Part shown: piece after piece, positions 1-33,999 of the stretch | Position numbering within the stretch: position 1 is the stretch's first letter | Layout of the letters: every line of letters starts with the position of its first letter | From: Acidobacteriota bacterium | GTDB taxonomy: Bacteria > Acidobacteriota > UBA890 > WLXD01 | Length of the DNA stretch: 33,999 nt | Direction of reading: 5' to 3' | Assembly (NCBI GenBank): GCA_029263295.1 | Contig: JAJCXT010000065.1 | Coordinates: 1-33,999, forward strand | Translations under genes and position numbers: made by a program | The notes under the pieces: generated by a model | Database searches by the model: none | Told to the model about the DNA's origin: nothing | What the model saw: the letters and a program-made list of their open reading frames with translations, nothing else

Positions 1-44
1 ATTGTAACAAGGCGGCCGCCTGCCCATGCGACCCCGGCGAGACG

Positions 45-1049
45 CTACTCCTGTTCGCGCCGCGCGCGCGGGTGGGAGGCGCGGTAGACGTCCTGGAGCC
101 GACGCGTGGACAGGTGCGTGTAGCGCTGGGTAGTGGCGAGCGACTCGTGCCCGAGCAGTTCCTGGATAGCGCGCAGGTCAGCGCCGGAGTTCAGCAGATG
201 CGTTGCGAAGGAATGCCGCAACGCATGCGGGGTGACCCGTTTGGCGATGGGACTTTCGCGTAACCGGCGGTCGAGGATGCGGCGCAGCGCGTCCGTCGTG
301 AGGCGGCCGCCGTGATCCCCGAGGAACAGGGCCTCGATTGCGTCCTCGCGGTCCGTCCCATCCAGCTTCCGGGGCCGCGGAGAGTCACCGGCAAGCCAAA
401 CGTCGCGCACCGCGAGCCAGGTGTCGAGTGCGGCACATGCGCGCGCTCCGAACGGCACGATCCGTTCCTTGGCGCCCTTGCCGAGCACACGCAACGTGTT
501 ATCTGCGCGCGGAGAATTGCGGTTCAACCCGACGAGCTCACTGGCGCGCAGCCCGGTGGCGTACAGAAGTTCCAGCAGGGCGCGATCGCGATGCCCGGTG
601 GGGGATTCGTCGACAAACCCGAGCAGCGCGTCGACATCCGATTCGGTCAGGAATCGCGGCAAACGCTGCTCGGTCTTGGGGTTGCGGACCTGTCGTGCGG
701 GGTTGCTCTCGAGAATGCCCTCGCGGCACAGGAAGTTGCAGAAGGAACGCACAGCGGCAAGTTTGCGTCCGATCGTGACGGCTGACAGGCGAGCCTCGTG
801 CATCCGCGCGCTCCAGGCGCGTACCGCATCCGAACTGACGGCCTCGGCAGGGATCGCTGGCGCCTGGCCGGAGCGCTTGGCGCGGTTGCCGCGATAGTCG
901 GTTTCCTCGCCGCTCACGTAGGCAGCCAGGAAGCTGGCGAACTGATCGAGGTCGCTGCGGTAGGCACGCAGCGTGTGCGCCGACGCATCTTCTTCGAGTC
1001 GCTTCGCTTCGAGGAAGTCGTCGCGTCCGAGTAGTTGGGTGGCGGTCAC
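45..1049 (-). CDS. xerC: Tyrosine recombinase XerC/XerD-type
   Basis: Site-specific tyrosine recombinase, expected to act with a partner at dif to resolve chromosome dimers. The 334-residue product has an N-terminal SAM-like core-binding domain (about 10-118) and a C-terminal catalytic domain (about 130-325). All six catalytic residues are visible: R168 (TGLRASEL), K191 (LGKGAKER), H275 and R278 (HALRHS), H301 (GHESL) and nucleophile Y310 (TQRYTHL). The N-terminal domain has an extra polar loop at about 45-68. The start is a GTG with no clear Shine-Dalgarno, 18 bases after the TlpA-like gene, so the two are probably co-transcribed. The order dprA-topA-...-xerC is a known conserved arrangement, often continued by hslV-hslU. 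XerC rather than XerD is chosen from this context; sequence alone does not separate them. Confidence 0.93.
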   Translation of the reverse strand: MTATQLLGRDDFLEAKRLEEDASAHTLRAYRSDLDQFASFLAAYVSGEETDYRGNRAKRSGQAPAIPAEAVSSDAVRAWSARMHEARLSAVTIGRKLAAVRSFCNFLCREGILESNPARQVRNPKTEQRLPRFLTESDVDALLGFVDESPTGHRDRALLELLYATGLRASELVGLNRNSPRADNTLRVLGKGAKERIVPFGARACAALDTWLAVRDVWLAGDSPRPRKLDGTDREDAIEALFLGDHGGRLTTDALRRILDRRLRESPIAKRVTPHALRHSFATHLLNSGADLRAIQELLGHESLATTQRYTHLSTRRLQDVYRASHPRARREQE

Positions 1050-1067
1050 CTGGGGGCCAACACAGCG

Positions 1068-1679
1068 CTAGTTGGTGGTCTGTACCCGCCGCTCTTCGAG
1101 GAGCTGGTCGATGAGCACACGCAACTGGTCAGTCTTGTTGGGAACCGCGCCCATCCACTTCTTGCGGATCTTCCAGTTCGAGTCCACAAGGTAGGTCATC
1201 GGGAACCCGTAGATCGGCCCCCAGGAGGTCTCGATGTCGGAGTTCCCCATCACGATGGGGTACTCGAGGTTGAACTCCATCGTCCCGATTCGGATCGGAC
1301 GCGCGACCCATTCCTCCACCTGCGCTGCGCTTCCAGACTGCAGAGTGATGCCGAGCATCTCCACGTCCTGGCCGGCATAGTCGGCATGTAGCGAGTTGTA
1401 GTGCGGAATCTCCGTGAGACACGGACCGCACCAGGTCGCCCAGAAGTCCACCACCATGATCTTGCCGTCGTATTCCGCGGAGCTGATCGCGGTGCCGTCG
1501 AGCGCGTGGACGACGAAGTCGGGTGCACTGGCGGCGGGATCGAGCACCGAGATGGCTCCGGCGTTGCCGTGGATGTCGCCGGGAAGACCTTCCGCGTGCG
1601 GGAACACGACGTAGCCGAGAGAGAACGCGAGCGCGCCGATAACCAGAATCAGCAAGGCGGGGCGAAACTTGTTGAACAT
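1068..1679 (-). CDS. TlpA/ResA-like membrane-anchored thioredoxin
   Basis: Thiol-disulfide oxidoreductase of the TlpA/ResA/DsbE group, 203 residues. One N-terminal hydrophobic segment (about 7-25) should anchor it, with the thioredoxin domain in the periplasm. The active site is WCGPC (C84, C87) after the usual VVDFWATW strand, and a cis-proline is likely in the GFPMTYLVD segment. Such proteins reduce cytochrome c apoprotein or other periplasmic thiols; no cytochrome maturation gene is nearby, so the substrate is unknown. A strong ribosome-binding site (GGAGG, five bases from the ATG) supports the start. It lies between topA and xerC, where many genomes have trmFO, so its presence here is a lineage-specific insertion or replacement. 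Confidence 0.88.
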   Translation of the reverse strand: MFNKFRPALLILVIGALAFSLGYVVFPHAEGLPGDIHGNAGAISVLDPAASAPDFVVHALDGTAISSAEYDGKIMVVDFWATWCGPCLTEIPHYNSLHADYAGQDVEMLGITLQSGSAAQVEEWVARPIRIGTMEFNLEYPIVMGNSDIETSWGPIYGFPMTYLVDSNWKIRKKWMGAVPNKTDQLRVLIDQLLEERRVQTTN

Positions 1680-1760
1680 TTTGGCCTCCGTGGCTCGACA
1701 GCAGACGCGCTATGGATGCGCGCAGCTGAGACCAGGCAGGATTCGGATCGGGATGAAGTT

Positions 1761-1788
1761 CGCAGACTATTCTAGCTGCTAGTCTGCG
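1761..1788. promoter_or_regulatory. Perfect 9-bp inverted repeat upstream of the TlpA-like gene
   Basis: CGCAGACTA at 1761-1769 and TAGTCTGCG at 1780-1788 are perfect reverse complements around a 10-base spacer. It lies 82 bases before the TlpA-like start and about 90 bases after the topA stop. It could be an operator for the downstream gene or a hairpin in the topA 3' region. No T-run follows on the minus strand, so a classical intrinsic terminator is unlikely. Confidence 0.45.
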
Positions 1789-1839
1789 TGGCGCTCCCGG
1801 CGTGGTGGGTATTGTCGTGAAGTTCTTTGCCGCTGCCAC

Positions 1840-1861
1840 GGCGGCGGTTTCCACCGCCGCC
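1840..1861 (-). terminator. GC-rich hairpin just after topA
   Basis: GGCGGCGGT (1840-1848) pairs perfectly with ACCGCCGCC (1853-1861) around a four-base loop. It starts 18 bases after the topA stop on the minus strand. No U-tract follows, so it is either a transcript-stabilising hairpin or a terminator of the kind without a T-run; the fold is certain, the function is inferred. Confidence 0.4.
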
Positions 1862-1879
1862 TCGCCAGAACGGGTTCCG

Positions 1880-4564
1880 CTAGGGGCTTTTCTTGGCGCC
1901 CTTCTTCTTCACGGCTTTCTTCTTGGCGGCCTTTTTCTTGGCCGTTTTCTTCTTCGCCGCCTTCTTCTTCTTTGCCTTCTTTTTCTTCTTCTTACGCCGT
2001 GGACCCGCGGCGCGGCGCTTCTCGAGCAGTTCGAGCGCCTCTTCCACGGTCAGTGCGCTGGGGTCGGCGAACCCCTTGGGCAGCGACGCGTTGGTCTCAC
2101 CGTCGGTGACGTACGGGCCGTAGCGGCCGTCCAACATCTTGATCTCGCCGCCCTCGAGTTGCTCGACGTTTTCGAAGATCTTCAATTGCGTCGGAGAGCG
2201 GCGGAACCCCTTCTTCTCCTGTGCCAGAAGCTCCAGACAGCGCGCGACGGTCAGCGTGAGCAAGTCGTCGCTGGCAGTGAGGCTACGGGTGTCGTCTCCG
2301 CGCTTGATGTAGGGGCCGTAGCGTCCGTTGGCCGCCGTGATGTCGTTGCCGTCGGCATCCTGGCCAACCACCTTGGGGAACTTCAGCAGCTGGATGGCGA
2401 CTTCGAGCGAGACCTCCGCGGGAGACATGCCCTTCAGCAGCGAGGCCATCTTCGGCTTCTTCTTCTTGTCCTCGGGGTCCGGGTCGCCGAGCTGCACGTA
2501 GGGGCCGTAACGGCCGACCTTGAGGTAGATCGGAAGCCCCGACTCCGGATGCGCGCCGAGCGGTTCGTCGGCCTTCTCGGCGTGGATGATCAGTTCGGTG
2601 GCCTTTTCGACCGTGACCTCGTCGGGGCAGATCCCCTCGGGGATGTTGGCGGTCGACTCGCCGCGCTGCAGGAACGGGCCGTAACGTCCAACGCGAATGA
2701 TGATGTCGCGGCCTTCCTCGTCGCTACCCAACGGAATGCTGCACACCTCGCGCGGGTCGATCTCGTCGACCTTGGCCTCGAGTAGCGGCTTGAGTCCCGG
2801 CATGCCGTTGCCGAAGTAGAATTCGCGCAGGTACGGCAGCGATTCCTTCTCGCCTCGCGCGATCCGGTCCAGGCGATTCTCCATGCGGGCCGTGAAGTCC
2901 GTGTCGATGAGGTGGCCGAGGTGGCTCTCCATCAGGTTCACCACCGCGAACGCGGTGAACGTGGGCACCAGCGCGTTGCCCTTGCGGAACGTGTACTCAC
3001 GGCGCTCGATGGTGTTGATGATGGAGGCATACGTACTCGGACGCCCGATGCCCGACTCCTCGAGGGCACGAATCAGACCAGCTTCCGTGATCCGCTGCGG
3101 CGGCTTCGTGAGGTGTTCCTCGGTCTCGATCGCGGGCGCGACGGCTTCGTCCTGTTCCACGGCCGGCAGCAGGCGGTCCCGCTCGCTCAGCGCTCCCTTC
3201 GGGTCGGGGCGTCCCTCGACGTAGGCGCGGAGGAATCCCGGAAAGTCAATACGCGAGCCGGTCGCCCGGAACTCCGCGCGTGACCCGTCGAGATCCGAGT
3301 TCACTACGGTGACCGCCATCTTGTGGCCCTGCGCGTCGCGCATCTGGCAGGCCATGGTGCGTTTCCAGATCAGGTCGTAGAGCCTGGCCTCGTCGGGACC
3401 TGTCGCCTGGCGCACGTCCTCGACTGGGGTGATCCGGCTGCCCGCGGGGCGGATCGCCTCGTGCGCCTCCTGGGCGTTCTTCACCTTGGTCTGATAGCTG
3501 CGCGGTGCTTCCGGCAGATACTCGCTGCCATAGATGGTCTCGATGCTGGAGCGGGTCTGCTTGAGTGCCTCGCTGGACAGGGTGACCGAGTCGGTTCGCA
3601 TGTAGGTGATGAAACCGTTCTCGTACAGAGCTTGGGCCGCCCGCATCGTACGGCGGGCCTGGAAGCCGAGCTTACGGTTGGCTTCCTGCTGTAGCGTCGA
3701 GGTCGTGAAAGGCGGCGCCGGTCGCCGCTTGAACGGTTTCTCTTCGACCGACGCCACGCGAAAATCCTGTGGCATGAGCGCCTGCGCCAGCGTGCCGGAT
3801 TCCTCGCGGCTGAGCAGTCGCACCGCCGAGTCCTTCAGCTGTCCCGTATCGGGATCGAAATCGCCGCTGCGGGCCAGGCGCTGACCATCGAGCGTGTGGA
3901 GCTTGGCTTCGAACTTCTCGCCGGAGTCGGTCGTGAATTCCGCCACGAGGTCCCAGTATTCGGCTGCGACAAAGCGCATTCGGGCGCGTTCCCGGTCAAC
4001 CAGAATACGGATCGCGATGCTTTGCACGCGGCCTGCAGACAGCCCGGAAGCCACCTTGCGCCACAGCACGGGCGAGACGAGGTATCCGTACAGGCGGTCG
4101 ATGATTCGACGGGCTTCCTGCGCCTCTACGAGATTGTGGTTGATCTCTCGCGTCTGCTCGAGCGATTCGAGAATCGCAGCCTTGGTGATCTCGTGGAAGA
4201 CCATCCGCTTGACCGGCACCTTGGGCTTGAGGATTTCTACGAGGTGATGGCTGATGGCCTCCCCCTCGCGATCTTCATCAGTTGCGAGCAGAAGTTCATC
4301 AGCGTTCTTGAGCGCCGCCTTCAGTTCCTTCAGCTTTGCCTTCTTGGCAGCCTGCACCACGTAGAGCGGCTTGAAGTCGTCATCGACATTGACGCCAAGG
4401 CGAGCCCAGGCTTCGCCCTTGTGAGCTTTGGGGATTTCGGCGGCGTTCGACGGCAAGTCGCGTATGTGGCCGACGCTCGACTCGACGATGTAGTCGTCGC
4501 CGAGATACTGGGTCAACGTTCGCGCCTTGGTCGGCGACTCGACAATTACCAGTCGTTTGGACAT
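1880..4564 (-). CDS. topA: DNA topoisomerase I (TopA) with lysine-rich tail
   Basis: Type IA topoisomerase that relaxes negative supercoils. The start is taken at the ATG at 4564, which gives the canonical SKRLVIVESPTKA N terminus; the frame is open 32 codons further upstream but that part does not resemble the family. The product has 894 residues. The TOPRIM domain shows E9 and the DEDRE acidic cluster (D96, D98, E100); the nucleophile is Y321 in YMRTDSV. The C terminus has no Cys4 zinc ribbons. Instead there are four GRYGP-type C-terminal repeats, between about residues 610 and 840, ending in a roughly 40-residue Lys/Ala tail. Such basic tails are known in actinobacterial and some other TopA enzymes, where they help DNA binding. 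It is 82 bases downstream of dprA and probably in the same operon. Confidence 0.97.
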   Translation of the reverse strand: MSKRLVIVESPTKARTLTQYLGDDYIVESSVGHIRDLPSNAAEIPKAHKGEAWARLGVNVDDDFKPLYVVQAAKKAKLKELKAALKNADELLLATDEDREGEAISHHLVEILKPKVPVKRMVFHEITKAAILESLEQTREINHNLVEAQEARRIIDRLYGYLVSPVLWRKVASGLSAGRVQSIAIRILVDRERARMRFVAAEYWDLVAEFTTDSGEKFEAKLHTLDGQRLARSGDFDPDTGQLKDSAVRLLSREESGTLAQALMPQDFRVASVEEKPFKRRPAPPFTTSTLQQEANRKLGFQARRTMRAAQALYENGFITYMRTDSVTLSSEALKQTRSSIETIYGSEYLPEAPRSYQTKVKNAQEAHEAIRPAGSRITPVEDVRQATGPDEARLYDLIWKRTMACQMRDAQGHKMAVTVVNSDLDGSRAEFRATGSRIDFPGFLRAYVEGRPDPKGALSERDRLLPAVEQDEAVAPAIETEEHLTKPPQRITEAGLIRALEESGIGRPSTYASIINTIERREYTFRKGNALVPTFTAFAVVNLMESHLGHLIDTDFTARMENRLDRIARGEKESLPYLREFYFGNGMPGLKPLLEAKVDEIDPREVCSIPLGSDEEGRDIIIRVGRYGPFLQRGESTANIPEGICPDEVTVEKATELIIHAEKADEPLGAHPESGLPIYLKVGRYGPYVQLGDPDPEDKKKKPKMASLLKGMSPAEVSLEVAIQLLKFPKVVGQDADGNDITAANGRYGPYIKRGDDTRSLTASDDLLTLTVARCLELLAQEKKGFRRSPTQLKIFENVEQLEGGEIKMLDGRYGPYVTDGETNASLPKGFADPSALTVEEALELLEKRRAAGPRRKKKKKKAKKKKAAKKKTAKKKAAKKKAVKKKGAKKSP

Positions 4565-4646
4565 GACGATCCAGGAAGTTCTTGATGGTCGGCGGTGGAG
4601 TCTAGCAAAGAGCTCCGCCCCGTTATTCGCTGTCGCCAAGGTGCGC

Positions 4647-5579
4647 TCACCGCGCTTCAATCCGGTTGCCCGGAAGCAGCGCGGCCAGTCCTCTGATCTC
4701 CAGACCTGTGGCTGCGACCAGAAGTACAGCAGTCGAAAGATCCAAGAAAGTGCCTATTTCGTCAAGCCGCCGGGCTTCGCCAGGCCGCAACGCGAGCAGC
4801 AATGTTCGCTCGGAAGAGGACAGATTCTGTAGATCCCGCCGGGCCGGAGCGGGCTGCGGGCCGATCTGGAGCGCACCCTCGCGCAGATGCGTAAGGATGT
4901 CGTCGACGCTGGTGCAGGGATACGCGCCTTGCGATATGAGGGCGTGACAGCCAACGCTCGTCCGCGACGTAATGGGGCCCGGGACGACGAGTACGTCGCG
5001 GTTGTAGCTGATCGCGAGATCGGCCGTGATGCGGGCGCCGCACTTCTCGGCCGCCTCGACGACAACCGTCAGGGCGGCCATGCCGGCGATGATCCGATTT
5101 CGTTGCGGGAAGTGCCAGGGTGCCACCTTGGTGCCGGCTTCGAGTTCGGCCAGTAGCGCTCCCTGGGTGGCGATGCGTTCCGCCAGACCGCGGTGTCGTG
5201 CCGGGTACACGGGGTGCAGGCCTCCCGGCAGTACGGCCACCGTGTGCCCGCCCACCGCAAGAGCGCCCTCGTGAGCTGCTGCGTCGATGCCACGCGCCAT
5301 CCCGGAAACCACACTGACCCCGCGTCGCGCCAGCGCCGCGGCCAGGTCGACGGCTATCTCGCGCCCATAGCGCGTGCACGCGCGCGACCCCACGATAGCC
5401 ACGCGCGGCAGGTCGGCGAGATCGCCGCGCACGTGAAGCACCGCCGGCGGGTCGTGCGCGTCGTGCAGTAGGCGCGGGTACAGAGAGTCGCGCGGCGTGA
5501 TGCGCAGACAGTGGTCTGCGTAGCGCTTCGCTTTGTTGGGTCCTTTCGGTGTGATGCTCACGCCTGATGAGACGGCCAC
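4647..5579 (-). CDS. dprA: DNA-processing protein DprA (DNA uptake/recombination mediator)
   Basis: DprA loads RecA on incoming single-stranded DNA in transformation and is widespread even in non-competent bacteria. The Rossmann-like domain is clear: VAIVGSRACTRYG (60-72), SGMARGIDAAAHEGAL (92-107), FPQRNRIIAGM (157-167) and a late EAAEKCGARITADLA segment. The last 60 residues form the usual winged helix. The start is uncertain. The frame stays open to 6017, but that part lies inside the divergent gene and is not DprA-like. I use a GTG at 5579, giving 310 residues; an ATG at 5759 (370 residues) would match the usual family length, but its extra residues do not look like the SAM domain most DprA proteins carry. 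ComF in this window is another competence-family protein. Confidence 0.92.
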   Translation of the reverse strand: MAVSSGVSITPKGPNKAKRYADHCLRITPRDSLYPRLLHDAHDPPAVLHVRGDLADLPRVAIVGSRACTRYGREIAVDLAAALARRGVSVVSGMARGIDAAAHEGALAVGGHTVAVLPGGLHPVYPARHRGLAERIATQGALLAELEAGTKVAPWHFPQRNRIIAGMAALTVVVEAAEKCGARITADLAISYNRDVLVVPGPITSRTSVGCHALISQGAYPCTSVDDILTHLREGALQIGPQPAPARRDLQNLSSSERTLLLALRPGEARRLDEIGTFLDLSTAVLLVAATGLEIRGLAALLPGNRIEAR

Positions 5580-5620
5580 GCGTTGTGTCCTGCGGGCCAC
5601 GGCAGCGCACGGTCCCACGC

Positions 5621-5648
5621 TTGCGGCGCGGAGGCCGCGATCTATAGA
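5621..5648 (+). promoter_or_regulatory. Candidate sigma70-type promoter for the lipoprotein gene
   Basis: In the 178-base gap between the divergent dprA and lipoprotein genes, TTGCGG (5621-5626) and TATAGA (5643-5648) are 16 bases apart. Transcription would begin near 5655 and leave a leader of about 100 bases. The match is moderate. I saw no equally good promoter for dprA on the other strand. Confidence 0.3.
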
Positions 5649-5757
5649 CTCAAACAGTCGCCAAGCGGGCGGCACTTCTCGGGTCCCCCCAGGGTGGTCT
5701 TGCGGCTTCGGCCCATGACCGCCAGACGCCCTCTCCGTTCGGACGAGTCGGAGGCTC

Positions 5758-6840
5758 ATGTCTTCTGAACTCTTGCTAAAGAAGAGTCGCCGCCCCTCTG
5801 GGGATGGCAAGTGGTCCTTTCGCCGTGTCGCTACGACGCTCGCGATCGTTCTCGCGCTGGTTTCCGGTATCGCCTGTTCGGCTTCACCCGTCGAGCGCGG
5901 AAAGAACCAATCGCGCGAGGGCGTCTTCGCCGCTGACCAGGGATACTGGGAAGAGGCGGAGTTTCGCTGGCTGAAGGCGCTGGCAATCGCACAGCTCAAC
6001 GCCAGGGCGCTCAACAACCTCGCCGTTCGTTTTGAACGCGAGGGTGAGTTCCAGGACGCGAAGGAGTACTACGACAAGGCTCTTGTCGCTGCGGCTCCGG
6101 CCGAGCAGTTCTATATCGAACGCAACAATCGGCAGTTCGCCCCCATCTGGGAGCGCATCGCCAGTGGCGATATGGATGATGTGGATGCGGTCGAGTTGCC
6201 GTTAGAAGAGTTTCCCGTCGGTGAGGATCCAAACGTCGGCGTGATGGAGATCATCATCTCCGTCCCCGACCAGGGCCCGAACCTGGCGGGATACGATCGC
6301 GTGCTGATCGGGAACTTCGTGCCCGCGGAGACCTCGGAGTCGAACATCAACGACTTCGCGGTGCGGTACTTCCGTCGTCGCATCACCCAGCGGACGTTCT
6401 ACGAAACCCAGGACCAGGTAGGCGAGCCGCTCGATCCGACACAGCGCAGCGAGGCTCTCTTCGATGACTCGGCCTACTGGATCAGCCGTGCGGCTGACGC
6501 CCGTGCCGACCTGGTGCTGACCGGAACGATTGGCCTCACCACCGAGGAGGAGTCGCAGATGCTGCGCGAGCGCATCCGCACGCCCGAAGGTGAGATCCGC
6601 GAGGTCGCTCGATTCCAGGATGTCGTTACCTACAGAGTGACCTTCGACGTGGTCGTGCTCCGCGGAGAAGACGGCGAGAGGATATTAGACAAGACACTGG
6701 AGGCCGACGCCTCCTTTCCGGTCGAGGATGGCGCGTCCCATTCCGAGGCCGTTTTCGAGACCCTTGAGCGACTGCTGCCGCAGTTACTCGACACGATTAC
6801 CCCCCGTCGCTCAGAGCAGAGTCGCTACCTGATCTACTGA
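5758..6840 (+). CDS. TPR-containing exported lipoprotein, function unknown
   Basis: A 360-residue probable lipoprotein. A basic N terminus and hydrophobic segment (about 23-39) end in SGIAC, with C40 the likely lipidated cysteine; the lipobox is imperfect because position -3 is Gly. Residues about 50-115 form two or three tetratricopeptide-like helical pairs (GYWEEAEFRWLKALAI, GEFQDAKEYYDKALVA). Residues about 165-345 form an alpha/beta region with YDRVLIGNF and ADLVLTGTI, reminiscent of CsgG/TolB-N-like lipoprotein domains; that likeness is a guess. The start has GGAGG close upstream. It ends 21 bases before the Omp85 fusion gene, so the two are very likely one operon and the products may work together at the outer membrane. 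Confidence 0.8.
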   Translation: MSSELLLKKSRRPSGDGKWSFRRVATTLAIVLALVSGIACSASPVERGKNQSREGVFAADQGYWEEAEFRWLKALAIAQLNARALNNLAVRFEREGEFQDAKEYYDKALVAAAPAEQFYIERNNRQFAPIWERIASGDMDDVDAVELPLEEFPVGEDPNVGVMEIIISVPDQGPNLAGYDRVLIGNFVPAETSESNINDFAVRYFRRRITQRTFYETQDQVGEPLDPTQRSEALFDDSAYWISRAADARADLVLTGTIGLTTEEESQMLRERIRTPEGEIREVARFQDVVTYRVTFDVVVLRGEDGERILDKTLEADASFPVEDGASHSEAVFETLERLLPQLLDTITPRRSEQSRYLIY

Positions 6841-6861
6841 GCCCAGGGAGACCTAATACAC

Positions 6862-9786
6862 ATGCGCAGCCCATCCCTCGTTCGCCGGCATCTGTTTGCC
6901 TTTCTGTTGCTCGCCACCACGGCGGTAGCGCTCGGCTTCACACCTCAAGCCCTGGCGCAGTTCAACAACACTCCGTTCTCGAGCACCTTCGGCCAGAACA
7001 AGGTCACCTACGAGTCGTTCGACTTCTGGAAGTACTCGGCGCCGCACTTCGATGTTTACTACTACCCCGAAGAAGAGGCGCACCTCGACGAGGTCGTGGC
7101 GTTCGCGGAGGCCGCTTACGAACGCATCTCGCGCAAGATGAACCATCAGCTCAGCGAGCGGATGCCGATCATCTTCTATCAGACGCACCAGGATTTTCAG
7201 CAGACGCACATCCTGCCGTTCTTTCTGCCTGAGGGCGTGGCGGCGTTTGCCGAGCCTACGCAGAATCGGCTCGTGCTACCCGTGGATGACCCCCCGGATC
7301 AGTTGCATCTGCTGATGGTTCACGAGGTCACGCACCTCTTCGAGTTCGACTACTTCTTTGGCAATCGTCTTGGCGCCGCGGTGCGCGCCCAGCCGCCGGG
7401 CTGGGTAATGGAAGGCTTCGCCGAGTACATGGCGGACAACCTCACGACGCTCGACGAGATGATGCTGCGGGACATCGTGCTTGCCGACGACATTCCGACG
7501 CTCATCCAGATGAGCTACATCGACTCGTTCTTCAATAGTTACGTGCTCGGCGAGGTGGTCTGGAGCTACATCGAAGAGGAGTACGGCGACGAGGGCGTTC
7601 GGATCTTCCTCTCGGAGCTGCGCCGGGACCTGGGACAGGATGTCGAGCGCGACCTCGAGCGTTCCTTCAATGTCACGCCGAACGAGTTCAATACCGATTT
7701 TCGCGAGTGGCTGCGCGATCGCTATCTGCCGAACGTGCTCGATCACAGTGAAGGCCCGGACTTCGCGCGCGGCGTGATGACCGGCATCGCGTTCGAAGAT
7801 CGTCAGCCGGCCTTTAGCCCGGTGGTTTCGCCAACGGGCGACGAGTTCGCTGCGATCTCCGTCAATCGCAAGACGCAGCAGGTCGACATCTATACGTTCG
7901 ATTTCGCTACGGGCAAGCCGAAGAAGAACCTCACAGGTGGCCACCACGGCGACTTCGAATACGTCATCGGGCAAGGGGTGACCGTAGGGTTCCAGGCCGG
8001 TAACGACCTCACCTACTCCAACGACGGGTCGCAGCTGGCGTTCTTCGCTCGAACTCCACCAACCCGAACGCTGTTCGTGGTGGATGCCGACACGGGCAAG
8101 ATTCGCACCAAGTTCAAGACCGAGCTGGACCAGGCCCTGTCGCCCAGTGTTGGCCCCGACAACCGGGTAGTGTTCGCGGCCCACGAGAATGGTGTGCGTG
8201 ACGTCTATCTGTTCGATCCGCAGACGGAAACGCTGTCGAACCTGACGCAGGACGATTTCTACGACTACGCGCCGATCTGGTCGCCGGATGGGCAGAGCAT
8301 CGTGTTCGCCTCGCACGTCATGGGTCACAAGAAGCTGTTCCGCATCGACCTGGCGCGGCCGCAGCAGCGCATCCAGCTGACGTTCGGTCTGTACGACGAC
8401 ACACAGCCCTCCTTCTCTCAGGACGGCTCCAAGGTCTACTTCGTTTCCGACCGTACGGGCGAGCACAATCTCTACGGCATCGAGCTCGCCACGGAGACCG
8501 TGTTCCGCTACACGAATATCCTTCACGGCGCGTTCTTCCCGCACGAGTTGGCCGCGACCGGCGAGCTGATGTTCAGCAACTACAGCGACGGGTTCTATGA
8601 GCTGTACGCGATGGAGTTGCCGGAACCGGTCGAGACGTTCGTGGCCGTGGACGAAGCCATCGACGACGAAGAGATCGATCGCATCGAGGCCGAGGCGACG
8701 GCGCTCGCTGACGTCGAACTCTCTGATCAGAACCGCACGCAGTCGGCGGGTGGTGGCTGGCACATCTCGAGCATCCAGATCGCGGGCGGCTACAGCGTTG
8801 GATCGTTCGGCGGCACCGTTCTAGCGAACACGTTCATCGAGTTTCAGAACCTGATGGGGACACAGACCATCACCGCGGTACTGGGCTCGGTGCAGGGTGC
8901 GCGCAACTACACGGGCATCTATCGCAACTCGGCCCATCGCTGGAATTACGGTGCGATGCTCACCAGTCAGCGGTCTTTCTTCTTCACGCAGGACATCAAC
9001 GGCGGCCTCGATCGCAATTCGGTGTTCGAACTGGACGGCGGCGAGTTTTTTGCCGACTATCCGTTCACACGCGATTGGCGCTCCGAATTCTCACTCGGTT
9101 ACTTCCGACGGGAGTTTCTGCCGTCGAACTTCATTCTGCAGAGTTCCGGCGGGGAAGCGGTGCGCTTTGCGGATCAGTTCCACAGCGGCAACTATATGTC
9201 GGTGGGCGTGAAGCTCATTGGAGACAAGGCGCGTTTCAAGGAGTACGGCCCCTACGCGGGACGCCGCGTGAGTCTCGGAGTTGATGCGGCGCCGCCCGGT
9301 GTGGGCAATATCAACTTCTATGATGTGACCGTCGATCTGCGGCAGTACGTGCAGGTCACCAAGGACAGCCAGCTTGCGTTCCGTGCCTGGGGCGCGGGGA
9401 GTTTCGGTGACGATCCGTCGGTCTTCTACATCGGCGGCCTGAACCAACTCCGCGGCTATGACTACCTCCGTTTCAGCGGCAACCGCGCGTTTCTCGGCAA
9501 CGTTGAGTATCGCTTCCCGCTGATATTCGAGTCGCGCGCCGGCGATTTCGTTCTGCGGAATATCCGTGGATTGGTCTTCATGGACGTGGGCGCGGCGTGG
9601 TTCAAGGGAGAGGAGTTCAACTTCTCCGTTGACGGCAGTCTCGAGGATGCGCTGGCATCATTCGGCGTTGGCGTTGGAGTGAATCTGGTCGGCTTGCCGC
9701 TGTGGTTCTTCTGGGCGCAGCGTACCGACTTCAAGGAGCTCGACGGCGGTCCTGACTTCCAGTTCTACATCGGCCCGCTGTTCTAG
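6862..9786 (+). CDS. Zinc metalloprotease / PD40 beta-propeller / Omp85-type barrel fusion
   Basis: A 974-residue exported protein with three parts. A signal peptide (1-32, cut after ALA) leads into a gluzincin-type peptidase domain (about 50-300) with HEVTH (H154, E155, H158) and WVMEGFAEY, where E184 is the expected third zinc ligand. A TolB/PD40-like propeller follows (about 310-590), with repeats such as APIWSPDGQSIVFAS and PSFSQDGSKVYFVSD. After an acidic linker (about 592-622), residues 630-974 resemble a BamA/TamA surface-antigen barrel: the GGLNQLRGYDYLRFSG segment carries the RGY hallmark of Omp85 loop 6, and the protein ends in Phe, as outer-membrane barrels do. I recognise no POTRA domains. 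Location is therefore outer membrane with periplasmic domains. Substrate and role are unknown; it could secrete, assemble or trim envelope proteins. Confidence 0.88.
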   Translation: MRSPSLVRRHLFAFLLLATTAVALGFTPQALAQFNNTPFSSTFGQNKVTYESFDFWKYSAPHFDVYYYPEEEAHLDEVVAFAEAAYERISRKMNHQLSERMPIIFYQTHQDFQQTHILPFFLPEGVAAFAEPTQNRLVLPVDDPPDQLHLLMVHEVTHLFEFDYFFGNRLGAAVRAQPPGWVMEGFAEYMADNLTTLDEMMLRDIVLADDIPTLIQMSYIDSFFNSYVLGEVVWSYIEEEYGDEGVRIFLSELRRDLGQDVERDLERSFNVTPNEFNTDFREWLRDRYLPNVLDHSEGPDFARGVMTGIAFEDRQPAFSPVVSPTGDEFAAISVNRKTQQVDIYTFDFATGKPKKNLTGGHHGDFEYVIGQGVTVGFQAGNDLTYSNDGSQLAFFARTPPTRTLFVVDADTGKIRTKFKTELDQALSPSVGPDNRVVFAAHENGVRDVYLFDPQTETLSNLTQDDFYDYAPIWSPDGQSIVFASHVMGHKKLFRIDLARPQQRIQLTFGLYDDTQPSFSQDGSKVYFVSDRTGEHNLYGIELATETVFRYTNILHGAFFPHELAATGELMFSNYSDGFYELYAMELPEPVETFVAVDEAIDDEEIDRIEAEATALADVELSDQNRTQSAGGGWHISSIQIAGGYSVGSFGGTVLANTFIEFQNLMGTQTITAVLGSVQGARNYTGIYRNSAHRWNYGAMLTSQRSFFFTQDINGGLDRNSVFELDGGEFFADYPFTRDWRSEFSLGYFRREFLPSNFILQSSGGEAVRFADQFHSGNYMSVGVKLIGDKARFKEYGPYAGRRVSLGVDAAPPGVGNINFYDVTVDLRQYVQVTKDSQLAFRAWGAGSFGDDPSVFYIGGLNQLRGYDYLRFSGNRAFLGNVEYRFPLIFESRAGDFVLRNIRGLVFMDVGAAWFKGEEFNFSVDGSLEDALASFGVGVGVNLVGLPLWFFWAQRTDFKELDGGPDFQFYIGPLF

Positions 9787-9834
9787 CAGGGGTTTCCGCG
9801 TAGACTGCCAGTCGCTGGCGGCAGGGGGATAGGC

Positions 9835-10614
9835 TTGGCGCGTTTCCGCATCGAAGGCTCGACGATCGACATCGAAGCCCTCGAGGCTCGGGTGGATGCC
9901 GCTATCGAGGCGAAGCGCGGGACTCGGTTTACCGATGCCGAGCTCGAGCGGCTGCGTAGCGAACCTCTCGAGGCCCGGCTACGGCGCGAAGACCTGCCGC
10001 GCGGCTTGATGGAAGAACTGCACGCTGTGCGCGGGCGACTCCCCGAGGTGCCCCCAGGGCCCGGAGCGGAGCCGGCCGCGGCGCCGCCGCGCGAACGCAG
10101 CGAAGAGCTGGGCTCGCAGCATGCGTCGCCGGACATGGCCTACCTGTGGGCGACGGACAGTGGCGGGCTGGGTGGCAAGCTGGTTGGCGCGTTGCGGCGG
10201 CTGGCGCGACCGTTCTTCCGTGCGACGACCAACCTCGAAGGCGCGTTGGTGCAGCAGCAGGACTACTCACGCGAGATGGTGGCCGCCACCGAGCGTGACC
10301 TGGTTGCTCTGGAGCAGCGGCTGGAGCGCAGTTTCGACGTTCTCAAGGACAATCTCGACGCGCGCATCGACCGCACCGCCGACTGGGCAGGAGCCCAGAT
10401 GACGGCCACGTCAGGGACGCTCGAGGAGCGCCAGGAGCGGGCGCTGCATCTGTCGCACAATATGGTCGTAGAGTTGACCAATGCGCGATTGGATCTACAG
10501 CAAATGCAGGCCCGGCTGAACGAGATGGCCCGCCGCATGACGGAACTCGAGATGCGCGGTCGCACGCTGGAGAGAATCACGCTCCAGCCTGGCGAAGAAC
10601 GCGCCAGCGATTAG
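9835..10614 (+). CDS. Coiled-coil protein of unknown function
   Basis: A 259-residue protein that I do not recognise. The TTG start has an AGGGGG ribosome-binding site (9823-9828) six bases upstream. Residues 1-60 are charged and helical, 65-95 are Pro/Ala-rich and flexible, and about 130-250 form a long amphipathic coiled coil rich in Glu, Arg, Leu and Met. No signal peptide or membrane segment is visible, so it is probably cytoplasmic. It follows the Omp85 fusion gene by 48 bases on the same strand and meets the next gene tail-to-tail. The coiled coil suggests oligomerisation or scaffolding; nothing in it points to an enzyme. Confidence 0.7.
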   Translation: MARFRIEGSTIDIEALEARVDAAIEAKRGTRFTDAELERLRSEPLEARLRREDLPRGLMEELHAVRGRLPEVPPGPGAEPAAAPPRERSEELGSQHASPDMAYLWATDSGGLGGKLVGALRRLARPFFRATTNLEGALVQQQDYSREMVAATERDLVALEQRLERSFDVLKDNLDARIDRTADWAGAQMTATSGTLEERQERALHLSHNMVVELTNARLDLQQMQARLNEMARRMTELEMRGRTLERITLQPGEERASD

Positions 10615-10638
10615 CGGACCACGCGCTGCTAGCCGCCG

Positions 10639-11406
10639 TCAGCGTTGTTTGGGGATCTTCACGTCGCCCGCCACGTCGCGGTGACGAATGCCGCCCGAAC
10701 CGTCGTCCTGCACGGTGAAGTCGCCGCCTACGGAGGCCACCCAGATGCCGCCGGAACCATCCTCGTGGACCATCACAGAGCCGCGCACGCCGTCGATCTC
10801 GATGTTCCCGGAGCCATCGTCGTCGACGACTACCGAACCGGCGTCGTCAATGTTGATGTTGCCGGATCCGTCAGTAATCCAGATCTCGCCACCGACACTC
10901 TCGAGGCCGATGTTGCCGGATCCGTCATCGATAGAGACGTCTCCTGCGACGCCGGATATCTCGAGGTTGCCTGAGCCGTCCTCGAGTTCGACACTGGCAA
11001 CGTCGCGGATGGTGAGGTTGCCGCTCCCGTCGTCAACGCGGAGCGCCATACCGGATGGGACGCGGACGTGCAGGTCGATGTAGGCGTAGCGTCCGCCAGT
11101 CCAGCTCCAGCCGTCAGGGATCTCGGTCTCGATCGTGACGCGGTCGTCACGTGGACTGACCTCCACTGACATTTCCTCGAGACGATCGGCGTCCGAGGCG
11201 CAGGCGCGCCCCTCGATCACGATTCGGTCTCCGCCGCCGCCCTCGATTACCAACTCACCAGCGCCGGCGATGATGACGGCCAGGCTAACGCCATCCGCGG
11301 CGGTGCGCAGATCGATGTCGCGCGAATGCTCGCAGCGCTCCGCCAAGGCTGGCTGGGCGAGTACGAGGCAGGCGAGAAGAAAGACTCCGACGAAAGCTCT
11401 GCGCAT
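10639..11406 (-). CDS. Exported DUF4097/DUF2807-like beta-solenoid repeat protein
   Basis: A 255-residue exported protein. The signal peptide is clear (1-22, cut after ALA). From residue 126 the chain has seven DGSG[N/G] motifs (Asp at 126, 143, 161, 179, 197, 216, 235), 17-19 residues apart, each followed by a short beta strand such as NIEIDGV. This strict period is typical of a right-handed beta-solenoid, and GSGNI motifs occur in DUF4097 and DUF2807 (head GIN) proteins, whose functions are poorly known. The Asp/Gly/Ser/Asn turns could bind calcium, which is inference. An AGGTG ribosome-binding site lies four bases before the ATG, and a TACAAT -10-like box is at 11421-11426. It is likely periplasmic or surface-located. 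Confidence 0.78.
   Translation of the reverse strand: MRRAFVGVFLLACLVLAQPALAERCEHSRDIDLRTAADGVSLAVIIAGAGELVIEGGGGDRIVIEGRACASDADRLEEMSVEVSPRDDRVTIETEIPDGWSWTGGRYAYIDLHVRVPSGMALRVDDGSGNLTIRDVASVELEDGSGNLEISGVAGDVSIDDGSGNIGLESVGGEIWITDGSGNINIDDAGSVVVDDDGSGNIEIDGVRGSVMVHEDGSGGIWVASVGGDFTVQDDGSGGIRHRDVAGDVKIPKQR
10690..11031 (-). repeat. Seven degenerate 51-57-base coding repeats
   Basis: The DNA encoding the seven DGSG motifs recurs every 51-57 bases, for example GTTGCCGGATCCGTC near 10858 and again near 10912 on the plus strand. Copies differ mostly at third positions, so the array is old and under protein-level selection rather than a fresh tandem duplication. Confidence 0.7.
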
Positions 11407-11539
11407 GGCACACCTGTCTGATTGTAGGCACGGTACCTAGTAAGACGCTGTCTCGGCCCGTAGGGTTTCAATCCTTGAAGCACGCCAGAAGAAAACGCGC
11501 CGGTGAGCCCTGGCCATCAAGGCCTCGTATGACGGACTG

Positions 11540-12469
11540 CTAGCGACCGAGCGCGGTTGGCGGCGCCGGCTGTCGACAGTAGCGGATCGTGCCTGCGCTG
11601 TACGAGATAAACACAGGGCAGCGCGCGACCAGAGGCGCACCGATGATCAGCACCGGTTTGGCCTGCATTCCCAGAGCGCCGAAAATCGGCAGGTCACCAA
11701 CTATGGTGCGCAGGCCGGAGAACAATGTGCCGTTGATCACGAGGCCCCCCAACGCGCCTGAGTGGAACTCGAAGTCGTCGCCGCCGAGCCCCGGACTGGC
11801 GGTCTGCGCGCTGTTCGCGAGCACCTCGACACCAGCCGTGCCGCTGCCAACTCGGTTGATCAGCATGCGCCGGGCCCCGGAGTCGAGGAGCGCCTCTACC
11901 ACAGCGCCATTCACCTCCACGCGGTGGCGTATGAGACGCCCACCGAGAAGCTCGATTGGGAACGCGGCACCCAATACGGCGGCGGCACCGTCTGTCGGTG
12001 TGGCGCCCCGTGGGTACATCCACAAACTGCCTGCCGGAGCGTCAATCATCACGTCGAAGCGGCTGAGAATATCGGCCCCGAGTATGCCGTCGAACGTCTG
12101 GTCATCAGAAACCAGCTCCTGGTTCGGCAGGACGATGACGTCGCGGTCATCGATCGAGAATTCCCCGACGCGGAGCGAAGGAACGGTGGCGAGCAGCGCT
12201 GCCGCGGGCCCGCTCGCGCCCTGAATCTCGATCTCGCGGTTGGGCCCCCGCGAGAAGCGCTCGGCGGTCTGTGCCGAAACCGCGGTCCATGACGCGCCCG
12301 TATCCAGAACGAAGCGCAGTGGCACGGGCGCATCGTTTAGATAGACCGGCACCACGAGCCATCCGAGATCGACCATCGGCACTTGGACCTGGGCGCTTAT
12401 GCCAGCGGGAGCACTGGCACTCAGAAGTATAGCGAGCACCACGATGGGGCCAGACATGCGGACATGCAT
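11540..12469 (-). CDS. Exported single-chain, two-lobed retropepsin-like aspartic protease
   Basis: A 309-residue protein from the ATG at 12469 (another ATG at 12457 is also possible; the frame is open upstream to 12601). The signal peptide covers about 1-27 and ends ISA. Lobe one has FVLDTGASWTAVS (D56) and the flap-distal DGILGADIL (127-135). Lobe two has VVEALLDSGARRMLIN (D196) and LIIGAPL. Each lobe resembles Asp_protease_2/gag-type retropepsin domains, which normally dimerise; here both catalytic Asp motifs lie in one chain, as in pepsin. Location should be periplasm or outside. It is in the minus-strand cluster with the HhH protease upstream (180-base gap) and the solenoid protein downstream. 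The substrate is unknown. Confidence 0.82.
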   Translation of the reverse strand: MHVRMSGPIVVLAILLSASAPAGISAQVQVPMVDLGWLVVPVYLNDAPVPLRFVLDTGASWTAVSAQTAERFSRGPNREIEIQGASGPAAALLATVPSLRVGEFSIDDRDVIVLPNQELVSDDQTFDGILGADILSRFDVMIDAPAGSLWMYPRGATPTDGAAAVLGAAFPIELLGGRLIRHRVEVNGAVVEALLDSGARRMLINRVGSGTAGVEVLANSAQTASPGLGGDDFEFHSGALGGLVINGTLFSGLRTIVGDLPIFGALGMQAKPVLIIGAPLVARCPVFISYSAGTIRYCRQPAPPTALGR

Positions 12470-12649
12470 CAGCGGAGTGCTCGGTGGGGGTAACGAGGGA
12501 CCAGGGCGGGCTTCTCCCCAGAGGATAGATAGAGAGACCCGCTCGCGGCCAGTGCGGCCGTCGCCGTTGGGTGAGATGGCCCATGGCAGGAGACGAAGCA
12601 CGATCCTCCCGTGGACAGGCCGGGTTGGTGTGAGTCACGCGGCAGATCC

Positions 12650-14485
12650 CTAGAGCCACACCCCCGACAGAATGGCAGCCGGCACTGCGGCCAGGGCCCA
12701 GGCCGCCAGAATCCGCGGGGCGTTCTTCGCTCCGCCACGCGCCAGCTGCCACGCGACGGCCGGCAGCGCGAACAGGAGCAGGACGGCACCTATCGAGCCC
12801 ATCCCATAGCCTCCCAGCAGCCAGCCGCCGATGAGACCGACCGTTCCGGCGCCGAGTCCGTTGCCAACGGAGCGCAGCCAGCCGGGAGCGCTCGCCGTGC
12901 CCATGCGCACCGTTCGGTAGGCGAGCGCCGCCCCGGCGGAGGCCAGCAGAAGCACCGTAAGAGCACGCCATGCGCTGGGCATCAGGATCGAGTTGATCGA
13001 CAGCGTATCCTCCTCCGACTCAGCCTCGAGTTCGGCTCGCAGCCGAGGCATCTCGGCGGCCATCTCGCGGAACTGTTCCACCAGGTCCTCGGTAATCTCG
13101 GGGACCGTGGCCAGGTCTTCGAGCCGCGCGAACGGTGACTTCGCCCGGATACGGCGCGCCAGGTCGAGGTCGACACCCGGTACGCTGACAAGGTCCGTGA
13201 GCGAAGCGCCGTTGAGATCGAAGGTATGGACGCGCGGCAGGCCGCGATACTGGTCGAACAGCGTTGTTCCTGTTTCGAATTCCCGATTCGCCATCCAGAG
13301 CTCGGGCGGCAACTCACCACCTGTGCTCTTGCCGAGGAACACTTCCGCGACGATCTCGTCGACCCAGCTGGCCTCTTCGGGGAAGCGCTCGCGATAGGCG
13401 ACGATGACGTCCATTGCGGATTGCGGCTTGGCCAGGTACGAGACTTCGGCCAACTTCAGATAGACGTTCTCCAGGCCGGAGACTTCGTCGCGCGAGGCGC
13501 CGAACATCGAGTAGAACTCCTGCGGTGGTCGCGCCGCGCGGACGCGCGCGTGCATCGCCCAGCGGTAGAACAACGACGCCACGACGCCCTCGGTGGCTAG
13601 CATCCTCGGCAACGACTTCGCAGCCCCGTCGGGCGCACCCGGGAGGACATTCTCGAGCAGGTAGGCATTGTAAGGATCGAGGCCGCGGAGAAGCCGCGCG
13701 GGTATATTGGCCTCACGGGCGAAGTAGTTGTTCTTCACGCCGTGATAGCGGAGAACGTCCTCGTCGTTGCTGTACCAGGCGACGAAGCCCATACGCATCG
13801 GCGGTGCGATGGCGATCTGCGCCGCCAGTTCGCGGCGATAACGGTCCAGGTGGTCGTGCACCTTCGCCAGCCGGGCCGTATCGGCGGCCAGTGCGGCCAG
13901 TTGCGGCTGGCCTTCGGATTCGTCGAAGGCGACAGCCTGAAGGTGCTCGGCGAAGCCTTCGTTGAAAGCGACCGCGTGATCCGTGCGCACACCCAGCGCG
14001 TGGATCTGATTGGTGCCTATGTACACCATCTCGCCAACGAGCTGCCGGCGCATGACATGGGCCAACTCGTGGGGAACGATCTGATCGATCGCGCCGAACG
14101 TGCCGGTGATGGGCCAGTCGCTGTCGACATCGACATAGCCGTTCGCGCGTTTCTCGACGTTGCCCAGGAAAAAGCCCTGGCGTGCGAAACCGAACGACTC
14201 CGGCGCCAGCAGAACATAGGCCGGCTCGACAGCCCTGCCCTCCCTGTTCGCCAGGTACGTCTGCGTCATGCGATAGACGCGCAGAATGGCCCCGGACAGA
14301 CCGCGGGACAGTCCTTCCAGCGCGGCTGCCGGCTCGGAGTGCTCCTCGAGTACCGGCAACCCGTCGCGCTCCTCGCCCGTTGGCGACAGAATCACGAGCA
14401 AGGGCTCCTGCGCGTGGGTCACGCTGGCGGCCAGTCCAAGGCCACAGAGGAACATAGAGGCTGCGATGCGCGAGCTGATGCACAT
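12650..14485 (-). CDS. Secreted HExxH metalloprotease with HhH motif and C-terminal membrane helices
   Basis: A 611-residue protein with a signal peptide (about 1-25). The peptidase region shows VPHELAHVM (H139, E140, H143) and AFNEGFAEHLQ, with E176 the expected third zinc ligand: a gluzincin like the propeller-barrel fusion at 6862, but otherwise not alike. Residues 423-475 form a helix-hairpin-helix pair (DLVSVPGVDLDLARRI, LEDLATVPEITEDLV) of the ComEA/Tex type, which normally contacts DNA backbone. An acidic stretch is followed by about four hydrophobic segments between 505 and 610. The likely topology is an exported protease and HhH domain tethered to the inner membrane by its C terminus. 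No ribosome-binding site is evident before the ATG at 14485. DNA binding by the HhH part is unproven; it may serve protein contacts. Confidence 0.82.
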   Translation of the reverse strand: MCISSRIAASMFLCGLGLAASVTHAQEPLLVILSPTGEERDGLPVLEEHSEPAAALEGLSRGLSGAILRVYRMTQTYLANREGRAVEPAYVLLAPESFGFARQGFFLGNVEKRANGYVDVDSDWPITGTFGAIDQIVPHELAHVMRRQLVGEMVYIGTNQIHALGVRTDHAVAFNEGFAEHLQAVAFDESEGQPQLAALAADTARLAKVHDHLDRYRRELAAQIAIAPPMRMGFVAWYSNDEDVLRYHGVKNNYFAREANIPARLLRGLDPYNAYLLENVLPGAPDGAAKSLPRMLATEGVVASLFYRWAMHARVRAARPPQEFYSMFGASRDEVSGLENVYLKLAEVSYLAKPQSAMDVIVAYRERFPEEASWVDEIVAEVFLGKSTGGELPPELWMANREFETGTTLFDQYRGLPRVHTFDLNGASLTDLVSVPGVDLDLARRIRAKSPFARLEDLATVPEITEDLVEQFREMAAEMPRLRAELEAESEEDTLSINSILMPSAWRALTVLLLASAGAALAYRTVRMGTASAPGWLRSVGNGLGAGTVGLIGGWLLGGYGMGSIGAVLLLFALPAVAWQLARGGAKNAPRILAAWALAAVPAAILSGVWL

Positions 14486-14602
14486 GGTCGAATCGTGTCC
14501 TGCTTTGCGAGTTCAACGTTGGCGTACTCAGGAAATAACGAGTTTCGGCTCCGAATAGTTTCCTCGCGGTGGAATAAAATTCCGCAAACCGGAAGAAATC
14601 GC

Positions 14603-14619
14603 CACAAGGGTCCCTTGTG
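14603..14619. promoter_or_regulatory. Perfect 17-base palindrome, candidate operator
   Basis: CACAAGGG and CCCTTGTG flank a single T and are exact reverse complements. The site lies 66 bases upstream of the rplU -35 box and about 120 bases from the start of the divergent protease gene, so a dimeric regulator bound there could affect either. No T-run adjoins it, which argues against a terminator. Confidence 0.45.
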
Positions 14620-14684
14620 CGTCAACGAGCGTTGTGCGCGCCCGGGCGCATGCCCTGACGGGAAGGAATCGCGTCCAAGGTGGC

Positions 14685-14714
14685 TTGCCCGGGCCAGGCG
14701 GCTCCCCGTACAAT
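14685..14714 (+). promoter_or_regulatory. Sigma70-type promoter of rplU-rpmA-obgE
   Basis: TTGCCC (14685-14690) and TACAAT (14709-14714) are 18 bases apart. The expected transcript starts near 14721 and leaves about 103 bases before the rplU ATG. It is the best promoter match I found in the window and is in the right place for a ribosomal protein operon. Confidence 0.6.
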
Positions 14715-14720
14715 AAGCGA

Positions 14721-14823
14721 CTGCGCTTCGAGTTCTCGGTTTGTCCGAAGAAGCGCGGAACCCGCGCACCCGCGAAAGCGGCTGTGCGCGTGTCGCCCGC
14801 CCCATTTTGAACTGGAACGATCC
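14721..14823 (+). promoter_or_regulatory. Structured 5' leader of the L21-L27 operon
   Basis: Two hairpins lie between the predicted transcription start and rplU. The first pairs GCGCTTC (14723-14729) with GAAGCGC (14750-14756). The second (14763-14790) pairs CGCGCAC with GTGCGCG, and inside it CCGC with GCGG capped by a GAAA tetraloop, leaving a two-base CT bulge. GNRA-capped, bulged stems in ribosomal protein leaders are often sites of autoregulation, and L21 leader RNAs are known in other bacteria. The structure is visible; the regulation is inferred. Confidence 0.45.
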
Positions 14824-15183
14824 ATGTACGCCGTAATCGAAACCGGTGGAAAGCAGTACCGCGTCACCGAGGGTGAAGTTGTGCGCGTGGAGAAGCTGGA
14901 CGACGAAGTCGGCAGCAAGGTCTCCATCGATGCAGCATTCGTCGCCACCGAAGACGCAGTCCACGTAGGCACGCCCCTTGTCAAAGGCGCCAAGGTCAAC
15001 GCTACCGTGGTCGATATCGACCGCGGCGCGAAGGTCATCGCCTTCAAGAAGAAACGTCGCAAGGGTTACAAGCGTCGCATCGGACACCGTCAGACATTCA
15101 CAGCGCTGAAGATCGACGAGATCGTCATGCCCAAGAAGCGCGCGGCCAAGAAGAAGGCCGAGACCGCGGAAGGCGAGGAATAG
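14824..15183 (+). CDS. rplU: Large ribosomal subunit protein bL21
   Basis: bL21 binds 23S rRNA in the 50S subunit. The 119-residue product begins [14 protein letters not shown], the family signature, which fixes the ATG at 14824 although the frame is open upstream to 14680. The C-terminal part has the expected [14 protein letters not shown] basic segment and TALKIDEI, then a short Lys/Ala/Glu extension ([14 protein letters not shown]) beyond the usual length of about 103. It opens the rplU-rpmA-obgE cluster, one of the most conserved bacterial gene orders, and ends four bases before rpmA. Confidence 0.97.
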
Positions 15184-15187
15184 TCCA

Positions 15188-15445
15188 ATGGCACATAAGA
15201 AAGGTCAGGGCAGCAGCCGCAACGGTCGCGACAGCAACGCGCAGCGTCTCGGCGTGAAGCGTTTCGGTGGTGAGTTCGTCACCGGCGGTTCGATCATCGT
15301 GCGGCAGCGCGGCACGCCGATGAAGCCGGGCGAGAACGTCGGCCACGGCAAGGACAACACGCTCTTCGCCAAGATCGACGGATACGTTTCGTTTCGCGAT
15401 CGCGGCCACAAGGGCAAGTTCGTCTCGGTACTGCCTGAGGCGTAG
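15188..15445 (+). CDS. rpmA: Large ribosomal subunit protein bL27
   Basis: bL27 reaches into the peptidyl transferase centre and stabilises the P-site tRNA. The 85-residue product starts [16 protein letters not shown], the standard N terminus without the cleaved extension found in Firmicutes, and has the conserved [11 protein letters not shown] and RQRGT segments. The length matches the family. It is four bases downstream of rplU, so the two are translated from one message. Confidence 0.98.
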
Positions 15446-15497
15446 GGCCTTTCCGGCCGAGTTGCCGGATTGCTGCTTGGCCCGTGAGCGCTGACTC

Positions 15498-16505
15498 ATG
15501 TTTCGCGACATCGTTCGAATCCGCGTTCAGTCCGGCGACGGCGGTCGCGGTGCTGTCTCTTTTCGGCGCGAGAAGTTCGTGCCGTTCGGCGGCCCCGATG
15601 GTGGCGACGGTGGCAACGGCGGGAGCGTCTGGATCATCTGTGATGATGGTCAGAATCACCTCGGCGATTTCCGCGACAACGAACTGTTCAAAGCCGAGCA
15701 CGGGACTCCAGGCACCGGCAACAAGTGCTACGGGCGCAACGGTGACGATTCCGAGATCAGGGTGCCGCCGGGGACCCTCGTGTTCGACGCCGAGAGCGAC
15801 GAAGAGATCGCGGATCTCGACGAACCCGGGCAACGTGTGAGGCTCGCGGCGGGAGGCAACGGCGGCCGGGGTAACGCGCGCTTCGCCACATCAAAGCGCC
15901 AGGCGCCTCGTTATTCCCAGCCTGGCCTTCCTGGTGTCTCACACTCGCTGCGGCTGGAGTTGAAGCTGATCGCGGCGATCGGACTGGTGGGTCGCCCAAA
16001 TGCTGGCAAGACGACGCTTCTCCGGACTCTCACCAGTTCCAAAGGCAAGGTCGCTCCGTACCCGTTCACGACGATCAGCCCTAATCTGGGCGTGCTCGAT
16101 CTTGGCGACCATGATCGCGCCGTGGTGGCCGACGTGCCGGGTCTGATCGAGGGCGCGCATCGGGGCGAAGGGCTTGGGTTGACGTTTCTGCGCCACATCG
16201 AGCGCACGCAGGCGCTCGTCGTGATGATCGACGCCGCGACGCTCGAAGGAGAGCCGATCGATCACTATCGAGAGGTGTGCCACGAACTCGAGGCCTACGA
16301 GCCCGAGTTGCTGGAGCGGCCGCGAATTCTGGTGGCTAACAAGATCGACCTCGAACCGAGCGCCGAGCGGCTCGCGGCGCTTCGCGCCGTGGCAGCGGAG
16401 GAAGGCATCGACTACGCGGAGGTTTCGGCGGCAGACGACCGTGGCCTGGACGTGGTCGTCGACTGGGTACGCGGCCAAAGCGCCGACGGCGCAGGGGTAT
16501 CCTAG
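15498..16505 (+). CDS. obgE: GTPase Obg/CgtA (50S ribosome assembly)
   Basis: Obg proteins are GTPases that bind 50S precursors and link ribosome assembly to stress. The 335-residue product has the glycine-rich Obg fold (1-158; GGPDGGDGGNGGSV, AAGGNGGRGN) and a G domain: P-loop GRPNAGKTT (165-173), DVPG (212-215) and NKID (281-284). The usual P-loop is GFPNAGKST; here it reads GRPNAGKTT, a conservative variant. The long C-terminal domain of some Obg proteins is absent. It follows rpmA by 52 bases. The stop lies in a perfect 10-base palindrome CCTAGCTAGG (16501-16510) that gives two TAG codons one base apart. Confidence 0.97.
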   Translation: MFRDIVRIRVQSGDGGRGAVSFRREKFVPFGGPDGGDGGNGGSVWIICDDGQNHLGDFRDNELFKAEHGTPGTGNKCYGRNGDDSEIRVPPGTLVFDAESDEEIADLDEPGQRVRLAAGGNGGRGNARFATSKRQAPRYSQPGLPGVSHSLRLELKLIAAIGLVGRPNAGKTTLLRTLTSSKGKVAPYPFTTISPNLGVLDLGDHDRAVVADVPGLIEGAHRGEGLGLTFLRHIERTQALVVMIDAATLEGEPIDHYREVCHELEAYEPELLERPRILVANKIDLEPSAERLAALRAVAAEEGIDYAEVSAADDRGLDVVVDWVRGQSADGAGVS

Positions 16506-16528
16506 CTAGGATGGGCTGTTTGATGAGA

Positions 16529-16544
16529 GTCCCCAGCGGGGGAC
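16529..16544 (+). other. Small hairpin between obgE and nadD
   Basis: GTCCCC (16529-16534) pairs with GGGGAC (16539-16544) around the loop AGCG, 15 bases before the nadD ribosome-binding site. No T-run follows. It may mark a processing or weak pausing site between the two halves of the operon. Confidence 0.35.
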
Positions 16545-16558
16545 AAGAGCAACCGACC

Positions 16559-16565
16559 AGGAGGT
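16559..16565 (+). promoter_or_regulatory. Strong ribosome-binding site fixing the TTG start of nadD
   Basis: AGGAGGT lies seven bases before the TTG at 16573. It decides the start, since no ATG at this place would give the KRIGVFGGTFDPPH N terminus. Confidence 0.7.
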
Positions 16566-16572
16566 CAGGCAG

Positions 16573-17253
16573 TTGGCAGCGAAGCGGATAGGGGTATTCG
16601 GCGGCACGTTCGATCCGCCTCACCTCGGGCATCTGCTGCTCGCGGAGACCATCCGTGAGCAGTTCAAGTTCGATGAAGTGCTGTTCGTGCCGTGCAATGA
16701 GCCGCCCCACAAGGACCGGGATGACCTGACGGCGGCAACGCACCGCTACGCGATGGTCGTGGCCGCGACGCTCCACAATCCGGCATTCACACCGGCGGCT
16801 GTCGAAGTGAACCGTCCCGGCAAGAGCTACAGCATCGACACCGTGCGAACGCTCGTCTCGGACTACGGTCCCGATACCGACCTCTACTTCGTAGCTGGCC
16901 TGGATTCGATGCTGCAGATCGATAGCTGGCACGAGCCGGAGGCGCTGCTCGATAGCTGCCATGTAGTCGTGGTCTCGCGTCCGGGCAACAGTTTCGAGAA
17001 GTTGCAGGGCGTTCTTCCCGAGCGGTTTCATGAGCGGATTGTCGATGCCAGTGGCGGCCAGGACATTGCCGGTGAAACGAATGGGCTGCGGATCTACCTG
17101 TCGGACGCGGTCTACCTGGCACTCTCTTCCACGGAGTTGCGCCAGCGGGTACGCGAGGGTCTGGGCATCCGCTATCGGGTGACCCCCGAAGTCGAGCGTT
17201 ACATCAAGTCGCACGAGCTCTATCAAGAACAGGCGACGGAGGGAGCTTCCTGA
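16573..17253 (+). CDS. nadD: Nicotinate-nucleotide adenylyltransferase
   Basis: NadD adenylates nicotinate mononucleotide to deamido-NAD in NAD synthesis. The 226-residue product has the nucleotidyltransferase signature GGTFDPPHLGH with the HxGH pair H17/H20, and the late SSTELRQR motif that closes on ATP (family form ISSTxIR). Its length is typical. The TTG start is supported by a strong AGGAGGT. Its TGA stop shares one base with the rsfS ATG, so translation is coupled. nadD-rsfS-rlmH is a recurrent order in many proteobacteria; here it follows obgE directly. Confidence 0.96.
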   Translation: MAAKRIGVFGGTFDPPHLGHLLLAETIREQFKFDEVLFVPCNEPPHKDRDDLTAATHRYAMVVAATLHNPAFTPAAVEVNRPGKSYSIDTVRTLVSDYGPDTDLYFVAGLDSMLQIDSWHEPEALLDSCHVVVVSRPGNSFEKLQGVLPERFHERIVDASGGQDIAGETNGLRIYLSDAVYLALSSTELRQRVREGLGIRYRVTPEVERYIKSHELYQEQATEGAS

Positions 17254-17651
17254 TGAGCGAAGTGAAGCCGCGCAGACGTAGCCTCGCGGCCGAATTGACG
17301 CCGGATGTTCGGGAAGTGCTCGAGATTCTCGACAAGGGCAAGGGCGAAGCCCTTGTCGTTCTGGACATGCGGGAAGTCTCAGGCTTCACAGACTTCATGG
17401 TGCTCTGCAGTGGTCGCAGCGAGCCACACGTGCGTGCGCTCGCTGACGCCGTGCAGAAGCAGCGACGCGATCAGGGTTCGAAGCCGGCGCACATCGAGGG
17501 CCGGGCCGAGGGTACCTGGATCCTGATGGACTATTTCGAGATCATCGTGCACGTCTTCACCAACCAGAACCGCGAGTTTTACCAGCTGGAGCGGCTCTGG
17601 CGGGACGCCCCGTTGCTCGAGTGGAAGGCTGAGGCGTCGCCCAGCGCGTGA
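17253..17651 (+). CDS. rsfS: Ribosomal silencing factor RsfS (Iojap)
   Basis: RsfS binds protein uL14 on the 50S subunit and blocks joining with 30S when nutrients run low. The 132-residue product contains the DUF143 core: ALVVLDMREVSGFTDFMVLC, the EGRAEGTWILMDYFEIIVHVF segment and the final REFYQLERLWRDAP. The N-terminal 20 residues are basic and variable. The start overlaps the nadD stop by one base and the end overlaps the rlmH GTG by four bases, so all three genes are translationally coupled. Confidence 0.96.
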   Translation: MSEVKPRRRSLAAELTPDVREVLEILDKGKGEALVVLDMREVSGFTDFMVLCSGRSEPHVRALADAVQKQRRDQGSKPAHIEGRAEGTWILMDYFEIIVHVFTNQNREFYQLERLWRDAPLLEWKAEASPSA

Positions 17652-18127
17652 CCGATCTCGCCTTCTGCTGGCCGGGGAAGACATCCGCCGCGTATGCGCG
17701 CGCCGGTATCGATGACTACGTTTCCCGCATCAAGCACTATCGCGATTGCCGAGTGGTGATCACGCCCGAGGAGCCGCGTGGCCGCCAGTACTCCGACAAG
17801 CACCGCGTCGAGCGTGAGGGGGACAACCTGCTCAAGCGAATCGCAGACCTCGATCCAGCCTGGATCTGTGCGCTCGACCCGGCCGGAAAGTCCGTCAACA
17901 CACGGGATTTCGCGGAGCTGCTGCGAAGCCAGCTGTATGAGAGTACGCGCACACCGGTGTTTGTCGTGGGCGGCCCAGATGGACTATCCTATGCGGTCCG
18001 CGAACGCGCGGACAGGCTCTTGAACATGTCCCCGTTTACACTGCCCCACGACATGGCCAGATTGGTCCTTGCCGAGCAAGTCTACCGAGCTTTGACGATA
18101 ATCCACGGTCATCCGTATGACCGCTAG
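17648..18127 (+). CDS. rlmH: 23S rRNA pseudouridine-1915 N3-methyltransferase RlmH
   Basis: RlmH is a small SPOUT-class methyltransferase that modifies pseudouridine 1915 in helix 69 of 23S rRNA, using S-adenosylmethionine. The product has 159 residues, as usual. The trefoil-knot region shows FVVGGPDGLS and the C-terminal TLPHDMARLVLAEQVYRAL followed by GHPYDR, the family hallmark. The GTG start overlaps the rsfS stop (GTGA), so no separate ribosome-binding site is needed. Confidence 0.96.
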   Translation: MTDLAFCWPGKTSAAYARAGIDDYVSRIKHYRDCRVVITPEEPRGRQYSDKHRVEREGDNLLKRIADLDPAWICALDPAGKSVNTRDFAELLRSQLYESTRTPVFVVGGPDGLSYAVRERADRLLNMSPFTLPHDMARLVLAEQVYRALTIIHGHPYDR

Positions 18128-18157
18128 AACTGACACACGAACGATAGCGAGAGAAGT

Positions 18158-18517
18158 ATGAGGGCGGCGCAGAGGAAGAAGTTGCAGGACGAACTGATCA
18201 GCCGCCGACGCGTGCTGGTCAACGCGCTCAAGAACGGCCAGGCAGAGAAGCGCCGCGGCGATGATGACGGTCCATTGGACCTGGCGGACACGGCCACTGA
18301 GCTTCGTAACCAGGAGTTCAGCTACAGCGTGTCGGAGAAGGAGCGCGCTGAATTGGCCGGAATCGACGAGGCGCTCGTGCGTATCGAAGAAGGCGTGTTC
18401 GGCGAATGTGAAGAGTGTGGCGAGAAAATTGGTGACGCGCGGCTGAAGGCCATTCCCTGGGCACCGTTGTGCATAGCGTGCCAAGAAGAGAAGGAAGAGC
18501 TGGAGAGTCGGAGCTAG
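18158..18517 (+). CDS. DksA/TraR-family zinc-finger protein
   Basis: A 119-residue DksA/TraR-type protein. Residues 1-80 form the helical coiled-coil part, and a Cys4 zinc finger follows with C84, C87, C105 and C108 (CEECGEKI ... PLCIAC). In DksA the coiled-coil tip carries two Asp that act on RNA polymerase; the tip here is near GDDDGPLDLAD (34-44), so Asp residues are present, but whether they match DksA function is not clear. It starts 30 bases after rlmH. DksA-type members modulate rRNA and stress transcription with ppGpp, which would suit the ribosome-biogenesis setting. Confidence 0.88.
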   Translation: MRAAQRKKLQDELISRRRVLVNALKNGQAEKRRGDDDGPLDLADTATELRNQEFSYSVSEKERAELAGIDEALVRIEEGVFGECEECGEKIGDARLKAIPWAPLCIACQEEKEELESRS

Positions 18518-18549
18518 CGGTCACGGGCCGCTAGAAGGGGTCGGCAGAT

Positions 18550-19896
18550 ATGACCGTTCCGCGACTACTGGGATTGGTGGCTGTGCTGCTGATCGTGGCG
18601 TCGGCAGTTGCTGTGTCGCAGCAGAACGGCGCCCCGACGACGCTCGCGGTTCCCGGCTTGCGCCCGATCACGGCGCCTCTGTGGGTGATCGTGTTTGCCG
18701 GCGCGTTGACCGGCGGCGTCTTGACCGCGGCATACTTCACGGCGCTGTCGTCGCGCGACGCGATGGCTCGATGGCGCCAGGAACGCCTCGACAGGCAAAC
18801 GGCACGCATCGATCGTCTGCACGCTGACGGCATTCGCGCTCTCCTGGGCGGCGAACTCGAGCGCGCCCGGGATCTATTCCTCAAGGTTACCGAACTCGCG
18901 CCGGAGCGCGGCGAAGCGTGGCTACTGGCCGGCGATGCCGCACGCGCGGAAGCTGACCCTGAGGCTGCCGCGGAGTTTCATCTGCGCGCCCAGGGACTCA
19001 TGCCGGACGAGCCACGCGTTCTCGAAGCCCTTTCGCGCGATGCCGAGAGCGGCGGCGACCTCGAGCGAGCGGGCCGCTATCAAGAACAGCTCATCGAACG
19101 TCACGGTGCGACTCCCGCGCGTCGAGAGCGGCAACGCGACCTGGCCATCGAGAGTCGCGACTGGCGCGTCGCCCTCAGCGCTGAACAGGATTGTGCTCGG
19201 GGCCGTAAGCGCAACGGAGTTGAAGAGCGGTTGCTGCGCGGCTTGCGTATCGAGGCCGCGGCCGCCGATGCAGCGGCTGGTGATGCAGAGGCTGCGCTGA
19301 TCGCTGCTCGACGCCTGGCCAATGAGTCGCCCGACTTCGAGCCTGCCTATGATGTCCTGGCGGACGTCCATCGTGCTGGCGGGAACGATGAGGCTGCGGC
19401 CGAGGTGCTTGCTGAGGGGTACGCGGCGACGGCATCGCTCGAGTTGTTGCAGCGCCTCGTAGCACTACGCCTCGAACTCGAACAGCCGGAGGCGGCCATC
19501 AGCGTGCTGCGCGACGCGTCTGGGCAACTCGAGTCCGACGCCGCGCTGGCCGCAAGGATCATGCTGGGCCGGCTCTACCATCGAGTGGGCCTTGTCGAGG
19601 AGGCGGACGAAGAGTTCGCTCGGGTTGCCGACCGGGTGAAGAGCTCGCCGGTTGTCGACTACTATCGCGCGCGCGCGGCGCAGCGTAGCGGCGACGCGGA
19701 AGCCGCCTACGAGGTTCTCCGGCAGTCGATTCGCGCCGCGGGTTACATGGACGTGAGGTACGCTTGTCAGAGTTGCGGTGAGGAACACGCGGACTACGCG
19801 CGGCGCTGCCACCGCTGCGGCGAATGGGCGACTCTGGAGATGGACATTTCGCGCGACGCCCGCGCTGCGGAACCGGTTCGCCGCCCGGTCATCTGA
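18550..19896 (+). CDS. lapB: LapB-like TPR/rubredoxin protein with LapA-like N terminus
   Basis: LapB (YciM) is an inner-membrane TPR protein that in E. coli brings LpxC to the FtsH protease and so sets LPS synthesis. This 448-residue product has TPR helices over about 90-395 and a C-terminal rubredoxin-like metal site with C406, C409, C420 and C423 (CQSC ... CHRC), as in LapB. Its N terminus is unusual: two hydrophobic segments (about 6-24 and 41-63) flank a QQNGAPTTLAVPG strand, the pattern of LapA (DUF1049), which is a separate gene beside lapB in E. coli. A fusion of the two seems likely. AAGGGG precedes the ATG. A generic TPR membrane protein is the alternative, but the rubredoxin end favours LapB. 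Confidence 0.83.
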   Translation: MTVPRLLGLVAVLLIVASAVAVSQQNGAPTTLAVPGLRPITAPLWVIVFAGALTGGVLTAAYFTALSSRDAMARWRQERLDRQTARIDRLHADGIRALLGGELERARDLFLKVTELAPERGEAWLLAGDAARAEADPEAAAEFHLRAQGLMPDEPRVLEALSRDAESGGDLERAGRYQEQLIERHGATPARRERQRDLAIESRDWRVALSAEQDCARGRKRNGVEERLLRGLRIEAAAADAAAGDAEAALIAARRLANESPDFEPAYDVLADVHRAGGNDEAAAEVLAEGYAATASLELLQRLVALRLELEQPEAAISVLRDASGQLESDAALAARIMLGRLYHRVGLVEEADEEFARVADRVKSSPVVDYYRARAAQRSGDAEAAYEVLRQSIRAAGYMDVRYACQSCGEEHADYARRCHRCGEWATLEMDISRDARAAEPVRRPVI

Positions 19897-19926
19897 AAAG
19901 CGGCAGGCGCGGCCATCTGTGGCTGC

Positions 19927-20646
19927 ATGGCGTATCCAACCAGGTTCCACCCTGCGGGCGTCGGGTACGGTTGGCTGACCCGTGCGCTCACGTACTTACT
20001 GCCTCTGCGGTGCCTCGCATGCCCGGATCTCACCCGTGGCAGCGATCTCAGCCCCCTGCTCTGCGTGCGATGTGCTCACGAATTGCACACGCTGCGAGGT
20101 TCCCGCTGGCAAGTCGACGGCACGCGGCTGGTAGCGGCGTTCAGCTACACTGGGGCCGCGCGGGTCCTTATCCGAGAGCTCAAGTTCCGCGGCGCTGTCG
20201 CCGCCGCGGTGCCGCTCGGCTCCGCGCTCGCCGCAGCGCTGTCGGTGCTACCGCCCGGGCCGACCGGGATCGTGCCGGTGCCGCTTCACTGGCGGCGCCG
20301 CTGGCATCGGGGGCACAACCAGAGCGTTACCCTGGCGCGTGTGGTGGCATCCTCTCGGCCCGGGTTCAGCGTGCTCGTGGCGCTGCGCAAGTCACGGGCG
20401 ACGCTACCGCAGGTGGGTCTCGACGGCGCTCGCCGGCGGCGCAACGTGCGAGACGCTTTCACCGTTCCCCGACGCTATCTGAGTCGCGTTCGTGATGCCC
20501 GACTCGTGGTCGTCGACGACGTGGCAACCACGCTGGCCACGCTGCGGTCGGCACGCGACGGTCTCCTCGCTGCCGGCGCGGCCGAGGTCACGCTGGCGGC
20601 GGTGGCGGTGGCAACAGAGCATCGGACCGCCACCACGGCCAGCTAG
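19927..20646 (+). CDS. comF: ComF-family phosphoribosyltransferase-like protein
   Basis: ComF (ComFC/GntX) proteins support DNA uptake in competent bacteria and are widespread in others. The 239-residue product has the N-terminal zinc-binding cysteines C29, C32, C46 and C49 (CLAC ... CVRC), the YTGAARVLIRELKFRG segment, PVPLHWRRRWHRGHNQS and the PRPP-loop strand VVVDDVATTLATL. The family loop usually reads DDVxTTGATL; here Leu replaces the Gly, which may weaken phosphoribosyl-substrate binding. It starts 30 bases after lapB, and its TAG lies three bases from the stop of the opposing crotonase gene. Confidence 0.92.
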   Translation: MAYPTRFHPAGVGYGWLTRALTYLLPLRCLACPDLTRGSDLSPLLCVRCAHELHTLRGSRWQVDGTRLVAAFSYTGAARVLIRELKFRGAVAAAVPLGSALAAALSVLPPGPTGIVPVPLHWRRRWHRGHNQSVTLARVVASSRPGFSVLVALRKSRATLPQVGLDGARRRRNVRDAFTVPRRYLSRVRDARLVVVDDVATTLATLRSARDGLLAAGAAEVTLAAVAVATEHRTATTAS

Positions 20647-20649
20647 GCG

Positions 20650-21396
20650 TCAGGAGCCGTCGGCGGTGAGCTTGGCCACGAGGTCGCGGCGCAGCGCGAT
20701 GGTCTGCTCGCTGAACCACGACTCGACGAAGCGAACGTCGAGCGGCGTGCGGGTGTGTTGCAGGCGTTCCGTAATCGGAGCCACCAGGCTGCCTTTCATG
20801 GCCGCGAACTCGCCAGGCGATCTACCGAGGTTCTTGGCCACCTCGACCGCTCGCTGAATCGCCGCGTCGGAGTCTGGCGCGATCTCGTCGAGCAAGCCAG
20901 CGTTCACGGCGTCGGCGGGCGAGTAGAGAGTGCCTCCCAGGATCACAGTACGGGCGTGCTCAGCCGACAGCTTGCCACGCAGGATCTCGGTCACCACGCC
21001 AGGCAACGTGAGGCCGATCGCTACCTCGTTCATCCCGATCTTGAAGGGTCCATCGACCCCGACCCTGTGGTCGCAGGCCATCGCGAGGACACAGCCGCCC
21101 GCGACGGCATGCCCGTTCACCGCGGCCACCAGAGGAAACCGCGTGGTCAACGTCAGCGTCATGAGGACGGAGAAACGCTCGACGAACTCCGCCATTTCCT
21201 CACGACTCAGCGCGTCGACCTCCACGAGATTCAATCCGGCGGAGAAGATCGAGCCGTCGCCGGTCAATACCGTGGGTATCTGCTCGCTCTTGAGTTCTCT
21301 TACCAGTGCTTCGACCACGCGCGGGCCGAGGGCATTGGCAGCGCCGAACTCCATACGAAGAATGCGGACGCCATCGGCGGTCTCGGAACGAATCAT
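20650..21396 (-). CDS. Enoyl-CoA hydratase/isomerase (crotonase) family protein
   Basis: A 248-residue crotonase-fold protein. The oxyanion-hole segments are FSAGLNL (51-57) and NGHAVAGGCVLAMACDHRVG (94-113). One catalytic-type glutamate is visible in GMNEVAIGL (E124). The second glutamate of classical enoyl-CoA hydratase is not evident: the matching helix reads AEHARTVILGG. It may therefore be an isomerase or another crotonase activity, and the acyl-CoA substrate cannot be told. It is the last gene of the long minus-strand run, 36 bases after the HIT gene, and no other fatty-acid gene is near. Confidence 0.88.
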   Translation of the reverse strand: MIRSETADGVRILRMEFGAANALGPRVVEALVRELKSEQIPTVLTGDGSIFSAGLNLVEVDALSREEMAEFVERFSVLMTLTLTTRFPLVAAVNGHAVAGGCVLAMACDHRVGVDGPFKIGMNEVAIGLTLPGVVTEILRGKLSAEHARTVILGGTLYSPADAVNAGLLDEIAPDSDAAIQRAVEVAKNLGRSPGEFAAMKGSLVAPITERLQHTRTPLDVRFVESWFSEQTIALRRDLVAKLTADGS

Positions 21397-21432
21397 CGGT
21401 GCCTCGCGTGTCCGGTCGGTCGGGCCTGCTAG

Positions 21433-21780
21433 CTAGCCCGGCGGCCAGGTCAGGCTGCGACCCCCAAGCAGGTGCAGGTGGATGTGAAAGACAGTCTGGC
21501 CGCCATCGGTGTTGCAGTTGAATACCGTCCGGTAGCCTCTGCTGTCGAGACCTCGCTCCCGGGCGATATCCCGTGCCATGCCTACCAGGTGCCCGACGAG
21601 CGCCTCGTCCGCGTCGGTCAGATCGTTCAACGTCGCGATGTGCCGGCGCGGAATTACGAGCACATGGAGCGGCGCCTGCGGATTGACGTCCTCGAACGCC
21701 AGCGCGGTGGGATCCTCGCGGACGATCGTCGCCGGGATTTCGCCAGCGGTGATCTTACAGAACAGGCAGTCGTCCGACAT
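21433..21780 (-). CDS. HIT-family (histidine triad) nucleotide hydrolase, HinT-like
   Basis: HinT-type proteins hydrolyse purine nucleoside phosphoramidates and aminoacyl adenylates. The 115-residue product starts MSDDCLFCKITAGEIP, with C5 and C8 in the zinc-site position of many HIT proteins, and has GGQTVFHIHLHLLGG with the triad H99, H101 and H103. The length and order fit HinT. The frame is open for 21 more codons upstream, but the GGAGGA site and the family N terminus fix the ATG at 21780. It is 35 bases from the murA stop and probably in the same transcript. Its TAG lies in the sequence TAGCTAGC, giving a second TAG one base later. Confidence 0.94.
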   Translation of the reverse strand: MSDDCLFCKITAGEIPATIVREDPTALAFEDVNPQAPLHVLVIPRRHIATLNDLTDADEALVGHLVGMARDIARERGLDSRGYRTVFNCNTDGGQTVFHIHLHLLGGRSLTWPPG

Positions 21781-21783
21781 TGC

Positions 21784-21789
21784 TCCTCC
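21784..21789 (-). promoter_or_regulatory. Ribosome-binding site deciding the HIT gene start
   Basis: GGAGGA (minus strand) ends three bases before the ATG at 21780; a second GGAGG copy follows slightly further upstream. The close spacing still favours this ATG over the one at 21843. Confidence 0.6.
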
Positions 21790-21814
21790 AAGCTCCTCCC
21801 CAAAGGCCCCGCAA

Positions 21815-23068
21815 CTACTCGCGGAAACGCTCAACTCTGGCACCGACAGCGGCGAGCTTCTGTTCGAGATTCTCGTAGCCTCGATCGAGATGGTACAGGC
21901 GGTCGATCACAGTTTCGCCCTCGGCTACGAGCCCGGCGAGAACCAGTGATGCCGAAGCTCGCAGATCGGTCGCCATGACGTGCGCTGCGCTCAGCGGTGT
22001 CGGACCGCGCACCAGGGCGTTGTGGCCGTCGATCGTGATGTCGGCGCCCATCCGGTGTAGCTCCGGAACGTGCATAAAACGATTCTCGAAGATCGTCTCG
22101 CGGATTACCGCGCTGCCATTCGCCTGTGTCATGAGCACCATGAACTGGGCCTGCATGTCTGTCGGGAAGCCGGGGTACGGCTGTGTCCTGACATCCACCG
22201 GGGCAAGGTCGCGTCGCGACACCACGATGCGATCTCGTTCGACCAGGACCTCTGCGCCGGTGGCGCGCACACGGTCTACGGCGGTTAGCAGATGTTCCGT
22301 CACGCAATTCGTGAGTTCGAGACTGTCGCCCAGTAGCGCGCCCGCGACCAGATAAGTGCCGGCCTCGATACGGTCGGGGATCACGTGATGTTTGCCGCCG
22401 CCGAGTTCGTCAACGCCATGGATGGTGATCGTGCCGGACCCGGCGCCCTCGATGCGGGCCCCGAGGGTCGTCAACAGATCCGCGAGATCAACGATCTCCG
22501 GTTCGCGCGCTGCGTTACGCAGCGTGGTGGTTCCCTCGGCGAGCGTGGCGGCCATCATGCAGTTCTCGGTACCACCCACGGTCGGGATATCGAACGCGAT
22601 TTCGGCACCGCGGAGGCGATCGCAGCGCGCCTCTACATACCCTTCTTCGAGGTGGAGTTCGGCGCCAAGTGCCTCGAGCGCGGTGAGATGTCGATCAACC
22701 GGACGGGCTCCAATCGCGCAGCCGCCCGGGAGCGACACGCGGGCACGGCCGGTACGCGCGAGCAGAGGGCCCAGCACCAGAAAGCTGGCGCGCATCGTCT
22801 TCACGAGATCGTAGGCAGCCTCGGAGCCAGTGGCGCCGCGGCTACGCGTGACAACAACACCAGGCTCTGGCCGAGAGACGTCCACGCCAAGCTGATCGAG
22901 CAAGCGGCAGGTCGTATCGACGTCCCGCACGGCAGGTACGTTGTGCAGGCGCACCTCTGCGTCGGTCAACAGCGTCGCCGCCAGCGCGGGAAGAGCCGCG
23001 TTCTTGGCGCCGCCAATGGCCACGGTGCCCCGCAGGGGGTGGCCACCACTGATACGGAGTTTTTCCAT
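21815..23068 (-). CDS. murA: UDP-N-acetylglucosamine 1-carboxyvinyltransferase
   Basis: MurA transfers enolpyruvate from phosphoenolpyruvate to UDP-GlcNAc, the first committed step of peptidoglycan synthesis, in the cytoplasm. The 417-residue product has the standard two-domain fold with K22 and N23 (GGAKNAALP) and the catalytic C117 in [15 protein letters not shown]. The cysteine is the residue attacked by fosfomycin, so this is the fosfomycin-sensitive type. [12 protein letters not shown] and [12 protein letters not shown] are also conserved. It follows prmC by 14 bases; the prfA-prmC-murA order is known from several phyla. Confidence 0.97.
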
Positions 23069-23082
23069 GCCTGCGATCCTGG

Positions 23083-23955
23083 CTATCTTCGTCGTGCGGT
23101 CAGAACACGCGGGATGCCCTGAAAGTCGTCATCTATCGTGATCTGGCCCCAGCGACCATCGTGGGCGAACAGGTCGCGCACTGCTTGCGCCTGTCCGTAT
23201 CCGAGTTCGAGAAGTAGCGGGCGCCCCGAGCGCAGCAGCTCGGCAGCTTGTGGAACTAGGCGAGCGTAGATCTCGGTTCCGGCGGGCCCGGCCTCCCACG
23301 CGAGGGCCGGCTCATGGTCGAGAACCTCGGGTTGCACCACCTCGCCGCTGGCAGCATACGGCGGATTGCAGACGATCGCTCCCAAACCGTCACCGGTTCG
23401 CCTGGTCAGGGCGATCGCGGTTAGCAGGTCCCCGCCGCAAACCGTCACGCGGTCGCCCACCTGATGCTCGCGGACGTTCTGACGCGTCACCTGCCGAGGG
23501 GTCGCAGCGCGGTCGATCGCGAGGATACGAGCTTGCGGCCGCGCCCGCGCCAGGGCCACGGCGATTGCGCCGCTGCCGCAGCAAAGGTCAATCGCCCAAG
23601 CGTGATCCTCGTTCCAGGCGCGTAGCGCCGTCTCCACCAGTCGCTCTGTCTCCGGGCGTGGAATGAATACGCCGGGTCCGACCCGCAGGCTGAAGTCGAG
23701 AAAGTGCGCTCTGCCGAGGATGTACTGAAGCGGCTCGTGGGCAAGACGGCGCGTTACGAGGTCTTCGAAGACAGCTGCATCGCGATCTGCGAGCGGGTCA
23801 CGCAGCCGCGCCAGCACGCCGGCGCGGTTGGTGCCGAGCGTGTGTGCCAGGAGAGCCATCGCCTGCACGCGCGGCGCATCGATAGCGTTGTCTGTGAAGC
23901 GTGTCTCCGCGGCCTGCAGTGCAGAGGCAGAAGTCACGCCGGCGGTGTCGGCCAC
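23083..23955 (-). CDS. prmC: Peptide chain release factor N5-glutamine methyltransferase
   Basis: PrmC (HemK) methylates the glutamine of the GGQ motif in release factors, using S-adenosylmethionine. The 290-residue product has the N-terminal five-helix domain (1-85; HEPLQYILG), the SAM-binding motif [14 protein letters not shown] (123-136; the family form is DLGTGSGA, so two residues differ) and the catalytic NPPY at 197-200. The GTG start lies five bases after the prfA stop, so its own substrate RF1 is encoded just upstream. Confidence 0.96.
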
Positions 23956-23960
23956 CGCGG

Positions 23961-25055
<1,095 letters not shown>

Positions 25056-25113
25056 GATTGATCAACGACCTTACGGTCGGTGCTCCTCATCAGACGTTGA
25101 TGGCTAACTGGCG

Positions 25114-25521
25114 TCAGCTCTCGTCCGACGACTCAGCTTCGGCCTCGGGCTCCGCAGCTTTCTTGGCCTTGGTCTTCTTCGCCGCAGGCTTCTTCGCCGC
25201 AGGTTTCTTCGCCTTGGCCTCGACCTTCTCGGTCTTGGCCTCGGGCTCTGCTTCCGGCGCTTCGGCATCGTCCGTCTTGTAGAACTTCTGATACTTGCGC
25301 TGGAACTTCTCGACCCGCCCGGCGGTATCGATGAAGCGTTGCTGGCCGGTAAAGAACGGGTGCGACGCTGAAGAGATCTCGACGCGGAGAACGAAGTGCT
25401 CGACACCATCGATGTCACGAGTCTCATCACTCGTCTTGGTGGAGCGGGTCACCAACTCAAAATCGGCTGACGCGTCCACGAAGACGACTGGATGGTAATC
25501 CGGGTGGATTCCTTCCTTCAT
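25114..25521 (-). CDS. rpmE: Large ribosomal subunit protein bL31, type B-like, with long tail
   Basis: bL31 lies at the subunit bridge near the central protuberance. The core (1-80) starts [16 protein letters not shown] and runs through [23 protein letters not shown], the type B form without zinc cysteines; there is no Cys in the whole protein. An unusual tail of about 50 residues follows (84-135), first acidic, then [15 protein letters not shown]-like, then acidic again, taking the length to 135 against about 80-90 normally. AGGAAGG precedes the ATG. In many genomes the type B paralogue is expressed under zinc shortage, but here it occupies the usual rpmE place between rho and prfA, so it may be the only bL31. 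Confidence 0.93.
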
Positions 25522-25571
25522 GGCTGTGTCCTTCCTCGCGGTTGCAGAGATCGACTACGCGACCTAGCAGG

Positions 25572-25601
25572 TAAAAAGGGGGGGGCGTGCCCGAACGGGC
25601 A
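25572..25601 (-). terminator. Hairpin, C8 and T5 run between rho and rpmE
   Basis: In the 145-base gap after rho, the minus strand reads TGCCCG-TT-CGGGCA (25601-25588), two bases, eight Cs (25585-25578) and five Ts. The hairpin and T-run suggest a terminator or attenuator, but the C8 between them is atypical. A leader hairpin controlling rpmE is the alternative, since L31 leaders exist in several phyla. Confidence 0.4.
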
Positions 25602-25666
25602 ACCGGTAAAGATTAGCACGCAGGCGGCGCTTTCGACGGTCGTCTGGGCGGTCGCGTCACGGGAGC

Positions 25667-26968
25667 CTACTCCTCGAGGACTTTCATCGATTCGAGGAAA
25701 TCGGCGTTGGAAGCTGTTTGTTCGATCCGCTGCATGAGCAACTGCATCCCTTCCTCGAGCCCTAGCGGCATGAGGATCTTACGCAATAGCCAGATGCGCT
25801 TCATTGCCTCGGGGTCGAGCAGAAGTTCCTCCTTGCGGGTGCCGGAACGCTTGAGGTCGATCGCCGGCCAGATACGGCGCTCGGCCAGGTAGCGGTCGAG
25901 GACGATCTCCGCGTTGCCGGTGCCCTTGAATTCCTCGAAGATCACCTCGTCCATCCGGCTGCCGGTCTCGATCAGAGCCGTCGCTACGATCGTCAGCGAG
26001 CCACTTCCCTCGAGCTTGCGGGCCGAGCCGAAGAAGCGTTTGGGCTCGTGCAGCGCCTTGGCATCGACACCGCCCGACATGATCCGCCCTGACTGCGGGC
26101 ACACGGTGTTGTGGGCTCTGGCGAGGCGGGTAATCGAGTCGAGCAGAATGACGACATCGTTGCCTTGCTCGGCCAGTCGTCGCGCCTTGTTGATCGCGAT
26201 GTCGGCTACCTTCACGTGCCGCTTGGCGGGCTCGTCGAAGGTCGATGCGATCACCTCACCCTGTACCGACTTGGCCATCTCGGTGACCTCCTCGGGTCTC
26301 TCGTCGACCAGCAGAACGAGCAGGATGGTCTCTGGGTGGTTAGCGGTGATCGCGTGGGCGATGCTCTGCAGCAGAACCGTCTTGCCGGCACGTGGGGGCG
26401 AGACGATCAGCGCACGTTGCCCCTTCCCGAGGGGGCAGAGCATGTCGAGGACGCGCGTAGAGACATCGCCTGCTTCGTGCTCGAGGCGGAACGCCTGTTC
26501 GGGATGCAACGGGGTCTGTTCGTAGAACGGCTTGGCCCGGCCGGCCCCGCCCGCGACGTGGTTCACGCGCTCGATTCGCTCCATCGCGAAGTAGCGCTCG
26601 CCGTTACTGCGCGGCGGACGGATCGAGCCGTGCACCGTATCGCCGCTCTGGAGGTCGTGCTCGCGCACGAGCGGCGGCGGAACGTATACATCGTCGTCGC
26701 TTGGCAGGTAGCTGGTCTCGGGGCCGCGGAGGAATCCGTATCCGTCGCGCACGACTTCGACGACGCCTTGAGCGGGGATGTCCTGCTCGAGCGCAGCCAA
26801 CACGTGACGGATCAGACCTTCGCGGCTGTGGCCGGCGCCATTATCGAGTTCCAGCTCGCGGGCTACGCCCAGTAGCTCGCGCATGCTGGCAGAGTTGAGC
26901 ATCGCAGCATCATGGGAGGCAGTCATGGCCTCGGGCTCATCGACCGCTGCGGCCAGCGTGTCGTCCAT
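25667..26968 (-). CDS. rho: Transcription termination factor Rho
   Basis: Hexameric RNA helicase that ends transcripts. The 433-residue product has the N-terminal helical and OB-fold RNA-binding part (about 28-135; [20 protein letters not shown]), the Walker A loop [10 protein letters not shown] (190-199), [11 protein letters not shown], and the secondary RNA-site segment [20 protein letters not shown]. The first 27 residues are a short acidic extension with no long disordered insert. GAGGA lies shortly before the ATG at 26968. It is 64 bases after engB and probably within the long minus-strand transcription unit. The scarcity of hairpin plus T-run signals in this window fits heavy use of Rho, which is inference. 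Confidence 0.97.
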
Positions 26969-27032
26969 CGAGTTCCTCTTCGGTCGTGGCAGGCAGGTCA
27001 GTAGACGGGAGAGCTACGAGGAAGCTTGCTTC

Positions 27033-27656
27033 TCATGCGGCGGGGGTTTGGGTGGCGCGGCGCAGCAGGTCGTCGAGGGCGTCCCATAGCTCGGTGCGGC
27101 CTGCGCCAGTCACCGCCGAGTATGGAATCGGCCTCTCGCCGTCAGGCAGGTCGAGAGCTCGGGTGAAGGCGGCCACCGCTTTCGCCCGCTTGCTCTGCCC
27201 GAGCTTGTCGGACTTGGTGAGAACGTAGAGGGTGGGCACCTCGCTGGCGCGCGACCACTCGATCATCTGCCAATCGAGCTTTGTCGGGCCGTCACGACGA
27301 ATGTCCAGCAATTGGATGCCGACCAGAAGGTTGGGCGACCGCTGCAGGTAGGTCTCGATCAGCTTTCCCCACTGCTCCTCGCGAATCTTGCGGGACACCT
27401 TGGCATAGCCGTAACCTGGCAGGTCGACGAAGAAACAGGTTGCGACATCACCCACGATGCGGAAGCAGCGAATGGCCTGTGTGCGTCCAGGCGACTTGCT
27501 CGTCCGGGCCAGTTTGCGGCGCTGTGTGAGCGAGTTGATCAAGCTCGACTTCCCGACATTGGAGCGGCCGAGAAAGGCGATCTCTGGAATCGCCTCGTCC
27601 GGAAAATCTCCGGGTCGCGTAGTCGTGTGGCCGACGGTGATGTCCTGGATCTTCAC
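27033..27656 (-). CDS. engB: Ribosome-assembly GTPase EngB/YsxC
   Basis: EngB (YsxC/YihA) is an essential GTPase for 50S assembly. From a GTG at 27656 the product has 207 residues, the normal family length, with about 37 residues before the PEIAFLGRSNVGKSSLIN P-loop; DLPGYGYAKVS (G3) and LTKSDKL (G4) follow. The frame continues to an ATG at 27731, 24 bases after the lon stop, which would add 25 poorly conserved residues. Neither start has a good ribosome-binding site, so the choice rests on family length. It lies between lon and rho in the minus-strand run. Confidence 0.93.
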   Translation of the reverse strand: MKIQDITVGHTTTRPGDFPDEAIPEIAFLGRSNVGKSSLINSLTQRRKLARTSKSPGRTQAIRCFRIVGDVATCFFVDLPGYGYAKVSRKIREEQWGKLIETYLQRSPNLLVGIQLLDIRRDGPTKLDWQMIEWSRASEVPTLYVLTKSDKLGQSKRAKAVAAFTRALDLPDGERPIPYSAVTGAGRTELWDALDDLLRRATQTPAA

Positions 27657-27755
27657 AGTACTGGCGGGCGGTCCGCAGACCTCTCCTTGGGTCGGTCCCC
27701 CGCCGCGGCGAAAGACCAGACGTAGACGCATAAAGGGGAATCGCTCTGGGCCGAG

Positions 27756-30422
27756 TCAGTGGGCCAGCGGCGGCTCCAGGCCTTCGTCCGATGCCGTGGG
27801 CGGCAGAACTTCTTCTGCAGGCAGCGGACTCAGTGGTGATACGAGAGCGAGCTCGAGGACCTCGTCCATGGTGGCCACGAGGTGAATGTCGAGCTTTTCG
27901 CGGATCTCCTCGGGAACATCGCGGAGATCCTTTTCGTTGTCCTTGGGCACGAGAATCGTGTCCAGGCCAAGACGATGGGCCGCCAGCACTTTCTCCTTCA
28001 GGCCGCCGATCGGCAGGACATGGCCTCGCAGCGTGATCTCCCCAGTCATGGCGAGGTCGTTGCGCACGGCAATCCCTGTGAGCGCTGATGTCATCGCGGT
28101 CGCCAGGGTGATACCGGCCGAGGGGCCGTCCTTCGGGATAGCTCCCTCCGGCACGTGAACGTGCACGTCTACGCGCTCGTGAAAGTCCTTCGGGATCCCC
28201 AACTTGGCGGCGCGGGAGCGGATGTAAGACATTGCGGCCTGGCCGGATTCCTGCATCACGTCGCCGAGTTGGCCGGTGAGCGCCAACTTGCCCTTGCCAG
28301 GCATCAGAGTGGCTTCGATGTCGAGTTTCTCGCCACCGCGCTCGGTCCAGGCAAGCCCGGCGACCAAACCGACCGCCGCTTTTTCGCCCTTCCCTCGGCG
28401 TCGATAGCGCGGCACGCCCAGGTATTCCTCGAGGAGCTTCACGTCCACGACGACGCGGGCGTCGTCGGGAATGGCCTCTGCGGCAGCGCTGCGCCGCGGC
28501 AGTGTGCTGGCTAGCGGATCGCGGGCCTCGACGAAGATCTCGGGCAACTCCGTAGCCTCGTCGGCATCGGGAGTTGCCTCGGCTTCAGCCGGCACGTCGG
28601 CGTTGCTGGACGGGGTCGCATCGTCGGAGTCCGAGTCAGCGGACATCTTGCCGCTCGCGAGCCCAGCGAGCTCGTCGGCCGCTTCCTCGGTCTCGCGCAC
28701 GGTGGCGGCGGATGCGGCCGCCGCGATGTCGACATGGTACTGCTTGACCAGGTCGTGGGCGCCTTTGCGACAGACCTTGGCGAGTTCGCGCTCGAGCTTC
28801 CGCACTCCCGCTTCGCGGGTGTACTGCTCGATGAGCGCGTCCAACGCGTCGTCTTTGATCTCCAACTGGCCGAGTTGCAGGCCGTGCATCACGACCTGCT
28901 TGGGCAGGAGGTGGCGGCGGCTGATCTGGATCTTCTCCTGCTGCGTGTAGCCGGACAGATGGATGATTTCCATGCGGTCCTGCAGCGGGCCAGGAATCGT
29001 ATGCAGAACGTTCGCCGTGCAAATGAACATCACCTTGGACAGGTCGTACTCCGCGTCCAGGTAGTGGTCGGTGAACGTGTGGTTCTGCTCGGGGTCGAGA
29101 ACCTCCATGAGCGCAGAGGCGGGATCACCACGGAAGTCCGTGCTCATCTTGTCGATCTCGTCAAACAGGAACACCGGGTTGATCACTCCGGCGACCTTCA
29201 TGCGCTGCATGACCTGCCCCGGAAACGCGCCGATGTACGTGCGCCGGTGGCCGCGAATCTCGGCCTCATCGCGGACTCCGCCCAGCGACAGGCGTACGAA
29301 CTCGCGCTGGGTCGCACGGGCGATCGACTTGGCCAGTGAAGACTTCCCGGTGCCCGGCGGTCCGACAAAACACAGGATGGAGCCACGCGGGTTCTCGACG
29401 AGTTGGCGTACGGCGAGAAACTCGAGGATCCGTTCCTTGATGTCATCGAGGCCGAAGTGGTCCTCATGGAGCACCTCTGAAGCCTTGGCGAGGTCGCGGT
29501 TCTCGAGGTTGCGGCGGAACCACGGCACTGAGACCAGCCAGTCGACATAGCTGCGCGAGACGGTGGCCTCGGCCGACATCGGTGGCATGGCTTCGAGGCG
29601 TTCTAGTTCCTGCTCAGCCTTGGCGCGGACCTCCGCCGGTAAGCCGGCCTCGTCGACGCGCCGCCGCAGGCCCTCGAGTTCCGACTCGCTGTCGCCGCGC
29701 CCGAGTTCCTTCTGGATCGCTTTGATCTTCTCGTTGAGGTAGTACTCGCGCTGCGCCTGTTCCATCTGCTTCTTGACGCGACCCTGGATCTCGCGGTCCA
29801 TCTTGACCTTGTCCATCTCGTTGCTGAGATACTCGGTCAGGCTGTCGAGCCGGTCCTCGACGTCGGTGATCTCGAGGATCTCCTGCTTCGTCGGAACGTC
29901 GAGCGGCAGATGCGCCGCGATGGTGTCGGCGAGGCGGCCGGCGTGATCTTTCTTGACCGCCGCCAGCACGGCCTCGTTCGGCAGATTGGAAGAAAGCTTT
30001 ACGTACTTCTCGAAGAGGCGCGTGAGCTGGCGCGTCTTCGAGCCGAGAGCATCGTCGTCGGCGTCTTCGATCGGCGCGACGGTGACCTCGAGAAACTCGG
30101 TCTGGTCGGTGACCTCGATCAGGGTTGCGCGTCGAACACCTTCGACCAGGACCTTCACCGTGCCGTCCGGCCGCTTCAGGCTCTGAACGATGGTGGAAAT
30201 CGTGCCCAGTTCGTATACGTCACCGGCGCCAGGATCCTCGACCTCGGCGTCGCGCTGCGCCGACAAGAACAACCGTTTCCCGGTTTCCATTGCCCGTTCG
30301 AGAGCGGCTACGGAGCGCCCGCGACCGACCACGAACGGCATCATCATGCCCGGAAAGATCACGACGTCGCGCAGCGGTAGCAGCGGCAGCGTCTGATAAT
30401 CGCCAGAGTCGGTAGTTGCCAT
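27756..30422 (-). CDS. lon: ATP-dependent protease La (Lon) with acidic insert
   Basis: Lon degrades misfolded and regulatory proteins in the cytoplasm. The start is the ATG at 30422, with AAGGTG six bases upstream; the open frame to 30515 adds only 31 non-family residues. The 888-residue product has the LON N-domain ([18 protein letters not shown]), Walker [10 protein letters not shown] (354-362), FLFDEIDKM, and the Ser-Lys protease site with S768 (PKDGPSAG) and GGLKEK (806-811). Between the AAA+ lid and the protease domain, residues about 563-656 contain roughly 85 more residues than E. coli Lon, low-complexity and rich in Asp, Glu, Ala and Ser. The C terminus also has an extra Pro-rich tail. 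Gene order tig-clpP-clpX-lon is classical. Confidence 0.96.
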
Positions 30423-30528
30423 CGCCGGCACCTTCGCGCGGATCATTCGCGCGCCGTCGGGGTGAGAAGAGCGGGTGGTGGAGCGGGGCCGCCGGGGGGC
30501 GCTGAGAACTGGCACATCCCCCTGCCCA

Positions 30529-30545
30529 GTACCTCTAAAGGGTAC
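30529..30545. promoter_or_regulatory. Inverted repeat upstream of lon
   Basis: GTACC (30529-30533) and GGTAC (30541-30545) are separated by seven bases, about 110 bases before the lon ATG. It could be an operator in a lon promoter. I found no CIRCE element and no convincing heat-shock promoter in this 176-base gap, so the role is open. Confidence 0.25.
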
Positions 30546-30582
30546 ACGGAAGCTGCGCAGAGCCGCAAATCACTGCGCCTGT

Positions 30583-30598
30583 GCGGACGGCGGTCCGC
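30583..30598 (-). terminator. Hairpin directly after the clpX stop
   Basis: GCGGAC and GTCCGC pair around a four-base loop, starting at the first base after the clpX TAG. There is no T-run. It may protect the clpX 3' end or weaken read-through into lon. Confidence 0.35.
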
Positions 30599-31840
30599 CT
30601 AGACGGCCTTCTTGATCAGCGCCAGCGGGTCCTCGCGTTGCTCGACGACCTTGCGTGTCACCACGCACTCTTCGATGGTCGTCTCGCTCGGCAGCCGGTA
30701 CTGGATCTCGAGCATGAAGTCTTCGAGGATCGCGCGCAGGCCACGCGCGCCGATGCCACGGTCGATCGCCGCCTCGGCGATTGCCGCCAGTGAATCGTCG
30801 GTGAAAGTCAGGTTCACGCCCTCGAGGTCGAACATCTTCTGGTACTGCTTCACCAGAGCGTTCTTGGGCTCGGTGAGGATCGTCACCAGATCCTCGGTCG
30901 AGAGCGAACGCAGCTGGCCGACGACTGGGAGTCGCCCGACAAACTCGGGAATCAGCCCGTAGCGGATCATGTCTCCGGGTTGGGCGCGGGAGATCATCTC
31001 TTCGTTGTCGGGCAGTTCCTTCTTGACGTCGGCCGTGAAGCCAAGCGCCTGCTTGCCGAGACGCTGCTCGATGATCTTTTCGAGGCCGACGAAGGCCCCG
31101 CCGACGATGAACAACACGTTGGTCGTGTCGATCTGGAAGAACTCCTGGTGCGGATGCTTGCGGCCGCCCTGCGGGGGCACGTTCGCCTGCACGCCCTCGA
31201 GGATCTTAAGCAGCGCCTGCTGCACGCCCTCGCCCGAGACATCACGCGTGATCGATGGGTTCTCGTCCTTGCGTGCGATCTTGTCGATCTCATCAATGTA
31301 GATGATGCCGCGCTCGGTCTTTTCCTTGTCGTAGCCGGAGGCTTGGAAGAGCTTGAGGACGATGTTCTCGACATCCTCGCCAACGTAGCCGGCCTCGGTG
31401 AGCGTGGTGGCATCGGCAATCGTGAACGGCACCTGCAGGAACCGTGCGAGAGTCTGAGCCAGCAGCGTCTTGCCGGTACCGGTCGGACCGATTAGCAGGA
31501 TGTTGCTCTTGGAAATCTCTACGTCATCGCCAGGGCGATCGAGAGCGTCGCAGCGCTTGTAGTGGTTGTACACCGCCACCGCGAGCTTCTTCTTGGCATC
31601 GTGCTGGCCGACAACGTACTCGTCGAGGAAGGCTTTGATCTCCGCCGGCTTCGGAACTTCCTGGAGGTCACTCCTCTCTTCGAGGTCGCGCTCCTCCGCG
31701 ATGATGTCCGTGCAGATTTCGATGCACTCATCGCAGATATAGACGTTCGGTCCGGCGATCAGCTTGCGGACCTCGCTCTGGCTCTTCGAGCAGAAAGAGC
31801 AACGCAGCGACGAATTGTTCGATGTGCTGTTTCGGCTCAT
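30599..31840 (-). CDS. clpX: ATP-dependent Clp protease ATP-binding subunit ClpX
   Basis: AAA+ unfoldase that feeds substrates to ClpP. The 413-residue product has the zinc-binding domain (C14, C17, C36, C39), Walker A GPTGTGKT (118-125), [11 protein letters not shown] and the sensor/lid region. The ClpP-docking loop reads LGF at 266-268 where the usual tripeptide is IGF, a conservative change seen in other species. GAGGGGA lies about nine bases before the ATG. Only 13 bases separate it from clpP, so both subunits come from one message. Confidence 0.97.
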
Positions 31841-31853
31841 GTCGGAAATCCCC

Positions 31854-32435
31854 TCAGCGGGACGCGATGACCTTGTCTAACAAACCATATTCGACGGCCT
31901 CATCGGCTGTCTGCACGAAGTCGCGGTCGGAGTCCGCCGCGATACGCTCCAGCGGCTGGCCCGTCCAGCCAGCCAGCATCTTGTTGAGCTGTTCGCGCAT
32001 GCGCAGAATCTCTCTCGCGTGAATTTCGATATCCGCGGCCGTACCCGAGAAGCCGCCCGAGGGCTGGTGAATCATGATGCGCGCGTTCGGCAGTGCGAAG
32101 CGCTTGCCACGGGTTCCGGCGGCGAGCAGGACAGCGCCCATGCTCATCGCCTGCCCGAGACAAATCGTCGATACGTCGGGGCGGATGAACTGCATGGTGT
32201 CGAGAATCGCGAGTCCGTCGGTGACCGAGCCACCAGGGCTATTGATATAGAGCGAGATGTCTCGTTCTGGATCCTCGGCCTCGAGAAACAGCAACTGCGC
32301 GATCACCAGGTTCGCGATCACATCGTCGATCGGCGAACCGATGAAGATGATGTGGTCTTTCAGCAGCCGCGAGTAGATGTCGTAGGCACGCTCACCACGA
32401 GCGGTCTGCTCCACGACCATCGGGACCAAAGTCAT
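31854..32435 (-). CDS. clpP: ATP-dependent Clp protease proteolytic subunit ClpP
   Basis: Serine protease forming the 14-mer barrel that works with ClpX. The 193-residue product has the catalytic triad S98 ([11 protein letters not shown]), H123 ([10 protein letters not shown]) and D172 (DSDRDF), and the [14 protein letters not shown] segment. The N terminus ([23 protein letters not shown]) is the mature-type start with little propeptide. AGGAG lies nine bases before the ATG. It follows tig by 120 bases, in which I found no clear promoter, so it is probably expressed with tig. Confidence 0.97.
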
Positions 32436-32555
32436 TCGTGTCTTCTCCTCGATTACTCAGCCTCGACTACGCACGCGCGGCTACTCACGAGCCGGCGACC
32501 GGCGCCATCACCTGGCGTCGGCTCAAACAAAACGGCGGCGGAAGTCCGTTCCGGC

Positions 32556-33893
32556 CTATTCCTCTGAGGAGCCGGAAACACTGGGGTTTTCGCCGCTATC
32601 GGTGTCGATCGTAGCATGGTCCCGGAGGTGGTCCAAAGCTAAACGTCGTCGCAGCGTTATACGCAAACCGTCGAAGGACCCTTCCTTCCGCATCTGCTGA
32701 ATCAGGGACGCCACAGGCCGCTCTTTGCCACCCTCGCTTTGTTCCACTTGTCGGCGGATTTCCTCCTCGACAGCGTCGTCATCGACCGCGATTTCCTGAT
32801 CCTTGGCGTGCCGATCGAGCAACATCTCTTCGGCAATCGAGTTCGACGCGGTGTCGCGCTGTTCTCTGCGGAAGGCCTCCCAGTCGAGCGCCTGCTTGGG
32901 ATCGATACCCTGCTGGGCGAGATCGTTGGCGAAGCGGCGGCTCATCTCGTCGAGTCGCCGCTCGATCAACGACTCGGGCACGTCCACCGGGTTTGCGATA
33001 CGCAGCGATTCGAGGAGTTGATCCTGCACGGCGCGATCGGCGTTGTTGTCCAGATTCCCCTTGATGTCTTCGGCGACACGGGCGCGTAGCGAATCCAGGT
33101 CGTCCTCGCCGAGGTCCTTGGCGAAGTCGTCGTCCAGTTCGGGGAGTTGCCGTACTTTGAGTTCAGCCACGACGATGCGGCACAGAACCTCTTTGCCGGC
33201 CAGAATCGCGTTGGGGTACTGGGGGCCGAGCGTGGTCACGAATTCGCGGTCCTCGCCCTCGCGCATGCCGGGCAGCTCGTCGTTGAGGCCCGGGACGGCG
33301 GTCTCGTGGCCGACGCGCACGAAGCGGTCCTCTTCGGCGAGCTTCTTCCCTTTGCCGTCCTTGGGCAGCAGGGTGATCTCGCAACGCGCGAACATGTCCT
33401 CGGCGGCAGGGTCGTCCCCGGCGGGCACGAGGCGGCCACCGCGGTCGCGCAGTTGGCCGAGTGCCTCGTCGATCATCTCGTCGGTAACTTCCACGGCAGG
33501 GCGGGTCGCCTGCAGGTCGATGTTGCCGATCTCCACGTTCGGGGCAGTGTCGAAGCGCACCGTGAAGTCGAGGTCTGTGCCAGGCTCGAACTGCACGTCG
33601 GCGAGCTCTGGCGAGTCGAGCGGGTGGAGCTCCCGTGCCTCGAGTTCGCCTGACAGCACCTCCGGCAACATATGGTCGAGAACGTGCTTCCGAATGTCCT
33701 TGCCGTACTGCTGGCGGACCATCGACAAGGGCGCCTTGCCGGGACGGAAACCGGGCATCTTGGCACGGGCGCGGTACGCCTGCGTGGCGGCATCGACGCG
33801 CTCGGCCATGTCCGCCGCGGCAACGACGATGCGCAGCGTGTGGCGCACGCCGTCCTGGGAGTGCTCGACTTCGTTCGTGGTCTGTTCGCTCAT
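32556..33893 (-). CDS. tig: Trigger factor (ribosome-bound chaperone and prolyl isomerase)
   Basis: Trigger factor binds uL23 at the ribosome exit and holds nascent chains. From the ATG at 33893 the product has 445 residues. The ribosome-binding signature PGFRPGKAP is at 47-55, an FKBP-type domain covers about 155-245 (EDRFVRVGHETAVPGLNDEL), and the long helical C-terminal domain follows. The open frame to 33974 runs into the tRNA gene and is rejected. GGAAG precedes the start. The last 20 residues are acidic and Ser-rich. It heads the tig-clpP-clpX-lon set, linking folding with proteolysis. Confidence 0.96.
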   Translation of the reverse strand: MSEQTTNEVEHSQDGVRHTLRIVVAAADMAERVDAATQAYRARAKMPGFRPGKAPLSMVRQQYGKDIRKHVLDHMLPEVLSGELEARELHPLDSPELADVQFEPGTDLDFTVRFDTAPNVEIGNIDLQATRPAVEVTDEMIDEALGQLRDRGGRLVPAGDDPAAEDMFARCEITLLPKDGKGKKLAEEDRFVRVGHETAVPGLNDELPGMREGEDREFVTTLGPQYPNAILAGKEVLCRIVVAELKVRQLPELDDDFAKDLGEDDLDSLRARVAEDIKGNLDNNADRAVQDQLLESLRIANPVDVPESLIERRLDEMSRRFANDLAQQGIDPKQALDWEAFRREQRDTASNSIAEEMLLDRHAKDQEIAVDDDAVEEEIRRQVEQSEGGKERPVASLIQQMRKEGSFDGLRITLRRRLALDHLRDHATIDTDSGENPSVSGSSEE

Positions 33894-33947
33894 CTTCAGC
33901 TTCCGTGTGCTGCGGGGGGCGCGGTCGGACGCCACGGGATCAAAAGG

Positions 33948-33999
33948 TGCGAAAGGGGGGACTCGAACCCCCACGGGCTAAGCCCACTGGCTCCTAAGG
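33948..33999 (-). tRNA. tRNA-Leu(UAG), 3' part only
   Basis: The minus strand shows a tRNA 3' portion: anticodon loop CTTAGGA (anticodon TAG, Leu), 3' anticodon stem GCCAG, a long variable arm TGGGCTTAGCCCGT as in class II tRNAs, T arm GGGGG-TTCGAGT-CCCCC, acceptor strand CTTTCGC and discriminator A at 33948. The sequence continues CC then T, so the CCA end is not fully encoded and must be added. The 5' half lies beyond the window. tRNA genes upstream of tig are found in several proteobacteria. Confidence 0.9.

Follow-up and report, generated by a model that had tools for sequence, protein, structure and literature searches.

The gene pair and its domains

Two neighbouring genes, A (5758–6840, 360 aa) and B (6862–9786, 974 aa), lie on the + strand of the window, the 33,999-nucleotide stretch of acidobacterial contig JAJCXT010000065.1 analysed here; every feature of the two genes given below is on that strand. 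The stop of A and the start of B are separated by 21 bases (6841–6861), and the earlier note had both the coordinates and the spacing right. A joins a TPR part (A1) to a FlgT/PelC/LptE-like part (A2), while B consists of a peptidase, a TolB-type propeller and an Omp85 barrel. The structural models of A and B have mean pLDDT values of 88 and 85, respectively.

B starts with a predicted signal peptide (aa 1–32, 6862–6957; cleavage after ALA judged by eye, model helix 6–22), followed by a zinc-peptidase domain (aa 42–303, 6985–7770). It contains an HExxH motif (HEVTH, aa 154–158, 7321–7335) and, further downstream, E184 (7411–7413) in a WxxEG motif, probably the third zinc ligand. H154, E155, H158 and E184 are identical in all 48 aligned homologues, which come from several phyla, so that the protease which the earlier note saw added to the barrel fusion is borne out. 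The family match comes by way of homologues: 18 of 21 homologous protease domains match Peptidase_MA_2 (PF13485; best E 2.6e-15), and the window's own copy gives no match up to E 0.1. An M48 domain was found neither in B of the window nor among the families listed for the 21 homologous domains. From its sequence, B thus appears to carry an active-looking zinc peptidase of the Peptidase_MA type.

The propeller (aa 318–594, 7813–8643; PD40, E 3.4e-17) has six blades, counted from the model strands. It scores 108 bits against TolB (curated cut-off 343) and B has no TolB_N match, so B is not TolB itself. Nor is the propeller of the BamB type suggested earlier: it matches PD40 and TolB, not PQQ_2, is not a separate lipoprotein, and its profile and structure matches are TolB-like, on which grounds BamB was rejected. 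A search of a viral fold library returned mostly propeller-type matches, and a PHROGs search gave nothing useful.

The C-terminal part forms a barrel of 16 strands, as counted from the model (aa 633–974, 8758–9783; PF01103, E 5.9e-15), that superposes on BamA across 308 residues (Z 24.9, rmsd 3.6). Its LRGY sequence (aa 863–866, 9448–9459; R864 in 48/48 and G865 in 45/48 homologues) we take to be the equivalent of the Omp85 loop-6 (V/I)RGF motif. Strand number and RG motif place B in the Omp85 superfamily. POTRA domains, which define BamA, gave no match in B up to E 1 and none on this contig.

The signal region of A (5758–5877) ends at Cys40, a position counted from the sequence, in a lipobox-like stretch (IVLALVSGIAC). 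Of 48 loci, only 27 have such a lipobox ahead of A1, A2 or the fused A, and it is absent from three relatives of the same order that have fused A (L069, L070, L072). A1 (aa 44–135, 5887–6162) is modelled as TPR helix pairs that align with TPR proteins, and its Pfam match (TPR_2, E 8.7e-6) lies under Pfam's cut-off. Of the earlier label 'TPR lipoprotein', the TPR helices therefore stand and the lipoprotein is a prediction. A gave no match to YfiO, the BamD family, up to E 1, and does not qualify as the BamD counterpart.

The second domain of A (A2, aa 162–360, 6241–6837), which the earlier note overlooked, shares the fold of the FlgT/PelC/LptE/CsgG class. In the VIA structure list it aligns with FlgT over 153 residues (Z 14.7) and with PelC over 129–132 residues (Z 13.5); LptE, CsgG and GNA1162 are among its Foldseek matches, and the absence of LptE and CsgG from the VIA list for A is no evidence against either. 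These proteins, the closest fold relatives of the second half of A, had not been considered before. Sequence likeness is weak: FlgT_M matches 4 of 22 A2 homologues (best E 3e-4), and the A2 profile found no match below E 0.2 among solved structures. Known members of this fold class are periplasmic or outer-membrane-associated proteins, and the class serves flagella, curli and polysaccharide export as well.

Linkage and phylogenetic distribution

In most relatives A1 and A2 are encoded by separate genes, and their fusion is found on at least two separate branches of the B-sequence tree. This tree holds 48 of 81 B sequences (the window and 47 of 80 loci) and separates 32 from 16 rows with full support. 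The 80 loci were split into 49 and 31 after the loci listing had been seen, by record title and presence of A; titles within the 49 include 'bacterium', 'candidate division B38', 'Aminicenantes' and one 'Deltaproteobacteria' (L082).

Among 297 Acidobacteriota genomes, 123 have both A2 and the closest B type, five have B only, six have A2 only and 163 have neither (raw genome counts, kinship ignored). 'Closest B type' denotes a cut at 1e-70 that was chosen after the search results were seen; a wider cut of 1e-50 was also tallied. The two genes adjoin in 90 of the 123 genomes and are located apart in 33, two of which (G118 and G295) are single-contig genomes. The co-occurrence in relatives that the earlier note wished to see checked is thus found. 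Compared with the two nearest relatives, dN/dS is 0.12–0.16 for A and 0.07–0.11 for B; the protease, at 0.04–0.07, is the most constrained part measured. Because the pair recurs across the phylum and both genes show low dN/dS, their proximity is not due to chance, an explanation that we rejected on the tally across the 297 genomes.

By record title, B-type fusions occur in at least eight phyla. Outside Acidobacteriota (n = 31 loci) B is found without A; an unfiltered search with the A2 model found nothing at these 31 loci (best E 2.3). At two of them (L124 and L137, sister rows in the B tree) B comes third in a tamA-tamB operon, and at three (L127, L131 and L141) the gene of a BamB-type (PQQ) lipoprotein directly follows B. 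Since a POTRA-Omp85 stands in the TamA position ahead of tamB in L124 and L137, B does not replace TamA; as B itself lacks POTRA, its identity with TamA was rejected. In Marinimicrobia, lpxH-like genes, named by eye, lie beside B. Across the 80 loci the recurrent neighbours that can be named are housekeeping or envelope genes, and no dedicated secreted substrate was seen among them.

Canonical systems and known relatives

The same genome encodes BamA, BamD, TolB and TamB away from A and B, and the pair is for this reason an accessory system, none of whose parts is homologous to BamB or BamD. BamA, with POTRA domains, lies beside lpxA, and B as its replacement was accordingly rejected. TolB is on contig C12 and BamD on a contig other than that of A and B; of the canonical genes to be sought elsewhere, bamA and bamD are thus accounted for, and no canonical BamB scored above the cut-off in the genome, which is 78% complete. 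The only TamB detected lies near a POTRA-Omp85 and not near B. The genome also encodes a patatin-Omp85 fusion, and M48 matches occur at five places; of two that were read through, one has membrane helices and one lacks a TPR match, so that a BepA may still be present.

The architecture of B was described in 2014 by Heinz and co-workers as the WD40-Omp85 subfamily, in which, as in B, a TolB-like (WD40-like) propeller precedes an Omp85 barrel without POTRA, and was likened there to a BamA-BamB fusion (PMC4104836). B differs from the subfamily as described in that account by its conserved zinc peptidase and its A1-A2 partner: the word 'peptidase' is absent from the main text, and the section on the subfamily does not discuss partner genes (PMC4104836). 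The BAM of Flavobacterium johnsoniae likewise has phylum-specific extra subunits on a BamA-type barrel, but these (BamG, BamH, BamM and BamP) are other proteins, and 'peptidase' does not occur in the text (PMC12611786). In the literature found, neither the conserved protease nor the A1-A2 partner is described, and the pair seems to be unstudied.

Other systems resemble the pair in part. With BAM (BamA, BamB and BamD) it has in common a BamA-type barrel, a propeller and a TPR protein; it differs by the lack of POTRA, a propeller of TolB rather than PQQ type, an A outside the YfiO family, and the additional peptidase and FlgT/PelC-like domain. BepA (YfgC) of E. coli, described as a zinc peptidase that acts at BAM on LptD, sets a precedent for the function proposed below and, like A and B, links such a peptidase to TPR at an Omp85 barrel. 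The M48 and TPR parts of BepA share one soluble chain, whereas the Peptidase_MA-type domain is fused to the barrel here and the TPR is in a separate protein. In PlpD and other enzyme-Omp85 fusions, as in B, an enzyme domain precedes the barrel and is probably periplasmic; the PlpD enzyme is of patatin type, in place of the peptidase and propeller of B.

Proposed function and alternatives

We propose, in a judgement that is evenly poised, that the pair is an accessory module of the outer membrane, with a protease of its own, that acts on envelope proteins during their assembly and serves both assembly and quality control. B would be exported and anchored in the outer membrane by its BamA-type barrel, presenting the propeller and the active-looking peptidase on the periplasmic side in place of POTRA domains. 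A would dock to B in the periplasm, where its TPR part may bind a client or partner and its FlgT/PelC/LptE-like part may hold A at the outer membrane or against the barrel. Near the barrel, clients would be aided in assembly, or cut when stalled or in need of processing.

The neighbours of B in other phyla (a TamA-TamB operon at 2/31 loci, a BamB-type lipoprotein at 3/31) give an outer-membrane assembly role independent support. Several points count against the module: TamB or BamB-type neighbours are limited to five of the 31 loci, L124 and L137 being sister rows, the TamB of the window's genome is not near B, and the fold class of A2 has other uses as well. The earlier proposal of an accessory assembly or secretion system thus gains on its assembly side; its 'Bam-like set' fails as homology, given the absence of YfiO and POTRA and the TolB-like propeller.

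A bolder version, which we hold only tentatively and consider rather doubtful, makes B an Omp85 machine whose own chain includes a proteolytic checkpoint. Outer-membrane proteins being assembled would pass to barrel and propeller, and the peptidase would remove or trim failures, in effect BamA plus BepA in one molecule, spread over the eight or more phyla counted from record titles; A1-A2 would be an adaptor specific to Acidobacteriota, with TAM or BamB-type partners elsewhere. To our knowledge, outer-membrane assembly and policing outside Proteobacteria and Bacteroidota are largely unknown. A covalent barrel-protease that many phyla have retained and that is linked to a defined partner offers a direct handle in one gene pair, and could reveal whether an Omp85 scaffold combines assembly with proteolysis.

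It is unlikely that the pair is an accessory insertase, a reading close to that of the earlier note, in which barrel and propeller insert a class of outer-membrane proteins and the peptidase is secondary. The extent of the BamA alignment and the TamA-TamB and BamB-type neighbours would suit an insertase; the lack of POTRA does not, and because the peptidase residues are among the invariant ones and their domain is the most constrained part measured, the peptidase is unlikely to be secondary.

That the barrel brings its own peptidase-propeller part, or a protein partner, to the surface of the cell is distinctly improbable. Such delivery was first proposed for PlpD and is performed by TpsB proteins, and a signal peptide with an N-terminal passenger ahead of the barrel is consistent with it, as are the known enzyme-Omp85 fusions, one of them the patatin fusion of this genome. 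However, the PlpD passenger is described as staying in the periplasm, and the pair has housekeeping surroundings with no recurrent substrate gene noticed beside it.

We give little credence to export of lipid or polysaccharide by the barrel with a PelC/LptE-like lipoprotein and TPR, comparable to PelB-PelC or LptD-LptE. The fold matches of A2 to PelC, FlgT and LptE and the lpxH-like genes of Marinimicrobia would fit, but the barrel is Omp85 rather than LptD or PelB, it is not evident what a peptidase would do in such export, and the operon contains no sugar or lipid genes. That A and B are merely adjacent and functionally unrelated is scarcely credible: their common location beside dprA might persist through operon inertia, yet 33 genomes hold the two genes at separate places, and A2 occurs without any strong B in only two of 129 genomes.

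Architecture of the A and B proteins

The earlier note had placed a TPR lipoprotein gene 21 bases before a propeller–Omp85–protease fusion, and the coordinates confirm this spacing, gene A occupying 5758–6840 and gene B 6862–9786, both on the plus strand. Family searches with B matched Omp85 (5.9e-15), a PD40 propeller (3.4e-17) and a TolB-like family (5.4e-31, yet well under the curated TolB score), and its N-terminal 260 residues carry HEVTH with WVMEG downstream. H154, E155, H158, E184 and R864 are invariant in 48/48 aligned homologues from Acidobacteriota and other phyla. Taken by itself, the peptidase domain of 18/21 homologues matched Peptidase_MA_2, with a best E of 2.6e-15; the window's own domain, searched alone, did not reach E 0.1. 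A scan of named genomes confirmed 137 relatives, of which the best 80 were kept; HExxH is present in all 79 readable B frames among these (at locus L102, B is not in one frame).

In the AlphaFold model of B (mean pLDDT 85.2, pTM 0.82) the peptidase is mostly helical, the propeller has six blades and the barrel 16 strands, both numbers being counted from the modelled strands; there is no POTRA. In fold comparisons the propeller resembles TolB (Z ∼ 26 over 243–250 residues) and the barrel BamA (Z 24.9, 308 residues, rmsd 3.6). Fold and family evidence therefore identify B as a peptidase–TolB-propeller–Omp85 protein; we are highly confident of this architecture, as we are of the tie to A described below. 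The WD40–Omp85 architecture is already known (PMC4104836). A search of open-access literature found no paper on the peptidase of WD40–Omp85 proteins or on the two halves of A.

Distant relatives in a search of 40 genomes match A as two separate pieces, because its halves are separate genes in most relatives and fused in the window: in those relatives B is preceded by A1, a TPR protein of ∼ 105–220 aa, and A2, of ∼ 180–300 aa. The model of A (mean pLDDT 87.8) has TPR helices at 44–135 and a mixed domain at 162–359, whose relative placement is not confident given a pTM of 0.56. The A2 part resembles FlgT over 153 residues (Z 14.7, rmsd 3.5) and PelC over 129 (Z 13.5, rmsd 2.6); PelC, GNA1162, CsgG and LptE are also on its Foldseek list, and at the sequence level FlgT_M was matched by 4 of 22 homologues (best 3e-4). 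These known proteins are found in the periplasm or in association with the outer membrane.

The nearest named relatives of the window are Acidobacteriota metagenome genomes, with B at 90% and 84% identity. A simple counting method gave dN/dS values against the two nearest relatives of 0.12 and 0.16 (A), 0.07 and 0.11 (B), and 0.04 and 0.07 (B peptidase).

Linkage of A and B across genomes

Sorted by record title and presence of A, a split made once the loci had been seen, the best 80 of the 137 relatives comprise 49 acidobacterial-type loci and 31 others. A2 lies directly upstream of B in 48/49 of the former and A1 in 47/49; the misses are at L071 and L074, whose contigs end there. Profile models of A1 and A2 matched 0/31 of the other loci. 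The fused form occurs in 8 of the 48 loci with A2.

The B tree separates 32 rows with A from 16 without by one fully supported branch, so there was either a single joining of A to B or a single loss of A. Fusion of A1 and A2 lies on at least two separate branches, the second lineage being L089, and came later, at least twice; L102 is likewise fused but is absent from the tree.

Conservation of the pair, one of the checks that the earlier note had proposed, was borne out in 297 genomes sampled evenly across the phylum (290 at ≥ 90% complete and ≤ 5% contaminated). A2 was found in 129, and the peptidase domain in 190 at E 0.001, 147 below 1e-50 and 128 below 1e-70, the last cut being set after the results were seen. 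With these 128 genomes, both genes are present in 123, B only in 5, A2 only in 6 and neither in 163, counts that are uncorrected for kinship. In the two B-only genomes whose upstream frames were read (G011, G026), a right-sized frame directly upstream resembles divergent A2 (L059, L057). In the wider set A2 accompanies B in 127/147 genomes, and the 20 without it include genomes whose best B is of a more distant type.

A2 and B adjoin on the same strand in 90 of the 123 genomes with both (median 115 bases from A2-domain end to peptidase-domain start) and are apart in 33. Two such loci were read in detail, G021 and G034. Both retain A1–A2 ahead of a gene for ribosomal L21, B lying on a different contig, and A1–A2 of G034 has dprA as a further neighbour (L21 and dprA genes named by eye). 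In G118 and G295, each a genome in one contig, A2 and B are ∼ 0.9 and 1.1 Mb apart. Co-retention without adjacency, in counts uncorrected for kinship, argues for a functional A–B tie.

The more distant B type (E ∼ 1e-62 to 1e-67) is an extra copy in some genomes that also carry an A-linked B (e.g. G291:C88, G056:C41, G105:C17, G067:C5:15799) and the sole B in others. A metallo-beta-lactamase-type gene (by eye) lies just downstream of B in 11/80 loci (L075:8159–8920 and 10 other acidobacterial-type loci).

Assembly machinery and proposed role

The window's genome encodes two POTRA–Omp85 proteins, one beside lpxA, as well as BamD, TolB, TamB, a patatin–Omp85 protein and a 430-aa Omp85 protein. 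Of the canonical Bam components that the earlier note wanted checked elsewhere in the genome, a POTRA–Omp85 protein beside lpxA and BamD were located; BamB was not found above cut-off in this draft (3.36 Mb, 78% complete). The A–B pair supplements the standard machinery and does not substitute for it. The patatin–Omp85 gene (L179:3690–5888, −, on G000:C52; Patatin E 3e-36) is a second enzyme–Omp85 fusion, PlpD-like.

In other phyla, tamB directly precedes B in L124 and L137 (PF04357, 9.5e-27 and 1.9e-31), sister rows of the B tree, L137 being titled Krumholzibacteriota. A POTRA–Omp85 gene precedes tamB in both, giving an apparent three-gene tamA–tamB–B operon (L124:2170–10985, L137:1815–10946); both TamB matches in G304, the genome of L124, are parts of this one tamB gene. 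B is followed directly by a PQQ propeller gene in three loci: L127, L131 (Zixibacteria) and L141 (Ignavibacteriales) (PF13360, 6e-38, 1e-58 and 8e-22). These BamB-type genes (L127:4796–5983, L131:5955–7118, L141:6242–7411) overlap the B stop codon, and their products have a lipobox-like N-terminus by eye. Profiles of these genes found neither beside B in 26 of the 31 non-acidobacterial loci; L140 has one distant PQQ match, 5 kb away. Six further tamB genes that were read (L185–L190), among them another tamB from the genome of L137, each stand next to an Omp85 gene and lack B; L191 and L192 matched neither tamB nor Omp85 profiles.

Omp85 proteins have their N-terminal parts on the periplasmic side. 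The PlpD enzyme domain is reported to lie there. Barrel fold, Omp85 orientation and the PlpD precedent together suggest a periplasmic topology for B. On the simplest reading, a peptidase that sits at the base of an Omp85 barrel and is joined by both a propeller and a TPR adaptor would form an assembly and quality-control device, and the neighbours in other phyla point likewise. BepA, which is reported to act as an assembly/quality-control peptidase at BAM, is a precedent for this role; it is an even call whether A–B is a device of this kind. Another phylum adds its own subunits to BAM (PMC12611786), and a hybrid BAM–TAM complex is reported from Borrelia (PMC13382580).

Surroundings of the pair

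The window is one contig, and housekeeping genes fill much of what remains of it (obgE, an EPSP/MurA-type synthase gene, prmC, prfA, rho, lon, clpX, tig). dprA and topA adjoin the pair on the opposite strand. The longest dprA frame (4647–6017, −) overlaps the start of A; its true start is probably further in, since the DprA match starts only at aa 172. The gene at 10639–11406 (−) encodes a secreted protein with repeated DGSGNI-like units, which looks like a repeat protein and has no above-cut-off Pfam match. The gene at 11540–12601 (−) encodes retroviral-type aspartyl protease domains in two stretches (Asp_protease_2, E 8e-22).

Follow-up and report, generated by a model that had tools for sequence, protein, structure and literature searches.

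What does an Omp85 protein do in which POTRA domains, around which Omp85 biology has been built, are replaced by a conserved and, judging from its residues, probably active protease together with a propeller? The question is raised by a gene in the window, by which we mean the whole 33,999-nucleotide stretch of acidobacterial DNA analysed here. The gene (6862..9786) begins with ATG and encodes 974 amino acids, followed by a stop codon. Coordinates are those of the window, and features lie on its plus strand unless another strand is given.

Peptidase, propeller and barrel share one exported chain

Using profile searches and reading of the sequence, we found the domains of the 974-aa product in the order signal peptide, gluzincin peptidase, TolB-like propeller and Omp85 barrel. 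A preliminary description of this DNA, made from the letters alone, had placed a protease, a propeller and an Omp85 barrel in a single exported chain, and Pfam, NCBIfam and the alignment of homologues all bear this out. The N-terminal export signal (residues 1-32, 6862..6957), as read from the sequence, ends in ALA, followed by Q, and is without a lipobox. Just after it stands FGQNKVTY, a motif kept in an alignment of 30 homologues, which carry a hydrophobic leader at the N-terminus and then a conserved (Y/F)GKNKVxY. This alignment reaches down to about 28% identity and covers many families of Acidobacteriota. Mean pairwise identity falls from 43% in the peptidase, the best-conserved domain of the chain, to 37.5% in the propeller, 34.5% in the barrel and 19% in the linker that precedes the barrel. 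We take an antisense open reading frame (7276-8763) to be a mere shadow of this coding sequence.

Structures were predicted for residues 33-974 and 45-315 with an alignment of three near-identical sequences. Because the alignments were shallow, both predictions are of low confidence (mean pLDDT 33.3 and 34.1, pTM 0.34 and 0.24, respectively); in the prediction of residues 33-974, the propeller is the one part that reaches pLDDT of 70-80. With mean pLDDT at about 33-34, homology is the basis for both the zinc geometry and the 16 strands of the barrel.

The predicted zinc site is invariant

The gluzincin (Peptidase MA clan) domain spans about residues 45-312 (6994..7797), as delimited by a Peptidase_MA_2 match and by the matches of homologues. 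A Pfam search of the 974-aa protein returned no peptidase family above cut-off; specifically, positions 5-199 of the 201 in the Peptidase_MA_2 model align to residues 85-284 with E=5e-4 and 20.5 bits, below the cut-off of 32.4. The same model is matched by 24 of the 30 homologous N-terminal domains, at best with E=1.7e-8, and weaker matches of these domains include the metallopeptidase families BSP, M9, M61, M1 and DUF2268. The genome encodes a second Peptidase_MA_2 protein, with an open frame of 967 aa, which lies over the Pfam cut-off (G000:C27:28400-28876, minus strand).

Within the domain, HEVTH (residues 154-158, 7321..7335) is predicted to provide two zinc ligands, H154 and H158, and the catalytic E155, while E184 (7411..7413) in EGFAEY (residues 184-189) is the predicted third ligand, giving the spacing HExxH-x25-E. 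Y227 of YxxG (7540..7542) is probably the transition-state-stabilising tyrosine, as in M1 peptidases. All five residues are invariant across the 30 homologues, so that HEVTH is no chance motif, and five paralogous loci and a Salinibacter relative without a barrel retain them as well. The gluzincin site that had been recognised from HEVTH and EGFAEY is thus upheld, HExxH and the downstream glutamate being invariant in the 30 homologues and in these six further relatives. With a profile of the homologues, the sole peptidase matched in the PDB is a cold-active aminopeptidase, 3cia, which we take to be of M1 type; the match is weak (E=0.029), and in it HELAH, NEG and Y-x-K-G align with HExxH, E184 and Y227. 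A further glutamate, E131 in AFAEP (7252..7254), lies 23 residues before HExxH and is at least 90% conserved. It may correspond to the glutamate in the GAMEN motif of M1 aminopeptidases, a comparison that is tentative because the residue is missing in a few homologues.

Invariant catalytic residues in the most conserved domain of the chain form the pattern expected of an active enzyme. Read from the alignment, the zinc site is under strong selection and the zinc peptidase is probably active. These residues also weigh on a reading in which the peptidase fold is a mere binding scaffold and the protein an envelope-bridging, TolB-like anchor. Such an anchor would suit the resemblance of the propeller to TolB and the CsgG/FlgT-like domain encoded in the neighbouring gene, a domain type with a weak relationship to TolB-N. 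However, a dead enzyme would not be expected to keep HExxH, E184 and Y227 without exception in homologues that have diverged so far, and the genome has a real TolB, which makes this the most improbable of the readings considered here.

A TolB-like propeller precedes a BamA-like barrel without POTRA

The TolB-like beta-propeller occupies about residues 315-590 (7804..8631) and has six blades by eye. Pfam PD40 matches above cut-off (E=3.4e-17), confirming the PD40-like repeats noticed earlier, and the NCBIfam TolB model TIGR02800 matches in support (E=5.4e-31, 108 bits), at a score far under its 343-bit cut-off. The profile of the 30 homologues matches TolB entries in the PDB with E down to 2.4e-32. 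Pfam finds no TolB_N in the 974-aa protein. Behind the propeller follows a variable linker (about residues 591-640, 8632..8781), whose 50 residues are too short for a POTRA domain.

The rest of the chain, about residues 641-974 (8782..9783), is an Omp85 barrel of the 16-strand type, the strand number being predicted from homology. Pfam Omp85 (PF01103) covers residues 794-971 above cut-off (E=5.9e-15), positions 398-739 of the 741 in the NCBIfam BamA model align to residues 636-972 (E=4.9e-14), the 30-homologue profile matches BamA structures in the PDB, and hhalign of the barrel to the BamA of its own genome gives 92.8%. In the loop-6 motif LRGY (residues 863-866, 9448..9459), R864 is invariant in the 30 homologues and G865 is lost in three of them (L034-L036). 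The chain ends in Phe974 (9781..9783), the end of the beta-signal, a position that is Phe in at least 90% of homologues and otherwise Trp. An Omp85 barrel with LRGY and a terminal Phe, as first described, is therefore supported by profiles over cut-off, by the invariant R864 and by F974.

We found no match to POTRA families in any of the 30 homologues with a profile library that, as a positive control, recognises POTRA in both canonical Omp85 proteins of the genome, four stretches in one and three in the other. A profile made from POTRA domains of this genome gave E values of at least 0.95 on the 30 homologues, against 3e-11 to 6e-4 in leave-one-out controls. Using hhalign against POTRA, residues 45-200, 195-315 and 575-660 and the barrel gave probabilities of 0.1-0.3%, against 93.7% for the control. 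These profile tests with positive controls agree with the preliminary description, which had recognised no POTRA. It had also proposed residues 200-310 as a place to look for a POTRA-like fold; this candidate was rejected, since the POTRA tests are negative and the region lies mostly under Peptidase_MA_2, where it makes up, for the most part, the C-terminal half of the peptidase domain.

Barrel and missing POTRA together bear on the possibility that the protein is a specialised OMP insertase, in which the barrel would fold certain OMPs, the propeller would act as BamB, a TPR protein as BamD, and the peptidase would remove stalled substrates. The barrel is BamA-like along its whole length with R864 conserved, a TPR partner is encoded next to the gene, and POTRA-less WD40-Omp85 proteins, described by Heinz & Lithgow in 2014, were likened to a BamA-BamB fusion in the main text of that paper (PMC4104836). 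Yet the substrate-receiving element of known insertases, POTRA, is absent, the genome encodes a canonical BamA as well, the sequence of the propeller resembles TolB with no BamB model among the reported matches, and the peptidase is conserved more strongly than the barrel. We consider an insertase of this kind unlikely.

A secreted partner is encoded upstream in most loci

The gene directly upstream (5758..6840), which ends 21 nt before the peptidase-Omp85 gene, encodes a 360-aa protein with an export signal, a TPR found by Pfam, and a CsgG/FlgT_M-like domain suggested by weak profiles. Its family is present in 24 of 33 homologous loci. Wherever distances were measured, the partner reads in the same direction and lies immediately upstream, and the two often overlap or are separated by no more than about 30 nt. 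At many loci the partner is split into two genes, a TPR protein followed by the second domain. No partner was seen next to members of the paralogous branch (L080-L084) or of the subgroup formed by L066, L067, L069 and L070. By eye, the leaders of the family include several lipoprotein signals, others being plain signal peptides. FlgT_M is matched in three family members below cut-off (best E=1e-4), and hhalign of the second domain against CsgG gives 39%, compared with 0.2% for a reversed control, which is suggestive only of a relationship to CsgG/FlgT_M-type domains. TolB_N was also tried for the second domain and is unsupported (hhalign 2.2%). Since a secreted partner is encoded directly upstream in most of the loci examined, the earlier picture of a "self-contained" outer-membrane machine is not established.

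Directly downstream lies a 259-aa open reading frame (9835-10614, plus strand) that is coiled-coil-like by eye and whose family is kept in 6 loci, the nearest relatives among them. Further along, the minus strand contains frames for an exported protein of 255 aa in which DDGSGNI motifs recur and which is weakly LiaG-like (10639-11406), a 353-aa retropepsin-like aspartyl protease with two Asp_protease_2 stretches in one chain (11540-12601), and a 611-aa open reading frame with a match to HHH_3 (helix-hairpin-helix) and little else recognised (12650-14485).

A further reading is a secretion machine. In two-partner or autotransport-style secretion, the barrel would export its own peptidase-propeller portion or a dedicated exoprotein, and the protease would trim the cargo. 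Protein translocation is carried out by FhaC and Toc75, both related to Omp85, and had at one time been suggested for PlpD, as the main text of the 2014 paper relates (PMC4104836). However, no conserved large exoprotein gene adjoins in the 33 loci, the folded peptidase and propeller to be moved across amount to about 560 residues, and the enzyme domain of PlpD stays periplasmic (PMC11116518). Secretion thus appears improbable to us, although less so than the scaffold.

The protein is an addition to BAM and Tol-Pal

The source genome, which is incomplete (78%), contains five Omp85 barrels: a four-POTRA protein taken as BamA, a three-POTRA protein, a patatin-Omp85, one protein with no recognised N-terminal domain, and the peptidase-propeller-Omp85 protein. 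A separate, true TolB with TolB_N is encoded at C12 of the same genome. The peptidase-propeller-Omp85 protein was rejected as the BamA of this genome, where a canonical POTRA-bearing BamA is present elsewhere, and hence does not replace BAM; likewise, it was rejected as TolB because of the true TolB at C12. It is an addition to BAM and Tol-Pal, and the cell's own BamA, second POTRA Omp85 and separate TolB make a dedicated extra role likely. The patatin-Omp85 is PlpD-like and 733 aa long (L088:3690-5888, minus strand, G000:C52), so the cell has two different enzyme-Omp85 fusions. The Omp85 with the unrecognised N-terminal domain is 430 aa long (L087:2495-3787, plus strand, G000:C21) and follows a 333-aa open reading frame without a Pfam match.

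Close relatives of the source acidobacterium are represented by WLXD01000001.1 and JAJCXS010000253.1. A strong homologue match, mostly of full length, occurs in 99 of 199 Acidobacteriota genomes, so a search for the same architecture, as suggested at the outset, finds a relative in about half of those sampled; among high-quality genomes the count is 88 of 179, and homologues occur in 70 of 120 genera. The paralogous branch has the same architecture with an intact catalytic site (L080-L084), and some genomes contain both forms. Beyond Acidobacteriota, we searched plasmid records and viral contigs. The viral contigs contained no relative; a Salinibacter ruber plasmid carries the peptidase and propeller without a barrel (WP_118831798.1), indicating that these two soluble domains can stand as a separate unit. 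Since roughly every second genome sampled from this major soil phylum encodes a relative, in most cases next to a gene of the partner family, the protein offers a handle on POTRA-less Omp85 subfamilies.

A peptidase anchored at the outer membrane is the favoured reading

We favour, with a probability of about one half, a zinc peptidase of the periplasm that its barrel would anchor to the outer membrane, with the propeller choosing or gating the substrate and the upstream protein assisting. Once the chain has been exported by Sec, the ordinary BamA would fold the C-terminal barrel into the outer membrane, whereas both the propeller and the M1/M61-like gluzincin domain would remain in the periplasm. 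There, the propeller may capture or gate, for the peptidase, either polypeptide substrates or a partner in the envelope, and the secreted protein encoded alongside, with its TPR and CsgG/FlgT-like domains, would help. By analogy with BepA beside BAM, the job would likely be envelope-protein processing or quality control near the outer membrane.

In BamA and related proteins, the R/LRGY motif is part of a barrel with insertase or translocase activity. The conservation of R864 and LRGY is thus more than a mere anchor requires and counts against the anchored peptidase, as do the low-confidence structure predictions and the Peptidase_MA_2 score below cut-off. A proofreading machine, close to the idea in the preliminary description of a machine that could cut what it inserts or secretes, is a possible but doubtful alternative: the POTRA-less barrel would itself handle an OMP or secreted substrate that the integral protease cleaves, with the propeller gating and the TPR/CsgG-like partner assisting. 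The anchored periplasmic peptidase is favoured because the catalytic positions are invariant in what is the best-conserved domain, and because the PlpD enzyme stays periplasmic (PMC11116518) and BepA provides a precedent (PMC8423444).

Comparison with known systems

The protein shares with BamA a C-terminal Omp85 barrel, an LRGY-type loop 6 and a terminal Phe, whereas BamA has several POTRA domains (four in the genome's own BamA) and none is recognised here. With TolB it shares the propeller, and TolB_N, found in true TolB, is absent. The "basic secretory protein-like protein" of Salinibacter ruber, WP_118831798.1, has the same peptidase and propeller, about 29% identical over residues 43-579, but its chain stops after the propeller. 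In BepA, TPR is part of the protein itself. Here TPR lies on the partner protein, and an M1/M61-like gluzincin is fused to Omp85, whereas BepA is an M48 peptidase unfused to a barrel; shared are TPR and a zinc peptidase at the outer membrane (predicted in our case), which in BepA acts on an OMP at BAM, either promoting its assembly or degrading it (PMC8423444). PlpD and other patatin-Omp85 proteins also place an enzyme before the Omp85 barrel, shown to remain on the periplasmic side in PlpD (PMC11116518), and combine a patatin lipase with one POTRA where the present protein combines a peptidase with a propeller.

An enzyme domain preceding the barrel is likewise a feature of the "Metallo" Omp85 group (PMC4104836), but that domain is PF00149 and the one here a gluzincin. 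Section 10 of the paper labels PF00149 a metalloprotease domain; its Pfam name is Metallophos, so the published group, as presented there, differs from a zinc-protease Omp85. Pfam finds no Metallophos match in the 974-aa protein, and identity with a Metallophos-Omp85 was rejected on this ground. While the published "metalloprotease" group rests on Metallophos in that account, a zinc-protease Omp85 appears to be what the present protein is.

The closest published likeness is WD40-Omp85 (PMC4104836), which has an Omp85 barrel after a TolB-like WD40/PD40 propeller and no POTRA. Compared with the main text of that paper, the two are likely the same group; this text mentions no N-terminal zinc peptidase and no partner gene. 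In 2024, the WD40 and metalloprotease Omp85 subfamilies were still described as not well characterized (PMC11116518). Whether the architecture had been studied was a question left by the preliminary description, and the answer is divided: POTRA-less propeller-Omp85 proteins are catalogued in the main text of PMC4104836, but we found no study that includes the protease and no experimental study of the peptidase-propeller-Omp85 combination, in a search that most of the subscription literature lies outside. Set against that main text, an intact protease and a partner gene of a WD40-Omp85-type protein appear to be unreported. The architecture is thus of a catalogued but unstudied kind, to which the conserved protease and its partner gene are the new part.
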